64,000 nucleotides of DNA, taken from NCBI GenBank assembly GCA_039819165.1, contig JBCBSM010000001.1, forward strand, positions 372,001-436,000. The letters run 5' to 3'. The notes under the pieces were generated by a model that was not told where the DNA came from, did not search any database, and saw only the letters and a list, made by a program, of their open reading frames with translations. The stretch is from Planctomycetota bacterium (GTDB taxonomy: Bacteria > Planctomycetota > Phycisphaerae > Phycisphaerales > UBA1924). Shown piece after piece: positions 1 through 64,000 of the stretch; position 1 is the first letter of the stretch, and the number at the start of each line of letters is the position of its first letter. Made by a program: the position numbers and the translations under genes.

Positions 1-504
1 TCGCTCCGTCGGATCGGGCGGTGGAAATGCCCAGTGCGGAGCCGCCGGTGCGGCGTCGCGGGTCCGATCGGTCTCACCGGGAGCCCAAGACGCGGCATGC
101 AGAGCCCGTCAAGCGGCATTGAGACCGCAATGCGCAGCATCCGGAGCTCGGCGCGCGGCGTGCCGAACTCGCGATGTCACATACCGCGCGCTGAAGACGG
201 CATATCCGGCGCGATTGGCCTCGGTTTGGGCCGCCAAGACCGCCCTGAGAGGCCCCCGGGGACGTGGCCTTGGGTCGCAGAATCGCTGTACAGACTGACG
301 CTCCGCAGGCCGGGGCGGGCAATCACTCATTGCCAACTGGCGGTTAGCGGGCGTGCAACTCTCGATAAGCTGGCACAGCGGGACAGCAAGGGTCGAGCCC
401 AGCGAGGTCGGCCCTATGCTCGCTTGCTCCCCCGACGCGCATGGGCATACGGTACTTGATCGGTGTGTTCGAACGCGCAGGAGCGTCGCGAGGGGAGCAC
501 AGCC
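1..504. other. Non-coding or unrecognised left-edge region
   Basis: This stretch has open frames on both strands, but none resembles a known protein. They have the Arg/Ala/Pro-rich composition expected of chance frames in GC-rich DNA. No tRNA, inverted-repeat end or attachment site was recognised. It may be the flank of the restriction island that starts at 505 and may hold its promoter. A purine-rich Shine-Dalgarno sequence (AGGGGAG) sits just before the methyltransferase start. Confidence 0.4.
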
Positions 505-1692
505 ATGGATGGCCGCCAACGCACACTCCCGTTCCGCCGGCCGCGTTCGGCAGCCGGCCCACGCTTCGCGGAGTTCTTCGCGGGCATTGGCTTGGTCCGC
601 CTGGGACTGGAAGCCGCGGGCTGGTCGCTGGCATACGCCAACGACATCGACGCGGGCAAGCTGGCGATGTACGACGCTCACTTCGGCGATGCGGACGAGC
701 ACTTCCATCTCGGAGACGTGCACGCTATCGACGGCTCGACGCTGCCGGACATCGAACTCGCTATGGCCTCGTTCCCGTGCACGGACCTGTCGCTGGCCGG
801 TGGGCGGCTGGGCTTCGGCGGGCCGCAGTCCTCGGCGTTCTGGGGTTTCATCAACGCGCTCAAGGGCATGGGCGAGCGCCGGCCGCCGCTGGTGATGCTG
901 GAGAACGTGGTCGGCTTCCTCACTTCGCACGGTGGCAACGACTTCGCCGAGGCCATCGCGGCGCTCAACGAGTTGGGATACTCGGCCGACGTGTTCACGC
1001 TGGACGCGAAGTGGTTCGTGCCGCAGAGCCGGCCACGATTGTTCGTCATCGGCTCGACCATCGACGATCCAACGGCCACAAGCACGCCCTCTGAGTCGCG
1101 CATACGCCCGAAGCTCGTCACCGACTTCGTCGAGTCGCACCCTGATTTACGATGGGGCTTCCGCGATCTGCCCGAGCCGCCGCTGCGATCCGAGAAGTCG
1201 CTCGCGGACATCTTGGAGAACCTTGACCCGCGCGACGCCCGGTGGTGGAGCGGCGAGCGAGCTGAGTACCTTTACAACCAGTTCTCCGATCGCCATCGCG
1301 AGATCGCCGACGCGATGATTCGCAAGCGAAAGTGGTCCTACGGCACGGTGTTCCGCCGCGTGCGCATGCAGCCCGACGGCGAGAAACGGTCGATGGGCGA
1401 GCTGCGCACCGACGGCGTAGCTGGTTGCCTGCGCACGCCCAAGGGCGGCAGCGGGCGCCAGATCCTCTTCAAGGCTGGCTACGGCCGCTACGCCGCGCGC
1501 CTGCTCAGCCCCCGCGAGTGCGCCCGCTTGATGGGCGCTGACGACTTTGTGATCGAGACCGGTGACAACCCGGCGTTCTTCGGCTTCGGCGACGCTGTGT
1601 GCGTGCCAGCGATCACGTGGATCGGGGAGCAGTATCTGAATCCGATACTGCCGGGGCGATCAGGGCGGCGGGCGAAGGCGGCGATGGCATGA
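505..1692 (+). CDS. DNA (cytosine-5-)-methyltransferase
   Basis: This 395-residue enzyme transfers a methyl group from S-adenosylmethionine to carbon 5 of cytosine in a specific DNA site. The C5-methyltransferase motifs appear in order: FFAGIGLVRLGLEAAGW (SAM binding, about residues 24-40), FPCTDLS with the catalytic Cys at about 92, ENVVGF with the conserved Glu at about 133, QSRPRLFVIG, and a C-terminal FGFGDAVCVPAITWI like motif X. The ATG at 505 is chosen over an in-frame start at 463 because AGGGGAG lies about eight bases before it. The stop overlaps the next start (ATGA), so the next two genes are probably co-transcribed and translationally coupled. The recognition site cannot be read from sequence. 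Confidence 0.95.
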   Translation: MDGRQRTLPFRRPRSAAGPRFAEFFAGIGLVRLGLEAAGWSLAYANDIDAGKLAMYDAHFGDADEHFHLGDVHAIDGSTLPDIELAMASFPCTDLSLAGGRLGFGGPQSSAFWGFINALKGMGERRPPLVMLENVVGFLTSHGGNDFAEAIAALNELGYSADVFTLDAKWFVPQSRPRLFVIGSTIDDPTATSTPSESRIRPKLVTDFVESHPDLRWGFRDLPEPPLRSEKSLADILENLDPRDARWWSGERAEYLYNQFSDRHREIADAMIRKRKWSYGTVFRRVRMQPDGEKRSMGELRTDGVAGCLRTPKGGSGRQILFKAGYGRYAARLLSPRECARLMGADDFVIETGDNPAFFGFGDAVCVPAITWIGEQYLNPILPGRSGRRAKAAMA

Positions 1693-2648
1693 CCCAGACT
1701 GATTTGCGCGGCTTGCTCCTTCTCATTGACCAAAAGATGAAGCAGGCCGAACGTCTTGTACCGGCCCGTTTACAAGCAGCGTTGGCGCTTCTCGAACGCT
1801 TGCGTAGCGAGGCATCGCTTGATCTTGGCCGACATCTGACGAAGTCGGGGCATTCAATCAAATCGCAAGAGACGCTCGCTCAGAAAGCACTTGAGAGATT
1901 CGACTTGCCCTTGGTGAACAAGACTTCGGGGAGGCGCTCGTCAAACCTTCACGACTGGGCCCCGGACGTTTTAGCTTGGCTCGATAGCATTGGGTTCGAG
2001 CAAGCATCTTCAGCAAGGCAGACCGAGATACTCGAAGCGTCCCAGCAGGTGCTTGCCGAGCGAATTCGCCAAGTGCTTGAGGTCGATCCGCTCAAGCTGC
2101 GAGTGGAAGATCGCACGGCTGAATTCGCAATCAGCGACGTACTTGATCAGGCTGCGCAACGCGGAAAAGTGGGCGATGTTGCTCAGTATTTGGTTGGAGC
2201 AAAACTTCACCTGCGCTTTCCAGAACGAGCCGCAGACATTCTTGTTTCGAGCGCATTTCAAGGCAATCGACGATCGCACACCGATGCGGAAGCTCGCCTA
2301 GGGGACTTTGAGTTTTCTGACTGCATCTTCGAGGTGGCTTCTGGAAGGCCAGATGAGGCGCATCTTGACCAAGTCGCTACGGCACTTGCTGAATCAAGGC
2401 GGCAGTTCTGGTTGCTCGTTCGTTCACAACGATTGAGCGCCTGGCGGCAGGAGTTGATCGCTTTTGACGTCGATCTGCGTCGCGTTGTTGTCGCTTCAAT
2501 CGAGCAGTTCGTCGGCCAAAATCTGTCAGAACTGGGCGAGTGTTCATCCGCGGGTACCCGAGAGCAGATTGAGAATCTGATCCAGATTTATCACGAGTCT
2601 TGGGTCGGGCCACTAGCGGCGACAGGAATCGACATCGAGATTGTGTAA
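1689..2648 (+). CDS. DUF4928 family protein, probable restriction endonuclease
   Basis: A 319-residue protein that I match to the DUF4928 family from memory, with sequence such as AQYLVGAKLHLRFPE followed by GDFEFSDCIFEVASGRP. Members of that family usually sit beside C5 methyltransferases and are suspected restriction enzymes. A GDF...D..FE arrangement might be the acidic part of a nuclease core, but no clear ExK lysine follows, so catalysis is unproven. It starts inside the methyltransferase stop codon and overlaps vsr by one base (TAATG). Its base composition is near 50% GC in places, well below the roughly 70% of neighbouring genes, and A/T-ending codons are frequent. This points to recent acquisition. 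The role as the toxic partner of the methylase is inference from position. Confidence 0.75.
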   Translation: MTQTDLRGLLLLIDQKMKQAERLVPARLQAALALLERLRSEASLDLGRHLTKSGHSIKSQETLAQKALERFDLPLVNKTSGRRSSNLHDWAPDVLAWLDSIGFEQASSARQTEILEASQQVLAERIRQVLEVDPLKLRVEDRTAEFAISDVLDQAAQRGKVGDVAQYLVGAKLHLRFPERAADILVSSAFQGNRRSHTDAEARLGDFEFSDCIFEVASGRPDEAHLDQVATALAESRRQFWLLVRSQRLSAWRQELIAFDVDLRRVVVASIEQFVGQNLSELGECSSAGTREQIENLIQIYHESWVGPLAATGIDIEIV

Positions 2649-3079
2649 TGGCGCTTTCACGCAGCCAAGTCATGGCCCGCGTGCGTGCCTCAGATACAAG
2701 GCCAGAGCGAGTCGTACGCTCGATTGTGCACAATCTCGGCTACCGCTTCCGACTCGACGGACGGCACCGAGGCCAGAAGCTACCCGGCAAACCCGACCTC
2801 GTCCTGGCCCGCCTGCGCGCCGCCATCTTCGTCCATGGCTGCTTTTGGCACCAGCACGACTGCCCCCGTGGCGATCGGCGGCCTGCGACGAACGCAGAAT
2901 ACTGGAACGCTAAATTACAACGCAACATCGAGCGCGATGCTCGGGTGCAACGTAAACTGCGATCGGCGCGCTGGCGCGTGCTCGTCGTGTGGGAGTGCGA
3001 GCTCAAGGACGCCGACAAACTGAGGCGGCGAATCCGGGCGTTCCTTCAAAGGTCCGAGCGTGCGGTGGCATCGCCATAG
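2648..3079 (+). CDS. vsr: Very short patch repair endonuclease Vsr
   Basis: Vsr nicks DNA 5' of the thymine in T:G mismatches that arise when 5-methylcytosine deaminates, so it protects methylated sites from mutation. The 143-residue product has the N-terminal MARVRASDTRPE motif, then PGKPDLVL with the catalytic Asp at about 50. Next is FVHGCFWHQHDC, which supplies His63 (E. coli His64), Cys65, Trp67, His70 and Cys72, the zinc and stacking residues. A later WEC supplies the fourth zinc ligand. All key residues are present, so the enzyme should be active. ATG 2648 overlaps the preceding TAA. Pairing with a C5 methyltransferase is the classic genetic context for vsr. Confidence 0.95.
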   Translation: MALSRSQVMARVRASDTRPERVVRSIVHNLGYRFRLDGRHRGQKLPGKPDLVLARLRAAIFVHGCFWHQHDCPRGDRRPATNAEYWNAKLQRNIERDARVQRKLRSARWRVLVVWECELKDADKLRRRIRAFLQRSERAVASP

Positions 3080-3213
3080 TCATTGCTTTGGCGTTCGTTG
3101 CTCTGTTGCCCTCAAGCCACCCCCGCCCCACGCCGATGCCGCCCCAAAAGCACCGGCGGCGCGACGCTGCGGAGGGGTCCCGGCGGACGCGTTGCCCACT
3201 CGTGGAGACACCC

Positions 3214-3885
3214 ATGCGTTACCCGACCCGCGACGCGGACTTCCTCCAGTAGGCCCGCGACCACGCCACGCTCTGGCTCGGCAACGGCACGCCGCCCGAC
3301 ATCGGCATCTCCGCCGCCCAGGCCGCCGCCATCGAGGCCCTCGTCACCTCCGCCGAGACCGCCTACTCCGGCCAGCAGACGGCGCGGGACGCCACCGAGG
3401 CCTCGACCGTCGTCAAGAAGGACGCCTTCGAGGTCCTCAAGACCAACCTCGGCGCCGCGGTGACCACCATCGAGGCCTACGCCAAGACCACCGGCGACGA
3501 GGGCGTCTACGCCCGCGCCAACATCGCCCCGCCCAAGCCCGCCGCCCCCCGCACCGACCCGGTGCAGCCCGGCGACCTGAGCACCCGCCTGCTAACCGAC
3601 GGCTCCATCGAGCTGAAGTTCAAAGCCGCCACCGGCGGCGGCGCCACCTTCACCGTCGAGCGGCAGACGATCGCCGGCGACGGCACCATCTCCGGCTTCG
3701 CCTACGCGGGCCAGGCCGACGACAAGACCTTCGTCGACAACGCCATCCCCGCCGGCCTGAGCACCATCAACTACCGCGTCCGCACCCGGCTGACCAACGG
3801 CGAGGTCAGCGAGTGGAGCCAGCCCGCGGCCGTCCGCTTCGGCAGCACCGGCAGCGGCGGCGGCCCCCTCTCGATCGCGGCCTAG
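3214..3885 (+). pseudogene. Fibronectin-III-like protein gene interrupted by TAG at codon 13
   Basis: An ATG at 3214, preceded by GGAGA, opens MRYPTRDADFLQ and then meets TAG at 3250-3252. The frame then stays open to TAG at 3883-3885. Read through, it encodes about 223 residues: a helical, Ala-rich N-terminal part (to about residue 85), a Pro-rich linker (PPKPAAPRTDPVQPG), and a beta-rich domain that resembles a fibronectin type III fold (INYRVRTRLTNGEVSEWSQPA). No ATG, GTG or TTG occurs in frame between the stop and GTG 3460, so a restart would lose most of the N-terminal half. A single C-to-T change from CAG would create this stop. It could be a true nonsense mutation or a sequence error. 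The N-terminus recalls a family of planctomycete proteins of unknown function; that match is from memory. Confidence 0.6.
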
Positions 3886-3917
3886 CACGCAAGTCGGCAC
3901 ACAACCAAGCACGTACC

Positions 3918-3941
3918 GGGGCCGCCGATCGCCCCCGTTTT
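3918..3941 (+). terminator. Weak candidate terminator after the interrupted gene
   Basis: GGGGC at 3918-3922 can pair with GCCCC at 3931-3935 and is followed by a short T run (GTTTT). It lies about 33 bases past the stop at 3885 and before a convergent gene. The stem is only five base pairs, so support is modest. Confidence 0.35.
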
Positions 3942-3967
3942 CGTTAGAGGCGTGGAGCGCCGCCCGC

Positions 3968-4459
3968 TCACCCAAGCGGGAACACGTACACGACCACCGC
4001 CTCGTCCTCGGTCGCGCCGGCGTGCGCCGCCCGCTCGGCCAGCACCCGCTTGTAGACCGCGCGGGCGGGGGCGTTGTCGTGCTCGGTGGCGAGCCAGGCC
4101 TCGGCGTAGCCGCGGTCGCGCAGCAGCGCCAGCATCCGGCGGACCAGCTCGGCGCCGATGCCGCGGTTGCGGTGGGCCTCCAGCGTCGATAGCTCGTTGA
4201 TCCACGCCTGCGGCGGCTTGTCGGGGTGCAGGTAGCCGTTGGCGGTCGCGAAGCCGACGGGCACGCCGACGTCGAGCGCCACGATGATGTGGTGCCGCCC
4301 ATCGGCGAGGAACGCGTCGCACTGCTCGGGGTCGATCGGGTTGTCGAACAGCTCCGGCGGCGCGGCGAGCAGCAGCGGTGCGTCGGCTGGGCCAAGTTCG
4401 CGATACTCGATGCCCAGGACGATCCCTCGCTTCTGCGTCGACTGTTCGTCGCGGCGCAT
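3968..4459 (-). CDS. GNAT family N-acetyltransferase
   Basis: A 163-residue protein with the Gcn5-related acetyltransferase fold, which moves an acetyl group from acetyl-CoA to an amine. The acetyl-CoA pyrophosphate loop is clear as HRNRGIGAELVRRML (about residues 95-109), preceded by the strand INELSTL and followed by YAEAWLATEHDNAPARAVYKRV, which matches motif B. The substrate cannot be told. The ATG at 4459 is the only ATG upstream of the core, and the first 13 residues look poorly conserved. It lies 13 bases after the start codon end of the next leftward unit and reads in the same direction as the two genes to its right. Confidence 0.85.
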   Translation of the reverse strand: MRRDEQSTQKRGIVLGIEYRELGPADAPLLLAAPPELFDNPIDPEQCDAFLADGRHHIIVALDVGVPVGFATANGYLHPDKPPQAWINELSTLEAHRNRGIGAELVRRMLALLRDRGYAEAWLATEHDNAPARAVYKRVLAERAAHAGATEDEAVVVYVFPLG

Positions 4460-4472
4460 CCGCTCCGCTGCC

Positions 4473-5036
4473 TCAGCCGAACCACCGCAGCCGCCAGCTG
4501 CCCTCCTCGAGCACCATGTCCATGAACGTCCAGCGGAGGCCCTGCTGGGCCATGCCCGTCAGGCGGATCCGCATGACGTGGCCGCCCTGGGGCTCCATGA
4601 ACACCATGGGCGAGTGCTCGCCGAAGGGGCCGATCCTGCCGAAGAACTGCATGACGTCCCGCTGGCGGGCCTTGAGCTCGTCGAAGGCGGCCTCGGGATC
4701 GACGTTGCGGTCGAGGAACTCCTCGCGGGTCATGTCGCTGAGGATCTGCTCGGTGAACAGGTCCCGCTCGTTCTGGATGAGCGTCTGGCGGATGTGCACC
4801 ATCAGGTCGCGGCCCGACCTCGAGAACAGCGTGATGGTGCCGTCGGGGTGTTCCACGCGGATCGGCGAGGGCTCGAGGCTCCGCGCCGTGCCGTTCGATG
4901 GCGCCTCGCCGCTCAGCCTGTGGAACAGCGAGTTGCGGGGCGTGACCGAGAGCTCCTGGTATTCGCACGCCGGCACCGCCGCGAGGATCGCGACGAGGCC
5001 TCCGAGGATCGCCGTCCTGTTAGGTCCCCGCGTCAT
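4473..5036 (-). CDS. Predicted lipoprotein of unknown function
   Basis: A 187-residue protein with an N-terminal signal and a lipobox-like end (LVAILAAVPAC), so it is probably lipidated at Cys24 and held in the envelope. The remainder is soluble: a segment resembling a small beta-sandwich (IRVEHPDGTITLFSRSGRD), a charged helical middle, and a C-terminal stretch of alternating hydrophobics (WTFMDMVLEEGSWRLRWFG). I do not recognise a family. The start codon lies inside the end of the upstream DinB-like gene (17-base overlap), which suggests a shared transcript. Confidence 0.7.
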   Translation of the reverse strand: MTRGPNRTAILGGLVAILAAVPACEYQELSVTPRNSLFHRLSGEAPSNGTARSLEPSPIRVEHPDGTITLFSRSGRDLMVHIRQTLIQNERDLFTEQILSDMTREEFLDRNVDPEAAFDELKARQRDVMQFFGRIGPFGEHSPMVFMEPQGGHVMRIRLTGMAQQGLRWTFMDMVLEEGSWRLRWFG

Positions 5037-5712
5037 GCGTCGCCCCGGGCGCCGCGGCGCGGCTCGCGCAGCCGCACGCCGGCCCGCACGGTTCGCGGAC
5101 GGCCTCGGCCGGATCCGGCAGCGGGCCCGCGAGGTGCACGATCTTGCGATTCAGGAAGTCGGCGTGGTGCTCCAGGTGCCAGGTGGTCGTCGCCAGCATG
5201 CCCCGCACGCTCAGCTCGCCGTGCTCGGGGTGCAGCGCGAGGCGATCCCGGCCGCCTTCGGCGAGGTCCCAGAGCCAATCCAGGGTCCACCGCCGCAGGG
5301 TGTGCACGACGGCGATCGAGCCGGCCACCGGCGGCGACACCGCGTCCTTCCGTGTGCCGGGCCCGTACAGCGGGCCGTCGATGAATGCCTCGTAGTCGAA
5401 CATCCCCAGCATGGGCCGATCCTCGGAGATCGCCTGGCGGATGCGATGCAGCCAGACCATCTCGGCGTCGGCGAGGTGGGCGGCCAGCGCGCGGATCGGC
5501 CAGCGGCCGCACCCGGCCCGCGGGTCGAACGCCAGGTCCATGTCGGCCTCGGCCAGGTGGAACAGCCTCGGATCGAACCACTCCACGCCCACCGAGAACC
5601 GGCGGAGCAGGTCCTCCCACGACAGGGCGCGCAGGGCATCGGTCTGGGCGACCTCGAGCTGCCCGCACAGCGGGCCGTCGCACGCGGTCAACCCCTGGGG
5701 CTTTAGGGACAT
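5020..5712 (-). CDS. DinB-like four-helix-bundle protein
   Basis: This 230-residue protein has the pattern of the DinB/YfiT-like metal-binding superfamily. These four-helix bundles carry three His residues; many act in thiol-dependent detoxification (bacillithiol or mycothiol S-transferases), others are uncharacterised. Visible elements are WPIRALAAHLADAEMVWLHRIRQ (first His helix, about residues 90-112), a central Asp/His-containing stretch, and TTTWHLEHHADFLNRKI (about 178-194), which supplies the HxxHH-type ligands. The tail is rich in Cys (CGPACGCAS), which is unusual. It overlaps the lipoprotein gene and is divergent from the thioesterase gene at 5765. Confidence 0.75.
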   Translation of the reverse strand: MSLKPQGLTACDGPLCGQLEVAQTDALRALSWEDLLRRFSVGVEWFDPRLFHLAEADMDLAFDPRAGCGRWPIRALAAHLADAEMVWLHRIRQAISEDRPMLGMFDYEAFIDGPLYGPGTRKDAVSPPVAGSIAVVHTLRRWTLDWLWDLAEGGRDRLALHPEHGELSVRGMLATTTWHLEHHADFLNRKIVHLAGPLPDPAEAVREPCGPACGCASRAAAPGATHDAGT

Positions 5713-5764
5713 GGAAGCACCTCCGCAGCCATGCTACCGCCATCGGACGACGCTAGCCTGCCGC

Positions 5765-6211
5765 GTGAGCCCCGCAAATGCAAGCCCCAACGAGGTTTCC
5801 AATGATCGTGCGCCCGCGGGCGAGGACGGCTGGTCGCTCGGCCTGCGGGTCATGACGATGCCCCGCGACACCAACCAGTACGGCACGATCTTCGGCGGCG
5901 TGATCCTGAGCTACATCGACCAGGCCGCGTTCGCGGAGGCCCGCCGGCATGGGCTGCACCGCTGGGTGACCGCCAAGCTCGAGCAGGTTGAGTTCCGCCA
6001 GCCCGTGAAGGTGGGGGACCTGGTCACCCTCGAGACCCGGACGACACGCTGCGGCACCTCCAGCGTGGGCGTACACGTCCGCGTCACCGCGCAGCGTTAC
6101 GGCAGCCACGAGGTCGTCGACGTCACCGAGGCGCAGCTCACGATGGTGGCCGTCGGCCCCGACGGCCGCCCGGTGCCCATGGCCGACGCCCCAACGGCAC
6201 ACCTAACATAG
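5765..6211 (+). CDS. Acyl-CoA thioesterase, hotdog fold (YciA/BFIT-like)
   Basis: Hydrolyses acyl-CoA to free acid and CoA in the cytoplasm. The 148-residue product is a single hotdog domain. The diagnostic loop is NQYGTIFGGVILSYIDQAAF (about residues 37-56), where GG starts the long central helix and the Asp is the family's catalytic residue. A second family strand, VEFRQPVKVGDLVTLE, follows. No ATG lies in a sensible place, so GTG 5765 is proposed; a shorter product from ATG 5850 would lose little of the core. It is separated from the divergent DinB-like gene by 52 bases. Confidence 0.85.
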   Translation: MSPANASPNEVSNDRAPAGEDGWSLGLRVMTMPRDTNQYGTIFGGVILSYIDQAAFAEARRHGLHRWVTAKLEQVEFRQPVKVGDLVTLETRTTRCGTSSVGVHVRVTAQRYGSHEVVDVTEAQLTMVAVGPDGRPVPMADAPTAHLT

Positions 6212-6287
6212 GACGTGCAAAGGCCCGCCGGTTTCTCGCCCGCGGTGGACCCGTCGGCCCCCGCCGCACGAACAGGAGACCGCCCGC

Positions 6288-6884
6288 ATGCCGCGTGAGA
6301 CCCGGAGGACGTCGTTCCTGGCGATGCTCTCCGGTGGGGGTCGGACGCTCATGAACCTGCTCGATGCCATCGACGACGGCCGGCTGGATGCCCGCGTCGG
6401 GGGCGTGGTCGCTTCTCGCGAGTGTCCCGGAGCCGATCGGGCCCGCGATCGCGGCCTGCGCGTCGCCGTCGAGACCGGCGAGATCCCCGCCGAGCGGCTG
6501 TGCGAGCTGGCCGGCGCGGCCGACGCCGAGTGGATCGTGCTCTGCGGGTACCTGCGGCGGGTCGCGATCCCGCGTGAGCCCGGGCAGCCGTGCGACTTCT
6601 CGGATCGCGTGGTCAACATCCACCCGGCCCTGCTCCCAAGGCACGGGGGGCCGGGCATGTATGGCGAGCGGGTGCACCGGGCCGTGCTCGAGGCGGGGGA
6701 TGCACATAGCGGTTGCACGGTGCACCTGTGCGATGACCGATACGACACCGGGCCGATCCTCCGGCGGGCGCGCTGCCCCGTGCTGCCGGATGACACGCCC
6801 GATTCGCTCGCCGCACGGGTCTTCGCGCTCGAGTGCGAGGCGTACCCGGCGGCGCTGCAGGAGCTGTTCGCCGCGAGCGCATGA
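6288..6884 (+). CDS. purN: Phosphoribosylglycinamide formyltransferase, folate-dependent
   Basis: Transfers a formyl group from 10-formyltetrahydrofolate to GAR in step three of purine synthesis. The 198-residue length fits PurN. The ribonucleotide-binding loop is LSGGGRTLMNLL (about 14-25). The catalytic triad seen in E. coli PurN is matched by Asn110 and His112 in VVNIHPALLP and by Asp153 in RYDTGPIL, with HGGPGMYGERVH between them. The related methionyl-tRNA formyltransferase is longer and has a C-terminal domain that is absent here. The start ATG is preceded by CAGGAG. It is followed 13 bases later by a secreted protein with no obvious link to purine synthesis. Confidence 0.9.
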   Translation: MPRETRRTSFLAMLSGGGRTLMNLLDAIDDGRLDARVGGVVASRECPGADRARDRGLRVAVETGEIPAERLCELAGAADAEWIVLCGYLRRVAIPREPGQPCDFSDRVVNIHPALLPRHGGPGMYGERVHRAVLEAGDAHSGCTVHLCDDRYDTGPILRRARCPVLPDDTPDSLAARVFALECEAYPAALQELFAASA

Positions 6885-6897
6885 GGGAGGGGCAGCG

Positions 6898-8484
6898 TTG
6901 AACTTCAGCACTCCGTGGACCATCGGGCGGGTGGCGACCATGGCCGCCGGCGCGCTCGTGCTCACGCTGAGCGCGCCGGCAAGCCGCGGTGCGTCGGCCG
7001 CGTATGCGGCCTTGCATGTCGTACCGGCGGAGGCCGCGCCGCGCACTCCGCTCGACCGAACGAAGAGCGACGAGGACATCGAGGCCGAGGCCGCTGCACT
7101 CGCGGCCTCTGGCGATTTCGCCGGCGCCGCGATCCGCTATCGGGAGCTGACCAAGCGCCGGCCCGATTCGTTCGTGGCGTGGTACAACCTCGCCTGTGCG
7201 CTCGCCCAGCTGGAGCACCCCGACGAGGCCTGGGGCGCGCTCGAGAGGTCCATCGAGCTGGGCATGAACGACCTGACGCACCTGCGGCTCGATCCGCACA
7301 TCGAGCCCCTCCGAGGCGGCGAGCGCTTCGCCGACCTCGAGGCCCGCTGGCCGGAGATCATGGAGCGGCAGGCCGAGGTCCGCTTCGCCCGGGCCATCGA
7401 GCGCTTCGGCCGCGGCTACCACACCCAGCGGGACGACCTGCTACGCGTGCGATTCGCCGTCGGGCAGCCGCGGCAGACCTTCGACATGGCGCACGAGGAA
7501 TTGCACATCGTCTCGCGGTGGGCCATGGAGCACCTGTTCGCCAACCTCGCGGACGCCGAGGACGGCACGGTGCCGTGGGTTACCGTCGTCATCCCGACCG
7601 ACGCGGACTTCGCGTCCTGGGCCCGGGAGCGGCACGGCGATGCGGCCCGCGGCCCCACGCAACAAATCGCCGGCACCTACGACCACGACCGCAAGGAACT
7701 GGTCTGCAAGGACCTGGGCTCGACGCTGCGGCACGAGGTCTTCCACGCGCTGCACTACCGCAGCCAGTCGCTGCACGCCCAGCGGCACGCGGCCTGGGTG
7801 CTCGAAGGCCTCGCGGCGCTCGTCGAGGACTTCGACCTGGACTATCAGGGCACGCCGGTGTTCGTGCCCTCGTGGCGGACCAACGCTGCGCGGCGCGCAT
7901 TCCGCGGCGGCCGGCTGAAGACCATCGAGCAGCTCACGTCGATGCCCGACCACATCTTCGTCGGCCAGTCGCCGCTGCTGCACTACGCCGAGGCCCGCAC
8001 GCTCATGCTCTACATGTACGCGGCCGGCCGCTTGGCCGAGTTCTATCGCAACTACGTGGACACGTGGGAGGAGGATCGCACGGGCCTGGCGGCCATCCTT
8101 CGGACCTTCGACGCCACGCTGCCGCAGATCGAGGCGTCCTACCGCCGCTGGGTGCAGAGCCTACCCACCGCGCCCGAGCAGATGCACCCACCCGCGGCGA
8201 CGCTGGGCATCGACGTCGACCCCGAGCGGGGCGAGGGGCTCGCGGTGATCCGCACCGTCCGCGGATCGCCGGGCCGCCGCGCGGGCCTGCGGCCCCGCGA
8301 CGTGCTCGTCGCCGTCAACGGCCAGGGCACCCGCGACATCAACGAGCTCTACCGCGTGCTGGGCCGCTACACGCCCGGCAACCTCGTGGTCCTGACCGTC
8401 CGCCGGGGCCGGGAGATCCTGGAGCTGAACGCCCGCTTGGGCCGCAGCTCGGATTACGAACAGATCGTCGTGCCCGGCGGCTGA
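6898..8484 (+). CDS. Secreted TPR-like protein with HExxH peptidase-like and PDZ domains
   Basis: A 528-residue exported protein. The N-terminus (MNFSTPWTIGRVATMAAGALVL and on to about residue 34) is a signal peptide. A tetratricopeptide-like segment follows (AAIRYRELTKRRPDSFVAWYN region, about 70-130), then a gluzincin-type site: HEVFH at 279-283 and EGLAAL with Glu303 as the likely third zinc ligand. A C-terminal PDZ domain follows (about 432-515, with LRPRDVLVAVNGQGTRDINEL). The family resembles DUF1570/peptidase-MA-like proteins, whose substrates are unknown. I chose TTG 6898 because a strong GGGAGGGG lies six to seven bases upstream and the resulting N-terminus is a proper signal. It probably degrades or processes envelope proteins; that is inference. 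Confidence 0.8.
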   Translation: MNFSTPWTIGRVATMAAGALVLTLSAPASRGASAAYAALHVVPAEAAPRTPLDRTKSDEDIEAEAAALAASGDFAGAAIRYRELTKRRPDSFVAWYNLACALAQLEHPDEAWGALERSIELGMNDLTHLRLDPHIEPLRGGERFADLEARWPEIMERQAEVRFARAIERFGRGYHTQRDDLLRVRFAVGQPRQTFDMAHEELHIVSRWAMEHLFANLADAEDGTVPWVTVVIPTDADFASWARERHGDAARGPTQQIAGTYDHDRKELVCKDLGSTLRHEVFHALHYRSQSLHAQRHAAWVLEGLAALVEDFDLDYQGTPVFVPSWRTNAARRAFRGGRLKTIEQLTSMPDHIFVGQSPLLHYAEARTLMLYMYAAGRLAEFYRNYVDTWEEDRTGLAAILRTFDATLPQIEASYRRWVQSLPTAPEQMHPPAATLGIDVDPERGEGLAVIRTVRGSPGRRAGLRPRDVLVAVNGQGTRDINELYRVLGRYTPGNLVVLTVRRGREILELNARLGRSSDYEQIVVPGG

Positions 8485-8507
8485 TGAGCGCCCAAAAGGT
8501 GCGTGCA

Positions 8508-8517
8508 TTCCCGGGAA
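8508..8517. promoter_or_regulatory. Perfect palindrome TTCCCGGGAA upstream of the TlpA-like gene
   Basis: The ten-base palindrome lies in the 154-base gap between the peptidase-like gene and the thioredoxin gene. A -10-like TATACT follows at 8538-8543, with no convincing -35 at the usual distance. It could be an operator half-covering a promoter, or simply chance in GC-rich DNA. Confidence 0.25.
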
Positions 8518-8638
8518 CGAAACGGGCGTGCTTCCGATATACTCCCTCGTACGAGGATGCCGCATCGCGACGCGGTGCGGGCATCCGGCACCCGCAGGCC
8601 CCGCGAGCACGCCGGGCCCCAACCGCAAGGAGTCCCGC

Positions 8639-9739
8639 ATGCCGACGAATCGAATCCGCCGCCTGACCGCGCTGGGCAGTGCCGCCGTCGCGCTGGCGCT
8701 CTGCGTCGCGCAGCCCGCCCTCGCGGATGACCGACCCGCCGCCGAGATCCTCGCGGATCTCGCCGGCACGCAGATGCCGCAGTTCGATCGCGCACGCGCG
8801 GACGCCGAGGGCGCCGAGTACGTCGCCGCCTTCCGCGCGCAGAGCGAGGAGGCCGGCCGCGCCCGTGCGGTGCTCATCGGCGAGCTGCACCAGGCCCACC
8901 CGGGCCACGAGCAGCTCGACGAGCTGCTGCCCGAGCGCTGGCAGCTGCTGCTCAGCGGCGGCGAGCTGGATGTTGCGGCCGCGGAGACCGAGCGCGTCGC
9001 GTCCGATTCCCAAGGCGACCTGGCCGTCGACGCCCTGTACTTCCACGCGATGACGACCGTGTACAAGACGCAGGCCGAGGACAGCTCGGCGGTGCTCGCC
9101 GCCGCGGCGAAGTTCCGCCAGGCCGCGCCCGCGGATCAGCGTAACGCCGAGCTGCTCGGCTACGCCACCTACGGCGATGCGGACGATGCCACGCTGCTGA
9201 CCATCTACAAGGACATCCAGGCCAACTTCCCCGACGCCCGCGAGGCCCGCTCGGCCGCCTCGAAGATCTTCCAGCTCGAGCGCGTCGGCAAGCCCTTCGA
9301 GCTGTCCTTCCAGGACGCCATCACGGGCGAGACCGTGGACATGAGCCAGCTCCGTGGCAAGGTCGTGGTCATCGATTTCTGGGCGACCTGGTGCGGCCCG
9401 TGCATCGCCGAGCTTCCGCACATGAAGGAGCTCTACGCGACGTACAAGGACAAGGGCGTCGAGTTCGTGGGCATCAGCCTCGATGCGCCACGGAACGAGA
9501 GCGACCCCTCCAAGGACGGCCTCAAGAAGCTCCGCGACTTCGTGGCCGACCGAGAGCTGCCCTGGCCGCAGTACTACCAGGGCAATGGCTGGGAAAGCGA
9601 GTTCTCGACGGGCTGGAAGGTCCGCTCGATTCCGACCATCTTCCTGGTCGACCAGCAGGGCCGGCTGGTGACGCCCAACGCGCGGGGCAAGCTCGACACG
9701 CTGATCCCCGAAACGCTGGGCATCGAGAAGGCCGGCTGA
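8639..9739 (+). CDS. TlpA-family periplasmic thioredoxin-fold protein
   Basis: A 366-residue exported thiol-disulfide protein. A signal peptide (about 1-29, ending QPALADD) is followed by a helical, Ala/Glu-rich domain of about 190 residues and then a redoxin domain. The redoxin domain opens GKPFELSFQDAITGETVDMSQLRGK and carries WATWCGPC with Cys252 and Cys255. The cis-proline segment VRSIPTIFLVDQQGRLV and a two-strand finish complete the thioredoxin fold. Such proteins usually reduce or shuffle disulfides in the periplasm, for example during cytochrome c maturation, but no partner gene lies nearby. AAGGAG precedes the ATG by six bases. A strong hairpin follows the gene. Confidence 0.9.
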   Translation: MPTNRIRRLTALGSAAVALALCVAQPALADDRPAAEILADLAGTQMPQFDRARADAEGAEYVAAFRAQSEEAGRARAVLIGELHQAHPGHEQLDELLPERWQLLLSGGELDVAAAETERVASDSQGDLAVDALYFHAMTTVYKTQAEDSSAVLAAAAKFRQAAPADQRNAELLGYATYGDADDATLLTIYKDIQANFPDAREARSAASKIFQLERVGKPFELSFQDAITGETVDMSQLRGKVVVIDFWATWCGPCIAELPHMKELYATYKDKGVEFVGISLDAPRNESDPSKDGLKKLRDFVADRELPWPQYYQGNGWESEFSTGWKVRSIPTIFLVDQQGRLVTPNARGKLDTLIPETLGIEKAG

Positions 9740-9781
9740 GCGCAGCCGACAGCTAAGCGACATCCAATCCGGATCTGTACG

Positions 9782-9810
9782 GACAACGCCCGCCACCAGC
9801 GGGCGTTGTC
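9782..9810 (+). terminator. Hairpin between the TlpA-like gene and thyX
   Basis: GACAACGCCCGC (9782-9793) pairs perfectly with GCGGGCGTTGTC (9799-9810), a 12 bp stem with a five-base loop, 42 bases past the TlpA-like stop. The T tract downstream is poor (CGTGTCTACCTT). The hairpin ends 17 bases before the thyX ATG, so it could also fold in the thyX leader. Confidence 0.6.
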
Positions 9811-9827
9811 GTGTCTACCTTCGTCGC

Positions 9828-10787
9828 ATGACCGAGCACGGAAGCGCCATCGAATCCAAGCCCCTGGCCGCGCCGCCACAGGCCGAGCGCATCGACCCTG
9901 AGGCGGTCCTCGTCGACGCCATGGATGGTGCCGCGCGGTGGACCATCCCGGTCCACGAGCACGGCTTCGTCGCGCTGGTCGACGCCATGCCCCGGCTTGT
10001 GCCCGAGGGCCAGACCGCGGATAGCGCCATCGTGCAGGCCGCCCGGGTGAGCTACGGCGCGGGCACCAAGCGGGTGCACGAGGACTGGGGGTTGCTTCGA
10101 TACCTGCTCCGCCACGAGCACACCACGCCCTTCGAGATGGTGGAGTTCAAGTTCCACATGGCGATGCCCATCTTCGTGGCCCGCCAGTGGATCCGCCACC
10201 GCACCGCCAACGTCAACGAGTACTCGGGCCGCTATTCGGTCATGCCCGACCGCTTCTACCGCGTGCCGCTCGAGGCCGTCCGCAAGCAGAGCACGAGCAA
10301 CCGCCAGGGGGGCGAAGAGGTCTTCGATACCACCGACGAGCAGCAGCTGCGGACCGCGCAGGAGTTCGTGGCCTACATCGATCGCGTCGAGGCGCTCTAC
10401 GCGCAGTACGAGCAGCTCATCGAGGCCGGCGTCAGCCGCGAGCTCGCCCGCGTCGGCCTGCCCACGAGCCAGTACACCCAGTGGTACTGGAAGTGCGACC
10501 TGCACAACATCCTGCGCTTCCTGAAGCTGAGGCTCGACTCCCACGCCCAACTCGAGATTCGCGCCTTCGCGCAGGCCATGCTCGCGCTCATCGAGCCCAT
10601 CGTGCCCGCCACCATCGAGGCGTGGCGGGACTACCACCAGCACTCCCTGCGGCTCACGCGGCTCGAGATCGACGCGCTCCGCGACGAGCTGGGCGGCGGC
10701 CCGGGGGAACTCGCAACCAAGAACACTCGCGAGCGGGCCGAGTGGGAGGCCAAGCGGGCCGGCCTTGGCCTGCCGACGCGGGGCTAG
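9828..10787 (+). CDS. thyX: Flavin-dependent thymidylate synthase
   Basis: ThyX makes dTMP from dUMP using methylenetetrahydrofolate and FAD/NADPH, and replaces ThyA. The family motif appears as RHRTANVNEYSGRY at residues 123-136, matching RHRxxSxNExSxRY except that the first Ser position is Asn128. FEMVEFKFHM and a C-terminal LDSHAQLEIRAFAQAM, another ThyX signature, also fit. At 319 residues it is longer than the usual 210-270, with an N-terminal extension of about 45 residues and a charged tail after residue 290. It is followed three bases later by a DUF389 membrane protein. Confidence 0.95.
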   Translation: MTEHGSAIESKPLAAPPQAERIDPEAVLVDAMDGAARWTIPVHEHGFVALVDAMPRLVPEGQTADSAIVQAARVSYGAGTKRVHEDWGLLRYLLRHEHTTPFEMVEFKFHMAMPIFVARQWIRHRTANVNEYSGRYSVMPDRFYRVPLEAVRKQSTSNRQGGEEVFDTTDEQQLRTAQEFVAYIDRVEALYAQYEQLIEAGVSRELARVGLPTSQYTQWYWKCDLHNILRFLKLRLDSHAQLEIRAFAQAMLALIEPIVPATIEAWRDYHQHSLRLTRLEIDALRDELGGGPGELATKNTRERAEWEAKRAGLGLPTRG

Positions 10788-10790
10788 CCC

Positions 10791-11843
10791 ATGGCGCTAC
10801 GGCTCGTCCAGATCGTGCTGCCCAAGCGCCACGACGTGGAGGTGCGCGAGGTCATCGGCCGCCGCGACGCGTCCACGCTGTGGGTCGAGCCCGCCGCCGA
10901 CGACCGCATCCGCGTCAGCGTGCTGCTGCCCAAGGAGGAGTGCGACGACCTCGTCCAGCGGATCGACGGGCAGTACTCGGCCGTCGAGGGCTACCGCCTC
11001 GTGCTCGCCGCCATCGAGGGCACGCGGCCCAAGATCGAGGAGCCCGCCGAGCCGAAGGCCGGCGAGGATGGCGAGGACGAGGCGCCCCGGCGTCGCAAGC
11101 CCTTCTTCGGGTCGCGTGTCGCGTCGGACGAACTCGTGCAGGAGGTCGCGTCGGGCGCGAAGCTCACGCGGGTGTACGTGGCGATGGTGGTGCTGTCGGC
11201 CGTCGTAGCGGCGGCGGGGCTGATCCAGGGCAGCGCGGCGGTCATCATCGGGGCCATGGTCATCGCGCCGCTGCTGGGGCCCAACATGGCCCTGGCCCTG
11301 GCGCTGACGATCGGCGATCTCAAGCTCGCCCGCCGGGCGCTGCTGACCAACTTCGTTGGTTTCGTGGTGGCCGGCGGCCTGGCGGCGGGCATCGGCGTGC
11401 TCGCCCAAGCGGATCCGCAGTCGCCCGAGATCGCCGCGCGGGTGTCGCCCAAGGCCACCGACATCGCCATCGCGCTGGCCGCCGGCGCCGCGGGCACGCT
11501 TGCGGCGACCACGGGCGTGCCGGCCATCCTCGTGGGCGTGATGGTGGCCGTCGCGCTCATGCCGCCGCTGGTGACCTCGGGGCTGCTGCTCGCCAGCGCG
11601 GCGGCCGAACCCGTGCAGGCCCTTGGCGCGCTGCTGCTGGCGATCCTCAACGTGATCTGCATCAACGCGTCGGCCATGGCGATGTTCCGCCTGCAGGGCG
11701 TGGCGCCCTACTCGCTCTACGACGAGCGCCGGGCCCGCCGCTCGTCGACCTACGCCATCCTCTGCTGGGGCCTGCTGCTTGCCGCCCTGACCGCGATCGT
11801 TCTGCTATGGTCTCGCGGCGTGCAGCCCCACGCCGATGGATAG
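10791..11843 (+). CDS. DUF389/TIGR00341 family membrane protein
   Basis: A 350-residue integral membrane protein of unknown function. The first 120 residues are cytoplasmic: a small alpha/beta domain (LRLVQIVLPKRHDVEVREVI) and a charged linker. Then come about six hydrophobic helices, with the family-typical GSAAVIIGAMVIAPLLGPNM, a second GxxG-rich repeat (ATTGVPAILVGVMVAVALMPP) and a final helix near 330. The internal repeat suggests a transporter or channel, but no substrate is established for the family. It starts three bases after thyX, so co-transcription is likely even though the functions look unrelated. Confidence 0.85.
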   Translation: MALRLVQIVLPKRHDVEVREVIGRRDASTLWVEPAADDRIRVSVLLPKEECDDLVQRIDGQYSAVEGYRLVLAAIEGTRPKIEEPAEPKAGEDGEDEAPRRRKPFFGSRVASDELVQEVASGAKLTRVYVAMVVLSAVVAAAGLIQGSAAVIIGAMVIAPLLGPNMALALALTIGDLKLARRALLTNFVGFVVAGGLAAGIGVLAQADPQSPEIAARVSPKATDIAIALAAGAAGTLAATTGVPAILVGVMVAVALMPPLVTSGLLLASAAAEPVQALGALLLAILNVICINASAMAMFRLQGVAPYSLYDERRARRSSTYAILCWGLLLAALTAIVLLWSRGVQPHADG

Positions 11844-11918
11844 CGGCAACGCGGGCCACCCGGCGTCGCGCATGCCGCACGGCGATCATCGCAGCGATGC
11901 ACGCGAGGGAGACCACCG

Positions 11919-12407
11919 ATGAGCATCGCGAGGGACAACCGTTGCCGAATCCTGGCCGCCTTGGGGCTGGCCTGCGCCTCCGCAGTCGCAGGCGGCTGCA
12001 TCGCGGCCGCGGCCGTACCCGTCATCGCCGCCGGTGCAGTCGCGGGCGAGAAGGGCTACGCGTTCTGGGATAGCGGCACGCTCAAGTACGTCGACGAAGC
12101 CAGCTTCGAGGAGATGAGCAGCGCCGTCGACGCCACCAACGAACGCTTGGCCCTCGTCACCGAGGACCGCATCGACGTCCCTCGCAAGAAGGGCGAGCAA
12201 GGGGCGGCCATCAAGCGCCGGGTCTGGACGCTCAGCTCGGACAACGGCAGGGTCCTGGAGGTCACCATCGCCCCCATCACCGAACGCATGGTGAGCGTGT
12301 CGGTCGAGTCCGGCCTGCTCGGCAGCCGCCCGGCGGCCCGCATGTACGCCGATCGCCTCAAGGCCGAACTCGAAGAGCGGCGGATGCCCGTGGACTCACG
12401 CTCCTAG
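11919..12407 (+). CDS. DUF3568-like lipoprotein
   Basis: A 162-residue protein with a signal sequence and a lipobox (SAVAGGC, Cys27). The body has the pattern of small planctomycete and proteobacterial proteins called DUF3568: GYAFWDSGTLKYVDEASFEEMSSAV, a middle strand region and RVLEVTIAPITERMVSVSVE. Its function is unknown; it is probably anchored to a membrane. GAGGGAG precedes the ATG. Its TAG stop shares the tetramer CTAG (12404-12407) with the stop of the convergent beta-propeller gene, so the two transcripts must overlap or end within each other. Confidence 0.75.
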   Translation: MSIARDNRCRILAALGLACASAVAGGCIAAAAVPVIAAGAVAGEKGYAFWDSGTLKYVDEASFEEMSSAVDATNERLALVTEDRIDVPRKKGEQGAAIKRRVWTLSSDNGRVLEVTIAPITERMVSVSVESGLLGSRPAARMYADRLKAELEERRMPVDSRS

Positions 12408-13738
12408 CCGCACCCCACGCCGAAGGCGTTCTGGAACGCGAGGAAGTCGAACAGCGTGAGCTCGCCGTCGCCGTCGAAATCGGCGGCGGGGTCGCCCAGC
12501 GCGAACAGGTTCTGGAATGCAAGGAAGTCGAAGACGGTCAGCTCTCCGTCGCCATCGAGGTCGGGCGGGCAGTCGATGGTCGCGGGCTCCCACACGACGA
12601 AGTTGTCCGGCTGGCTGCCCTGCGTGGGCACGATGTCGCCGACCTGTACGAGCGCTCCGTCGTTTTCGACGCGGAACGCGTAGATGCCGCTGAGCCCGTC
12701 GAACACCGTCGAGTTATCGGTGACGTAGAGGAACTCGCCGGCCGGCAGCGTTAGTGTGCCCACGGTGCCCAGTGTGCCCTGGCTGCCGACATCGAAGCTC
12801 GCGCCGGTCGCGCTGAGTGCACCGGTGACGGCGTCGGTGGCGAAGCCCTGCACCGTGGCATCCCGGCCGTGACCCGCGAAGACGTAGCGGCTGTCGCCCG
12901 TAACCGTGACCCACGCGGGCGAGTCGCCCGGGCTCGCGAAGGGCGAACCGCCGATGAAGCCGAGGCCACCCCCGGACGCCACCGAGAACCCGAGCACGTC
13001 GCTGCCCGTGCCGCTGATGCCGCCGCCGGCGTACAGCCAGTCGCCGTTGGGCGCCAGCGCCATGTCGAGGGCGAAATTGGGGCTGGTGAAGACGCGATCG
13101 ACGAGCAGCAGTTCGCCGTCATCGTCGACTTCGTAGCTGGCGACGTTCGCGGCGCCGCCGCCGAAGTCCGAGTCCTGCACGAACAGCAGCCGGCGCCGCG
13201 GATCGCTCTCCAGGTTGGTGATGAAGGTGCCGGTCTCGGTCGCGTCGGTCTGCACCAGCGAGCCCTGCCCGGGCTCGGCACCCGGGGTATACCGGTACAC
13301 GCGGGCGGTCGAGTCGCCCAGGGCGCTCTCGGCGACGGCCACCAGGTCATCGGCGACCCACGCGATGCCGAGCGGCGCGTTCGGAACGAGGAATTCGTCG
13401 AGCTGCTGCAGCGTGCCGTCTCGTCGAACCTCGATGATCGTCAGCTGCTCGGGGTCGAGCGCCGTCGCGTGGCCCGTCGCCAGGAATCGACCGCCGGGCG
13501 AGAGGGCGATGCCCTCGACGTTGGTGCCGCGCTCGGCGGGGTCGCCGGCGGGGCGCTCGTCGATCACCAGGTAGTCCACCTCGACCAGCCCGCCGTCGGG
13601 CCCGGGCTGGAAGCTCGTTACCGCGCCGAGCAGGTTGCCGTTGTTCGCGACGAGCACGGTCGGGTCGGCGGCCTGGCCCAGTGCAAGCGGGGCGGGCACG
13701 AAGGCCACGATGAGCGACGCACGGAAGCATCCACGCAT
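12404..13738 (-). CDS. Secreted lactonase-like beta-propeller with C-terminal dockerin-like repeats
   Basis: A 444-residue exported protein. Its signal peptide (MRGCFRASLIVAFVPAPLALG) precedes repeated strands typical of 7-bladed beta-propellers of the lactonase/YncE type (GRFLATGHATALD, PNGDWLYAGGG, GDSRYVFAGHG). The last 55 residues hold two copies of a calcium-loop repeat, DLDGDGELTVFDFLAFQN and DFDGDGELTLFDFLAFQN, ending AFGVGCG. Such paired repeats resemble dockerin type I modules and are common at the C-terminus of Phycisphaerae extracellular proteins, where they may serve sorting or cell-surface attachment; that role is inference. The start is ATG 13738 because AGGAGA lies about nine bases upstream and a clean signal peptide follows. 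Confidence 0.85.
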   Translation of the reverse strand: MRGCFRASLIVAFVPAPLALGQAADPTVLVANNGNLLGAVTSFQPGPDGGLVEVDYLVIDERPAGDPAERGTNVEGIALSPGGRFLATGHATALDPEQLTIIEVRRDGTLQQLDEFLVPNAPLGIAWVADDLVAVAESALGDSTARVYRYTPGAEPGQGSLVQTDATETGTFITNLESDPRRRLLFVQDSDFGGGAANVASYEVDDDGELLLVDRVFTSPNFALDMALAPNGDWLYAGGGISGTGSDVLGFSVASGGGLGFIGGSPFASPGDSPAWVTVTGDSRYVFAGHGRDATVQGFATDAVTGALSATGASFDVGSQGTLGTVGTLTLPAGEFLYVTDNSTVFDGLSGIYAFRVENDGALVQVGDIVPTQGSQPDNFVVWEPATIDCPPDLDGDGELTVFDFLAFQNLFALGDPAADFDGDGELTLFDFLAFQNAFGVGCG

Positions 13739-13912
13739 GGGGTGATCTCTCCTGGTCTGTGGGGTCCATGGAGCATACCGCGGGCCGCCGACCGCGTGCT
13801 CCTGCTGCACCGCCGGTGGGCACGAAACTGCGGCAGTGCCGCGTTATCGGGTTCGCATGGCATCCGAATCGCACCGGCGCGCCCACGACGCCCGGGGCGG
13901 CAAGCATGCGGC

Positions 13913-14746
13913 ATGCTCCTGCCGCTCCCGACGCTCCCTCCGCCCGCCCTCGTCGAACCCACGGCGGTCCAGGAAGCGCAGGACTCCCCGGACGCCGCCG
14001 ACCTCCCCGCGCAGGACGCCTTCGACGAAGCGACGGGCCCCTACGACTTCACCAACCCCGAGCCGCTCTCTGGTACGATCTTCACCGGCCGGCCCAGCTT
14101 CGGCGTGGGCATCCGCACCGTGCCCATCGGCCGTTTCCAGATCGAGACCGGTTATACCTTCACCCAGGACGAGGGCGACTCGTCGCACACGCTGCCGACC
14201 ACGCTGCTCCGCGTCGGGCTGACCGACACGATCGAGGGCAGGCTGTCGACGCCGGGCTTCACCGCTGCCGAAGGTGCCGACAACGGCTTCGGCGACCTCG
14301 TCCTGGGCGTCCGCTTCGAGGTCCAGCCGCCCGATGGCTGGGTGCCCGGTGTTGCGCTGCAGCCCCAGGTCACGCTGCCCACCGGCGACGCCTCGCCGTC
14401 CGACGACGTTGATCCATCCGTGATCATCCCGCTGGCCTGGACGATCGACGAGCGGACCTCCGTGGGCTCGAACCTGGGCCTGCTGGCGGTGACCGATGAT
14501 TCGGGCGACACCGAGGCGACCTTCACGATGTCGGCGCTCATCAGCCGGGCCGCCACCGATCGGCTGTCGTTCTTCGGGGAGTACTTCGCGGTGTATCCGG
14601 GCAGCGGGGGCGACCAGCAATCGCTGGACTTCGGCGCCCTCTACCTGCTGACGCCCAACGTGCAGCTCGACGCGGTGGTGGGCTTCGGGCTGAACGAGGC
14701 CGCCGCCGACTTCTTCACCGGGGCCGGCGTGTCGTTTAGGTTCTGA
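13913..14746 (+). CDS. Outer-membrane beta-barrel, transporter/MetA-pathway-like (Phenol_MetA_deg type)
   Basis: A protein of about 277 residues. After an acidic, Ala-rich N-terminus, strands alternate with short turns: GRFQIETGYTFTQD, TTLLRVGLTDTIEGRLST, GFGDLVLGVRFEVQP and LQPQVTLPTGDASPSDDVDPSV. It ends GAGVSFRF, with the terminal Phe used by the outer-membrane insertion machinery. This layout fits the MetA-pathway/transporter-like barrels, whose function is unknown. The ATG at 13913 gives only a weak N-terminal signal, so the true start may be upstream (a GTG at 13796 is in frame). The barrel assignment is by pattern, not by alignment. Confidence 0.7.
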   Translation: MLLPLPTLPPPALVEPTAVQEAQDSPDAADLPAQDAFDEATGPYDFTNPEPLSGTIFTGRPSFGVGIRTVPIGRFQIETGYTFTQDEGDSSHTLPTTLLRVGLTDTIEGRLSTPGFTAAEGADNGFGDLVLGVRFEVQPPDGWVPGVALQPQVTLPTGDASPSDDVDPSVIIPLAWTIDERTSVGSNLGLLAVTDDSGDTEATFTMSALISRAATDRLSFFGEYFAVYPGSGGDQQSLDFGALYLLTPNVQLDAVVGFGLNEAAADFFTGAGVSFRF

Positions 14747-14809
14747 TCGGATGGGCGGAGCCATCCCCGGCGCCTCCTGCGGCCGTCCGGCGACCTATCC
14801 TGTCCGCCT

Positions 14810-15697
14810 ATGGCCAAGACCCGCGAGATCAAGAAGCGCATCAAGGCGGTCAAGAACATCCAGCGGATCACCCGCACGATGCAGATGATCGCCACCAGCA
14901 AGTTCGCCAAGGCCCAGGGCCGGGCCGAGTCGACCAAGCCCTACACCGAGGGCATCTTCGAGCTGGTGCAGGAGCTCGCGGCCACCGCCGGCAACGTCGA
15001 CCACCCGCTCATCAGCGGGCCCGACGGCGGCTTCCGGGACGACGCCAGGCCGCTCACGCTCGTGCTCACCAGCGACCGCGGGCTCTGCGGCCCGTACAAC
15101 GGCTCGGTCCTCCGCACCGCGATGAAGCACCTTCGCAGCGACCCGGCCATCCGCGAGGGCGACATCGACCTCGTGGGCAAGAAGGGCGCCGCCTTCCTGA
15201 AGTTCAACGGCCTGCCCATCGCCCGCCAGCACACCCAATTCGGCGACCGCCCCGAGTTCGAGGACGTGCAGGAGCTGGCCCAGAGCTACATCGAACGGTT
15301 CGAGGCCGGCCGCATCACCGGCGTCACCGTGATCTACATGCGGTACATCACCGTCGCCCGCCAGACGCCCGAGGTGCTGCAGCTGCTGCCCCTCAAGCCG
15401 CCGACGATCGACAACGCCGCGAAGGACGGTGCGTTCTCGGCCGAGTACGAGTTCAGCCCCGACGCCGACGAGCTGCTGGCCGACCTGCTGCCCGAGACGG
15501 TGAAGGCCACGCTCTTCCAGGCGTTCAACGATGCGGTGGTCAGCGAGAACATCGCCCGCATGGTGGCGATGAAGGCCGCGACGGACAACGCCGGCAAGAT
15601 GGGCAAGGCCCTCAAGCGCAAGTTCAACCGCGCCCGCCAGAGCCAGATCACCACGGAGCTGACCGAGATCGTGAGCGGAGCGGCGGCGCTGGGCTAG
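14810..15697 (+). CDS. atpG: F-type ATP synthase gamma-subunit
   Basis: The gamma subunit is the rotating central stalk of F1 that couples proton flow to ATP synthesis. The 295-residue length and both termini fit: the N-terminal MAKTREIKKRIKAVKNIQRIT and TMQMIATSKF helix, the LTSDRGLCGPYN loop, and the C-terminal coiled-coil helix with MVAMKAATDNAGKM and NRARQSQITTELTEIVSGAAAL. The usual neighbours atpA and atpD are absent on both sides, which is odd for a subunit normally held in an atp operon. The stop overlaps the stop of the convergent rsmD gene (CTAG, 15694-15697). Confidence 0.95.
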   Translation: MAKTREIKKRIKAVKNIQRITRTMQMIATSKFAKAQGRAESTKPYTEGIFELVQELAATAGNVDHPLISGPDGGFRDDARPLTLVLTSDRGLCGPYNGSVLRTAMKHLRSDPAIREGDIDLVGKKGAAFLKFNGLPIARQHTQFGDRPEFEDVQELAQSYIERFEAGRITGVTVIYMRYITVARQTPEVLQLLPLKPPTIDNAAKDGAFSAEYEFSPDADELLADLLPETVKATLFQAFNDAVVSENIARMVAMKAATDNAGKMGKALKRKFNRARQSQITTELTEIVSGAAALG

Positions 15698-16476
15698 CCG
15701 TCAGCTTGTCGCTGATACCAATGCACCGCCGTCGTGCCGTACTCGTGGGTCTCGGGGCCGACGGTGCCATCGATCTCCAGCGAGCCGCGCACGAACTCGG
15801 GCTTGGCCGGCTCGTTGGCGTCGGCTGATGCGATCGCCTCGAACAGCGCCTCGATCTCGTCGGCGTCCTGGCTCTCCAGCGAGCCGTCGTCCAGGCTCAG
15901 CTCGATGACCTCTTCCTGGGCCGGCGTGGGGCGTTCCCCCTTGCTGCGGCGGCGGGTGGGCGGCTGCGGTTCGTCGATCTCGGCGATCTGCAGAAACGGC
16001 CAGGGCGTCCGCAGCAGCAGGTAGCCGTCCTCGGTCAGCCGCTCGGCGAACCTGGAAGCCTGCCGGAGCACCCGCTGCCAGGCCTTGGGGTCCCGGGCGA
16101 TCGCGTAGGGCGGGTCCATCATGACGATGGTGACGGGATCGGGGCACCGCGCGAGCGCGAGCGGGCCCAGCGCGTCGGCCTCGATCACCTCGCAGCGGTC
16201 GGCGACGCCCACGGCCTCGATGTTGCCCCGCAGCAGCCCCTCGATCCTGCGGTCCCGCTCGACGAAGACCGCCCTGCGGGCCCCGCGGCTCAGGGCCTCG
16301 AGCCCGAACGAGCCGGTGCCCGCGAAGCAGTCGAGCACGGTTGGCTGCTCCTGCATGTGGCCCGACAGCATGTTGAAGATCGACTCGCGGACGCGGTCGG
16401 GGAGGGGCCGGGTGGTCCTCTCGTCGGGCGGGCCCTTGATGGGCGTTCGCTTGAACTCCCCGCCGATGATCCGCAT
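15694..16476 (-). CDS. rsmD: 16S rRNA (guanine(966)-N2)-methyltransferase
   Basis: RsmD methylates G966 of 16S rRNA in the 30S subunit. The 260-residue product starts MRIIGGEFKRTPIKGP like other RsmD proteins. The SAM-binding loop is LDCFAGTGSFGLEALSRGA (about 48-66) and the catalytic motif is DPPY at 121-124. The domain is interrupted after about residue 170 by an acidic insert with a basic patch (TRRRSKGERPTPAQEE), and the tail is longer than in the roughly 200-residue bacterial norm. It begins nine bases after the CBS-domain protein stop, so it is probably the last gene of the minus-strand run. Confidence 0.9.
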   Translation of the reverse strand: MRIIGGEFKRTPIKGPPDERTTRPLPDRVRESIFNMLSGHMQEQPTVLDCFAGTGSFGLEALSRGARRAVFVERDRRIEGLLRGNIEAVGVADRCEVIEADALGPLALARCPDPVTIVMMDPPYAIARDPKAWQRVLRQASRFAERLTEDGYLLLRTPWPFLQIAEIDEPQPPTRRRSKGERPTPAQEEVIELSLDDGSLESQDADEIEALFEAIASADANEPAKPEFVRGSLEIDGTVGPETHEYGTTAVHWYQRQADG

Positions 16477-16484
16477 GCCCACGC

Positions 16485-17882
16485 CTAGGCGTCCGGGTCC
16501 CGGGCCTCGGCGTCGTCGCGCTCGGCGACGGTCTCGGGCTCGCCCGGGTCGCCGTTGAGGTCGACAACCTCCAGCCGTACGCGGCGGACGCGGGTCTGCT
16601 CCGCAGAGGTCACCACCAGCCGCAGGCCGTTCTCGGCCCAGACGTCGCCGATGTCGGGGATGCGTCCGAGCCGCGTCGACACGTAGCCGCCCACGGTGTC
16701 GAAGTCCTCGTCCTCGGGCAACTCGACCGCGAGGGGGCGGAGGGCGTCGTTCGCGTCGTCGATGCGCATCTGGGCGTCGATGTCCGCGGCGCGGTGCTCG
16801 GCGTGCACCAGCACCTCGGGCTCGTCCTCGGGCGTGTCCTCGTACTCGTCGTGGATCTCGCCGAAGACCTCCTCGACGATGTCCTCGATGGTGACCAGCC
16901 CCGCCGTGCCGCCGTACTCGTCGGCGACCATCGCGATGTGGACCCGCTCGGCGATCATCTCGCGGAGCAGCTCCCGCACGGTCTTGGTCTCGGGTATGAA
17001 GAGCGCCTCGCGGAGGATGTTCTGCAGCGTGAAGTGGCCGGCGTCGTCGTTGCCGGGTTCGGCGAGCCACTTGAGCAGGTCCTTGGCGTAGAGGAATCCG
17101 GCGATCTCGTCGAGGTTTCCGCGGTAGACCGGGATGCGGCTGTGGTGGCTGTCGCGGACGTACCGCTTGACGGCCTCGAGGTCGTCGGTGTACTCGAGCG
17201 CCTCGATGGTCGTGCGTGGCGTCATGATCTCGTCGACGGCGGTCGAGCGGAACTCGACGACGGCCTCGATCATGTCGCGCTCGGTGGGGTCGACGCCGCC
17301 CGACCGCTCGGCCTGCTCGACGGCGCTGAGGATCTCGGCCTCGCCCCGCCGCGCCTCGGCGTCGGCGCCGGCGAGCCGCCGCACGACCTCGTCGACGAAG
17401 TGGTAGGTGATCAGCATGGGCGCCAGCGGGATGACCAGCACGCGGATGACCGGGGCCATCGTTCGCAGGGTGGGGCTCCAGGCGTGCCGCGCTATGCCCG
17501 CGGGCAGCGCGACGTTCGCGAGCCACAGCACGATCGCCCCGAGGCCCACGCCCAGCAGCGGCGCGAGCCAGGAGCCGATGGGCAGCGTGCCGTCCTCGTT
17601 GGGCACCAGCCTGGAGTCGAGCGCGATGGCGAAATCCATCGCCAGCGCGATGGGCACGATCAGGCTCGATGCGATCCGAGGCAACGCCAGGGCGGCCGCG
17701 AAGGCGTCCGCGTCGTCGAGCAGGTGCCGCAGGTCGTCCCGCTGCTTGTCGCTGGGGATCGTCCGCAGCCAATCCTCGCCCGCCGTCCGGTGCGCATGGC
17801 GGAGGGTGTGGTGCAGCGTCGCTAGCACGCCCGCACTTAGCGCCGCGCCCACCGCGATCAGGAACCACACCGTCGCGGTCAC
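16485..17882 (-). CDS. CNNM/CorC-type membrane protein with CBS pair
   Basis: A 465-residue membrane protein of the hemolysin-C/CorC group, whose members take part in magnesium or cobalt efflux; the ion here is not known. The N-terminal 190 residues hold four hydrophobic helices (DUF21-like). The signature MIEAVVEFRSTAVDEIMTPRT opens two CBS domains (about 215-350, with VHIAMVADEYGGTAGLVTIED). A C-terminal CorC/HlyC domain follows (FDTVGGYVSTRLGRIPDIGD). It overlaps ybeY by four bases, matching the common bacterial ybeZ-ybeY-corC arrangement. Confidence 0.9.
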   Translation of the reverse strand: MTATVWFLIAVGAALSAGVLATLHHTLRHAHRTAGEDWLRTIPSDKQRDDLRHLLDDADAFAAALALPRIASSLIVPIALAMDFAIALDSRLVPNEDGTLPIGSWLAPLLGVGLGAIVLWLANVALPAGIARHAWSPTLRTMAPVIRVLVIPLAPMLITYHFVDEVVRRLAGADAEARRGEAEILSAVEQAERSGGVDPTERDMIEAVVEFRSTAVDEIMTPRTTIEALEYTDDLEAVKRYVRDSHHSRIPVYRGNLDEIAGFLYAKDLLKWLAEPGNDDAGHFTLQNILREALFIPETKTVRELLREMIAERVHIAMVADEYGGTAGLVTIEDIVEEVFGEIHDEYEDTPEDEPEVLVHAEHRAADIDAQMRIDDANDALRPLAVELPEDEDFDTVGGYVSTRLGRIPDIGDVWAENGLRLVVTSAEQTRVRRVRLEVVDLNGDPGEPETVAERDDAEARDPDA

Positions 17883-18460
17883 GACGCGGCCTCCGTATCG
17901 GTACGCGCGAACGTCGCGCCCACGCCGATGGCGGCGAGGATTTCATCCTCACGGGCGTGCATGCGGGCGTAGCTCGCGTCGTCGGCATCGTCGTAGCCGC
18001 AGCAGTGCAGCAGCCCGTGGATGACGTAGAGCAGCAGCTCCCGTGCGGTGTCGTGCCCGCGGGCGTCGGCCTGCCGGGCGGCCTCGTCGAGGCACACCAG
18101 GATGTCGGCGTCGACCGCGTCCCCCCCGGCCGATAGATCGAACGTCAGCACGTCCGTGGTGCTGCCGATGCCGAGGTGCCGCTCGTGGGCTGCCGCCATC
18201 TCGTCGTCGGCGATCACGCGAACCCGGGCCTCGCCGGAGGTGCGGAGCTCGACGGCGGCCGCGGTGGCGTGCGCCCGCAGCCAGCGGAGCGCACCGGCAT
18301 CGAGCCGGTGCGTGGCGTCCGTGATGTCGACAACGAGCGCAGCGGGTCGGCCGGCGCCATATGCCGAAGACGGAGGTTCGGGCGGATCCTCGCTGGGACT
18401 GGCTGGCTCTGGATCGTCGCCGGCCGTGGCGGGGCTCTCGTGGTCCGCGGTGGGTGTCAT
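17879..18460 (-). CDS. ybeY: Endoribonuclease YbeY, rRNA maturation factor
   Basis: YbeY is a zinc-dependent single-strand RNase that helps process the 3' end of 16S rRNA. The 193-residue product has a Pro/Ser/Glu-rich extension of about 40 residues, then the core with TTDVLTFDLS and the metal site HGLLHCCGYDD. In the textbook site (HGxLHLxGYDH) the third ligand is His; here the equivalent position is Asp. Asp can bind zinc, and I recall such variants in other bacteria, so activity is plausible. It overlaps the CorC-type gene by four bases and sits downstream of the receiver-like/GAF gene. Confidence 0.9.
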   Translation of the reverse strand: MTPTADHESPATAGDDPEPASPSEDPPEPPSSAYGAGRPAALVVDITDATHRLDAGALRWLRAHATAAAVELRTSGEARVRVIADDEMAAAHERHLGIGSTTDVLTFDLSAGGDAVDADILVCLDEAARQADARGHDTARELLLYVIHGLLHCCGYDDADDASYARMHAREDEILAAIGVGATFARTDTEAAS

Positions 18461-18516
18461 CGCTGCGTCGATTCCTCCGCGGCAAGTCTAACCGCGTCGG
18501 CGCGGGCGGGCCGGGC

Positions 18517-19557
18517 TCAGGCGGCCAGCCCCGGTTCGTCGCTCTGGTCCTCGGAGGCGTCCCACGGGTCCGCCGGCAGGTGGCGGTGGTGGACGCGGAC
18601 GATGCGGGCCAGCTGGGCCGCCAGGATGGAGGAGATCTCCGCGAGCCGGGCCATGGTGCGGCCATCGAAGGGGTCGCGATCGTCGCGGAAGAGCGCGACC
18701 GACGCCAGCAGCTCGTCCTCGTGCTCGCAGGCGAAGGTCACCGCCTCGCAGCCCGTCAGCCACGCGGCGTGGGGGCCCAGAAGCCGGTCCATGGCGTCGT
18801 CGCCGCGATGCCGGCGGAGCTCTGGGTGCCGCTCGACCGCGGGCGCGACCATGCTGGCCATGTGGTCCAGCAGCATGTCGACGCTGTCGCGGGGGCAGTC
18901 GTAGTTGACGTAGGCCCCCAGGGTGAAGTCCTCGCCGCCCGTGGGCAGGAAGATGGTCGCGTTGGTCGGACCGATCTTGTGCAGCACATACTCGAGCGTC
19001 GTTCGCAGCAGCGACTCGACGTCCAGCTCCAGCTGCGCCAGCACGCGGAATTCGGCCCGCGTCGTTGCGAGGTCGATCTCGTCGGCGTCATGGTCGTTCG
19101 GCGTCGCCACGAGCTCGAGGGGTGCCGGTCGTGCCGCGTCGTGGGCGGCCTGCACCAAGCGGCGGATGTGGGCGGCGATCTCGCCCCGCGAGACATCCAG
19201 CCGCAGCAGATCGACCAGGCCCAGCCGCAGCGCGTCGGTGGCGTCGTCCAGCGTCGGCTCGGCGCTGGCGAGCGCGATGCGCCGGATGGCGCTGGCGTCG
19301 CGGGCCAGCGCCCGCCATTGGGTGCCCTCGGCGTCGGCCACCACTAGGATCAGGTCGCAGTCGCGGACCAGCAGCTCGTCGGCGTCCTCGAAATGGAGGA
19401 TCGCGGGCGTGCTGCCCGTGGCGGCCCGCACGTCGGCGGCGAGCACGCGGGCCAGCTCCATCTCGCCGGCGACGATCGCGATGTCGGCCGGGGGCAGGTG
19501 GCGTACGGCCGCGGCGTGCGGCGATGGCCGCTCAGGTTGCTTCGCTCCTCCGGGCAT
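18517..19557 (-). CDS. Receiver-like and GAF domain protein
   Basis: A 346-residue cytoplasmic protein. Residues 20-140 fold like a CheY receiver (VRHLPPADIAIVAGEMELARVL, CDLILVVADAEGTQWRAL, a helix-rich end), but the usual phosphoacceptor Asp environment is not obvious, so it may be a pseudo-receiver. Residues 160-330 match a GAF-type sensory domain (ELDVESLLRTTLEYVLHKIG, TNATIFLPTGGEDF, FDGRTMARLAEISSILA). There is no DNA-binding or output domain. It lies just downstream of the HDOD-kinase gene and probably works with it. I prefer the ATG at 19557 over a frame extending to 19635 because GGAAGGAA precedes it. Confidence 0.7.
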   Translation of the reverse strand: MPGGAKQPERPSPHAAAVRHLPPADIAIVAGEMELARVLAADVRAATGSTPAILHFEDADELLVRDCDLILVVADAEGTQWRALARDASAIRRIALASAEPTLDDATDALRLGLVDLLRLDVSRGEIAAHIRRLVQAAHDAARPAPLELVATPNDHDADEIDLATTRAEFRVLAQLELDVESLLRTTLEYVLHKIGPTNATIFLPTGGEDFTLGAYVNYDCPRDSVDMLLDHMASMVAPAVERHPELRRHRGDDAMDRLLGPHAAWLTGCEAVTFACEHEDELLASVALFRDDRDPFDGRTMARLAEISSILAAQLARIVRVHHRHLPADPWDASEDQSDEPGLAA

Positions 19558-19653
19558 GCCGCGTTCCTTCCGATCCGGGCGGGGCTCGATGCACGCCCCG
19601 CGTCTGGGCCTTCGATCGGATGTCTGGGGCGGCATGTTGACCGCAATCCGCGA

Positions 19654-22002
19654 TCAGCCGACGGCTTCGGGATGCTGGCTCACGAGGTCCTCGCCCGCGG
19701 TATCCGGACCGCCGGGCGGCCGCCAGCCGGGCAGCGTGCAGGTCGCCACGGCGCCGCCCGTTCGGGCGTTCTCGATCGACAGCCCGCCGCCTAGCAGGTC
19801 CACCAGGCGGCGCGCCAGCGTGAGGCCCAGCCCGGGCTGCCGTCCCGCGGGCTTCTCGGAAAAGAACGGATCGAAGGCGTGCTTGAGGGCCTTCTCGCTG
19901 AGCCCCGGGCCCGCGTCGGAGACCTCCAGCACGAGCATGTCGTCGATCGGGTCTACCCGGGCGGCCACCGAGACCCGCGAGCCGGTCTCGGCGGCGTTGC
20001 GGCACAGCTCCAGCAGCACCCGGCCCACGAGTTCCTTGTCCACGATCGCGTCCTGGATCGAGGGATCGAGCGACGTCGCCACCTCGATCGCGCCACCGAG
20101 CTGGGCCCGGAGCGCGTCGACGGCGTGGCGGACCAGTGGGGCCAGCGGGACGGCCGCCGGCGAGGGGTGGGGCGGATCGGCGAAGACGTGCAGCGTGGTG
20201 ATGAGTCCGGATAACCGGTCGGCGGCGTCCACGATCGCCGCCGCCGCCGATCGCGCCTCGGCGTTCTCGAGCGTGGCGTCGAGCAGCTGTGCCCGCCCGC
20301 TGATGACCGCCAGGGGCGTGTTCATCTCGTGGGCGGCGCCCGCGGTCATCCGGCCCAGGCGGACCATCGACTCGGACTCGGCCAGCCGCTCCTGGGCCTC
20401 CCGCAGCGCCCGGTTGGCGTCGGCCAGCCGCTCGCTGAGCCGGCGGGAGCGGTCGTGCCGGGCGGCGGCGTGGATGGCGGTCGCCCAGGTCGCGATGAGC
20501 GGCTGGAGGTCGTCGCCCGCCGGCTGGCCGTCGTGCACCAGCACGGCGTCCGGGGCGTCTCGGTCCCAGTCGCAGGCCACGGGCAGCAGCCGCCAGGACG
20601 CCGGGTCGGCCCCGTCGGGGAGCGTCTGGGCGAGCCAGTCGGCCAGCGGGGTCGCGCCGAGCGCGACGTCGCCCGCGGCGGCCTGGCGGACCACGGCCTC
20701 GATGCCGTCGCCCTCCGCCGGCGCGGCCAGCCGCGTCGTGCCCGTGATGCCGCCCCGCTCGTCGACGAAGACGAATTGCCAGGGGTCGGCCGGTCCCTGC
20801 TTGAGTAGCGCCCCGGTGGTCGAGGCGCCGAGCACGCCCGCCGCGGAGTGCGCCGCGGCGGCGGTTGCCCCTAGCACGCTCTCGCCCACGAGGCTCGCCC
20901 GGTGGAAGCGGGAGACGGCATCGAGCAGTGTCCGCTGCCGCCGGGCCGAGGCCGCAGTCTGCCGCAGCTGCAGGTTGGTCTCGCTAAGCCAGCCGTTGGC
21001 GCGGGCGATGGCCTCCATCAGCAGCGTCGGGCTGTCGGGCGCGTCGAGGCCGAGATCCCCGCACCGCTCGGACATCGCCGCGGGCAGCGCCAGGGCGACC
21101 TCCTGGACGCGGTCGGGATCAAGGCCATACCGGAGGGCGCTGTCGGCCGCGTCGGGGGGCGCGTCGTGCTCGCCCGACCAACCCAGGTGTAGGCCGCGAG
21201 CGGCGTCCCGGCCGGCGGTCACCGAGGCGATGGTGGCCGCGTGCGGCAGGTCGGCGAGGCTCTCGGCGGGCTGGCCGTGCAGCCACATGGCATCGCGGAC
21301 GACGGTGGGCAGCGACCAGTGCTCGGCCAGCCGCTTGCCGGCGACGTGGTGGTCGAGCCCGATGATCCGCTTGGCCGCCGCCGCCGCCGACAGCCGCCGC
21401 TGCTCGGCCATCCGCAGCACGCGGCCATAGCTCTTGGGCAGCACGAAGTCGAGCGCGAGCTTGCCGAGGTCGTGCAGCAGTCCGCAGACGAAGGCCTCCT
21501 CGGGTGGCACGCGGAGCTCGGCGTGGGCGCGGGCGATGGCCTCGGCGGCGCAGGCCGACGCGATGCAGTGCTTCCAGAATCCGTCGCGCTGGAAGCCGCC
21601 CGCGTCGTCGCGTTCCTCGATCCTCGCTCCGTCGCCGGCCATGACGTCGAAGACCGCGACGGCCAGGATGGCCGATCGCACCGCCTCGAAGCCGAGCATG
21701 ACGGTCGCCCGCTCGACGGTGGTGATCCGCTCGCCCAGGCCGTGCTCGGCGCGGCGGCACAGCGACAGGATGCGGCCCGTCAGCGCGGGGTCGGATTCGA
21801 TGATCCGGACGATGTCGGCCAGCTCGGCCTCATCGGCACTGCCCAGGGAGAGCACCCGCTGGGCGATGGGCGAGAGCGTGGGCAGCTGGTCGATCCGGCG
21901 GAGCACCAGCTCGACGCGGGCCGGATCGGCCGCGGGGTCGATCGCCGAGTCGATCACGGAGCTGGCCGCAGCTGGGCCCGGCGCGGTGGCCACGGCGGTC
22001 AC
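19654..22002 (-). CDS. HDOD domain histidine kinase
   Basis: A 782-residue signalling protein. The HDOD domain (about 30-240) shows IAQRVLSLGSADEAELADIVRIIE and HDLGKLALDFVL; HDOD domains often regulate or bind signalling nucleotides, but the role here is unknown. A GAF-like middle (about 345-520) leads to a coiled segment and a histidine kinase. The kinase has an H-box GAAHEMNTPLAVISGRAQLL with the phosphorylated His at about 558, an N-box LCRNAAE, a G1 box DAGPGL and a G2 box GLGLTLA. The start is GTG 22002, overlapping the TGA of the HTH-receiver gene (GTGA), so the two are translationally coupled. No transmembrane segment is visible, so the kinase is probably cytosolic. Confidence 0.85.
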   Translation of the reverse strand: MTAVATAPGPAAASSVIDSAIDPAADPARVELVLRRIDQLPTLSPIAQRVLSLGSADEAELADIVRIIESDPALTGRILSLCRRAEHGLGERITTVERATVMLGFEAVRSAILAVAVFDVMAGDGARIEERDDAGGFQRDGFWKHCIASACAAEAIARAHAELRVPPEEAFVCGLLHDLGKLALDFVLPKSYGRVLRMAEQRRLSAAAAAKRIIGLDHHVAGKRLAEHWSLPTVVRDAMWLHGQPAESLADLPHAATIASVTAGRDAARGLHLGWSGEHDAPPDAADSALRYGLDPDRVQEVALALPAAMSERCGDLGLDAPDSPTLLMEAIARANGWLSETNLQLRQTAASARRQRTLLDAVSRFHRASLVGESVLGATAAAAHSAAGVLGASTTGALLKQGPADPWQFVFVDERGGITGTTRLAAPAEGDGIEAVVRQAAAGDVALGATPLADWLAQTLPDGADPASWRLLPVACDWDRDAPDAVLVHDGQPAGDDLQPLIATWATAIHAAARHDRSRRLSERLADANRALREAQERLAESESMVRLGRMTAGAAHEMNTPLAVISGRAQLLDATLENAEARSAAAAIVDAADRLSGLITTLHVFADPPHPSPAAVPLAPLVRHAVDALRAQLGGAIEVATSLDPSIQDAIVDKELVGRVLLELCRNAAETGSRVSVAARVDPIDDMLVLEVSDAGPGLSEKALKHAFDPFFSEKPAGRQPGLGLTLARRLVDLLGGGLSIENARTGGAVATCTLPGWRPPGGPDTAGEDLVSQHPEAVG

Positions 22003-22616
22003 CGCTCGGCGGGGGCGAGGTCGAGCAGGCGGTTGACCTCCTCGAGCAGCTGGTTGAGCGAGAAGGGCTTGCGGAGAAAGGCCGTGCCGCCGGCCCGCAG
22101 CAGCCGATCGATCTCGTTCCGCTCGACGACGCCCGAGACGAACAGGATCGCCACGTCCTTGGTGTCCTCGTTGCTGCGGATGCGTTCGCAGACCACGTCG
22201 CCGTTGAGGTCGGGCAGCATGTAGTCCAGGATGATCAGGTGCGGCCGGAACCGCTCGGTCAGCAGGCCGGCGTCGTAGCCCGTGCAGGCGGTCTGGACCT
22301 CGAAGCGGTCGTCCTGCTTGAGCATCTCCTGGAACATGTCGAGGATGGCCTGGTCGTCATCGACGACGAGGATCCGCTTGCGGGCGCCCTCCAGGGCGTC
22401 GGTGGGGATCTCGTTGGCCCGCATGAAGCGCAGCAATTCGTCGCGGGGGATGCGACGGAACCGCGAGCCGGGCACCCGGAAGCCGTTGAGGCGGCCGCTG
22501 TCGAAGCAGCGGATGATGGTCTGCTGGCTGACGCGGCAGATCGAGGCGGCCTCGCCGGTGGTGAAGACCTTCTTCTCGGCCCAGTTGGGTTGTTGTTCCC
22601 GTGCCGCCAAGGCCAT
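21999..22616 (-). CDS. Response regulator with N-terminal excisionase/MerR-type HTH
   Basis: A 205-residue regulator. Residues 16-70 are a MerR/excisionase-type winged helix (FTTGEAASICRVSQQTIIRC, then GRLNGFRVPGSRFRRIPRDEL). Residues 80-200 are a receiver domain with acidic pocket Asp86-88, phosphoacceptor Asp131 in IILDYMLPD, Ser161 and Lys183 in FLRKPF. The usual order is receiver first, DNA binding last; here it is reversed. It should bind DNA when phosphorylated, probably by the HDOD kinase encoded next. A GGAGG lies one base before ATG 22616, which is too close for normal use, so the start may be a TTG upstream or a leaderless mRNA. Confidence 0.8.
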   Translation of the reverse strand: MALAAREQQPNWAEKKVFTTGEAASICRVSQQTIIRCFDSGRLNGFRVPGSRFRRIPRDELLRFMRANEIPTDALEGARKRILVVDDDQAILDMFQEMLKQDDRFEVQTACTGYDAGLLTERFRPHLIILDYMLPDLNGDVVCERIRSNEDTKDVAILFVSGVVERNEIDRLLRAGGTAFLRKPFSLNQLLEEVNRLLDLAPAER

Positions 22617-22771
22617 GCCTCCGGTCGCTGCTGTCCGATCCGAACCGGTATCGTCGCCAGATCCGCCCAACTTCACCCAGCCGCGCGAACGGGCGCACTT
22701 CTCTGGCCCGCGCAGACCAGATAAATCCACAAGGGGCCGATTCGTCCGCCGCTCGGAGGGCGATGCCGCGG

Positions 22772-23464
22772 TCAGTCGCCCGGGGCGCGGCCGTGGCGGG
22801 CACGCCACTGGGTGACGGCCTCCGGCTCGCGGGGGTATATCGGGCGTAGGTGCGCAGGATCGATCCGCGCGGCGACGGGCCGGCAGGCCAGCAGGCCCCT
22901 GGGCGTCAGCGAGATCGGCTCGATCGCGAGGCCCAATTGCCGGGCCCGCTCGGCGATCGGCTCGGGCAGGTGCTCGTCGGCCAGCACGGCGTCGCCGGCC
23001 TCGACCAGATCCGCGAATCCGTCGGCGTCGACCGTGCGGCCGGCGGCGGTCATCGAGCCATCCACGCGGGTGGCGTAGGCGGTGTCGCGCTTGCCGGCGA
23101 GTAGGACGATCGCCGCCCGACCCGGCGCCGCCCCGCCGCCGCGGGCGGCCACCAGGGCCGCGGGGCAGGCCAGGAGCGCGGCGCCGGCGAGTTCGGCCAG
23201 CGTCGCCGCGGTGGCGCACGCGATCCGCGTGGCCGTGAAGCCGCCGGGCCCGATGGACACCAGCACCTCGTCGACGTCCGAGGGTGGCACGCCGCCGCAG
23301 GCTTCGGCGATCGCGGGCATCAGCGGATCATCGTGGCGGCCGGACTTGGTGGCGAGGTGGCGTTCGCCGAGGACCTCGGGGCGGCCGTCGGCATCGATGC
23401 GCGCCAGCAGCACGCCGGGCGTCGGGATGCTCGGGTTGGTCGCCTCGATGCACAGGCACAGCAC
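22772..23464 (-). CDS. tsaB: tRNA t6A biosynthesis protein TsaB
   Basis: TsaB is a catalytically dead partner of TsaD in making N6-threonylcarbamoyladenosine at position 37 of ANN-decoding tRNAs. The 230-residue product has the N-terminal CLCIEATN strand, and the family loop VSIGPGGFTATRIACATAATLA (about 69-90), which matches the standard GPGSFTGLRIG pattern. The C-terminus with RPIYPREPEAVTQWRAR matches the typical YLR-type ending. tsaD and tsaE are not in the window. It lies 18 bases after arfB in the same direction. Confidence 0.85.
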   Translation of the reverse strand: MLCLCIEATNPSIPTPGVLLARIDADGRPEVLGERHLATKSGRHDDPLMPAIAEACGGVPPSDVDEVLVSIGPGGFTATRIACATAATLAELAGAALLACPAALVAARGGGAAPGRAAIVLLAGKRDTAYATRVDGSMTAAGRTVDADGFADLVEAGDAVLADEHLPEPIAERARQLGLAIEPISLTPRGLLACRPVAARIDPAHLRPIYPREPEAVTQWRARHGRAPGD

Positions 23465-23482
23465 GCTGCGAGCGTAGAGCGG

Positions 23483-23950
23483 CTAGTCGGCGTCGGGCTT
23501 GCCTCGCAGCCGCTTGCGCTCGCCGGTGGCCCGCTTGGCCCGCAGCCGCCGCTCGTTGGCCCCGCGGCTGGGCTTGGTGGCGATGCGGCGCTTGGGCTCG
23601 ACCAAGGCCCGCCGGCAGAGGTCGCGGAGCCGCTCGAGGCAGTCGGCACGATTGCGGGCGGCCGACCGCGTCTTCTCGCAGGCGAGGATGAGCACCCCGT
23701 CGGCGGTCATCCGCTCGCCGGCGAGCCGCCGGAGCCGGTGCCGCGCCCGCACCGGCATGCGGATGTCGATGAGGGCGACCCGCAGCTCGGCCCGCGTCTG
23801 CCGCTTGTTGACGTGCTGGCCGCCGGGGCCCGATGAACCGGTCTGACGGAAGCGCAGGGCGCCCGGCCGCACCACCGCGCCCGGCGCGAGCACGACCACG
23901 CCGGCGTCGCCGGGAATCTCTGGGTCGTGCTGCGGTTCGGCGGGAGCCAT
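23483..23950 (-). CDS. arfB: Alternative ribosome-rescue factor ArfB (YaeJ-like)
   Basis: ArfB hydrolyses the peptidyl-tRNA of ribosomes stalled on broken mRNA. The 155-residue product has the catalytic GGQ motif at 43-45 in GSSGPGGQHVNKRQTRAEL, and a basic, Arg/Lys-rich C-terminal tail that enters the empty mRNA channel (RIATKPSRGANERRLRAK). It lacks the codon-recognition domains of full release factors. ATG 23950 is chosen; a GTG at 23998 would add 16 residues without similarity. It is divergent from the beta-barrel gene at 24049. Confidence 0.9.
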   Translation of the reverse strand: MAPAEPQHDPEIPGDAGVVVLAPGAVVRPGALRFRQTGSSGPGGQHVNKRQTRAELRVALIDIRMPVRARHRLRRLAGERMTADGVLILACEKTRSAARNRADCLERLRDLCRRALVEPKRRIATKPSRGANERRLRAKRATGERKRLRGKPDAD

Positions 23951-24048
23951 CGTGCGTCGGGCATCGTACGGCGTTCGGTGGTGGTACCCTGCCGCCACGC
24001 GGGCTCGGCCGGCCCGCTTGGCTCCGCCATCAGCCCCGAGGAATCACG

Positions 24049-25029
24049 GTGCCCGCGACGCCCGCTCCGACATTCTGCGCCCCGGCGATGCTTGCCGCGA
24101 TGGCCGTGCTCGGCACGGTGGCCTGCTGGATGGCGCCGTCGTCCGCGACCGGACAGGCGGCGACCCGCGACGACGGCGGGCGACTGGCATTCGTGCACGA
24201 GCGGCCGCAGGTCGATACGACGACGCTGCCGCCCGCCCCCGGCGCCAACGAGGATGACGACGGTACGCGTACCGAATGGCACTTCCAGTTCGAGCCGCAG
24301 GTGCGCTTCACCGGCCCGGGCGGCGAGATCCGGCTTCCGGGCGGCGCCACCTCGGGCACACGTATCGAGCTGGAGGACATCAACCTCGATAGCCCCCGGC
24401 TCTTCCCGGGCTTCGACGCCAGCATCCGGCGGGGCCCCTGGCGGTTCAACGTCATCGGCCTCTTCTACGACACCGACGGCCGCGGCGCCATCGCCACCGA
24501 GGACGCCACCGCGGGCGCCGTGGTGATCAACGAGGGCGACCGCACGGTCGCCTCGCACAGCTACACCCAGCTGGACTTTCGTTTGGCCCGGACGGTGAGC
24601 GACATCGCCATCAGCCCGCTCAGCCGCCGCACGGGCCATCGCGTGCGGCTTCGCACCGACGCCGAGGTCGGCGTGCGGGTGTACGACCTCGAGTTCGCGA
24701 TCACCAACGAGGACGCCGTCGGTGGGCCGGCGACCGTCGTTGTCGACGAGGTCTTCATCGAGCCGCATGCCGGCGTGAAGGCGGGCTTCAACATCGTCGA
24801 GGACGTGACCATCGACCTGTACACCAACTTCGGCCTGTTCCCATTCGAGCGGCAGGCCTTCAGCTGGGACATCGGCGTGGGTTTCCAGTGGCGGCCGGTG
24901 GACCACGTCGGCGTGCAGATCGGCTATCGCAGCACGATCTTCCTGCTCCAGACCGGGTCCGGGGCCGACGAGTTCGAGTGGGCCGGGTCGTACCAGGGCT
25001 TGTACGCGGGCCTGGCGGTCCGCTTCTGA
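24049..25029 (+). CDS. Predicted outer-membrane beta-barrel protein, copy 1
   Basis: A 326-residue exported protein. The N-terminus to about residue 36 is a signal peptide with a Cys-containing hydrophobic core. A Ser/Asp-rich linker follows, then repeated amphipathic strands (EWHFQFEPQVRFTG, WRFNVIGLFYDTDG, HSYTQLDFRLARTV, HAGVKAGFNIVED, VGVQIGYRSTIFLLQTG). The end is GLYAGLAVRF with a terminal Phe. The GTG at 24049 has GAGG upstream at a good distance. It shares GPGGEIRLPGG-type sequence with the next gene, so the two are likely paralogues that arose by duplication. Function unknown. Confidence 0.7.
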   Translation: MPATPAPTFCAPAMLAAMAVLGTVACWMAPSSATGQAATRDDGGRLAFVHERPQVDTTTLPPAPGANEDDDGTRTEWHFQFEPQVRFTGPGGEIRLPGGATSGTRIELEDINLDSPRLFPGFDASIRRGPWRFNVIGLFYDTDGRGAIATEDATAGAVVINEGDRTVASHSYTQLDFRLARTVSDIAISPLSRRTGHRVRLRTDAEVGVRVYDLEFAITNEDAVGGPATVVVDEVFIEPHAGVKAGFNIVEDVTIDLYTNFGLFPFERQAFSWDIGVGFQWRPVDHVGVQIGYRSTIFLLQTGSGADEFEWAGSYQGLYAGLAVRF

Positions 25030-25925
25030 TGCGTCGCCGCCGCGTGCTCCACGGGCTGCCCATCGCGTGCGCCGTGGTAGCCGCCGCAACCGGGAGCGCC
25101 CTGGCGCAGGACGAGCTGCTCGACTTCGAGCACCAGAATCCTGCCCGTGACCCGGTGCTCAACCTGCGGTACGAGGCCATCTTCATGGCGCCCGGTGGAC
25201 GCGTGTTCTTCCCGGGCAGCGCGATCCGCGGCGACATCGACCTCGAGGTGGTGGGCATCGACGGGCCCCAGCTGTCGCCCACATTCCGCCTCGCGGTCAA
25301 CGAGGGCTTCGATCCCGACGCGGGCTTCGTCGATCGGCTGTCGGGCTCCATCCAGATCATGCACTTCGATACCGACGTGCTGGGCACGGTGACGCTGCCC
25401 CGGCTCGCGGGGCCGATCGCGCTCAGCCCGGGCGACCGCGTTCGCGCGCAGTACGACTTCCTGGGCGTCGACGCCCGCCTGGGCTGGGATCCCATCCGCT
25501 GGACGCCCGAGACGCGGGACGGCACCAGGCGGCTGCAGTTTGCGGGCACGGGCGGCGTCGGATTTCGCGTGCACCAGTATGACATCTCGGTCCGCCGGCT
25601 GAGCGACGGCGCGATGGTGGCCGACGGGGGCACGTTCTTCGAGCCGCTGATCTTCGTGCAGGGCCGCGCTGAGCTCTACGAGCGATTCGAGCTCTCGGTG
25701 GGCGGCTCCTTTGGCACGACGTTCGACCAGGACGCCGGCGGCAACGGCACCAGCTCGTCGTGGGACCTGGCGGCCCGCATGGGCATCCACCTGACGCCCT
25801 ACGCCACGGTCGGCTTCGGCTACCGCATCCTGGAGTTCGACGTCGAGCAGGGCGAAGGCATCAATGCCTCGGGGCTCAACGGCTCGTTCGCGGGCATCGG
25901 CTTCGACGTCTCGCTGCGGTTCTAG
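25029..25925 (+). CDS. Predicted outer-membrane beta-barrel protein, copy 2
   Basis: A 298-residue exported protein. A signal peptide (MRRRRVLHGLPIACAVVAAA through SALAQ, about 1-26) precedes alternating strands such as GGRVFFPGSAIRGDIDLEVV, RVRAQYDFLGVDARLGW, TGGVGFRVHQYDIS and ARMGIHLTPYATVGFGYRI, ending GIGFDVSLRF with a terminal Phe. It starts inside the stop of copy 1 (TGATG), so translation is coupled and the pair should be made together. The partners resemble each other around the PGG-(x)-PG motif near the first strands. Function unknown. Confidence 0.7.
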   Translation: MRRRRVLHGLPIACAVVAAATGSALAQDELLDFEHQNPARDPVLNLRYEAIFMAPGGRVFFPGSAIRGDIDLEVVGIDGPQLSPTFRLAVNEGFDPDAGFVDRLSGSIQIMHFDTDVLGTVTLPRLAGPIALSPGDRVRAQYDFLGVDARLGWDPIRWTPETRDGTRRLQFAGTGGVGFRVHQYDISVRRLSDGAMVADGGTFFEPLIFVQGRAELYERFELSVGGSFGTTFDQDAGGNGTSSSWDLAARMGIHLTPYATVGFGYRILEFDVEQGEGINASGLNGSFAGIGFDVSLRF

Positions 25926-26016
25926 CGGCCGCCCTGGCCGACCGGCGGAGCGGGGGCGTTCCCTATCCTTTGCCCTCCCGAACGCAGCCGCCGCGGCCCA
26001 ACACGCCAGGACGACC

Positions 26017-29000
26017 ATGCCCGACGACGCAACAACGCAGGCCTCGCCGATCGCCGCCCACCGCTACACCGCGCGGCTCGCGGGCGAGATCGAGACGCGC
26101 TGGCAGCGGCTGTGGGCCGAGTCGGCCGCCTTCCGCTGCCCCAACCCCGGCGACCCCGGCTTCGACGCGAGCCGCGACAAGTTCTTCGTGCTCGACATGT
26201 TCCCCTACCCGTCCGGAGCGGGCCTGCACGTCGGCCATCCCGAGGGCTATACCGCCACCGACATCCTGGGCCGCTACAAGAAGATGACCGGCCACAACGT
26301 GCTGCACGTCATGGGCTGGGACGCCTTCGGCCTGCCCGCCGAGCAGCACGCGATCAACACCGGCGAGCACCCCGCGACCTTCACCCGCGGCACGATCGAT
26401 ACGTTCCGCCGGCAGCTGCAGATGTTCGGATTCGCGTACGACTGGTCCCGCGAGGTCGCGACCATCGACGAGGACTTCTACCGCTGGACGCAGTGGATCT
26501 TCCTGCAGATCTACGACTCGTGGTTCGACCCCTGGCAGAAGAAGGCCCGGCCCATCGCCGACCTCATCGCCGAGCTGGAGAACGGCGACCTGCGGATCGG
26601 CGTCGGCGGCGACCTCGTGCACGTCGGCCGCAGCGCCAAGGCGTTGCGGGCCCTGGGCGGCGAGGCGCCCACGCTGCGGGCGTGGCACGAGCTGGACGAC
26701 GCCGACCAGCGGACGTTCATCGACGAGCGGCGGCTGGCCTACATCGGCGAGCAGACCGTCAACTGGTGCCCCAAGCTGGGCACCGTGCTGGCCAACGAGG
26801 AGGTCATCGACGGCCGCAGCGAGCGCGGCGGCCACCCGGTGTTCCGCAAGCCGCTCCGCCAGTGGATGCTGCGGATCACCGCGTACGCCGAGCGGCTGCT
26901 GGCGGGCCTCGAGGACCTGGACTGGCCCGAGGACACGCGCACCAAGCAGCGCAACTGGATCGGCCGCAGCGAGGGCGCCGAGATCGACTTCGCGCTGGAC
27001 GTGGACACCGAGGATCCGGACATCGACGCCGACCTGCCGCCAGCGCTGCGGGTGTTCACGACGCGGCCCGACACCGTGTTCGGGGCGACCTTCATGGTGA
27101 TCGCGCCCGAGCACCCCGTCGTCGACGCGGTGCTCGGCACGCCGCGCCCCGAGACGCCCGCGGACGACCTGCGTCGCTACGTCGATGAGGCCCGCAACAA
27201 GGCCGACGTCGATCGCCAGGCCGCCAAGGACAAGACCGGCGTGTTCACCGGCTTGTACGCGATCAACCCGGCGACGGGCGATCGCGTCCCGGTCTGGGTG
27301 GCCGACTACGTACTCATGGGCTATGGCTACGGGGCGATCATGGCCGTGCCCGCCCACGACGAGCGGGACTTCGAGTTCGCGCGGGCGTTCGATCTGCCCA
27401 TCCGCGACGTGGTGTACTCGGTCCCCGTTTCGGCGATGGCCTACTACGCCCGGCACGCGACCGAGGCCGAGATCGCCGACGGAGACAAGTGGACGCAGAT
27501 CCTCGCCGACCTGCTGGGCTACGTGACGGCCAACGAGCTGACTCCCCGGGACTTCGACCACGCGCTCACGCACGTCCGCATCAACCGGCGGGGCGAGCGG
27601 CCCGTGCCCGATGACCGCGCGGCGCACGCGGCGCCTCCCCCGGCCGACGCCGGCGCCCCCGGGGCGGCGGGCACGCGGCGGGGCGTCGTGCAGATGACCT
27701 GGCTCGAGACGATCGAGAGCGACTTCGCCAACGACTTCGAGACGCTGCGGTCGACCTTCGAGGGCGGCGCCTTCTACGCGCGGCGGGGGCAGGCCTACCC
27801 GGGCCAGGGCTTCGCCGCCCGGTCGACGGCCGAGGCCGAAGGCTACCGCATCGCGCTCGACGGGCTGCCCACCGCAACGGCGATGGCGCAGGTCGGCGAC
27901 TGGCTCGAGGCCACGGGAATCGGCCGCCGCCGGGTGAACTACAAGCTGCGGGATTGGCTCTTCAGCCGCCAGCGGTACTGGGGCGAGCCCTTCCCCGTCG
28001 TCTTTACCGAGGACGGCAACCACTACCCGCTGGACGCCTCCGCGCTGCCCCTGACGCTGCCCGACGTGGCCGACTACTTGCCCGAGGAGAGCGAGGAACC
28101 AAGGCCGCTGCTGGCCAAGGCGAGCGACTGGGTCCGCACGACGGCGGGCCAGGCGGGCTGCTCGATGCTGGCGTCGGACACGCCGGTGTCCCGCGAGACC
28201 AACACCATGCCCGGGTGGGCTGGCAGCTGCTGGTACTACCTGCGCTACGCCGACCCGAAGAACGACCAAGCGTTGTGCTCGCGGGAGGCCCAGGCCTACT
28301 GGCTGGGTGACCGCGGCGTGGACCTGTACGTCGGCGGCTCGGAGCACGCCGTGCTGCACCTTCTGTACGCCCGCTTCTGGCACATGGTGCTGCACGACCT
28401 GGGCCACGTCGATGCGCCCGAGCCCTTCCGCAAGCTGTTCCACCAGGGCATGATCACCAGCTACGCCTACCAGCGGAAGGACAAGCAACTGGTCGCCGTC
28501 GACGCGGTGGACTCCGCCGGCACCCCAGACGAGCCTCGATTCGTCGAGCGCGAGACCGGCGAGCCCGTGCACCAGGTCGTCGCCAAGATGTCCAAGAGCC
28601 TCAAGAACGTCATCAACCCCGATGACGTGATCGAGCAGTTCGGCGCGGACACCTTCCGCCTCTACGAGATGTACATGGGCCCGCTGGAGGCCAGCAAGCC
28701 CTGGAACACGAGGGACATCCACGGCCTGCACCGCTTCCTGCAGCGCGCCTGGCGGCTGGTGATCGACGAGGATACGGGCGAGCCCCGGCTGGCCGCCGAC
28801 GCCGATGCCGACGTCGAGCGCCAGCTGCACCGCACCATTGCGAAGGCGGGCGAGGACATCGAGCGGCTGGCCTTCAACACCGCCATCGCCGCGCTCATCG
28901 AGCTAGTGAACCTCGCGACCGGCAAGGCCGCGGGCACGGGAGGCGGCGACACCGCGCCGGTGTTCACGATCGACCAGGCGCGGCGGTTCGTTGCGATCCT

Positions 29001-29322
29001 CTCGCCATTCGCGCCGCACGCCGCCGACGAGATGCACGCCAGGCTCGGCGGGGTCGACCACGCCGGTAGTCGCGTCGAGACGCTCTACCTCTCGAGCTGG
29101 CCGCCCTTCGACGAGACCCAGCTCGTCGACGACGAGGTCGAGATCGCCGTGCAGCTGCTGGGCAAGGTCAAGGCCCGCATCCGCGTGCCGGCCGATGCCG
29201 ATGCCCAGCGGCTCGAACGCATCGCGCTGGGACACGCCGAGATCGAGCCGCTGCTGGAGGGCAAGACCGTCCGCAAGGTCATCGCCGTGCCCGGGCGGCT
29301 GGTCAACATCGTTGCGAACTAG
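26017..29322 (+). CDS. leuS: Leucyl-tRNA synthetase, extended form
   Basis: Charges tRNA(Leu) with leucine. The class I HIGH-type motif is HVGH at 71-74 in PYPSGAGLHVGHPEGYTATD, and the KMSKS loop is KMSKS at 857-861. Editing-domain sequence (TTRPDTVFGATFMVIAPEHP) is present. The product is 1101 residues against about 860 for E. coli. The extra length comes from at least two inserts. One lies near residues 185-250 and contains a GVGGDLVHVGRSAK segment. Another lies in or next to the editing region between about 470 and 610, with a long PPPADAGAPGAAG low-complexity stretch. Planctomycete LeuS proteins are known to carry inserts; the details here are seen, not compared. Confidence 0.95.
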   Translation: MPDDATTQASPIAAHRYTARLAGEIETRWQRLWAESAAFRCPNPGDPGFDASRDKFFVLDMFPYPSGAGLHVGHPEGYTATDILGRYKKMTGHNVLHVMGWDAFGLPAEQHAINTGEHPATFTRGTIDTFRRQLQMFGFAYDWSREVATIDEDFYRWTQWIFLQIYDSWFDPWQKKARPIADLIAELENGDLRIGVGGDLVHVGRSAKALRALGGEAPTLRAWHELDDADQRTFIDERRLAYIGEQTVNWCPKLGTVLANEEVIDGRSERGGHPVFRKPLRQWMLRITAYAERLLAGLEDLDWPEDTRTKQRNWIGRSEGAEIDFALDVDTEDPDIDADLPPALRVFTTRPDTVFGATFMVIAPEHPVVDAVLGTPRPETPADDLRRYVDEARNKADVDRQAAKDKTGVFTGLYAINPATGDRVPVWVADYVLMGYGYGAIMAVPAHDERDFEFARAFDLPIRDVVYSVPVSAMAYYARHATEAEIADGDKWTQILADLLGYVTANELTPRDFDHALTHVRINRRGERPVPDDRAAHAAPPPADAGAPGAAGTRRGVVQMTWLETIESDFANDFETLRSTFEGGAFYARRGQAYPGQGFAARSTAEAEGYRIALDGLPTATAMAQVGDWLEATGIGRRRVNYKLRDWLFSRQRYWGEPFPVVFTEDGNHYPLDASALPLTLPDVADYLPEESEEPRPLLAKASDWVRTTAGQAGCSMLASDTPVSRETNTMPGWAGSCWYYLRYADPKNDQALCSREAQAYWLGDRGVDLYVGGSEHAVLHLLYARFWHMVLHDLGHVDAPEPFRKLFHQGMITSYAYQRKDKQLVAVDAVDSAGTPDEPRFVERETGEPVHQVVAKMSKSLKNVINPDDVIEQFGADTFRLYEMYMGPLEASKPWNTRDIHGLHRFLQRAWRLVIDEDTGEPRLAADADADVERQLHRTIAKAGEDIERLAFNTAIAALIELVNLATGKAAGTGGGDTAPVFTIDQARRFVAILSPFAPHAADEMHARLGGVDHAGSRVETLYLSSWPPFDETQLVDDEVEIAVQLLGKVKARIRVPADADAQRLERIALGHAEIEPLLEGKTVRKVIAVPGRLVNIVAN

Positions 29323-29350
29323 CCGTCGCAGCACGCGCCGTGCTGGCTAG
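29319..29350. terminator. Bidirectional hairpin at the leuS/pheT convergent junction
   Basis: CAGCACG (29329-29335) pairs with CGTGCTG (29339-29345) around a three-base loop. An outer CTAGC (29319-29323) pairs with GCTAG (29346-29350) across a five-base bulge. Both stop codons lie inside it, and it can end transcription in either direction. Confidence 0.65.
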
Positions 29351-31449
29351 GTCCGCAATTCGGCGGCGAGTCGTTCGCGCAGCGCGGCCACGGCGCGATC
29401 GACCTGCGGATCCACCTCGTCGTGCCGCAGCGTGCGGTCCGCGTCGCGGAAGGCCAAGGTCAGCGTGACGGACTTCTTGCCCCGACCGACCTGCTTGCCG
29501 GCGTAGGTGCCGACGAATCCGACGCGCTCCAGCCGTTCCAGTTCGAGCGATTCGATCACCGATTCGATGTCCGCCCACGGCGTCTCCGCCGGCACGATGA
29601 CCGACAAGTCGCGCTCGATGCCGGGGAAGGCCGGCAGCGACTCGACGCGGGGCGTCGCCGGGTAGGCATCCAGGAGCGCCCGCGCATCCAACTCCGCAAG
29701 CACCACGGGCCGATCGAGATCGTGCACCCGCAGCGTTGCCTCGGTCGGCAGGCCGAGGAAGCCGAGTTCGACACCGGTGCCGCCCACGCGGCGAACGACG
29801 AGCCGTCCGGTGTTGGCCGCATCCATGGCCGGGGGTGCGTCGCCGGTCTTAATCACCAGCCGGGCATCGCGGCCGAAGCACGCGGCGACCAGAGCCTCGA
29901 TGGCGCCCTTCGCGGAGCGCACGCCCTCCTGGATCTGCTCGGGCGTGGGGTTGGGTCCGTCACCGGCGGCGTCGACAAGCATCGCCAGCCGCCGGACCTC
30001 CTCGTTGCTCGACGGCCCGCTCGCCCAGTACGCCGCCGCCATCTCGAAGAGCCGCACGCCGCCGGGCTGGTGGACCTGGGCGTCGCGGTTGAGCGCGCGG
30101 CACGCCAGCAGGCTGGGCAGCGGACTGGGCCGCAGCGTTGGCTCGGCGCCCCGGCGGTCGTCGTCGACGTCGACCGCGCCCGCCGCGCCCGGCGGCAGGA
30201 ACGGTGCGGCCTTCTCGGGGCTCACGAAGCTGAAGGTCACCGTCTCGAAGAACCCGAGCCCCGCGAGCGTCGAGCGGATCTCGGCCGCCGCTCGTTCCGC
30301 GGGCTGCGGGGGCTGCACCCGGATGGGTAGCCGCTCGGCCATGGGCACGGCATCGAAGCCCCGCAATCGGACGATCTCCTCGATCAGGTCGGCCTCGCGG
30401 GTGACGTCGTGGGCCCGCCAGGGCGGCACCGTGCACGCCAGCGCGTCGCCGTCGGGCCTCGCGGCGATGTCCACGCCCGCCAGCAGCCGCACGATCTCGT
30501 CGGCGGGCGTCTCGATGCCTAGCACGCGGGCGCACCGCTCGGGCCTTAGCGGGATCGTCGTCGCCTCGGGCATCGCCGTGCCCCCGATGAGCATCCCCTC
30601 GCAGAGCGTGCCGCCGGCCAGGTGGGCGATGAGGCGAGCGGCGGCGTCGGCGGCGGAAGCGCAGGTCCTGGGATCGACCACCCGCTCGAAGCGGTGGCTC
30701 GCGTCGGTCCGCACCGCGTGGGCACGGGCCGCGGCCCGCACCCGCGCGGGGTCCCAGGTCGCGACCTCGAGCACGATGCTGGTCGTGCCGTCGTGCACCT
30801 GGCTGGCGGCGCCGCCGATGACGCCCGCGAGCGAGGTGGCCCGCTCCGCGTCCGCGACGACGATCTCGCCGGCGTGCAGCTCCCGCTTGATGCCGTCCAG
30901 CGTCTCCAGCGGCTCGCCCTTCGCGGCCTCCCGCACCACCAGCGTGCGGCCCGCGAGCGCGTCGAGGTCGAAGACGTGGCTCGGGTTGCCGAGTTCGAGG
31001 TTCAGCCAGTTGGTCACGTCGACGGCGTTGTTGATCGACCGCTGGCCGACGCGCTCGAGCAGCTCGCGGAGCCACGCCGGGCTCGGGCCGATGCTGCAGC
31101 CGAGGATGACGTGGGCGGTGAAGATCGGGCAGGCCGGCCGCCCGCCCGCGGCGCAGCGGTTCTCGAGCGTCAGGTGCGTACCCACCGGCTCGCCGCGGCC
31201 GGGTTCGGGCAGGTCTCGCGGCGTCAGCACGCGGCCGGTGAGCGCCGCGATCTCGCGGGCCAGGCCCAGGTGGCACAGGCAGTCGCCGCGGTTGGAGGTG
31301 ACCTCGACGTCGAGCAGCGCGTCACCGTCCCGCGGATCGACGCCGTCAAGCGGGAAGCCGGCGGCGGTCAGCGCGCGGTCGGCCTCCTCGACGGTGAGCG
31401 GCGCTTCGCCCCGCATCAGGGAAGAGAGCCATGTGAGGCTGGCGTCCAT
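29347..31449 (-). CDS. pheT: Phenylalanyl-tRNA synthetase beta-subunit, short form
   Basis: Forms the alpha2-beta2 enzyme that charges tRNA(Phe). The 700-residue protein starts MDASLTWLSSLMRGEAP and then jumps directly to ALLDVEVTSNRGDCLCHLGLAREIAAL. The EMAP/tRNA-binding domain that in E. coli PheT (about 795 residues) occupies roughly residues 40-150 is missing. The B3/B4 part (NNAVDVTNWLNLELGNPSHVFDLD) follows, then B5 (TVPPWRAHDVTREADLIEEIVRL), the catalytic-like core, and a C-terminal FDX-ACB domain. The pheS gene is not adjacent. The stop lies within the bidirectional hairpin shared with leuS. A clear Shine-Dalgarno is not seen before ATG 31449. Confidence 0.9.
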   Translation of the reverse strand: MDASLTWLSSLMRGEAPLTVEEADRALTAAGFPLDGVDPRDGDALLDVEVTSNRGDCLCHLGLAREIAALTGRVLTPRDLPEPGRGEPVGTHLTLENRCAAGGRPACPIFTAHVILGCSIGPSPAWLRELLERVGQRSINNAVDVTNWLNLELGNPSHVFDLDALAGRTLVVREAAKGEPLETLDGIKRELHAGEIVVADAERATSLAGVIGGAASQVHDGTTSIVLEVATWDPARVRAAARAHAVRTDASHRFERVVDPRTCASAADAAARLIAHLAGGTLCEGMLIGGTAMPEATTIPLRPERCARVLGIETPADEIVRLLAGVDIAARPDGDALACTVPPWRAHDVTREADLIEEIVRLRGFDAVPMAERLPIRVQPPQPAERAAAEIRSTLAGLGFFETVTFSFVSPEKAAPFLPPGAAGAVDVDDDRRGAEPTLRPSPLPSLLACRALNRDAQVHQPGGVRLFEMAAAYWASGPSSNEEVRRLAMLVDAAGDGPNPTPEQIQEGVRSAKGAIEALVAACFGRDARLVIKTGDAPPAMDAANTGRLVVRRVGGTGVELGFLGLPTEATLRVHDLDRPVVLAELDARALLDAYPATPRVESLPAFPGIERDLSVIVPAETPWADIESVIESLELERLERVGFVGTYAGKQVGRGKKSVTLTLAFRDADRTLRHDEVDPQVDRAVAALRERLAAELRT

Positions 31450-31513
31450 AGGGGCCAAGCCTAGCCGGATGATCGCCGCGGATCGGTGCGGCCGGCTCGG
31501 ATAGGCTGCCCCG

Positions 31514-32077
31514 ATGGCTCGACGGCTTGGGTTGCTCGTGCTCGCGATGGTCCTGCTGGGCGGCTGCCGCGCTGCGCCCGAGGCCGAGAGCTCCCGCTCG
31601 AGCGGGCCGCCGGCGGGGATGTCGATCCGCGCCGAGGTCCACGTCTTCGATGCGGCCACCGCGGATCGCTATGCCCCGGGCGTGTACCTGCTGGAGCCCG
31701 ATGGCACCCTCCGCGTGGGCCCCGCTCCCGACCGTCCGAGAGGCATCGTGGCCCCGCCTAGGGCGCCCTATCCGCCGGTGCTGCGGACGATTGGCTCCGC
31801 CGACGCCGAGCGGCTCTGGCGTCTGGTGCGGTCGTCGAGCCTCGACGATCCAGACGACCCCGAGCGCATCTCGCACGACGCGGGCTGGGCGCCGCTCGAC
31901 GGCCGCAGCGCCGTGCTGGTCGATATCAGCGACGATCAGGGCCGCCGCCGCTACGCCACCGCGCTGCTGGGCGCGACGCCGGCGGCGACCGACGCCCGGG
32001 CGCTGGTCGAGCGTCTCCAGGCGCTCGCGTGGCGCACGCCCCGGCCGTCCTCGCCGCGGCGGGTGGGCACGCCCTGA
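31514..32077 (+). CDS. Predicted lipoprotein of unknown function
   Basis: A 187-residue protein with a signal and lipobox ([12 protein letters not shown], Cys18). It continues with a Ser-rich linker and a compact domain with alternating hydrophobics ([43 protein letters not shown]). I do not recognise a family. The stop overlaps the start of the Hsp70 gene (TGATG), suggesting shared transcription. It is divergent from pheT, and the 64 bases between them must hold both promoters. Confidence 0.65.
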
Positions 32078-34047
32078 TGGCCGAGAACGCCGAGAACGAG
32101 CGCGACGAACCCATCATCGGCATCGACCTTGGAACCACCAACTCGCTTGCGGCGTTCGCCGACGTGCGCGGTCCGCGCACGCTCGGTAGCCGGGCGACCG
32201 GCGGGGACTCTGATGGGCCGGCGGGCGACATCATCCCCAGCGTCGTCCGCTACGAGCCCGCGGCCGATGGGTCGCTGTCGGCGGTTGTCGGCGAGACGGC
32301 CCGCGACGCCGCGATGGACCATCCCCTCCACACCATCACGAGCGTCAAGCGGCTCATGGGTCGATCGCACGAGGAGGCGGCCGACGCGGGCTTCCGGCCC
32401 TACGCGATCGTGGCCGGCGAGCGCGCGATGGCCGCGGTCGCCATCCCGATGCCCGATGGCACGACGCGGATCCGCACGCCCCAGGAGGTCTCGGCCGACA
32501 TCCTGCGGGCGGTCCGCGCCCGCGCGGAGCACGCGCTGGGCCGGCCGGTGCGTCGGGCCGTGGTCACCGTGCCGGCCTATTTCGACGACCCCCAGCGGCA
32601 GGCGACCCGCGACGCCGGACGCCTCGCGGGGCTCGAGGTCGTCCGCATCGTCAGCGAGCCCACGGCCGCGGCGCTCGCCTACGGCCTCGGCGCCGGCCAG
32701 CGGGCTAAACGGCAGCCCTCGACGGTGGCGATCTACGACCTGGGCGGGGGCACCTTCGACGTCTCCATCCTCCGCATCACGCCGGGCGCCGCTCCCGACG
32801 CGCCGGCCATCTTCCAGGTGCTGGCCGTCGACGGCGATACCCGCCTCGGAGGCGACGACGCGGACCACTTGCTCGTCGACCTCTTCGTCCGCGAGATGGA
32901 CGGGCGGCTGGGGCTGGGCCTGCCCGAGGCCGGCGACCGGCTGGGCGCGCTGCCGCCCGATGTCCGCCGGGCACTGGTCGGCTTCGCTCAGGGCGTCAAG
33001 CACCGCCTGAGCGAGCAGGCGTCGGCATCCATCTCGATCGACGTCGGCGGGCGGGGGGCATACGAGCGCGAAGTCACGCGCGAGGAGTTCGAGGCCTTGA
33101 TCCAGCCCTGGATCGACCGATCGATCCGCGCGTGCGAGCGGGCCCGGCACGCTGCAAAGAAGAAGCCCGGCGGCGACGCCATCGACGCGGTGGTGCTCGT
33201 GGGCGGGTCGACTCGGATCCCCGCGGTGCGGCGCGCCGTCGCGGAGGGCTTCGGCCTGGAGCCCTACACCGCGCTCGATCCCGATCGCGTCGTAGCGCTC
33301 GGCGCCGCGGTGCAGGCGTCGATCCTGCAGGGCACCTCCCGCGGGTCGCTGCTGCTCGACGCCATCCCGCTGGGCCTGGGCATCGAGACGGTGGGGGGCG
33401 CGGTGGCGAAGCTCATCGTGGCCAACAGCACCGTGCCGGCCCGCGCCACCGAGACCTTCTCGACCAGCGTCGATAACCAGACCGCCATCGTGCTGCGCGT
33501 GCGGCAGGGCGAGCGGGAGATGGCCGAGGACTGCCGGCTGCTCGGCGAGTTCCACCTCCGAGGCATCCCGCCGATGCCCGCGGGCGTGCCGCAGCTCCAG
33601 GTCGAATTCCTGGTGGATGCCAACGGTGTGCTGAGCGTGTCGGCCGTCGAGCAGCGTTCGGGCCAGCAGGCCTCGCTCCAGATCGTGCCCAACCACGGGC
33701 TGACCAGCGAGGAAGTCGATCGCATCGAGGCCGAGGCGCTCGAGCACGCCCGCGACGACATGGCCCGCCACCGCGTCGTCGATCTGGTGTCGCACTCGAA
33801 GCTGGACCTCAAGTGGATCGACGAGGCCATGGCCCGCGCGGGCGACGCGATCGATGCCGCCGTGGCCCAGAAGATCGCCTCGGCGGCCGACGGGGTCCGC
33901 GAACTCATCCGCCGCGCCGAGGCCGACTGGCGGAGCGTGGAGCCCGAGTCCTTCGCGCGGGCCAAGCAGGCGATGGACGAGGCCAGCGTGCCGCTGCACG
34001 AGGCGTCGATCGCCCGGTCGCTCCGCGGCACGCGCGGCGACGGGTAG
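32077..34047 (+). CDS. Hsp70 family chaperone, HscA-like
   Basis: A 656-residue ATP-dependent chaperone. The ATPase domain has [17 protein letters not shown] (about 13-29), [45 protein letters not shown] and [11 protein letters not shown]. The substrate domain is shorter than in DnaK, and the C-terminus ([26 protein letters not shown]) resembles HscA more than DnaK, with no DnaK-style Gly/Pro tail. An acidic insert of about 15 residues sits after the first ATPase strand. No hscB, iscU, grpE or dnaJ lies nearby, so its client is unknown. It overlaps the preceding lipoprotein gene by one base. Confidence 0.85.
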
Positions 34048-34279
34048 CGGCGGCCCGAGCATCCAGGGAAGCCGGAGCGGTCGTGCGGGTTTGGCCCCGT
34101 GCGGCAGGCCGCCCGGCCCGTGGAGGGAACTTGCGGGCCGCCGGCATCGCACTAAACTTCGGTTTGCTCCGGGGCGTGCCCGGCCGCGGCCGGCGCGAAT
34201 TGCGCGCCGCGGCGCTGGGTTCGTCCGATAGGGACTCGTCCGGGTATCCGGCAAGTCGGAACGGGAGGCACGCTCGCAG

Positions 34280-35491
34280 ATGTCCAGGGCCGCACGCGGA
34301 ACCAGCCCGTACCTCTTCCTGGCGAGCAGCGCCAAGGGCGGCCGCAAGGTCGGCGTGCGCAGCGCCAGCAGCGAGCGCTCGCTGGCGTCGGGGCTCAGCC
34401 GCGAGCGACTCGTGCTCGTGCGGGCGTTCAAGCTGCCGGCCTGGATGTCGGGCGGCGGCCGGATGGGCCTCAAGGACCAGGCACGATTCAACAGTGTGCT
34501 GGCGCAGCTCGTCTCGCGGGGCGTGCCGCTGGTCGAGGCGCTGGACGTGACGGCGTCCTCGATCGACCGCCGGCACGCCTCCAAGGTCCGCCGCGCCCGG
34601 GCGATGGTCGCGGGCGGCTCGATGTTCGCCGAGGCCTGCGGCCGCGTGGGCATCGTCGATCCGGTGACCGCGGCTGTCTACCGCGCCGCGGAGCGCACGG
34701 GCGACCTCGGCGGCGCGTGCGACCAGCTGGCCCGCACGGCGGAGCGGCAGCTCAAGGTCCGCAGCAAGGCCGTCACGCTGCTGTTCTACCCGCTGATCGT
34801 GCTGGCCGTCAGCCTGCTGGTGGGCTGGGCGATGCTGACCTTCATCGTGCCGATGATCGGCTCCAACCTCGAGGGCCTGGGCGGCGAGCTGCCGCTGGTC
34901 ACCGTGGTGCTCATGACCGTCGGCGACGCCATCCGCGGCAACCTGCCGCTCTTCTTCCTGGGTCTGCTCGTGCTCGTCGTACTGGCCGCGGTGTTCCGCG
35001 CACCGCTATGGCGGGGCCTCTGGAGCGTCGTCCGCCGGCTGCCGGCGATGCGGCAGCTGGTGCTGGCGCAGGAATCCACGCAGTTCTTCTCGGTGATGGC
35101 GGCCATGACCCGCTCGGGCGTGACGCTGGCCGATGCGCTGGTCGTCGGCTACCGCACGGTGAGCCACACGAAGCTCCGCCGCCAGCTCCAGACGCTCCAG
35201 CGGCGGCTGGTCGAGGGCGGCCAGCTCGCGCGGCTGCTCGAGGACGTCGAGGCCGTCCCGCTAAGCGTCCGCAAGCTGCTGATCGCCGCCGAACGCTCGG
35301 GCGACATCGAGAAGGCCTTCGACAGCCTCGCCGACGATATGGCCGAGGAGGTCGAGCGCCGCAGCGAGCGGGCGCTGGCGGTGCTCGAGCCGGCGCTGAT
35401 CATCTTCATGTTCCTGATGATCGGCACGATGGTGATCGCGATCATGCTGCCGTTGTTTACGGCGACGGCCAACATGGATCTAGGGGGGTGA
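34280..35491 (+). CDS. gspF: Type II secretion/type IV pilus inner-membrane platform protein F
   Basis: The F protein anchors the assembly ATPase and drives pseudopilus growth in the inner membrane. The 403-residue product has the duplicated T2SSF domain: copy one with RFNSVLAQLVSRGVPLVEALDV (about 68-89) and copy two with QFFSVMAAMTRSGVTLADALVV (about 268-289). Hydrophobic helices follow each copy (TLLFYPLIVLAVSLLVGW, LFFLGLLVLVVLAAVF, ALIIFMFLMIGTMVIAIMLP). The first 60 residues are basic and Ser-rich. A GGGAGG lies 11 bases before ATG 34280. The next gene is a classic G pseudopilin, supporting the call. No gspE lies in the window. Confidence 0.9.
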   Translation: MSRAARGTSPYLFLASSAKGGRKVGVRSASSERSLASGLSRERLVLVRAFKLPAWMSGGGRMGLKDQARFNSVLAQLVSRGVPLVEALDVTASSIDRRHASKVRRARAMVAGGSMFAEACGRVGIVDPVTAAVYRAAERTGDLGGACDQLARTAERQLKVRSKAVTLLFYPLIVLAVSLLVGWAMLTFIVPMIGSNLEGLGGELPLVTVVLMTVGDAIRGNLPLFFLGLLVLVVLAAVFRAPLWRGLWSVVRRLPAMRQLVLAQESTQFFSVMAAMTRSGVTLADALVVGYRTVSHTKLRRQLQTLQRRLVEGGQLARLLEDVEAVPLSVRKLLIAAERSGDIEKAFDSLADDMAEEVERRSERALAVLEPALIIFMFLMIGTMVIAIMLPLFTATANMDLGG

Positions 35492-35550
35492 GCGCCGGGC
35501 GGCAATCCCGCTCTCGCGCATCGGGTGAAGAAAGACACGAGGTGGACGAC

Positions 35551-35958
35551 ATGCACACGAAACAACGAACGCATCGCGCCGCACGCGGCTTCTCGCTGCT
35601 GGAGATCACGCTGGTGGTGCTGATCATCGGCGTGCTGATGGGCATCGCGGGCGTGGCCTTCCTGCCGCGTTTGCTGCAGGCCCAGTCAACGGCGACCGAG
35701 TCGACCATGACCACGGTCAAGCAGTCGCTGGAACAGTACAAGGCCCAGAATAACGCCTATCCGACGCAGCTGGCCCAGCTGGTGCCAAACTATCTATCCG
35801 ACCCGCCGACCGATGGCTGGGACCGCCAGTTCTGGTACGCCACGCCGGGCCAGGCCGGCCGGCCGTTCGACCTGATTAGCGCAGGCGAGGACGGAAACTA
35901 CAGCACGGCCGACGACATCAGCGTCTGGACCCTCGGCCAGGACGGGCAGGCGAACTGA
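35551..35958 (+). CDS. gspG: Type II secretion major pseudopilin G
   Basis: The G pseudopilin is the main subunit of the pseudopilus. The 135-residue product has a prepilin leader cut by the prepilin peptidase after Gly (ARG|FSLLEITLVVLIIGVL), with Glu at position 5 of the mature protein. The C-terminal half carries the family calcium-loop pattern: FDLISAGEDGNYSTADDISVW, with conserved acids, Gly and Trp. GAGG lies eight bases before ATG 35551. It sits 60 bases after gspF. The length and the loop favour GspG over type IV pilins. Confidence 0.9.
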   Translation: MHTKQRTHRAARGFSLLEITLVVLIIGVLMGIAGVAFLPRLLQAQSTATESTMTTVKQSLEQYKAQNNAYPTQLAQLVPNYLSDPPTDGWDRQFWYATPGQAGRPFDLISAGEDGNYSTADDISVWTLGQDGQAN

Positions 35959-35963
35959 AAGGC

Positions 35964-36560
35964 ATGCCCACCTGCCGCACCCTGCGCACGAGCCGCCGTG
36001 GCATCACCTTCCTCGAGGTGGTGCTGGCGTCGGCGTTGCTCGGCATCGTGTCGATGGGCATCTTCAGCGCGATGAACTACGTCGTGCTGCAGCAGCGGCG
36101 GGCCGAGCAAGCACTCGGCGCCGCCGAGGTCGCCAACCGCGTCGTGGTCATGTTCCTGGACAACCCCGACGACATGCCCTCGAACGGCCAGCCGATCGCC
36201 TACGGACGGCACCTGTACCACTGGGACTACGCCGCCGCCCCGATCACGCTCTACGACCCGCAGGCCACCGACGACATCGCGCCGCTGCGGCTCGATCGGC
36301 TGCGCGAGCTCACGGTGACGGTGTGGCTGCACGAGGACACCGGCGGGGCCCGGCGGCCCGGCCCCGACGCGCCGACCATCACCGTCCGCCGCATGCTCGA
36401 TCCCGCGCCGACCCGTAACCCCGACACCCTGGCCCGTGCGATGGACGCCGGCCGCGTCGGCGGCATCTGGTTTGGCGACGGCGGCGGCACGCGATCCGGC
36501 GGTTCGCGGGGCGGGACGGCGGACGGCGGAGGGGGCGGCGGCCTCGGGGGCGGCAACTGA
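35964..36560 (+). CDS. Minor pseudopilin, GspI-like
   Basis: A 198-residue type IV pilin-like protein. The leader ends RRG|ITFLEVVLASALLGIV, with Gly-1 and Glu+5 typical of prepilin peptidase substrates. The body has no Cys and ends in a long Gly-rich tail (GGTADGGGGGGLGGGN). The position after gspG and before a J-like and K-like gene suggests the I role in the pseudopilus tip, but the sequence alone cannot prove I over H. It starts five bases after gspG and its stop overlaps the next start (TGATG). Confidence 0.7.
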   Translation: MPTCRTLRTSRRGITFLEVVLASALLGIVSMGIFSAMNYVVLQQRRAEQALGAAEVANRVVVMFLDNPDDMPSNGQPIAYGRHLYHWDYAAAPITLYDPQATDDIAPLRLDRLRELTVTVWLHEDTGGARRPGPDAPTITVRRMLDPAPTRNPDTLARAMDAGRVGGIWFGDGGGTRSGGSRGGTADGGGGGGLGGGN

Positions 36561-37648
36561 TGCGGCGGGCCGGCTTCACGCTGATCGAGGTCTCGCTGGC
36601 CGTGATGGTCGGCGCGGTCATCCTCGCCGCCGCCGTGGGCATGTTCACGACGATGGAGCGGGCGGACGCCATCGCGACGGTCCGCGCCGAGGAGACCTTC
36701 CACCTCGAGCGGATGCAGCGGGTGGCGACGCAGGCGATGGGCTCGCTGCTGATCGCCACCCGTGAGGAGGCCGACGAGGCCGCCGAGGCCGAGGCCGAAG
36801 CCGGCCAGGCCGCGTCCCAGACCGACGGCCAGCCCGGCGGTCAGGCCGATGTGCTCGACGACGGGCTGGACGAGGACGGCCAGCCGCTCGACGACGACGA
36901 GGAGTCCATGATCCGCCCCCGCGTGCTGCTCGAGCGCGACCCGGTGCTCGCCGGCCGCCCGATGACCCGCCGGGTGCGCATCGGCCATCAGGGGCTGGGG
37001 CCCGCCGAGTCGGCGATGGCCCAGCGGCTGGAGCTGACGCTGAGCGCCCCGCCCGTGCAGCAATCGATCGAGGACATGGAGCGCCGGTGGGATCTCGCCT
37101 TGCTGGGCGCACGGCCGCTCGATGCGGGCGATAACATCGACGATCTGGGCGCCATCCGCGGCGCCTTCGTGCTCCGCGACGAGCGGCGGGTGAACGAGCT
37201 GGGGCTGCCGGTGTTCAGCATGTGGTGGCGGCCGGTCGCCGCGGGCCTCGAGGCGGATCCGCGGCTGGCCTACGCGGTCGATCCCGCGGCCGTCGACGGC
37301 GCGGTGCTGCTCGTCGAGAACCTGGTTTGGGCCAGGTGGCGCTTCTACAAGCAGGGCGGGTGGCGGGAGGAATTCGACGCCTACGGCGAGATCGACCTGG
37401 CCGCGTATGCCGAGCTAGAGCTGACCACGACGCAGAACCAGACGGTCGCGTGGATCTTCGAGCTGGCCTGGACGCTCGGGCTCGATCCCGACGCCGAGGA
37501 CGAAGGGGAAGGGGACGGCGCGGACGGCGAGGGTGAGCCCGACGAGATCGACCCCACCGACGAACCGGGCGATGGCGGCGGTAGTCGGCCGCCGGCGGGT
37601 CGCGGTCCGCGCGATGGCCACGGCGGCGGCGTGGCGGGGGGCAACTGA
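36560..37648 (+). CDS. Minor pseudopilin, GspJ-like
   Basis: A 362-residue pilin-like protein, larger than typical GspJ (about 200). The leader RRAG|FTLIEVSLAVMVGAVIL has Gly-1 and Glu+5. An acidic, Ala/Asp/Glu-rich insert (EEADEAAEAEAEAGQAAS and on to about residue 115) interrupts the body. The last 50 residues are acidic and then Gly-rich, ending GHGGGVAGGN. The middle WRFYKQGGWREEFDAYG and VAWIFELAW segments look like the J body. It overlaps both neighbours by TGATG, and the junction sequence is the same 14 bases seen at the I/J junction. Confidence 0.7.
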   Translation: MRRAGFTLIEVSLAVMVGAVILAAAVGMFTTMERADAIATVRAEETFHLERMQRVATQAMGSLLIATREEADEAAEAEAEAGQAASQTDGQPGGQADVLDDGLDEDGQPLDDDEESMIRPRVLLERDPVLAGRPMTRRVRIGHQGLGPAESAMAQRLELTLSAPPVQQSIEDMERRWDLALLGARPLDAGDNIDDLGAIRGAFVLRDERRVNELGLPVFSMWWRPVAAGLEADPRLAYAVDPAAVDGAVLLVENLVWARWRFYKQGGWREEFDAYGEIDLAAYAELELTTTQNQTVAWIFELAWTLGLDPDAEDEGEGDGADGEGEPDEIDPTDEPGDGGGSRPPAGRGPRDGHGGGVAGGN

Positions 37649-38493
37649 TGCGGGGTTGCGTACCGATCCGCCGCGGGTTCGCGCTGCCGCTGGTCGTGCT
37701 GCTGGCGATGGTGGCCACGATCGCCATGGCGGTGATGATGCAGCGGCAAGGCCAGCAGAACCTGACGCTCGTGCGGCAGGTGCAGTGGACCAAGGACCGC
37801 CACCTCGAGCGCGGGCTGCGGGAGGTCATCGGCGCGTGGCTGCCCAGCGCCGGCCGCCGGCTGGGCGAGATCTCGAGCCAGGGCGGGCATGCGCTGGACA
37901 TCCAGTTCGACGACGGGCGGTCGGTCCGCGTCGAGGTCTTCGACGCCCAGGGCTCGGCACTCGCGAACTTCGACGGCATCCGTGAGTCGCAGCTCGACGA
38001 GGCCGTCACGGTGCTCGAGGCGGTCGAGGAAGCCGCCGGCGGCGGAGACACCTTCGAACGCTGGACCCGCGACATCGGGCCGCTGCAGATCAGTGCCCGT
38101 ACCGCGCCCGAGCCGCTGATCGCGGCGGCGGCGTCCGCGGCACTCAGCCCGGGCCGAGCCGCCGATCTGGCCCGCGATCTCGTGCTCGCTCGCGAGGAAC
38201 CCGACGCGGCCGGCGGCAGCCACTGGATGCGGCGGCTGATCTCCGATTACTCGGAGACCGGCCAGGAGCGCACCCTGCTCACGGCGGTGTTCACCGCCGA
38301 GGCGGATCTGTGGAGCCTGCGCATCACGGTGTACGACCAGGACGGCGATCCCCGCGACCGCTACGAGGCGCTCGTCGAGGTCGACGGGCGGGAGATCCGC
38401 CGCCGGACCGATAGCGGACAGTTCGCACCCCTCGGCCCGTTCCAGCGGTGGCGCCGCGTGCCGAGCATCGAGGACGGACGCGTCCCACGCTAA
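37648..38493 (+). CDS. Minor pseudopilin, GspK-like
   Basis: A 281-residue protein with an N-terminal RRG|FALPLVVLLAMVATIAMAV. Like GspK, it has the Gly-1 cleavage context but no Glu at +5, the feature that marks K as the tip pseudopilin. The rest is soluble and hydrophilic, with two weakly repeated segments. Typical GspK is about 300-330 residues. It follows the J-like gene with a TGATG overlap. A hairpin begins five bases after the TAA stop, the only real gap in the operon. Confidence 0.65.
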   Translation: MRGCVPIRRGFALPLVVLLAMVATIAMAVMMQRQGQQNLTLVRQVQWTKDRHLERGLREVIGAWLPSAGRRLGEISSQGGHALDIQFDDGRSVRVEVFDAQGSALANFDGIRESQLDEAVTVLEAVEEAAGGGDTFERWTRDIGPLQISARTAPEPLIAAAASAALSPGRAADLARDLVLAREEPDAAGGSHWMRRLISDYSETGQERTLLTAVFTAEADLWSLRITVYDQDGDPRDRYEALVEVDGREIRRRTDSGQFAPLGPFQRWRRVPSIEDGRVPR

Positions 38494-38498
38494 GCTTC

Positions 38499-38521
38499 GG
38501 GGTGCCGCGTTGACGCACCCC
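38499..38521 (+). terminator. Intra-operon hairpin after the GspK-like gene
   Basis: GGGGTGC (38499-38505) pairs with GCACCCC (38515-38521) around a nine-base loop, just after the stop at 38493 and before the start at 38543. It has no T tract, so it may lower read-through or protect the upstream mRNA rather than end the transcript. Confidence 0.4.
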
Positions 38522-38542
38522 CCATCGCCGGGAGAGACCGCC

Positions 38543-39361
38543 ATGGCAGACCGCTCGGACAGGGCCGGACACCTCAGGCAGCGGCGGATCATGCAGGCCT
38601 CGGCCGCGGGCGTGGCGGGCGTGTGCGCCCTCATCGCCGTGGGGGCCGTGTTCGCCGACAAGTCGGTCACCCCCTACGAGGTGCAGCCGCCCGTGGTGCC
38701 CGAGGTGGAGGCGGCCTCCGCCGGCGCGGTCGACGTCTGGCGGGTCTCGCCCGACGCCATGGAGGTCAGCCTCGCCCGCGTGCACGAGATGGAGCCCGAG
38801 CCCACCCAGAGCGAGCAGGGCGGCGACGAGGGCGACCAGGCTCCGCCCCCACCCCAGGACGTCAAGCTCGTCGCGACCATCGGCGCCGGCGAGAACCTGT
38901 CGGCCGTCATCCGCGAGGGCGCCACGCAGCTGGTGCTCCGCAAGGGCGAGCGGGCGGGGGGGTGGCAGGCCCTCGACGTCCAGTCCAGGTCGGCCCGCAT
39001 CCGCAAGGGCCGCGTTACCAAGGACCTCACGCTGGATCCGCCCATGCTGCTCGTGAGCGACATCGGCTTCGGCGGGGGCGGCGACGTGGGCACCCAGGGC
39101 GTTGCCCAGCCCGGCCAGCGCGCCCGCACGACCGTCAGCGGCGTGGGCGAGGACCGCACGGTCTCGCCCACGACCACACGCTTCTCGCGCCGGCAGCCGG
39201 GCACCGCCTCGAGCGGCGGCCGGCAGGGCCAGGGGGGCCAGGGCCAGGGCGGCCGCGACCGACGACAGCAGGAGCAAGAGCAGGGACAGCCGCGGGCGCG
39301 CACCGGCGGTGGCAACGGCGGCGGTAATGGCGGCAATGTGGGCGGCGGGGGGAACAATTGA
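38543..39361 (+). CDS. GspC-like inner-membrane/periplasmic secretion protein (tentative)
   Basis: A 272-residue protein with one N-terminal transmembrane helix (ASAAGVAGVCALIAVGAVF) and a periplasmic part. A central segment, VKLVATIGAGENLSAVIREG and GERAGGWQALDVQSRSARI, has the rhythm of the homology region of GspC, which contacts the secretin. The last 60 residues are Gln/Gly/Arg-rich and end GGGNGGNVGGGGNN. No PDZ domain is visible, unlike many GspC proteins. ATG 38543 is chosen because GGGAGAG sits nine bases upstream. Its TGA overlaps the TTG start of the next gene. Confidence 0.5.
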   Translation: MADRSDRAGHLRQRRIMQASAAGVAGVCALIAVGAVFADKSVTPYEVQPPVVPEVEAASAGAVDVWRVSPDAMEVSLARVHEMEPEPTQSEQGGDEGDQAPPPPQDVKLVATIGAGENLSAVIREGATQLVLRKGERAGGWQALDVQSRSARIRKGRVTKDLTLDPPMLLVSDIGFGGGGDVGTQGVAQPGQRARTTVSGVGEDRTVSPTTTRFSRRQPGTASSGGRQGQGGQGQGGRDRRQQEQEQGQPRARTGGGNGGGNGGNVGGGGNN

Positions 39362-40950
39362 CCGACCGCGTCTGCTTCATCGAGCGCGACGCGCGGGGTG
39401 ACCGCGTCCAGGCGGTGCGGCTCGTGAGCCCGCACGCCGAGGCGCGATGGGATAATCCCGCCGCCGGCGTGGCCGACGCCTCGGATCCACTCGGCGACGC
39501 CGATGCCGCCGCCGAGTGGATCGCCGAGCGACTCGCCGCCGACGGAGTCCGCCTGTCGGCGATCGCGATGGATGCCGCGGGCGCCCAGTGCGGCTGGATC
39601 TACGCGGGATCGGCCGAGCCCGCCGCGGTGAGGGCCGCCTACCTCCGCAGCAGCGAATCCGACTCGGACGACCTCGAATTCGACGAGGGCTTCGACGACG
39701 AGCAGGCAGCGCCCGAGGGCCTGGGCGGCATCGCCGAGCCCATGGACGCCTCGATCGAGCCGCTGGCGCCGGCCGCCCGGGACGAGCACGGCGCCCGCGT
39801 CGGCGTCGTGGTCGCGCCCGATGCCATCGTCCGTCTTGTGCTGGATGGGCTGGACCGCCGACGCGTCGACTTCGATGCCGTGCTCTCGCTCTGGCACGCC
39901 CTGGCGCTCGCCTGCGAGCCCGCGGGCGGTGCACGGCCCGATCGAGTCGTCGCCGAGAGCCCCGTCGTGTGCGGCGGCGTGCTGGTGACGCCCGACGGCC
40001 GGTTGCTGTGGTGCTGGTCGCGAGAGCGGACGCTGCTGGCGGCGGGCTCGGTCCGCCTCGTGCCGCACGACGACGGCCCGATCGTGACGCCGGCCGACGT
40101 CGCCCGCGTCGCCAACGACTGGGTCGCCTGGAGCGCGCAGCTGGGAGTCTCGCCCGGCCGCCTTGCGCTCTTCCTGTGCCCGATGGCGGGGCCCGACGCC
40201 GTCGGCGACGACGCGGCGCTCACCGCGCCCGGGCTGGCAAACGCGCTGGCCGATGCCTGGCCCGATGCCGTCGCCGACGTCGAGATCGACGACGATCCCA
40301 TCCTCCGCGTGCTGCGAGCGATCGATGCCGGCGACGGCGACCTCGCGGCCGGGCACGGCATGGCCTCGCTCGCGACGCGGCCCGGGCGCTCGACCCGCCG
40401 CGTGTACACCCTCGCGGGCGTGGCGCTCATGGCACTCGGGGTCGCGCTCGGGGCCCTGGGATTCCGCTGGCAGGCCAAGGTCGGCGCCATGGAGGCCGAC
40501 GGCCAGAGGCTCCGCGAGGCCTGGCTGGCCGACGCCGCCGAGATCGAGCAGATGCTCGAGGAACCCGAGGGCACCATCACGGCCAGCGTAGCGCCGCTGC
40601 TGCAGCTCAACACGCTGGTGAGCAACGCGACGCGGGCCCGCAGCGTCGATCGCGCGCCGCCCAAGCCCGTCCTCCAGGAACTCGAGACGCTGACCTTCAT
40701 GCTCGGCGAACTGGGTGACGAGGTCGAGCTCCAGGACCTGTTGATCGCCGACGTGGCGCTCACGGTCAAGCTGACGACCGAGGATCCGACCGTGGCCGGC
40801 CGCATCAATGTGCTCATGGAGGACCTCGGGCTCACCGGCGAGGACGCCAACGTGGATTGGACGCTCCGATCCGACCAGCGTGGGGACCGCTACGAGGTCT
40901 CGCTCGCCGGCCTTTGGGTCCAGCGTCGATCCACCGGGGGACAGCCATGA
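39358..40950 (+). CDS. GspL/PilM-PilN-like inner-membrane secretion protein (tentative)
   Basis: A 530-residue protein that starts at TTG 39358, overlapping the upstream TGA. The first 340 residues are cytoplasmic, Ala/Asp-rich and globular. One transmembrane helix follows (VYTLAGVALMALGVALGALGF), and a short periplasmic part begins WQAKVGAMEADGQRLREAW. This topology (large cytoplasmic domain, one helix, small periplasmic end) is that of GspL, and PilN-like sequence follows the helix. An acidic stretch (SDSDDLEFDEGFDDEQ) is unusual. No alignment could be run, so the name is a topology-based guess. Confidence 0.5.
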   Translation: MTDRVCFIERDARGDRVQAVRLVSPHAEARWDNPAAGVADASDPLGDADAAAEWIAERLAADGVRLSAIAMDAAGAQCGWIYAGSAEPAAVRAAYLRSSESDSDDLEFDEGFDDEQAAPEGLGGIAEPMDASIEPLAPAARDEHGARVGVVVAPDAIVRLVLDGLDRRRVDFDAVLSLWHALALACEPAGGARPDRVVAESPVVCGGVLVTPDGRLLWCWSRERTLLAAGSVRLVPHDDGPIVTPADVARVANDWVAWSAQLGVSPGRLALFLCPMAGPDAVGDDAALTAPGLANALADAWPDAVADVEIDDDPILRVLRAIDAGDGDLAAGHGMASLATRPGRSTRRVYTLAGVALMALGVALGALGFRWQAKVGAMEADGQRLREAWLADAAEIEQMLEEPEGTITASVAPLLQLNTLVSNATRARSVDRAPPKPVLQELETLTFMLGELGDEVELQDLLIADVALTVKLTTEDPTVAGRINVLMEDLGLTGEDANVDWTLRSDQRGDRYEVSLAGLWVQRRSTGGQP

Positions 40951-41534
40951 GCGGCCTCGCACCCCATCCCGAGGCCGACGGTCCGCCGCCCGTCGATCGC
41001 ACCGAGTTGAGCGCCCGCGCGGCCGCCAACGAACAGCGGAGCAAGCCCAAGGGCCTGATCGTTGCCGGATTGCTCGTGCTGCTCGTGGGCGTCGTCTACA
41101 TGGCCGTCGGGTGGTCGTCGCTCTCGTCCGCGGCGACCAATCGGCGGAACGAGGCGGCCACCACGCGGAACGTCGCCTTCCAGAAGGCCGCTCTGGAGCG
41201 TGCGCTCCGCGACGGCGTCGCCGGCGGCGGCGACTACGCGCCCTTCGAACAATTCGCCCAGGAGGCCGACCTGGTGGCGCAGAGCGTCGGGCTGACGCCC
41301 GCGCCCCAGCTCAGGAGCCAGATCTCGACCGACGACCAGCGGACCGACCTGGTGCTGCAGACCTATCGCTACGAGAACATCCGTTCGCGGGACCTCGGCG
41401 CGCTGCTGGCGTGGGTCTCGGAGGTTCCCGAGCGCGTCCCGGGCATCGTCGAGATATCCCGCCTCGAGTTGACGCCCCGTCCGCGGGACTGGGAGCTGGA
41501 CGTGACATTCGTGAAGCCGGAGTTCCCCCGATGA
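40947..41534 (+). CDS. GspM/PilO-like inner-membrane secretion protein (tentative)
   Basis: A 195-residue protein with a cytoplasmic stretch of about 45 residues, one transmembrane helix (GLIVAGLLVLLVGVVYMAV) and a periplasmic domain ending RLELTPRPRDWELDVTFVKPE. This is the layout of GspM or PilO, which pairs with the L/N protein. ATG 40947 overlaps the TGA of the L-like gene (ATGA), so the pair is coupled, as GspL and GspM usually are. It overlaps the next gene in the same way. Confidence 0.55.
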   Translation: MSGLAPHPEADGPPPVDRTELSARAAANEQRSKPKGLIVAGLLVLLVGVVYMAVGWSSLSSAATNRRNEAATTRNVAFQKAALERALRDGVAGGGDYAPFEQFAQEADLVAQSVGLTPAPQLRSQISTDDQRTDLVLQTYRYENIRSRDLGALLAWVSEVPERVPGIVEISRLELTPRPRDWELDVTFVKPEFPR

Positions 41535-42160
41535 GCGTTCGCCCCGTGTCCCTGTGTCTCGCCGTGCTCGCCGGGGCGTTGCTGCTCGCGGGCTGCGCGT
41601 CCGATGGACGCCGCTCGGCCGCCGAATTCGATCTGGGCATCCCGGATACCACCGCCCAGCAGCGACAGGCGATCGAGCTGGTCAATCGCGGCTACGAGCT
41701 GTACCACGACGAGGACCGCGACTACGAGAAACGCAGCCGGGAGGCCGCCGAGCTGTTCCGCAGGGCGATTTCGCTCGATCCGGGCTTCGCGTCGGCCCAC
41801 TTCAATCTGGGCGTCTTCTACCTCGACAACCAGGCCTACCCGTCGGCCATCCAGTCGTTCCGCACGGCGCAGATCCTGACGCCGGCCGACTCCCGGGCCG
41901 CCTACCACCTGGGCGTGGCCTACGCGAGCATGCGGCGGCACGACCGCGCCATCGAGGCCTACCAGGATGCGCTGCTGGTCAATCCGAACGATCTGCTGGC
42001 GATGCGGGGGCTGATGGCCTCGTGCCGGCGGAGCCTCTACGCCGACCACGCCACCCTCGAGGCCATCCGCCGCGGGCTGGAGCTCGAGACCAGCCGCGAG
42101 TGGCGGGGGCACATGGAGCGCGAGGTGACCCGCCAGGAGCAGTTGCTGGAGCTGGGCTGA
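41531..42160 (+). CDS. TPR lipoprotein, possible pilotin (PilF/PilW-like)
   Basis: A 209-residue protein with a lipobox (LAGALLLAGC, Cys20) and tetratricopeptide repeats (AAELFRRAISLDPGFASAHF, YPSAIQSFRTAQILTPADSR, HDRAIEAYQDALLVNPNDLL). Secretin pilotins of the PilF/PilW class are TPR lipoproteins, and its place at the end of a secretion operon fits that role. The secretin gene is not in this window, so this is inference. The start overlaps the M-like gene by four bases. Confidence 0.7.
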   Translation: MSVRPVSLCLAVLAGALLLAGCASDGRRSAAEFDLGIPDTTAQQRQAIELVNRGYELYHDEDRDYEKRSREAAELFRRAISLDPGFASAHFNLGVFYLDNQAYPSAIQSFRTAQILTPADSRAAYHLGVAYASMRRHDRAIEAYQDALLVNPNDLLAMRGLMASCRRSLYADHATLEAIRRGLELETSREWRGHMEREVTRQEQLLELG

Positions 42161-42163
42161 GCG

Positions 42164-42607
42164 ATGGATCCCGCCGCGGCCGCCATACCGAACGCCCGTG
42201 GAGGCGTGCTCCGCGTCGTGCTGGGGGTCATCGCGGCGCTCGCCATTGCTGGCGTCGCCACCGCGATCTTCTACACCAAGCTCACGCCGACAGCCCCGGG
42301 CCCGGCGCGGGTCGTGCTCGTCAACGCGACCGGGGCGTCACTGATCGATCCCGGCATGACCCTGCGCGTGCCCGATGGCGGCACCGTGGCCGTCGCGCCG
42401 CCGCTGCTCGACGACGGCGACACCTGGCGGGTCTACGACGGACCGGGCCCGATCGAGATCGAGATGGTCCAGTTCGTGGACGCCGCGTCGGGCGCACCGG
42501 TGCAGCTTGACTCGCCGCTCGACGGGCCGGCCACCGGCGTGCTGACCCTGACCGTGGGCGCGGGCGGTGCGCTGTCGGTCGAACGCGGACCGCTGCCGCC
42601 CGAGTAG
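42164..42607 (+). CDS. Small membrane-anchored protein of unknown function
   Basis: A 147-residue protein with one transmembrane helix near the N-terminus (GVLRVVLGVIAALAIAGVATAIF) and a periplasmic domain of short beta strands (ARVVLVNATGASLIDPGM, TLRVPDGGTVAVAPPLL, GVLTLTVGAGGALSVERG). It starts three bases after the TPR lipoprotein and ends 13 bases before the convergent PIN-PhoH gene, so it is probably the last gene of the secretion operon. I do not recognise a family. Confidence 0.6.
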   Translation: MDPAAAAIPNARGGVLRVVLGVIAALAIAGVATAIFYTKLTPTAPGPARVVLVNATGASLIDPGMTLRVPDGGTVAVAPPLLDDGDTWRVYDGPGPIEIEMVQFVDAASGAPVQLDSPLDGPATGVLTLTVGAGGALSVERGPLPPE

Positions 42608-42620
42608 CCCGGGTGGAACG

Positions 42621-44099
42621 CTACAGCCGCTCGGCCGCGAGGCTCGCCAGCGTCGAGCGCTCGCTGCGCTGCAGCGTGACGTGGCCGACGACGCCGAGGC
42701 CCTTCATCTTCTCGACGGCGTACGAGAGGCCGTTGGACGAGCTATCGAGGTACGGGTTGTCGATCTGGCCGATGTCGCCGGTGAGCACGAGCTTGGTGCC
42801 CTCGCCCACGCGGCTGGCGATGGTCTTGACCTCGTGCGGCGTGAGGTTCTGGGCCTCGTCGACGATCATGAACTGGTGGGGGATCGAGCGGCCTCGGATG
42901 TAGGTCAGCGGCTCGAGCACCAGCTTGCCGTCGGCGATCATCTTGTCGATCCGTTGCTCGTTGGTCTGGCTGTCGGCCTGCTGGCCGTGCGCCCCGCGGG
43001 TGCTCAGCAGGTACTCGAGGTTGTCGAAGATCGGCTGCATCCAGGCGAAGAGCTTCTCGTCCTTGTCGCCCGGCAGGTAGCCGATGTCGCGGCCCATGGG
43101 CATGATCGGGCGGGCGACCAGCAGCTTGTCGTAGCGGCCCTCCTGGAAGATCTTGGCCATGCCCGCCGCGAGCGCGAGCAGCGTCTTGCCGGTGCCGGCG
43201 CTGCCTAGCAGCGTGATCATCTGGATCTCGTCGTCCATCAGCAGGTCCAGGGCCATCGTCTGCTGCACGTTGCGGGCCATCAGCCCGAAGATGGGCTTGC
43301 GGGGCGGCGAGATGGGGATGCAGTGCTGCGTGTCGGCCAGCCGCCGAGCGAGGCCCGTGTGGTTCTCGTCCTGCTCGTTGCGGAGCAGCACGAACTGGTT
43401 GGGCCGGATCTCGGGCGCCGTTCGCATCTGCGTGGGGTCGCCCGTGTCGGCCTGCTCCGACATCGCGGCCAGTACGGGCTCGAGGTCGAGCATCCGCTCG
43501 TCGTAGAGCGCATCGATGAGGTCGCCCGCGACGTCCACCGACTCGAAGCCCGTGTACAGACGGTCGGCGTCCACCTTCTGGTTCTGGAAGTCCTCGGTCT
43601 GGATGCCCAGCGCATCGCTCTTGATGCGGGCGTTGAGGTCCTTGGAGACGAACACGACACGGTCGCCGCGGTCGTGGATATCCCAGGCGACGGCGATGAT
43701 GCGGTTGTCCTTGGTGTCCTCGCGTAGCGCGTAGGGCCGCGAGCCGTCGGTGATGGCGATGCGGATGCAGCCCGTGACGCCGTTGCCGGCCGTGGAGGCG
43801 GCCGCGCCCGCCTGCGGCGTTGCATCGCCCCAGCGGACGCCCTCGGTCAGGGTGCCCAGCGCCCGCAGGCGATCGAGCCGGCGGATGACCTCGCGGGCGT
43901 TGCGGCCGATGTCGTCTTCTTGCCGCTTGAGCTTGTCGAGCTCCTCGATCACCGCGAAGGGGATGACGACGTCGTTCTCCTGGAACACGAAGAGTGCGTT
44001 GGGGTTGTGCAGCAGCACGTTGGTGTCCAGCACGAACTGCTTGACGCCGACGGCGGTGTCGTCGGGCGTCATCGCGTGCTCCAGGCGTGTGGGTGGCAT
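42621..44099 (-). CDS. PIN-PhoH fusion protein (PhoH2/YlaK-like RNA helicase-nuclease)
   Basis: A 492-residue protein with an N-terminal PIN ribonuclease domain (VLDTNVLLHNPNALFVF, later DTKDNRIIAVAWDI and FVSKDLNARIKSDALG) and a C-terminal PhoH ATPase (Walker A GSAGTGKT, Walker B FMIVDEAQN, and LVLTGDIGQIDNPY). PIN-PhoH proteins unwind and cut RNA and are often toxin-like, yet are usually housekeeping when without an antitoxin; no antitoxin gene is evident here. ATG 44099 and ATG 44072 both have a GGAG six bases upstream, so the start is uncertain by nine residues. Confidence 0.9.
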   Translation of the reverse strand: MPPTRLEHAMTPDDTAVGVKQFVLDTNVLLHNPNALFVFQENDVVIPFAVIEELDKLKRQEDDIGRNAREVIRRLDRLRALGTLTEGVRWGDATPQAGAAASTAGNGVTGCIRIAITDGSRPYALREDTKDNRIIAVAWDIHDRGDRVVFVSKDLNARIKSDALGIQTEDFQNQKVDADRLYTGFESVDVAGDLIDALYDERMLDLEPVLAAMSEQADTGDPTQMRTAPEIRPNQFVLLRNEQDENHTGLARRLADTQHCIPISPPRKPIFGLMARNVQQTMALDLLMDDEIQMITLLGSAGTGKTLLALAAGMAKIFQEGRYDKLLVARPIMPMGRDIGYLPGDKDEKLFAWMQPIFDNLEYLLSTRGAHGQQADSQTNEQRIDKMIADGKLVLEPLTYIRGRSIPHQFMIVDEAQNLTPHEVKTIASRVGEGTKLVLTGDIGQIDNPYLDSSSNGLSYAVEKMKGLGVVGHVTLQRSERSTLASLAAERL

Positions 44100-44196
44100 G
44101 CCTCGCTCCAATCCCGCGGGTTGATCCCGCGTGCTCTCTCTTTCGCGAAGGTGCAGGGTTCGAGTTCGCGGTCTACGCGGGTCGGGCTCACCAGGC

Positions 44197-44676
44197 CTAC
44201 CAAGCCGACCAGCTGGCGACGACGAGCAGGACCGCCGACAGCGTGCACAGCACGAGCTTGAAGACCACCGCGACGACCCATCCCGCGCTGGCACCCGCGC
44301 CAACCTTGGCCGACGAGCGCCAGGTCTGCTCGGCGTTGGTCCGCTGCAGCAGCGTGGCGGCCAGGCCCGCGCCGAGCGCACCGCCGATGAGCGTGCCGAC
44401 GATCGGGACGACCAGGCTGCCGGTGATTGCGCCGACCAGCCCGCCCGCGAAGGCTCCGGCCATGGCTCGCCGCGTGCCGCCCGCCCGCTTGGCCCCCAGC
44501 ACGCCGGCGATCCAGTCCATCACGTCCGACGCCAGCGTGCTCAGCAGGATGAACGCGAAGGCGTACCAGCCCACCAGCGGCGCCCCCAGCGGCCACGCGC
44601 CAAGCCAAGAGCCCACGACGTTCACGAGCAACGCCGACAGCGTCAGCAGCCACAGGCCGGGGAGCCCGATCAGCAC
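44197..44676 (-). CDS. DUF456-like membrane protein, start uncertain
   Basis: A membrane protein of at least 159 residues with several hydrophobic Gly-rich helices (LVVPIVGTLIGGALGAGLAATLL, AGWVVAVVFKLVLCTLSAVLL) and the GLPGLWLLTLSALL start typical of DUF456. The frame is open upstream for 37 more codons, including another good helix (AAAILLTILAICAPLLVL), right back to the TGA of the preceding gene. No ATG, GTG or TTG lies in that extension except GTG 44676 itself. Either the true start is a rare codon, or the helix is lost. Function unknown. Confidence 0.65.
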   Translation of the reverse strand: MLIGLPGLWLLTLSALLVNVVGSWLGAWPLGAPLVGWYAFAFILLSTLASDVMDWIAGVLGAKRAGGTRRAMAGAFAGGLVGAITGSLVVPIVGTLIGGALGAGLAATLLQRTNAEQTWRSSAKVGAGASAGWVVAVVFKLVLCTLSAVLLVVASWSAW

Positions 44677-44787
44677 GAGCAGCGGGGCGCAGATCGCCAG
44701 GATGGTCAGCAGGATGGCGGCCGCGATCGAGATGCGGTGGCTCCGGATCGGCCAGCGGGTGCGGGGCCGGGTTGGGGGGTGCTCGCC

Positions 44788-45681
44788 TCAACCTTGCTGG
44801 GAACTCTCGGGTGCTGGTGTCGGGTCCTTTTCGTCGCCGGGATTCTCCGAGTCGTCCGCGGGCGGTGCGTCGTCGTCCTGGCCGCGATCGGGGAAGCGGA
44901 TTCGCTCGAGCTCCAGGATCCACTGCTCCACCGGCTCGTGCTTGTACAGGTCGACCTTGACCGACTGGCCGGCGTGGCTCGGGTGGTCCTTGGTGAGCTG
45001 CAGCTCGACGTAGAAGCGGTGCCACTTGCGCTTGTCGAACTCCTCGATGTGCTCGGGTGCGACATCGATGCCGCCGGGGAGGGTCAGCTTCTTGGCGTCG
45101 GCGTCCCACGCGTAGCGGGTGCCGACGGCCCGCGCAAGCCCGAAGAAGCACACCGCCGCGCCGCCGACGCCGATCAGGAAGATCGGCCACTGAACCGCGA
45201 AGTCGAATTCGCTCTTGCGCTTTGGTGCGCGGCTGCGGTCGACGCCCTGCCATTCCGCGGCGAGTTCGTCGTAGCGGTCGTAGGGCGAGCCGATCTCGCC
45301 CTCGTCGGGGTTCTCGCGCGGGTAGGTCGTGTACGCGGCGTCGAGCGTGTAGGCGATGCTCACGGCGTCCAGCCAGTTGCCGCGGTGGTCGCCCAGGTCC
45401 TCGGGGTTGCGGTTGTAGCCCGGCTGGCCCAGCTCATCGAGCGTCTGCTGCGGGTCGGGCACGCTGGCGATGCCGAGGTTCACGCCGGCACCCGATCCCG
45501 GATCGTTCAGGAAGTCGAGGTACCGCCATTCCATGTACTGGGCGAAGCCGCGGGCCCGCTCGGGGTAGATCCAGAACAGGTCCAGCAGGCCCCAGAGCCC
45601 GATGCCCAGGGCCACCAGGCCGATGAGCGTCTGTTTGATCCAGTACCTCGGGCTGAGCCGCGCCGATTGGGTCTCCGCCAT
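44788..45681 (-). CDS. Predicted membrane protein of unknown function
   Basis: A 297-residue protein with an N-terminal helix (TLIGLVALGIGLWGLLDLFWIYP), a long extracytoplasmic loop, a second helix near 170-190 (FAVQWPIFLIGVGGAAVCFFGLA) and a hydrophilic C-terminal part ending in an acidic tail (DDDAPPADDSENPGDEKDP). I see no known family. ATG 45681 has GGAGG five bases upstream. Its stop is in the same frame as the DUF456-like gene that follows. The small upstream gene ends 21 bases before its start. Confidence 0.7.
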   Translation of the reverse strand: MAETQSARLSPRYWIKQTLIGLVALGIGLWGLLDLFWIYPERARGFAQYMEWRYLDFLNDPGSGAGVNLGIASVPDPQQTLDELGQPGYNRNPEDLGDHRGNWLDAVSIAYTLDAAYTTYPRENPDEGEIGSPYDRYDELAAEWQGVDRSRAPKRKSEFDFAVQWPIFLIGVGGAAVCFFGLARAVGTRYAWDADAKKLTLPGGIDVAPEHIEEFDKRKWHRFYVELQLTKDHPSHAGQSVKVDLYKHEPVEQWILELERIRFPDRGQDDDAPPADDSENPGDEKDPTPAPESSQQG

Positions 45682-45702
45682 GTCGCCTCCGTGTGCGTGC
45701 AC

Positions 45703-45954
45703 TCACCGATCGGCCGGATCCGCGTCGCGGTCCATCGCGCGGAAGGTATCGTGCCACCACTGGTCGGCCCAGGCCCGGCCCAGCGGTGTGCCGGTGAGCC
45801 GCTCAAATCCACCCGCGTCCACCCGGATGGCCGGGATGACCGGATAGGGCCGCCGCCGGCGGATGGCCCGGTTGAGCCACCGCTCGTGCGTCCTGCGAAA
45901 GGCCTCCGCGAGGGACGCCGGGCGATTCCGTCTCGGCAAGGGGTTCGGGTGCAT
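45703..45954 (-). CDS. Small conserved-looking hypothetical protein
   Basis: An 83-residue, Arg/Trp-rich protein (AFRRTHERWLNRAIRRRRPY, then FERLTGTPLGRAWADQWWHDTF). The base composition and third-codon pattern look like the rest of the operon, and it lies 21 bases before the membrane protein start on the same strand. No family or signal is recognised, and chance cannot be excluded. Confidence 0.45.
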   Translation of the reverse strand: MHPNPLPRRNRPASLAEAFRRTHERWLNRAIRRRRPYPVIPAIRVDAGGFERLTGTPLGRAWADQWWHDTFRAMDRDADPADR

Positions 45955-46037
45955 GCGTCGCTATTCTACCGGCTTCTCCAATCACCCCAGATCGCATTCC
46001 AGGGGTCATGCGGGGCCTCCAGGATCCATCGGCACGG

Positions 46038-46067
46038 TTCCCGGGCCTTCCGCAGCAATCCCGGGAA
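46038..46067 (-). terminator. Candidate terminator after the carotenoid-type operon
   Basis: TTCCCGGG (46038-46045) and CCCGGGAA (46060-46067) form an eight-base-pair stem with a 14-base loop, 26 bases past the glycosyltransferase stop on the minus strand. No T tract follows. Confidence 0.45.
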
Positions 46068-46092
46068 GCGGCGTGGCGCTCCCGGCTGCGAC

Positions 46093-47283
46093 TCAGGCGC
46101 CGGCGACCCGCCCCCGCCAGGATCGCGTGCCCGTGGCGTGCCGCCGCAAGCTGTCCCACTGGACGGCGGTCATCGCCAGCACGCCGAGTGGATGGAGCAC
46201 CGCCGTCGCCAGCGGCAGGCGGAAGCGGGCGGCGAGCAGCAGCCGCTGGAGCACCTGCAACGCGATCGCCACGCCGGCGAGCACGAGGCCCGGGGATGGA
46301 TCGGCCCACTGGCCCCGGATCACGCCCGCCAGCCCGACGAGCCATGGCAGCGCATGGCCCAGGAGGTGCATGACGGTGAGCGCGACAAGCAGGCCGAGCG
46401 AGCCGAGCCCCTCGAAGGCGTTCTTGGCGAATCCGCGCCAGGTGGCCGTCCAGCCCGCGTACATGCGGACGCTGGCCAGGTCCGTGCCGTCGAAGAGATC
46501 CGTTCGGTAGCCAGCGCGTCGCGCCGCCCGGGGCATCATGACGCCGTCGTGCATGGTGTCCTTGAAGGCCGTGTGCCCGCCGAGGGCGTCGTAGCAGCCC
46601 CGCGAGACCAGCAGGAACTGGCCGCACGCCGCCGACGCCGCGGGGTCGGTCGTGCCCCGCATGCGGAACATCGGGAGGTAGGCAAACAGCACGAAGAAGA
46701 TCATGGGCACGAGCAGCGCTTCTCCCAGGCTCGCGGTGATCTGCCGGGGGAAGGTCGACACCAGCCCGAGCGGCGCCTCGGGCTCGCGGCCGCCGGGGCC
46801 CTTCGCGTCGTCGAGCGCTCGCCACGCGGCCAGCGCGCGGCGGATGCAATCCGGCTCGAAGCGGACGTCGGCATCGGTGAACAGCAGCATCGAGCCGCGC
46901 GCCTCGGCGGCACACCGCCAGCACGCGTGCTGCTTGCCGTTCCAGCCCTCGGGGAGCGGCACGGCCGCCAGCGGCCGCACGCGGTGATCCTCGGCGGCCA
47001 GCCGTTCCAGGATGCGCGGCGTGTCGTCGTCGCTCTGGTCGTCGTAGACCAGCACCTCGATCCGCTCGACGTCGCCCGCCAGCAGCGAGCGGACGCAGGC
47101 CTCGATGTTGGCCTCCTCGTTCCGGGCGGGCACGCACACGCTCACCAAGGGAGCGTCGCTGTCGGATTCGGGGGACGTCGCGTCCGCCGGCGAGGGGCAA
47201 TACAGCCGCAGGTTGGCCAACGTCAGCGCTAGCGCGCCCACGCTCAGCAGCACCGCGAGGCCCATGGCTACCACGAGGATCAT
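46093..47283 (-). CDS. Family 2 glycosyltransferase, carotenoid (CrtQ/CruC)-like
   Basis: A 396-residue membrane glycosyltransferase. Residues 40-190 are the GT-A catalytic domain: VSVCVPARNEEANIEACVRSL, VLVYDDQSDDD, GWNGKQHACWRCA and the metal-binding DAD in LLFTDADVRF. Hydrophobic helices lie at the N-terminus (VVAMGLAVLLSVGALALTL) and C-terminal half. The GWNGKxHA segment resembles carotenoid glycosyltransferases such as CrtQ. The desaturase upstream supports a role in sugar addition to a carotenoid, but hopanoid-related HpnB-type proteins are similar. The start overlaps the acyltransferase stop. Confidence 0.75.
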   Translation of the reverse strand: MILVVAMGLAVLLSVGALALTLANLRLYCPSPADATSPESDSDAPLVSVCVPARNEEANIEACVRSLLAGDVERIEVLVYDDQSDDDTPRILERLAAEDHRVRPLAAVPLPEGWNGKQHACWRCAAEARGSMLLFTDADVRFEPDCIRRALAAWRALDDAKGPGGREPEAPLGLVSTFPRQITASLGEALLVPMIFFVLFAYLPMFRMRGTTDPAASAACGQFLLVSRGCYDALGGHTAFKDTMHDGVMMPRAARRAGYRTDLFDGTDLASVRMYAGWTATWRGFAKNAFEGLGSLGLLVALTVMHLLGHALPWLVGLAGVIRGQWADPSPGLVLAGVAIALQVLQRLLLAARFRLPLATAVLHPLGVLAMTAVQWDSLRRHATGTRSWRGRVAGA

Positions 47284-48095
47284 GGTGCCACCTCGGCGGC
47301 GTCGCGGCGGTCCCGGACGCGGGCCTCCTTGCCGATGGCGCGGAGGTAGAGGTCGTACACGGGGTGCATGCCCGCGTCGCCGCGGCCGACGATAGTCTCG
47401 AAGGCCGACGCATCGCGGGCGATGGAGCGTTCGGCCAGATCGCCGGCGGCCGCGCGCAGCGCATCGGTCATGGCCCGTTGCCACTCGCCGGTAGACGGCC
47501 GCATCGGTGCGGGGCACGGCCTCGCGAGCGTGAGCAACTCGGGCGTTCGTTCCCCCCAGAACACCAGCTCGATCGCGACGCAGGCCACCCGCGGCGGCAT
47601 GCCCTCTCGCCCGAGCCGCGCGGCGATCGCCGCCGCCCCCGGCCGCAGCTCGATCGGCTCGCGAACATCGGTGAAGCCGCCCTGCGGCGTGAGCCAGAAC
47701 GACGGGTTGGGCAGCTGTGCGCACTCGTCGGCGGCATAGCGGACCATGTCGCGGAAGGCCGCCGGGTCGTCGGGATCCACGCCAAAGAGCCCCAGCCGCC
47801 GCATGAACTCGAAGCGTTCGAGCATGGCGCGGTCCATCGGCGCGATGACCTGCCGCCGCGGGGCGAAGCGATCGACGAGCACGACGGAGATGATCGGGTC
47901 CCACCAGCTGGAGTGGGTGAGCAGCACCATCGTGGGGCCGTCGTGGGTATCGAGGTTGCGCAGCACGTCGGCGCCGGCGCGGTCGATCCGCATCGCGTTG
48001 AAGGACTTGCGGATGAGCCTCCGCGTGTACCAGCGGAACAGCCGGCACATCCACTCGCGCCGCTGGTGGGGGACGATTGTGGGCGGGACGTTCAC
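47280..48095 (-). CDS. Lysophospholipid acyltransferase-like (PlsC family)
   Basis: An acyltransferase of about 271 residues. The catalytic motif HSSWWD (HX4D) appears in LLTHSSWWDPIISVV (about 60-75), followed by an acceptor loop with LTPQGGF. In a carotenoid-type cluster it may add a fatty acid to a glycosylated carotenoid, as CrtO does in staphyloxanthin synthesis; that is inference. GTG 48095 is the best start, eight bases after the desaturase stop. The stop overlaps the glycosyltransferase start. Confidence 0.7.
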   Translation of the reverse strand: MNVPPTIVPHQRREWMCRLFRWYTRRLIRKSFNAMRIDRAGADVLRNLDTHDGPTMVLLTHSSWWDPIISVVLVDRFAPRRQVIAPMDRAMLERFEFMRRLGLFGVDPDDPAAFRDMVRYAADECAQLPNPSFWLTPQGGFTDVREPIELRPGAAAIAARLGREGMPPRVACVAIELVFWGERTPELLTLARPCPAPMRPSTGEWQRAMTDALRAAAGDLAERSIARDASAFETIVGRGDAGMHPVYDLYLRAIGKEARVRDRRDAAEVAP

Positions 48096-48102
48096 GGGTG
48101 GG

Positions 48103-49758
48103 CTAGGCCGCCGGCTCGGCGGCGCGGGCCGTCTTCTCCTTCGCGGCGTGATCGATGCCCGCATCCTCGAGCGCCGCCCACGCCGCGGTGACGCCGCTCA
48201 TCAGCACCATGGGAACGCCGGGCCCGGGGTTGACGCTGCCGCCGGCGAGATACAGCCCCTTCGCCACGCGGGAGCGGTTGCGGGGCTTGAAGCCCCCCTT
48301 CAGCCGGCCATGCGACGCCAGCCCGTAGATCGCGCCGCCCTCGGCGTTGTACATGCGGTCGATCTGCGGCGGCGTGAGGTACCGCTCGACGGCGATGTGC
48401 TCCTCGATGTCCTCCATGCCATGCTGCTTGAGCTTGTCGAGCACGACGGGGCGGTACTCGGTGAGCGTCGGGCCCGGCGAGCCGTCCCGCTCCAGCCAGC
48501 GATGTTCGTCGCGGAGGGCGGCCGTATGGATGAGGATGTAGAGGGCCTCGCCGCCCTCGGGGGCCTGGTCGGCGTCGGTCCGAGAGGGCGCGGCGATGTA
48601 CAGCGTCGGGTCCCGGGCCGGCACGCCCCGCTCGTAGATGTCCGCGAATTCGTTGCGGCTATCGCGGGAGAACAAGAAGTTGTGGTGGGCCAGGTGCTCG
48701 TACTGCCGACGCAGCCCGAGGTACAGCACCAGTCCGCTGCACGCCGGCTGGTACGAGCCGCCCACGCGTCCGAGTTCGCCCGACGCGCCGGGCACGCCCT
48801 TCAGCAGGTCGCGGTTCGTCCGCTGCACGTCGCAGTTGGAGACCACCGCGTCGGCGGCGATCTCGCGGCCGTCGTCGAGCCGTACGCCGACGGTACGGTC
48901 GCCCTCGACCAGGATCTCGCTCACGCGGCGGCCCGCGACGCGCTCGACGCCCAGCTCCTCCGCAATCCGCTCCAGCGAGCGGGCGACCTGCCGCGTGCCG
49001 CCCATGGGGTACCAGCAGCCGTGGTCGAGCTGGGCCGAGGCGATGAGGCTCAGCACCGCGGGCGCTAGGAACGGGCTCGATCCGACGTACTGCAGGAAGT
49101 GCTCGCACACCTGCCGCACGTGCGGCTCGGGGATCATCTTCTCGATCGTTGCGCCGACGGTGGAGTGCAGCCGCATGCCCAGCGCGTCCATGCCCACGCC
49201 GGGGTCGGTGGGGGGCTTGCGGAGCAGGTCGCCGATGCCGCCGAGGTCCTTGTAGAAGAAGACCTTCTCGCTCAGGCGGTACATCTTGCGGCTGAACTCG
49301 TAGAATCGCAGGAATCCATCGCCCGGTCGGACGTCGGGGAACTGTGCGTCCAGCTCGCGCGCGAACACCCTCGGGTCGCGCCGCAGGTTGATCGTGACGC
49401 CGTCGTCGAAGAAGCACCGCCACTGCGGGTCGAGGTCGATCAGGTCGATGTAGTCGGCCGGATCGCGCCCGGTCCGCTCGATGATGCCCTTGAGCACCTG
49501 GGGCAGCGTGATGATCGTGGGGCCCATATCGAACTTGAAGCCGTCGGCCTCGAGCACGTTCATCTTGCCGCCGACGTGGGGGTTGGGATCGACGACGACG
49601 ACGCGGACGCCGGTGCGGGCGATCTCGACCGCCGCCGCAAGCCCGGCCAATCCGCCGCCGACGACCACTACTCCGTCGCGATCCAGGCCCCGTCCATGGC
49701 CGCCGCCGCGGGCATTGTCGCGGCTGGTTCCGTTGCTCGTTTCGCTCGCTGAGATCAC
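48103..49758 (-). CDS. Phytoene/diapophytoene desaturase-like FAD oxidoreductase
   Basis: A 551-residue FAD enzyme of the CrtI/CrtN family, which desaturates or oxidises carotenoid precursors. The dinucleotide-binding motif is VVVVGGGLAGLAAAVEIA (about 30-47), followed by DPNPHVGGKMNVLEADGFKF. The C-terminal signature is YLAGGSVNPGPGVPMVLMSG. The N-terminal 27 residues are hydrophilic. A GTG start at 49758 is proposed, as no ATG precedes the FAD loop. Planctomycetes are known for C30 carotenoids, so this could be a CrtN/CrtP type; the substrate is not determined by sequence. It is first in a three-gene set with the acyltransferase and glycosyltransferase. Confidence 0.8.
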   Translation of the reverse strand: MISASETSNGTSRDNARGGGHGRGLDRDGVVVVGGGLAGLAAAVEIARTGVRVVVVDPNPHVGGKMNVLEADGFKFDMGPTIITLPQVLKGIIERTGRDPADYIDLIDLDPQWRCFFDDGVTINLRRDPRVFARELDAQFPDVRPGDGFLRFYEFSRKMYRLSEKVFFYKDLGGIGDLLRKPPTDPGVGMDALGMRLHSTVGATIEKMIPEPHVRQVCEHFLQYVGSSPFLAPAVLSLIASAQLDHGCWYPMGGTRQVARSLERIAEELGVERVAGRRVSEILVEGDRTVGVRLDDGREIAADAVVSNCDVQRTNRDLLKGVPGASGELGRVGGSYQPACSGLVLYLGLRRQYEHLAHHNFLFSRDSRNEFADIYERGVPARDPTLYIAAPSRTDADQAPEGGEALYILIHTAALRDEHRWLERDGSPGPTLTEYRPVVLDKLKQHGMEDIEEHIAVERYLTPPQIDRMYNAEGGAIYGLASHGRLKGGFKPRNRSRVAKGLYLAGGSVNPGPGVPMVLMSGVTAAWAALEDAGIDHAAKEKTARAAEPAA

Positions 49759-49829
49759 GCCCGCCGCTCCGTGTTGCCTTCGAAGTTGGCGGCCCTCGGA
49801 GCCGCCCGAGCAGGATATACCGGGCGGGG

Positions 49830-51704
49830 CTAGGGCGCGACCCCCTGCGGCGGGGTCAGGTCCATTCCCGGCAGCGGGAGGAGGTTCCCATCCCGGCCGA
49901 CGCGGAGCTGCCCGGTCGTCAGCAGGTAGGCCAAGATGGCGTTGCGGAGGTCGGCCTCGGCGGCCGTGCGTGCGTTGCGGGCATCTAGCAGCTCGGCCTG
50001 GGTGTCGACCAGCTCCTGGGGCGTGACCTCGTCCTCCTTGATGAGTTGCTCCTCGAAGCGCAGCTCGTTGATCTCGACCTGCCGCTCGGCCAGGATGAGC
50101 TGGAAGCGGGCGACCTCGATGCTCCGCAGGGCCGACCGGGACGCCACGACGATGCTGTCGCGGAATTCCTCGAAGTCGCGGATCTCCCGCTCCAGGGCGA
50201 TCTGGCTCGAACGCACGGCGAGCCGCTCGATGCGGCGATCCAGCGGCAGGCTGAATCGAAAGCCCGCGGAGTAGCCGAAGTCGTCGGGGTCGAACGCGAG
50301 CCCGCCCTCGCGGACGTCGGGGTCGGTCGGGAGGCTGGCCTGTCCGAAGAAATCGAAGTCCGGCAGCACCTCGTTGCGAGCGTTGTACACCGCGCGGCGG
50401 GCATCGAGCACCTCGTCCCGCTCGGTCTGCAGGTCGAGGCGGTACAGCAGCGCGGCGGCGGCGGCCTCGGTCGGCGTTGCGACCGGGTCGTTGAGCTCCA
50501 GCTCAAGCGGCGCTAGCACCACCGGCGTGCGGGGATCGAGCCCGAGCAGGATCTTGAAGCTGTCCAGCGACAGGATGAACGACTCGAGCGTGCCCTGCAG
50601 CGAATTGTTGGCCGCCAGCACGCTGCTTCGCGTGATGTTCAGCTCGAAGAGCGCGATCTCGCCGGCCTCCTGCCGCGCCTGCTGCCGCTCGAGCGTCCGA
50701 CGCAGGTTCCGCAGCTGCTCGGAGAGGTTGCGGATTGCCGACGCGTCCTGCAGCAGCGAGAAGTAGGTCGACGCAACGGTGACGAGGAACTCCCGCCGGA
50801 AGCGTTCGAAGTCCCGGGCGGCGTAGACCAGGTCGCGTTCGGCCTGGATGAGGTCCTCGCGGGCGACGGAGCCGGCGCCGCGGAACAGCGGGATGTTCGC
50901 ATCCAGCACCAGCTCCGAGGACTGCACGTACTGCCCGCTCACCTCGTTGCGGAGCTGCTCGGTGGCGCTCACGATCCAGCTCGCGGCGATGTCGCCACCG
51001 TTGGGCAGCAGCTGCGTCACGCGGAGCTCGTTCATGAGGTCGATGACGCCATCCAGCTGGCCGTCGTCGGCCCCGCCGCTGAAGGTCGCCATCGTGTCAT
51101 TGAAGAAGCGGGGCGACCACAGGTGCCGCTCGGACAGCAGCGCGATCGCCGCGAGCAGGTAGTCCTCCTGGGCGAACAGGAAGTCGCGACCCGTGATCTG
51201 CGCCTGCCGGAGCGCCGTCGGCAGGTCCAGCCGCATCACGTCGCTCGGGATGTCGAGGTCCGGGCGTTCTTCTCCCTCCACGCCCTCGTCGTAGCCGTAG
51301 CCCACCAGGCCGGTGTCGATGCCCAGGGCCTCGCCGAAGAACTGCTGCAGGCGGCCCTCGACCGATGCGGCCTCGAGGCGAGCGGCCTCGGCCTGCACGT
51401 AGCGGAGCTGCTCGGCGTCGGGGTTGTTCGTCGGGGGCGACTTGTCCAGCTGGAGATCGCGGTCCAGCTTCGAGACGCCCTCGGTCCGGTAGCGGCGCTC
51501 GGCGGGCGCCGCATCGGTGCCGAGCAGCATCGATTGATCGAGCGTGAGCGCATCGATGCGTCGATTGATGCGATCCTCGACGCGGCGGTCGTAGCCGCCC
51601 AGTCCGCCACACGCGGGCAGCCAGGCCAGCGCAGCGACCGGGGTCACCAGGAGCGCGAGGCGTCGGCCGCGGGCCCGGGCATCGAGGAGGAGCGGGCAAG
51701 ACAT
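49830..51704 (-). CDS. TolC-family outer-membrane efflux lipoprotein
   Basis: A 624-residue protein with a signal and a lipobox-like LAWLPAC (Cys32). Two long helical repeats follow that match the outer-membrane efflux domain (ALRQAQITGRDFLFAQEDYL; ELNITRSSVLAANNSLQG; LIKEDEVTPQELVDTQAELL). Trimeric TolC-like proteins form the exit duct for export systems. No inner-membrane or periplasmic partner (MacAB, RND, HlyBD type) lies nearby, so the exporter is unknown. The ATG at 51704 gives a clean signal; the frame extends 40 codons further upstream. It is divergent from the GH35-like gene. Confidence 0.85.
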   Translation of the reverse strand: MSCPLLLDARARGRRLALLVTPVAALAWLPACGGLGGYDRRVEDRINRRIDALTLDQSMLLGTDAAPAERRYRTEGVSKLDRDLQLDKSPPTNNPDAEQLRYVQAEAARLEAASVEGRLQQFFGEALGIDTGLVGYGYDEGVEGEERPDLDIPSDVMRLDLPTALRQAQITGRDFLFAQEDYLLAAIALLSERHLWSPRFFNDTMATFSGGADDGQLDGVIDLMNELRVTQLLPNGGDIAASWIVSATEQLRNEVSGQYVQSSELVLDANIPLFRGAGSVAREDLIQAERDLVYAARDFERFRREFLVTVASTYFSLLQDASAIRNLSEQLRNLRRTLERQQARQEAGEIALFELNITRSSVLAANNSLQGTLESFILSLDSFKILLGLDPRTPVVLAPLELELNDPVATPTEAAAAALLYRLDLQTERDEVLDARRAVYNARNEVLPDFDFFGQASLPTDPDVREGGLAFDPDDFGYSAGFRFSLPLDRRIERLAVRSSQIALEREIRDFEEFRDSIVVASRSALRSIEVARFQLILAERQVEINELRFEEQLIKEDEVTPQELVDTQAELLDARNARTAAEADLRNAILAYLLTTGQLRVGRDGNLLPLPGMDLTPPQGVAP

Positions 51705-51795
51705 GGGCGGCGATGGTACGTCGCGCGCCGCCCGAGGTTGCATCCGTTGCGACCATCGCGCAGCGTTGCGAGCGTGTTGCAGGATCGCCGCAAGG

Positions 51796-51824
51796 TTGTC
51801 GCGACAGGATTCGGCGTCTATCAT
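51796..51824 (+). promoter_or_regulatory. Candidate sigma70-type promoter for the GH35-like gene
   Basis: TTGTCG at 51796-51801 and TATCAT at 51819-51824 are separated by 17 bases. They match the -35 consensus at four of six bases and the -10 at five of six. Transcription would start near 51831, leaving a leader of about 90 bases before ATG 51921. Confidence 0.4.
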
Positions 51825-51853
51825 CGGGGCTCATCCGAGTCGGCGACGATCGT

Positions 51854-51871
51854 TTGGTATTCGATTGGTAT
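51854..51871. promoter_or_regulatory. Direct repeat TTGGTAT, 11-base period, in the GH35-like leader
   Basis: TTGGTAT occurs at 51854-51860 and again at 51865-51871. The copies are one helical turn apart, the spacing expected when a regulator binds two sites on one face of DNA. The repeat lies downstream of the candidate promoter. Confidence 0.3.
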
Positions 51872-51920
51872 CGCGGCTCCCCAGCACCAAACTCACGACA
51901 CCCAACGGGAGCGCCGCTCC

Positions 51921-54686
51921 ATGCCCACCGTGACGTTCGATAGCCGCAGCTTCATGCTCGATGGCCGCCGCATCTGGATCGTCGGTGGCACGATCTCCTA
52001 CGCCCACCTGCCCCGGGCGGAATGGGCCGACCGGCTGCACGCCGCCAAGCTCGCGGGCCTCAACACGGTGCAGGTGCCCGTGCTGTGGGCCCGCCACGAG
52101 CCCCTGGCCGGCCAGTTCGATTTTGCCGACGACGCCGACCTGCGGGCCTTCGTCGAGATGGCCCACGACGCGGGCCTGTACGTCATCCTCAGGCTCGGTC
52201 CGGCGCAGGGCCAAGACCACGACTTCGGCGGCCTGCCGACCTGGCTGACGCAGCTGCCCGCCCACGAATTGCGGTCCAACAGCGGGGCGTTCCTCGAGGC
52301 GTGCTCGCGATACATCACGGCAGTGGCCGACCAGGTGCGGGACCTGCAGATCAACGCGGCGGGCAAGGGCGGCCCGATCCTGCTCATCCAGAACGAGCAT
52401 CTGTGGACCTGCGGCGCGCAGGACCTCGCGCAGTCCTACCTCGGCGAACTCTATCGCTACATCCGCGAGGCGGGCCTCAGCGTACCGGTCATCAACGCCA
52501 ACAACCTGTGGGCGAGCGTGGAGGGCGAGGTCGACTGCTGGGTGGGCAACGAGGACCTGCTGGCCACCCTCCGCCAGCTGTCGGAGGTCCGCCCGGACCA
52601 CCCCAGGCTCGTGCTCGACCTGGCGACCAGCGAGCCGCCGACCTGGGGCGGCAAGCCCGAGCCGCAGGACGGCCGCGACCTGCTGCGGCTGCTGGTGGAG
52701 ATCATCTCGGGCGCCGGCCAGTTCACGCTCAGCCGCTTCGCGCCGGGCACCAACCTGGGCTTTAGCGGCGGCAAGCTGGGCGGATACGCGGAGGCATTCG
52801 CGGCGACCGACCGCGGCGGCCTCGTCGACGCCTCGGGCCAGTCGACCGATGCCCTCAAGATGGCCCGCCGCGCATGCATGTTTGCGTCGGCGTTCGGCCG
52901 CACGCTGGCGCACCTGCACCCCGAGTCGAGGCCCATCGTCGTCCATCCGGGTGATGCCCCCCGCGAGGGCAAGGGCTACCTCTCGATCGTGCAGCTCGGG
53001 GGGAGCTTCGGCGGCGTCGCCTGCGTGTTCGAGCTGGGCAGCGCCAACCGCGGCAAGACCTCCCGCACGCTGCTGCTGGCCGACGGCACGCCCGTGCCGC
53101 TCACGATCGGCGAGCAGGGCGTCGCGTGGCTGCTGCACGGCGTCAACCTGACCAGCAAGCACACCCTGGACTACACCAATCTCAACGTGCTGACCATCTC
53201 GGGCACGACGCTCGTGTGCTTCGGGCCGGCGGCCACCGAGGGCATCGTGTGCATCAATGGCTCGCCGCTGAGCGTGACCGTGCCCCGTGGCAAGTCGCCC
53301 CAGGCCGTCGAGCACGAGGGCATGCTCGTGGTCGTGTGCTCCGAGGCCCAGGTCGACGAGTGCTTCGTGGCCGACGGCATGGTCTACGCCGGCGTCGCGG
53401 GCGTGCGGGCCGACGGCTCGCCCATAGCGCTGCCCGACAGCAAGACCTGCCAGGTCGTTGATTCGGACGGCACGCTGCGGACCCACCCGGTCGATGCGCC
53501 GCCCAAGACCCCCAAGCGAGTGGCCCTCGAGTGGTCGGAGTGCTCGACCCAGGACTACGCCGAGGGCGAGAGCGCCAAGTACGCGAGCATCGACGGGCCC
53601 GCCGACCTGGCGACGCTGGGCGCCGCCTCGGGCTACGGCTGGTACCGGCTGAGCGGCAAGATCCCCGCGGGCTCGGGCGCGCTGAGCTTCCCCGAGGCCG
53701 CCGACCGCCTGCAGGTCTTCGTCGGCGGCGAGTCATCGGCCGTGCTCGGCGCGGGCCCCGGCGCACAGCCGGCCATCAAGGCCCGCGGGCTCAAGGGCGA
53801 GGCGACCATCGTGGTGCTGGCCGAGAACCTCGGCCGCGCTGCGTCGGGCATCCTCTTCGGCGAGCGCAAGGGCGTGTTCGGCGACGGCTTCGAGCTCGCG
53901 CCGGTCGAGCTGCAGGGCCCGGAGGTCGAGACCCATCCGCCCACCGACCTGCTGGCCTTCCGCACGCCCATGTGGCTCGTGCACCAGAACGACCACACCT
54001 CGCCGCACCGCTACGTCTGGTCGTTCACGCACCGCCGCAAATCGCCGCTGTTCCTGTCGGTGTCGGAGGGGCTGGGTCGCGGCCTGCTGATCCTCAACGA
54101 CGTGCCCATCGCGTGCTTCGACGACGCGGGCTTCAGCGGCCTGCGGCTGGAGACCGACGAGCTCAAGCGGGGCGTCAACGTGCTGCACCTGGCGATGCAC
54201 GACGACGGCCTCTCCGGTGCGCCAGACGCCGAGGCCGCCGGCGAGCGGCTGGCCGACATCGCGAAGGCCGTCCGCATCGACGAGGGCCGCGCCGATCTCA
54301 CCGGCAAGCTCGATTGGGCCTTCGCCAAGTGGGAGCGGCCCGCGCCGGCGGCCTACGAGCCCGTCGCCAAGGCCCAGCTCAAGGCACGGAACTGGCCGAC
54401 GTGGTGGCGGGCGTCCTTCCAGGCCGCCGACACGCAGGCGCCCCTGGAGCTGGACCTCACCGGCATGACCAAGGGCCAGGCCTATGTGAACGGCAACCAC
54501 CTGGGCCGCTACTTCGTGCAGGCGCCGGGCAACAAGGCCCCGCTCTCAGACGGGCGGCTGCGTGTGCCCGAGTCGTGGCTGGAGCCGGGCAAGCACAACG
54601 AGGTCGTGCTCTTCGACGAGCACGGCGCGGCCCCGTCCCGCGTGCGGCTGGCCTACTCGGCGGGGTCGGCGGTCCTGCGCGTGTAG
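51921..54686 (+). CDS. GH35-like beta-galactosidase family protein
   Basis: A 921-residue protein. The N-terminal 330 residues resemble the GH35 TIM barrel: IVGGTISYAHLPRAEWADRL, LNTVQVPVLWARHEPLAG, LYVILRLGPAQGQD and IQNEHLW with Glu159 as the likely acid/base. The expected nucleophile region is DLATSEPPTW (Glu238), which departs from the usual E-F/Y-W-x-GW. Beta-sandwich domains follow, ending with the jelly-roll segment MTKGQAYVNGNHLGRYF that GH35 enzymes use in their C-terminal domains. It has no signal peptide, so it would act in the cytoplasm, unlike many secreted GH35 enzymes. Substrate unknown. GGGAG lies ten bases before ATG 51921. Confidence 0.75.
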   Translation: MPTVTFDSRSFMLDGRRIWIVGGTISYAHLPRAEWADRLHAAKLAGLNTVQVPVLWARHEPLAGQFDFADDADLRAFVEMAHDAGLYVILRLGPAQGQDHDFGGLPTWLTQLPAHELRSNSGAFLEACSRYITAVADQVRDLQINAAGKGGPILLIQNEHLWTCGAQDLAQSYLGELYRYIREAGLSVPVINANNLWASVEGEVDCWVGNEDLLATLRQLSEVRPDHPRLVLDLATSEPPTWGGKPEPQDGRDLLRLLVEIISGAGQFTLSRFAPGTNLGFSGGKLGGYAEAFAATDRGGLVDASGQSTDALKMARRACMFASAFGRTLAHLHPESRPIVVHPGDAPREGKGYLSIVQLGGSFGGVACVFELGSANRGKTSRTLLLADGTPVPLTIGEQGVAWLLHGVNLTSKHTLDYTNLNVLTISGTTLVCFGPAATEGIVCINGSPLSVTVPRGKSPQAVEHEGMLVVVCSEAQVDECFVADGMVYAGVAGVRADGSPIALPDSKTCQVVDSDGTLRTHPVDAPPKTPKRVALEWSECSTQDYAEGESAKYASIDGPADLATLGAASGYGWYRLSGKIPAGSGALSFPEAADRLQVFVGGESSAVLGAGPGAQPAIKARGLKGEATIVVLAENLGRAASGILFGERKGVFGDGFELAPVELQGPEVETHPPTDLLAFRTPMWLVHQNDHTSPHRYVWSFTHRRKSPLFLSVSEGLGRGLLILNDVPIACFDDAGFSGLRLETDELKRGVNVLHLAMHDDGLSGAPDAEAAGERLADIAKAVRIDEGRADLTGKLDWAFAKWERPAPAAYEPVAKAQLKARNWPTWWRASFQAADTQAPLELDLTGMTKGQAYVNGNHLGRYFVQAPGNKAPLSDGRLRVPESWLEPGKHNEVVLFDEHGAAPSRVRLAYSAGSAVLRV

Positions 54687-54695
54687 GCGTGCCCG

Positions 54696-55796
54696 CTATT
54701 CGTTGAGGCGTCGCAGGATCCGGGCTCGCTCGCGGTTGAGCGTCCGCGCTTCCTGCTGCAGGCTGCGCAGCAGCTCGTCCAGTTCGGCGACCTGCTCGGT
54801 GATCAGGGCCCGCCGCGCCCGTCCCGCGTCGGTGTCGGGCAGGGCCCGCATCTCGGCCTGCAGGGTCGTCCGTTGCGAGCGGGCGCGGGTGAGGCCGGCC
54901 TGCGTTGTGGCGAGGTTGCGATCGAGCCGGAGCAATTCGGCGCGGAGCTGCCTCTCGACGCCGCCGTCGCCCTCGCCGACGATCGTCACGCCCGGCCGCC
55001 GGGTCGAGGCCGACGCCGGCTCGCCGCCCAGGGCGACGCCCGGCGCGTGCACGCGGCGTCGCATGGGCTCGCGGGCGTTGGGCGCCCGGACCGAGGCCCG
55101 CGCATCCATCCAGCCCAGGCTGCCCCCGCCGTGATCGCCGCGGAGCCGCTCGAGGCGCAGGGCCCACGCCCGCAGCAGCTGGGCGTCGCTGAGCTGCCGC
55201 GGCGTCTGCAGCCGGGCGCGGTCGCCGAAGGTGACCGCAACCCGCATCGGCTCGCCGTCACGCTTGAGGTCGATCTGGGCGGACTCGCCGGGCATGTGCG
55301 ACACGATCGCGACGGTGACGCCGTCGTCGCGGCCGTGGATGGGCACGCCGGCGATGGCGGTGATGACATCGTTCTCGCGGAGCTTGGTGTACGCATCGAA
55401 GCCCGGGATCACGTTGCCCAGCCGGAGCCCCTCGCCGCTGTTGGTGCTGAAGCTCACGCCCAGGCCCGCCTTGGGGCTGAGCACGAAGACGCGGGCGGCC
55501 AGGTCCTCGAAGCGGCGGGTCGCCTCGGCGTGGCCCGCCGGATCGACGTCGGACTCGAGCGCCTCGGTGTACGCCCGCTCGAGCGTCGCCAGCGCATGCC
55601 CGGGTTCGAGCTCGCGGACGAGGTCGGCCAGCCGCTGCGCCGCCGCGGCGCGGGCCGGCCAGCTGTCGACGGCCATCTCGGCCATCGCCTCGCGGAGTGC
55701 CGCGACGTCCTCGTCGCGCTGCGCGGTGGCTGCGGGGGAGGCCGCGCCGATCAGCGCGAGCCACGAGAGTGCGATCACGAGGCCGCGAACTGCCAT
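54696..55796 (-). CDS. Secreted PDZ domain protein with C-terminal coiled coil
   Basis: A 366-residue exported protein. The signal peptide (to about residue 26) is followed by a helical domain, then a PDZ domain (about 110-190: GLGVSFSTNSGEGLRLGNVI, YTKLRENDVITAIAGVPIHG). A basic linker comes next, and the last 90 residues are a strongly heptad-patterned coiled coil (LRAELLRLDRNLATTQAGLT, ITEQVAELDELLRSLQQEAR). There is no protease domain. It probably acts as a periplasmic adaptor that binds protein C-termini. It reads left, convergent with the GH35-like gene, with nine bases between the stops. Confidence 0.75.
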   Translation of the reverse strand: MAVRGLVIALSWLALIGAASPAATAQRDEDVAALREAMAEMAVDSWPARAAAAQRLADLVRELEPGHALATLERAYTEALESDVDPAGHAEATRRFEDLAARVFVLSPKAGLGVSFSTNSGEGLRLGNVIPGFDAYTKLRENDVITAIAGVPIHGRDDGVTVAIVSHMPGESAQIDLKRDGEPMRVAVTFGDRARLQTPRQLSDAQLLRAWALRLERLRGDHGGGSLGWMDARASVRAPNAREPMRRRVHAPGVALGGEPASASTRRPGVTIVGEGDGGVERQLRAELLRLDRNLATTQAGLTRARSQRTTLQAEMRALPDTDAGRARRALITEQVAELDELLRSLQQEARTLNRERARILRRLNE

Positions 55797-55832
55797 AGAC
55801 CATGCTAGCGGCGGGCGGCGAGGCCGTGCGGC

Positions 55833-56960
55833 CTAGCCGGTGCCGAGTGCGAGCACGTCGCCTGCGTGGTCGGTGAACCACTGGCTCTTGCGGGCCACCA
55901 TCCGCAGGAAGGTCGCCGGCTCGCGGCCGTGGAAGGTCCCGGTGCCGGCGATCGGGATGGCCGCCTCGGCGATCAGCGCCTCGGCCATCAGCCAGGGCAG
56001 GGCCGCCCAGACCTCTTCCGAGAGCCCCCGGGAGCCCACGATCGCCCGCCCACTCCGCACGCCTTCCAGGAAGGCGCCCAGCAGGCCCTGATCTGGAGCG
56101 GTCGGCCACCGCTTCGGATCGGGTCCCTCGGCCGTCAGCGAGAACTGCAGCGCACCGTTGGCGACGTCCAGCATGCTCGGGGCGATGCCCGCCGACTCGT
56201 GGTCGAGCACCGCGGCGATGCGATCGCCCCGATAGATGAGGTTCCCCGGATGCCAATCGCCGTGGACGATCTGGGCATCGCTGCCCGCCAGCGTGTTGCG
56301 TGCGCGGGCGGCCGCCGCTTCGTAGAGCGCCCCGACGCGGGCGGCCAGGTCCTTGCCGTCGTCGCCCTCGATCGCCGAGGGCAGCCGTGCGAGGCTCTGC
56401 CGCACCCGGATGTCGTCGTGGTAGACGCCGGTGCGGGGTTCGCCGATGGTGCGGCCGATGCCCTGGAGGTGGTCGTGCGCGTTGCCCAGCAGCGCGTGGT
56501 AGCGGCCCAGGGCCTCGCCCGCCTCGCGGGTCTGCGCGGGGGTCCGGTCGCAGCGTTTGCCCGCCACGAAGCGCAGCACCTCGAAGGTGCGGCCCCCCAG
56601 CCGCAGCGCCGTGGCGCCCTTCTTGGTGGCCAGCAGTTCGGCGACCGGGAACCCATGCGCCGCGAGCCGGCGGTGGATCGAATGGGTGACGTGCACGAAG
56701 CCCGGATCGTCCGCGCCCGGAGCCAGCCGCTTGAGCACCACGAGGCCGGAGATCGAGCCGCGCAGGAGCATCTTGGGGGCCAGCGGCGAGCCCGCCATCA
56801 GCGGCTGGGCCCGCAGCAGTGCGCCGATGGCGTACTGGACGCGGACGCGGTGGATCTCTCCGGGCGCGAAGCCTGCGTCGGCCTCTGCGGCCCGGAGCGC
56901 CGCGGGCGAGATGTGGCCCGCGTCGCCTTCGCCGGCGTGCTGCTCGCGCATCCGGCTCAT
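55833..56960 (-). CDS. Aminoglycoside phosphotransferase-like kinase
   Basis: A 375-residue protein of the APH/choline kinase fold. Key sequence is IVHGDWHPGNLIYRGDRIAAVLD, where HGDWHxGN gives the catalytic Asp and the metal-binding Asn, and the following D-H-E gives the metal site (LDHESAG). An N-lobe with LRGSISGLVVLKRLAPG supports ATP binding. Real aminoglycoside resistance is unlikely to be the role; members of the wider group phosphorylate small molecules or homoserine. The start is ATG 56960, with ATG 56951 possible. It lies four bases after yicC, so they are likely in one operon. Confidence 0.8.
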   Translation of the reverse strand: MSRMREQHAGEGDAGHISPAALRAAEADAGFAPGEIHRVRVQYAIGALLRAQPLMAGSPLAPKMLLRGSISGLVVLKRLAPGADDPGFVHVTHSIHRRLAAHGFPVAELLATKKGATALRLGGRTFEVLRFVAGKRCDRTPAQTREAGEALGRYHALLGNAHDHLQGIGRTIGEPRTGVYHDDIRVRQSLARLPSAIEGDDGKDLAARVGALYEAAAARARNTLAGSDAQIVHGDWHPGNLIYRGDRIAAVLDHESAGIAPSMLDVANGALQFSLTAEGPDPKRWPTAPDQGLLGAFLEGVRSGRAIVGSRGLSEEVWAALPWLMAEALIAEAAIPIAGTGTFHGREPATFLRMVARKSQWFTDHAGDVLALGTG

Positions 56961-56964
56961 GCCC

Positions 56965-57840
56965 CTACTCGACGTTCTGGACCTGTTCTTTGATGCGGTC
57001 GATGGCCGCCTTCGCCTCGATGATCGAACGCGCGATCTCGGCGTCGGGGCTCTTGCTGGCGATGGTGTTGGCTTCGCGGAGCATCTCCTGGGCGATGAAG
57101 TCCAGCTTGCGGCCCACGGTGCCGCCGCCGGCCCGCAGCGCATCGAGGAACTGCTCGACGTGCCCGCCCAGCCGCGAGACCTCCTCGTTGACGTCGCACC
57201 GCTCGGCGTAGGCCGCGACCTCTCGGACCACGTCTACCGCGTCGGCCTGGGGCAGCATGCCCTCGATCCGCGACCGCAGCCGACGCTCGTACTCCGCGCT
57301 GGCAAGCGGCGCCCGCTCCCGCACGACCGCGAGGCTCTCGGTGATGACCCGGCACAGGTCGGCCAGCTCGTCGGCGAGGGCCGCTCCCTCGCGCTCCCGC
57401 ATCGCGATGAGCGCCCGGCACGCCTCGGGCAGCAGGCCCAGCAGGCTCGATCGCGCCTCGGCGATGCGTTCGGTCATGGGCGGCGGCACGAGCACGCCGG
57501 GCAGCGTCATCAGCGACGCCAGATCGATCGTCGCGCCGTCGACGCCCATTGCTCCCGGCACCTCGCGGAGCTGCTCGGCGTACTTCCGCAACGCGGCGGC
57601 ATTGACGCTGTGTGCCTCGTGATCGCCCCGCAGCACGCACACGCCGCGGACCGTCACCGACCCGCGGGTCAGCATGCCGCGGATGGCCTCCTCGAGTTCG
57701 GCCTCGAGCGGCGCGAGCTCCTCGGGCAGTCGCACGGAGGTCTTGAGGTAGCGGTGGTTAACCGAGCGAACCTCGACGAAGTAGGCCGAGCCGTCCACCT
57801 CCGCGGAGGCCTCTCCATAGCCGGTCATGCTGCGGATCAC
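56965..57840 (-). CDS. yicC: YicC family endoribonuclease
   Basis: A 291-residue protein of the YicC/YloC family, reported as endoribonucleases involved in small-RNA turnover. It starts with the highly conserved MIRSMTGYGEAS and has VEVRSVNHRYL near residue 24. The C-terminal signature is REANTIASKSPDAEIARSIIEAKAAIDRIKEQ. Length and ends match the family. It overlaps nothing but is tightly spaced with the kinase-like gene (four bases) and with secG (20 bases). Confidence 0.9.
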   Translation of the reverse strand: MIRSMTGYGEASAEVDGSAYFVEVRSVNHRYLKTSVRLPEELAPLEAELEEAIRGMLTRGSVTVRGVCVLRGDHEAHSVNAAALRKYAEQLREVPGAMGVDGATIDLASLMTLPGVLVPPPMTERIAEARSSLLGLLPEACRALIAMREREGAALADELADLCRVITESLAVVRERAPLASAEYERRLRSRIEGMLPQADAVDVVREVAAYAERCDVNEEVSRLGGHVEQFLDALRAGGGTVGRKLDFIAQEMLREANTIASKSPDAEIARSIIEAKAAIDRIKEQVQNVE

Positions 57841-57860
57841 GCTTCCCCCGGTATGCGAGG

Positions 57861-58385
57861 CTACCGACCGGGCGGCGCGGGATCGGGCGTCGAGGGATCG
57901 GTCGCGGGTTCACCCGGTGGTTCCTCGGCGGGTGGCACCTCGGCGGGCTGCTCGCTCTCGGGATCCGGAGGCGATTGGTCCGGGCCGCCGGACGAGCCCG
58001 TGCCCTCGTCTCCATCGCCGGCGGCGCTCTCCGCGGGTTCATCATCTGCGGGCGGCGAGTCGGCGTCGGCGGCCACCTGCGGCTGGGCGGCGCCGGCGGT
58101 CGGCTGCGTGGCCTGCTGCGTGTCGGGGCGGCTGACGAACACCAGGAGGATCGCCAGGCCGACGAACATCACGAAGGCGCCGATGGTCATGTACGTCAGG
58201 GCGTCGCCGGTCTTGGCGCCGAAGGCCGTCTGGCCCGATCCGCTCGATGCGCCGAAGGCCCCGCTCAGGCCGCCGCCCGAGGGCCGCTGGATGAGTACCA
58301 CCAGGATGAGCACCACCGCCACCGCCAGGAACAGCAGCGTCAGCAGATTCTCGATGATCGGGCTGAGCCCGAGGGTCAGCGTCAT
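57861..58385 (-). CDS. secG: Preprotein translocase subunit SecG, with long tail
   Basis: SecG joins SecYE in the inner membrane translocon. The N-terminal 85 residues carry the two expected helices (NLLTLLFLAVAVVLILVVLIQ and TYMTIGAFVMFVGLAILLVFV) and the family loop GGGLSGAFGASSGSGQTAFGA. The C-terminal 90 residues form a Pro/Glu/Asp/Ser-rich, highly acidic tail, unusual because bacterial SecG is normally 75-110 residues. The tail resembles low-complexity tails on SecG in other planctomycetes; that is from memory. It is preceded by a hairpin that ends tpiA. Confidence 0.9.
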   Translation of the reverse strand: MTLTLGLSPIIENLLTLLFLAVAVVLILVVLIQRPSGGGLSGAFGASSGSGQTAFGAKTGDALTYMTIGAFVMFVGLAILLVFVSRPDTQQATQPTAGAAQPQVAADADSPPADDEPAESAAGDGDEGTGSSGGPDQSPPDPESEQPAEVPPAEEPPGEPATDPSTPDPAPPGR

Positions 58386-58437
58386 GCGTGCCTCCCGCGT
58401 CGGCCGTCTCGGCCAGTGGCAACTCTAGACGCCCCGC

Positions 58438-58459
58438 CACGCGGCAAGTCTGCCGCGTG
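58438..58459 (-). terminator. Hairpin between tpiA and secG
   Basis: CACGCGGCA (58438-58446) pairs with TGCCGCGTG (58451-58459) around a four-base loop. It lies nine bases past the tpiA stop on the minus strand and 53 bases before the secG start. No T tract follows. Confidence 0.55.
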
Positions 58460-58467
58460 AGGGTGGT

Positions 58468-59229
58468 TCAGGCGTTCGCGGTGGCGGCCGACCGCGTGAT
58501 CTCGGCGAAGTCCGCGGCCGCGAGCGACGCACCGCCGACGAGCCCGCCGTCGACGTCGGGCTCGGCCAGCAGGGCGGCGGCATTGGCGGCCTTCATCGAG
58601 CCGCCGTAGATGATCCGCATCGCGTCCGCCGCGCCACCGCCTAGCACGCCGGCGATCACGCCCCGCGCCGCCGCGTGTGCCGCCTGGGCATCCGCAGGCG
58701 ATGCGGTCCGTCCCGTGCCAATGGCCCACACGGGTTCGTAGGCGATGACAAGCCGGTCGGCCGCCGCCCCGGGCAGCCCGTCGAGAGCCGACCGCAGCTG
58801 CCGCTCGTTGACGGCATCGGTCTGGCCGGCCTCACGCTGCTCGAGCGTCTCGCCGATGCACAGCACGCCCGTGAGGCCCGCGTCGAGCACCGCGGCGAGC
58901 TTGGCCCGCACGAGGTCGTCCGGCTCGCCAACGTCGTGCCGCCGCTCGGAGTGGCCCACCAGCACCGCGGCCACGCCCAGCTCGGCCAGCATCGAGGCCG
59001 AGACCTCACCAGTATGGGCGCCGTTCTGGTGCTGCGAGCAGTCCTGGGCGCCTAGGGCCACCGGCGAGCCCGCCAGGGCGTCGCCAACGGCGTTGAGCCA
59101 GACGAACGGCGGGAACACGGCCACGTCCACGCCCGAGAACGCGTCGCGGGCGACGGCTCGGCCGAGCTCCGCCGCCTCGGCCCGGGTGGTGTTCATCTTC
59201 CAGTTGCCGCCGAAGAAGGGCCTTCGCAT
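58468..59229 (-). CDS. tpiA: Triosephosphate isomerase
   Basis: Interconverts dihydroxyacetone phosphate and glyceraldehyde 3-phosphate in glycolysis. The 253-residue product has all catalytic residues: Asn9 and Lys11 in GNWKMN, His93 in VGHSERR, and Glu165 in AYEPVWAIGTG. The phosphate-binding GGSMKAANA loop near 215 completes the site. ATG 59229 is used; a TTG at 59244 would add five residues. It is divergent from the halogenase-like pair at 59357. Confidence 0.97.
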   Translation of the reverse strand: MRRPFFGGNWKMNTTRAEAAELGRAVARDAFSGVDVAVFPPFVWLNAVGDALAGSPVALGAQDCSQHQNGAHTGEVSASMLAELGVAAVLVGHSERRHDVGEPDDLVRAKLAAVLDAGLTGVLCIGETLEQREAGQTDAVNERQLRSALDGLPGAAADRLVIAYEPVWAIGTGRTASPADAQAAHAAARGVIAGVLGGGAADAMRIIYGGSMKAANAAALLAEPDVDGGLVGGASLAAADFAEITRSAATANA

Positions 59230-59292
59230 CGGGGAGGGTACCAACGGTGCCGGCGGATGGGGATGTAGGGATCGGAACTAGGCCTAACCTCA

Positions 59293-59321
59293 TTGCCAGC
59301 AACGGCGTTTGCGGGTAGCTT
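59293..59321 (+). promoter_or_regulatory. Candidate promoter for the halogenase-like pair
   Basis: TTGCCA (59293-59298, five of six -35 bases) is followed 17 bases later by TAGCTT (59316-59321, three of six -10 bases). It sits in the 127-base gap between divergent tpiA and the first oxidoreductase. Confidence 0.3.
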
Positions 59322-59356
59322 CTATCACCCGTACCTGGAGAGGGAGCGCTTCATCT

Positions 59357-61105
59357 ATGTCCGATAATACTCCGTACGACATCGCCATCGTCGGCGGCGG
59401 GCCCGCGGGCTCGACCGTCGGCGGCCTCATGAAGATCCACAATCCCGATCTGCGGGTGCTCATCGTCGAGCGGGAGGTCTTCCCGCGGGAGCACGTCGGC
59501 GAGAGCCAGCTGCCCGCGATCAACCCCATCCTGGACGAGCTCGGCGTGTGGGAGCGGGTCGAGGCCGCCAACTTCCCCATCAAGATCGGCGCCAGCTACA
59601 CCTGGGGCAAGGACGCCGAGCAGTGGGACTTCGACCTGTACCCGCTCGAGCAATTCGTCGAGGCGCCCCGCCCGGGCAGCCTCGAGGGCCAGCGGCGATC
59701 CACGACGTTCCAGGTCGAGCGGTCGATCTACGACAAGATCCTGCTGGATCGGGCCGAGGAGGTCGGCTGCGAGGTCCGACAGGGCACCAAGGTCACGAAG
59801 GTCGCGTCCGAGGGCGACCGCATCGAGCACCTCGAGCTCAGCGACGGCACGAGCGTACAGGCCGAGGATTACGTGGACGCCTCGGGTACCGTCGGCCTCC
59901 TCCGCCGGGCGATGGGCGTGGAGAGCGACGCCCCCAAGGCCCTGCGCAACATCGCGATCTGGGACTACTGGGACGGCGTCGACTGGGCCGTCGAGATCGG
60001 CAACGCCACGCGGGTGCAGGTCCGCAGCATCGGCTACGGCTGGCTGTGGTACATCCCCTTAAGCGAGACCCGCGCCAGCTGCGGCCTGGTGTGCCCCAGC
60101 GAGTACTACAAGAAGCGCGGCCTCAGCCCCGAGGAACTCTACCTCGAGGCCATCTCCAAGGAGCCGCGGATCTCCGAGCTGACCGCGCCGGGAACCCGGT
60201 CGGGCACCGTGCAGACCACCAAGGACTGGTCGCACCTGGCCGACCGGCTCGTCGGCGAGAACTGGTGGCTCGTGGGCGAGGCGGCGGGCTTCGCCGATCC
60301 CATCCTGGCCGCCGGCATGACGCTGGCGCACGGGTCGGGCCGCGACGTGGCCTGCACGCTGCTCGAGAAGCGGCGGGGCCAGCTCTCCGAGAAATGGCTC
60401 GCCCGCAACTACAACGATCGCACGCGGCGATCCATCCGCCAGCACATCCAGTTCGCGCAGTACTGGTACGCCGCCAACGGCAACTTCACCGACCTGCAGG
60501 AGCACTGCACGGAGATCGCCGACGAAGCCGGCCTGTCGCTCGATCCCAAGCAGGCCTGGGCCTGGCTGGCGCAGGGTGGCTTCACCAACAGCAACGCGCT
60601 GCAGCCCGTCTTCGGCAGCTACGACCTGACCGCGGCCCGCCGCGTGATGGAGATCTTCGCGGGCGAGCAGCACAAGTACACCTTCCACCAGTACAACACG
60701 CTGCGGCCCGACATCGAGGGGGCGGAGAATTCCAGCGTGCCGCACTACGGCGCGGGCCGCGTCGAGAAGGTCGAGGGCCTCCGCCGGGGCAACTACTTCG
60801 TGCCCTTCGGCGGCGTGCACGGCGAGATCATGAAGATCGCCACGCGGGTGCATGACATCAACCAGATCTTCGCGGGCATCCAGCAGGTGGTGAACCAGCA
60901 GGTGCCCGAGGAGCACCGCAGCCTGGGCCGCAACCGCTTCTTCCAGACGCTCGAGACGCTCGTGCTCGAGGGCTGGCTGAAGGGCAGCGTCGATCCGACG
61001 CGGCCGATGCTCCAGTGGGACTACGTGCCCAGCAAGCAGATCCGCTGGGCGACCGATAGCGACGAGGCGCTCCGCAAGCGCAACGAGGCAATGGCCTCCA
61101 ACTAG
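59357..61105 (+). CDS. Flavin-dependent halogenase-like oxidoreductase, copy 1
   Basis: A 582-residue FAD enzyme. The FAD motif is IVGGGPAGST (11-20). The halogenase motif WxWxIP is present as WLWYIP at 229-234. A Lys sits in FPIKIGASYTWG at 76, in the region where flavin-dependent halogenases have their catalytic Lys. A conserved GEAAGFADPILAAGMTLAH follows. These features fit halogenases, but they are also shared by related FAD monooxygenases and geranylgeranyl-reductase-like proteins. The C-terminal 200 residues hold no known domain. AGGGAG lies ten bases before ATG 59357. The next gene is a close paralogue. No PKS, NRPS or flavin reductase gene lies in the window. Confidence 0.8.
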   Translation: MSDNTPYDIAIVGGGPAGSTVGGLMKIHNPDLRVLIVEREVFPREHVGESQLPAINPILDELGVWERVEAANFPIKIGASYTWGKDAEQWDFDLYPLEQFVEAPRPGSLEGQRRSTTFQVERSIYDKILLDRAEEVGCEVRQGTKVTKVASEGDRIEHLELSDGTSVQAEDYVDASGTVGLLRRAMGVESDAPKALRNIAIWDYWDGVDWAVEIGNATRVQVRSIGYGWLWYIPLSETRASCGLVCPSEYYKKRGLSPEELYLEAISKEPRISELTAPGTRSGTVQTTKDWSHLADRLVGENWWLVGEAAGFADPILAAGMTLAHGSGRDVACTLLEKRRGQLSEKWLARNYNDRTRRSIRQHIQFAQYWYAANGNFTDLQEHCTEIADEAGLSLDPKQAWAWLAQGGFTNSNALQPVFGSYDLTAARRVMEIFAGEQHKYTFHQYNTLRPDIEGAENSSVPHYGAGRVEKVEGLRRGNYFVPFGGVHGEIMKIATRVHDINQIFAGIQQVVNQQVPEEHRSLGRNRFFQTLETLVLEGWLKGSVDPTRPMLQWDYVPSKQIRWATDSDEALRKRNEAMASN

Positions 61106-61163
61106 CACGCGCGTCCCGTTGGGTGGATCACGGCGTGGCGAGCAAACTCCGAGGAGCGAGTGC

Positions 61164-62942
61164 ATGGTGACCGCAACGACCGAACGGGCGTGCGACGTGG
61201 CGATCGTGGGCGGCGGGCCCGCGGGCAGCACCATCGCCTGCCTGCTCAAGAAGTACAAGCCCGCCCTCGACGTACTCATCGTCGAAAAGGAGTCCTTCCC
61301 GCGGGAGCACGTCGGCGAGAGCCAGCTGCCGGCCATCGGCGTCGTGCTGCACGAGATGGGCGTGTGGGACAAGGTCGAGGCCGCCGGGTTCCCCGTGAAG
61401 CTCGGCGCCAGCCTCACCTGGGGCCGCGACAAGGAACGCTGGGACTTCGACTTCTACCCCGTCGAGGAATTCAAGGACGAGCCCCGCCCCGCGCGGTTCG
61501 AGGGCCAGCGGACCCGCACCGCCTTCCAGGTCGAGCGCTCGATCTACGACAAGATCCTGCTCGACCATGCTCGCGAGATGGGCACCGCGGTGCTCGAGGA
61601 GACCGCCGTCCGCGAGGTGCTCAAGACCGGCGATCGCGTCGACGGCATGCATCTGTCCGATGGCAGCACCGTGCGGGCCCGCCATTACGTCGATGCGAGC
61701 GGCGCCATCGCCCTGCTCCGCCGCGCGATGGGCGTCGAGAGCGAGGCGCCCAAGGCCCTCCGCAACGTCGCGTTCTGGAGCTACTGGGACAACGTCAAGT
61801 GGGCCGTCGAGATTGGCGTGGGCGGCACCCGCGTGCAGGTCCGCAGCCTGCCCTACGGCTGGATCTGGTTCATCCCGCTCTCGGCCACGCGCGCCAGCGT
61901 CGGGTTGATCTGTCCGGCCGAGTACTACAAGCAGTCGGGGCTCAAGCCCGCGGAGATCTACCACAAGGCGCTGGCCGAGCAGCAAGAGATCTCCGAGCTG
62001 ATGGCTAGCTCCGAGCAGACCGACGAGGTCCGCTCGACCAAGGACTGGTCGCACGTCGCCGACCGCGTGGTGGGGGAGAACTGGTACGTCTGCGGCGAGG
62101 CGGCCGGCTTCGCCGACCCCATCCTGGCCGCGGGCATGACGCTGGCGCACACGTCGGCTCGCGAGCTGGCGTACACCATCCTCGAGATGGAGCGGGAGGA
62201 GTACAACGAATCGTGGCTGGCCTCGAGCTACGACCGCAAGACCCGCCGCAACATTACCCAGCACATCCGCTTCGCGCAGTACTGGTACGCCTCCAACGGC
62301 AACTTCACCGACCTGCAGGAGCACTGCCAGGCCATCGCCGAGGAGGCCGGCCTGGAGCTTACGCCCCAGGACGCCTGGCGCTGGCTCGCGCAGGGCGGCT
62401 TCACCAACCAGACACTGCACTCGGCCAACCTCGGGTCGTTCGACCTGGGCACCGCGCGGCAGATCGTCGGCAAGTTCGGCGACGCCGAGCTGGACCTGGC
62501 CAGTGAGACCTTTACCTTCATGGACGCCAACACGCTCGTACTCGATCTCGAGGGCGCCACCGAGGAGCGGGTGGCCGAGTACGACAGCGGCCGCGTCAAG
62601 CCCATCGACTGCTTCACGCGGAATGGCAAGGTGCTGCCCAAGACCGGGGCGTACGCCGTGCTGGTGTCGATGCTTCGCCAGAGCGACGACGCGAACCAGA
62701 TCTTCGGCTACCTGCAGAACCACCTGCGCACCAACCACACGCCCGCCGACGCCAAGCGATACATGAACGAGTCCGTCCAGGCGATGGAAGTGATGGTGGT
62801 CGATGGCTGGGTGAAGGCCAAGGTCGACCCCGATCGCCCGATGCCGCAGTGGTCGCTGGGCACCAACCGCCAGCTGCGGAGCACCGAGGAAGGGCTCCGG
62901 GCCTACGAAGCCTCCCGGGGGGCGAGCACCACCGCGGGCTGA
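61164..62942 (+). CDS. Flavin-dependent halogenase-like oxidoreductase, copy 2
   Basis: A 592-residue FAD enzyme, clearly paralogous to copy 1. It has IVGGGPAGST (14-23), the halogenase WxWxIP motif as WIWFIP at 233-238, a Lys at 79 in FPVKLGASLTWG, and GEAAGFADPILAAGMTLAHT. It differs most in the last 150 residues and the middle loop (PVEEFKDEPRPARFEGQRTR). GAGGAG lies seven bases before ATG 61164, stronger than in copy 1. The 58-base gap after copy 1 suggests co-transcription. It may act on a different substrate. Confidence 0.8.
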   Translation: MVTATTERACDVAIVGGGPAGSTIACLLKKYKPALDVLIVEKESFPREHVGESQLPAIGVVLHEMGVWDKVEAAGFPVKLGASLTWGRDKERWDFDFYPVEEFKDEPRPARFEGQRTRTAFQVERSIYDKILLDHAREMGTAVLEETAVREVLKTGDRVDGMHLSDGSTVRARHYVDASGAIALLRRAMGVESEAPKALRNVAFWSYWDNVKWAVEIGVGGTRVQVRSLPYGWIWFIPLSATRASVGLICPAEYYKQSGLKPAEIYHKALAEQQEISELMASSEQTDEVRSTKDWSHVADRVVGENWYVCGEAAGFADPILAAGMTLAHTSARELAYTILEMEREEYNESWLASSYDRKTRRNITQHIRFAQYWYASNGNFTDLQEHCQAIAEEAGLELTPQDAWRWLAQGGFTNQTLHSANLGSFDLGTARQIVGKFGDAELDLASETFTFMDANTLVLDLEGATEERVAEYDSGRVKPIDCFTRNGKVLPKTGAYAVLVSMLRQSDDANQIFGYLQNHLRTNHTPADAKRYMNESVQAMEVMVVDGWVKAKVDPDRPMPQWSLGTNRQLRSTEEGLRAYEASRGASTTAG

Positions 62943-62961
62943 AAAACCGGAGCGTACGGCG

Positions 62962-64000
62962 CTACGCGTTCGGGCCCGACGCCCGCACGGCGTCCGCCAT
63001 GTCGTACTTGGCGTCGTTGGCTCGGAAGCGCTGGGCGAGGTCCTTCGCCTTGGCGTCGTAGGCGGCGCCGTCGCTCCACGTGTTCCGCGGGTCGAGCACC
63101 TCCGACGGCACACCCGCCACGGCGGTAGGCATCCGCAGGCCCAGGATCGGGTGTTCGGCGTACTCCGCCTTCGCGAGCTCGCCCGAGAGGATGGCCGACA
63201 CCATCGCACGGGTATACGCCAGCTCGAAGCGGTGGCCCGTGCCGTGGGGGCCGCCCGTCCAGCCCGTGTTGAGCAGCCAGACGTCGGCGTCGTGCTTCTT
63301 GATCCGCTCGGCGAGCATGCCGGCGTACTCGGCGGGCGGCCTCGGCATGAATGGGGCGCCGAAGCACGCGCTGAAGTTGGGCTGGGGCTCCGTGACGCCG
63401 GCCTCGGTGCCCGCCAGCTTGCTGGTGTAGCCGTTGATGAAGTAGTACATCGCCTGCTCGGCCGTCAGCTTGGACACGGGCGGCATTACACCGAACGCGT
63501 CGGCCGTCAGGAAGATGACGTTCTTGGGGTGCGCGCCCGTCGATGGGATCACCGCGCCCGGGATGTACTCCACCGGGTAGGTCACGCGGGTGTTCTCGGT
63601 GATCGAGCCATCGTCGTAGTCGGGCTCGCGGGTCTCGTCGTCGACGACGGTGTTCTCGAGCACGCTGCCGAAGCGGATGGCGTCCCAGATCTGCGGCTCG
63701 CCCTCCTTCGAGAGCTTGATGCACTTGGCGTAGCAGCCACCCTCGAAGTTGAACACGCCCTTGTCGCTCCAGCCGTGCTCGTCGTCGCCGATGAGGGCGC
63801 GGTCGGGGTCGGCGCTCAGCGTCGTCTTGCCCGTGCCGCTGAGGCCAAAGAACAGCGCGACATTGCTCGGATCGTCCTTGGCCACGTTGGCCGAGCAGTG
63901 CATGGGGAACACGCCGACCTCGGGCATGTCGAAGTTCATGGCGTAGAAGATGCTCTTCTTGATCTCGCCGGCGTACTCGGTGCCGAGGATCACCACCGTC
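62962..64000 (-). CDS. pckA: Phosphoenolpyruvate carboxykinase (ATP), partial
   Basis: PckA makes phosphoenolpyruvate from oxaloacetate and ATP, the entry step of gluconeogenesis. About 345 C-terminal residues are present, and the N-terminus lies beyond the right edge. The kinase-1a loop is [11 protein letters not shown]. The kinase-2 region [20 protein letters not shown] and the adenine-binding region with [10 protein letters not shown] follow. The residues I can see fit an active ATP-dependent enzyme. It reads left, converging with the halogenase-like pair with 19 bases between the stops. Confidence 0.97.

What the first reader, a model, noticed from the sequence alone, without database searches (positions are those of the whole stretch)
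34280..42607. Pseudopilus secretion operon with unusual C, L and M-like genes and no ATPase or secretin
Genes F, G, I-like, J-like and K-like are followed by three genes whose topology, not clear homology, suggests C, L and M. A TPR lipoprotein like a pilotin and a small membrane protein end the run. gspE and gspD are not here. This may be a divergent type II secretion system of Phycisphaerae that exports, for example, dockerin-bearing proteins such as the one at 12404-13738.
Basis: partly seen in the sequence, partly recalled or inferred. Interest (0 to 1): 0.7.

Follow-up and report, generated by a model that had tools for sequence, protein, structure and literature searches.

The report
Split type II secretion system, Phycisphaerales
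These ten genes are most of a real but divergent protein-export machine (a type II secretion system); its missing outer-membrane pore and motor genes sit 0.7 million bases away in the same genome, and in several relatives the whole machine is still one operon, followed in some of them by the gene for a probably exported protein with a dockerin tail.

Summary
In detail: 34280-42607 encodes GspF, G, I, J, K, C, L, M, a TPR lipoprotein and a small membrane protein, without secretin or ATPase. It is a genuine, divergent type II secretion system (T2SS) split in two. C, L and M, named by topology only, are homologs: orthologs match Pfam T2SSC, GspL_C and T2SSM, and AlphaFold models match solved GspC and GspL domains. 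The partners gspD-gspE lie 724 kb away (C1:1135455-1139651). In seven of 45 family genomes with the L protein, D-E-F-G-I-J-K-C-L-M-TPR is one collinear operon; unsplit loci form one clade, so one split is the simplest history. L occurs in 45 of 46 genomes of this Phycisphaerales family and, by single-sequence search, in 0 of 105 others of the order. In 13 loci of relatives the gene after TPR encodes a family-restricted, dockerin-tailed, probably exported protein, which indirectly supports dockerin-protein export; it is absent from the window's genus, and the protein at 12404-13738 shows no specific link.

The parts
34280..35491 (+). gspF, inner-membrane platform protein
   Evidence: T2SSF 2.6e-39, GspF TIGR02120 2e-55; start conserved in 18 orthologs
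35551..35958 (+). gspG, major pseudopilin
   Evidence: T2SSG 1.4e-12, TIGR01710 7.9e-20, N_methyl
35964..36560 (+). gspI-like minor pseudopilin
   Evidence: N_methyl 0.0017, XpsI 0.006; fixed place between G and J in relatives
36560..37648 (+). gspJ-like minor pseudopilin
   Evidence: N_methyl 1.2e-4, gspJ 5.8e-4
37648..38493 (+). gspK-like minor pseudopilin
   Evidence: T2SS_GspK 0.0049 over residues 9-102; N-terminal (G/A)-F-(A/V)-(L/M)-P motif common in the family
38543..39361 (+). gspC: one TM helix plus beta-rich HR domain
   Evidence: 6 of 41 orthologs match T2SSC, best 9.7e-6; model residues 107-163 at pLDDT about 96; GspC 3oss TMt 0.74, PulC HR 6hcg TMt 0.65
39358..40950 (+). gspL: actin-like cytoplasmic domain, TM helix, periplasmic ferredoxin-like domain
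   Evidence: model pLDDT 88; EpsL-cyto 1yf5 Z 13.6, XcpY periplasmic 5n7l Z 10.6, rmsd 1.8 over 77 residues; 3 of 43 orthologs match GspL_C, best 2.2e-6
40947..41534 (+). gspM
   Evidence: 11 of 29 orthologs match T2SSM, best 2e-5
41531..42160 (+). TPR lipoprotein, putative pilotin
   Evidence: TPR repeats, weak PilW/Tgl matches; lipobox-like Cys in 59 of 68 matches, 2 of the rest being unrelated TPR proteins; follows M throughout the family
42164..42607 (+). small single-TM protein, found only in the window's genus and its nearest relatives
   Evidence: no family match; found only in 5 close loci

Best explanation
A complete, divergent type II secretion system encoded in two unlinked blocks. 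The window block supplies the pseudopilus (G, I, J, K), the inner-membrane platform (C, F, L, M) and a lipoprotein that probably escorts the secretin (TPR). The block at C1:1135455-1139651 supplies secretin GspD and motor ATPase GspE. Inferred working, from characterised T2SS: GspE docks on GspL, drives GspF to assemble GspG behind an I-J-K tip, and the growing pseudopilus pushes folded periplasmic proteins through the GspD ring, which GspC couples to the platform. The prepilin peptidase is presumably shared (one match in the genome, C2:266063). Shown here: homology and domain folds, joint inheritance, and a joint operon in relatives. Inferred: assembly, secretion and cargo. The likeliest cargo class is folded Sec-exported proteins, perhaps dockerin-tailed ones among them.
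For: Order-wide search: L in 45 of 46 genomes of family f1 and 0 of 105 others; L016-type GspD at 240 bits or more in all 46, best value outside 212 bits; a profile search of L in a class sample found only three marginal hits outside f1, one of them at the place expected for gspL in another T2SS cluster (secretin and F of G004:C9). D-E-F-G-I-J-K-C-L-M-TPR collinear in 7 of 45 genomes. The gene upstream of D (L016:6352-7338 -) also flanks D in unsplit relatives, so D-E kept its ancestral neighbour. The 12 unsplit F rows are one clade, SH-aLRT 100. L016 E is far nearer the unsplit-operon E proteins (7e-215 or better) than any paralog of its own genome (2e-107). GspD and GspE models beat PilQ and PilB (5.5e-60 vs 4.7e-41; 5.7e-158 vs 1e-138). 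Folds of C and L.
Against: No expression or secretion data. No GspH gene in the window or in ortholog clusters. GspE lacks the C-x2-C motif. The window C, K and L proteins alone hardly match curated profiles. Two other T2SS clusters exist, so subunit sharing between systems cannot be excluded.
Confidence: 0.92

Rival explanations
1. A type IV pilus or another type IV filament machine rather than a T2SS.
For: Shared homology; Foldseek's best hit for the L cytoplasmic domain is PilM (2ych), and PilP is among the first hits for C.
Against: L is one GspL-type polypeptide, not PilM plus PilN; C has a TM helix and an HR domain and is not a lipoprotein; K is GspK-like; D, E and F score best against GspD, GspE and GspF; no retraction ATPase in the cluster. 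The genome's PilM-N-O-type clusters are elsewhere.
Confidence: 0.04
2. A relic or partial operon that borrows the secretin and ATPase of the genome's other T2SS clusters.
For: Two other D/E-containing clusters exist.
Against: A dedicated D-E pair is kept in all 46 family genomes and forms one operon with F...TPR in relatives; all frames are open and orthologs are found in 34 genera.
Confidence: 0.03
3. A T2SS mainly devoted to dockerin-tailed exoproteins: the dockerin tail, or the protein family linked to the operon, is its main cargo. (This adds a cargo claim to the best explanation and does not compete with it.)
For: In 13 loci the next gene after TPR, same strand, encodes a roughly 650-830 aa protein with a signal-like N-terminus and a C-terminal dockerin-like repeat; full-length family members were found only in family f1.
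Against: That family is absent from the window's genus; dockerin proteins also abound in genomes without this system; adjacency does not show transport.
Confidence: 0.2

Closest known systems
Type II secretion systems of Proteobacteria (Gsp/Pul/Eps/Xcp)
   Same: D, E, F, G, I, J, K, C, L and M present, with matching folds for C-HR and for both GspL domains
   Different: Very low sequence identity; no GspH; C, L and M follow K (order K-C-L-M); a TPR lipoprotein in the pilotin role is only inferred; D-E block separated
Legionella pneumophila Lsp T2SS (PMC6617341)
   Same: Scattered over five loci; lspF monocistronic, as F stands alone in some relatives here
   Different: Different lineage; here one block holds F, G, I-K, C, L, M, and an unsplit operon survives in relatives
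The second T2SS cluster of the same genome, C1:520-10668 (L015)
   Same: Order D-E-F-G-H-I-J-K-C-L-M-TPR, the same K-C-L-M-TPR tail (later genes named by place and topology)
   Different: Contiguous, has a GspH-like gene; secretin C-terminal part 34% identical
T2SS models of Abby 2016 and Denise 2019 (PMC4793230, PMC6668835)
   Same: Define T2SS by these components
   Different: Abby 2016 reports very few T2SS outside Proteobacteria and 96.5% in one locus, and says that scattered or very divergent ones were missed

Membership tests
Type II secretion system | GspD secretin with N-terminal N0/N1 domains | tested here: met
   Distant pair: Secretin 2e-36, Secretin_N 1.2e-20, N0 0.002 (below cut-off), GspD model 5.5e-60
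Type II secretion system | GspE ATPase with N-terminal MshEN-type domain | tested here: met
   T2SSE 1.2e-121, MshEN 9.7e-7, Walker A present
Type II secretion system | GspE zinc tetracysteine motif (present in most, not all) | tested here: not met
   No C-x2-C in the sequence; from general knowledge it is also missing in XpsE, so not treated as defining
Type II secretion system | GspF platform protein | tested here: met
Type II secretion system | Major pseudopilin GspG | tested here: met
Type II secretion system | Minor pseudopilins I, J, K | tested here: met
   Weak profile matches plus prepilin motif and fixed order in relatives
Type II secretion system | Minor pseudopilin GspH (an accessory component; not treated as defining) | tested here: not met
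   No gene between G and I in the window or in ortholog clusters
Type II secretion system | GspC with HR domain | tested here: met
Type II secretion system | GspL: actin-like domain, TM and ferredoxin-like domain in one chain | tested here: met
Type II secretion system | GspM | tested here: met
Type II secretion system | Prepilin peptidase in the genome | tested here: met
   One match, C2:266063
[quoted passage not shown]
   needs mutants and secretome
Type IVa pilus | Separate PilM and PilN, lipoprotein PilP | tested here: not met
   L is one chain; C is TM-anchored

The most novel reading that the evidence does not exclude
In this Phycisphaerales family the T2SS is a dedicated exporter of dockerin-tailed exoproteins, the founding substrate being the family encoded right after the TPR gene; the dockerin tail, or a receptor for it, takes part in recognition or surface retention.
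Probability: 0.15. Interest if true: 0.7.

Novelty: new variant of a known kind. Interest (0 to 1): 0.45.

Why it matters
It adds a whole family of Planctomycetota with a T2SS that standard detection would probably miss, because C, K, L and M lie below profile thresholds and the operon is split. It also names a concrete candidate substrate family, linked to the operon in relatives, that would make the export route of planctomycete dockerin-tailed proteins testable.

Tried and rejected
Search of curated libraries with window C, K and L alone: too divergent; solved by going through orthologs. Type IV pilus reading: rejected on L, C, D, E and F. Link between this system and GC-type dockerin proteins by co-occurrence: found in all 46 f1 genomes but also in 56 of 105 others, so not specific. 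Gene downstream of E in split genomes as a scar of excision: no gene shared with the region downstream of TPR in unsplit genomes. Linked exoprotein in the window genome by sensitive profile: no match; no solved structure resembles it convincingly by sequence. The careful tree of F did not finish; the quick tree (SH-aLRT only) was used, and its root is unsure because the outgroup branches are very long.

Full report
WHAT IS THERE. The window is G000:C1:372001-436000 of a 3.14 Mb genome; relatives of its GspF in a named collection are almost all Phycisphaerales MAGs. On the + strand, 34280-42607, ten genes run head to tail with gaps from -4 to 59 nt. GspF and GspG are clear by profile; I, J, K, C and M are only weakly matched and L not at all when the window proteins are scanned alone. 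There is no secretin or ATPase gene in the window.

ARE C, L AND M REAL? Yes. From the F alignment a scan of GTDB contigs fetched 80 loci, and HMMs built for each gene mapped the cluster in them. In 73 of the 74 loci where K and L bound the slot (a few are duplicate records), a single-TM protein lies between them. Scanning orthologs one by one, 6 of 41 C proteins match T2SSC (best 9.7e-6), 11 of 29 M proteins match T2SSM (best 2e-5) and 3 of 43 L proteins match the GspL periplasmic domain (best 2.2e-6). AlphaFold models built with those alignments settle it. C has a TM helix and a beta-rich domain at pLDDT about 96 whose nearest solved structures are PilP and GspC HR domains, with GspC 3oss at TMt 0.74 (E-values about 0.005, as only some 60 residues fold). 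L (mean pLDDT 88) has an actin-like domain matching EpsL (1yf5, Z 13.6), and also PilM and FtsA at similar Z, plus a C-terminal domain matching periplasmic XcpY (5n7l, Z 10.6, rmsd 1.8 over 77 residues). That pair of domains in one chain is the GspL arrangement; in type IV pili it is divided between PilM and PilN (general knowledge).

WHERE ARE D AND E? An isolated gspD-gspE pair lies at L016:7456-11652 (C1:1135455-1139651) between genes that are not T2SS genes. It has the T2SS domain make-up and scores best as GspD and GspE. Four results tie it to the window block. First, distribution: in 151 genomes of the order, the L protein is found in 45 of 46 genomes of family f1 and in 0 of 105 others; this type of GspD is found at 240 bits or more in all 46, and no genome outside exceeds 212 bits. 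The one f1 genome without L (G036) has F, D and E, so an assembly gap is a likely reason. A more sensitive profile search in the class gave three marginal hits outside f1 (4e-5 to 3e-4); that in G004:C9 lies 4-7 kb after a secretin and an F-type gene, as expected of a distant true GspL. Second, operon: in 7 of the 45 genomes D, E, F, G, I, J, K, C, L, M, TPR are collinear on one strand; in an eighth (G050) G...TPR is inverted beside D-E-F. In the rest the two blocks are over 30 kb apart (15, the window's own 724 kb), 19 kb apart (1) or on different contigs (21). Third, history: the 12 F rows from unsplit loci are one clade (SH-aLRT 100, quick tree), so one split is the simplest reading, though the root is uncertain and the direction of change (splitting rather than joining) is inferred from the contiguous order seen also in the genome's own cluster at C1:520-10668. 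Fourth, neighbours: the gene upstream of D in the window genome also lies upstream of D in unsplit and other split relatives, while phoH sits convergently just after TPR (after the small gene in the window's genus) in 23 split loci and was seen in none of the unsplit ones. In some lineages F too stands alone.

OTHER SYSTEMS IN THE GENOME. Two further clusters hold their own D and E: C1:520-10668, D-E-F-G-H-I-J-K-C-L-M-TPR, with the later genes named by position and topology only, and C1:1246-1258 kb, E-F-G-H-I-J-K-L-M-like...D. So the genome probably carries three T2SS. There is one prepilin-peptidase match, C2:266063, so it is presumably shared.

CARGO. That domain occurs in all 46 f1 genomes but also in 56 of the 105 others, so it does not point to this system. 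A better lead came from relatives: in 13 loci from distinct genomes the next gene after TPR, on the same strand and within about 400 nt, encodes a roughly 650-830 aa protein with a signal-like N-terminus and, wherever the gene is complete in the fetched stretch, a C-terminal dockerin-like repeat (L190 and L198 are cut by the end of the stretch). Seven of these loci are in the unsplit clade; the others (L178, L190, L198, L223, L224, L225) come from genomes with split or unresolved D-E. Full-length members were found only in family f1: outside it only the dockerin tail matched, and a profile search of the six genomes of the window's genus, G036 and 12 genomes of other families found none. So a substrate role is a testable inference for relatives, and this particular family is not the cargo in the window organism.

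HOW IT WORKS (inferred from characterised T2SS). GspE bound to GspL powers GspF to assemble GspG behind an I-J-K tip; the pseudopilus pushes folded periplasmic proteins through the GspD channel, whose N0 ring is coupled to the platform by GspC-HR. The TPR lipoprotein resembles PilW/Tgl-type pilotins only in being a TPR lipoprotein; its role is inferred from place and kind.

COMPARISON AND NOVELTY. Scattered T2SS genes are known from Legionella (five loci, PMC6617341). A large survey found few T2SS outside Proteobacteria and 96.5% in one locus, and says it missed scattered or very divergent ones (PMC4793230). Searches of the open literature found no description of this system, but most subscription journals are not held. 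I rate it a new variant of a known kind.

Noticed in passing
L089:14540-16663, L095:14341-16506, L223:5766-8084 and ten other loci: A family of dockerin-tailed, probably exported proteins of unknown fold is the next gene after the T2SS TPR gene; found only in this Phycisphaerales family and not in the window's genus.
   Followed up: partly
L151, L152: Records titled Cyanobacteria bacterium CYA and Leptolyngbya sp. PLA1 carry GspF of this system and fall inside the Phycisphaerales tree; they look mislabelled.
   Followed up: no
L015:1-11000 (C1:1-11000): A second complete T2SS cluster with the same K-C-L-M-TPR tail, at lower G+C (about 0.60-0.68) and with codon use unlike the rest.
   Followed up: partly
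L010/L019 (C1:1470174-1470671): A secretin domain sits inside an open frame reported as 5023 codons long.
   Followed up: no
window 32029-34047 and 42621-44072: An HscA/DnaK-like Hsp70 gene just upstream of gspF and a phoH gene just after the operon recur beside it in the genus and, for phoH, widely in split genomes.
   Followed up: partly
L122, L125, L126, L152, L157, L159, L160, L170, L186: In several relatives gspF stands alone, away from both D-E and G...TPR.
   Followed up: partly
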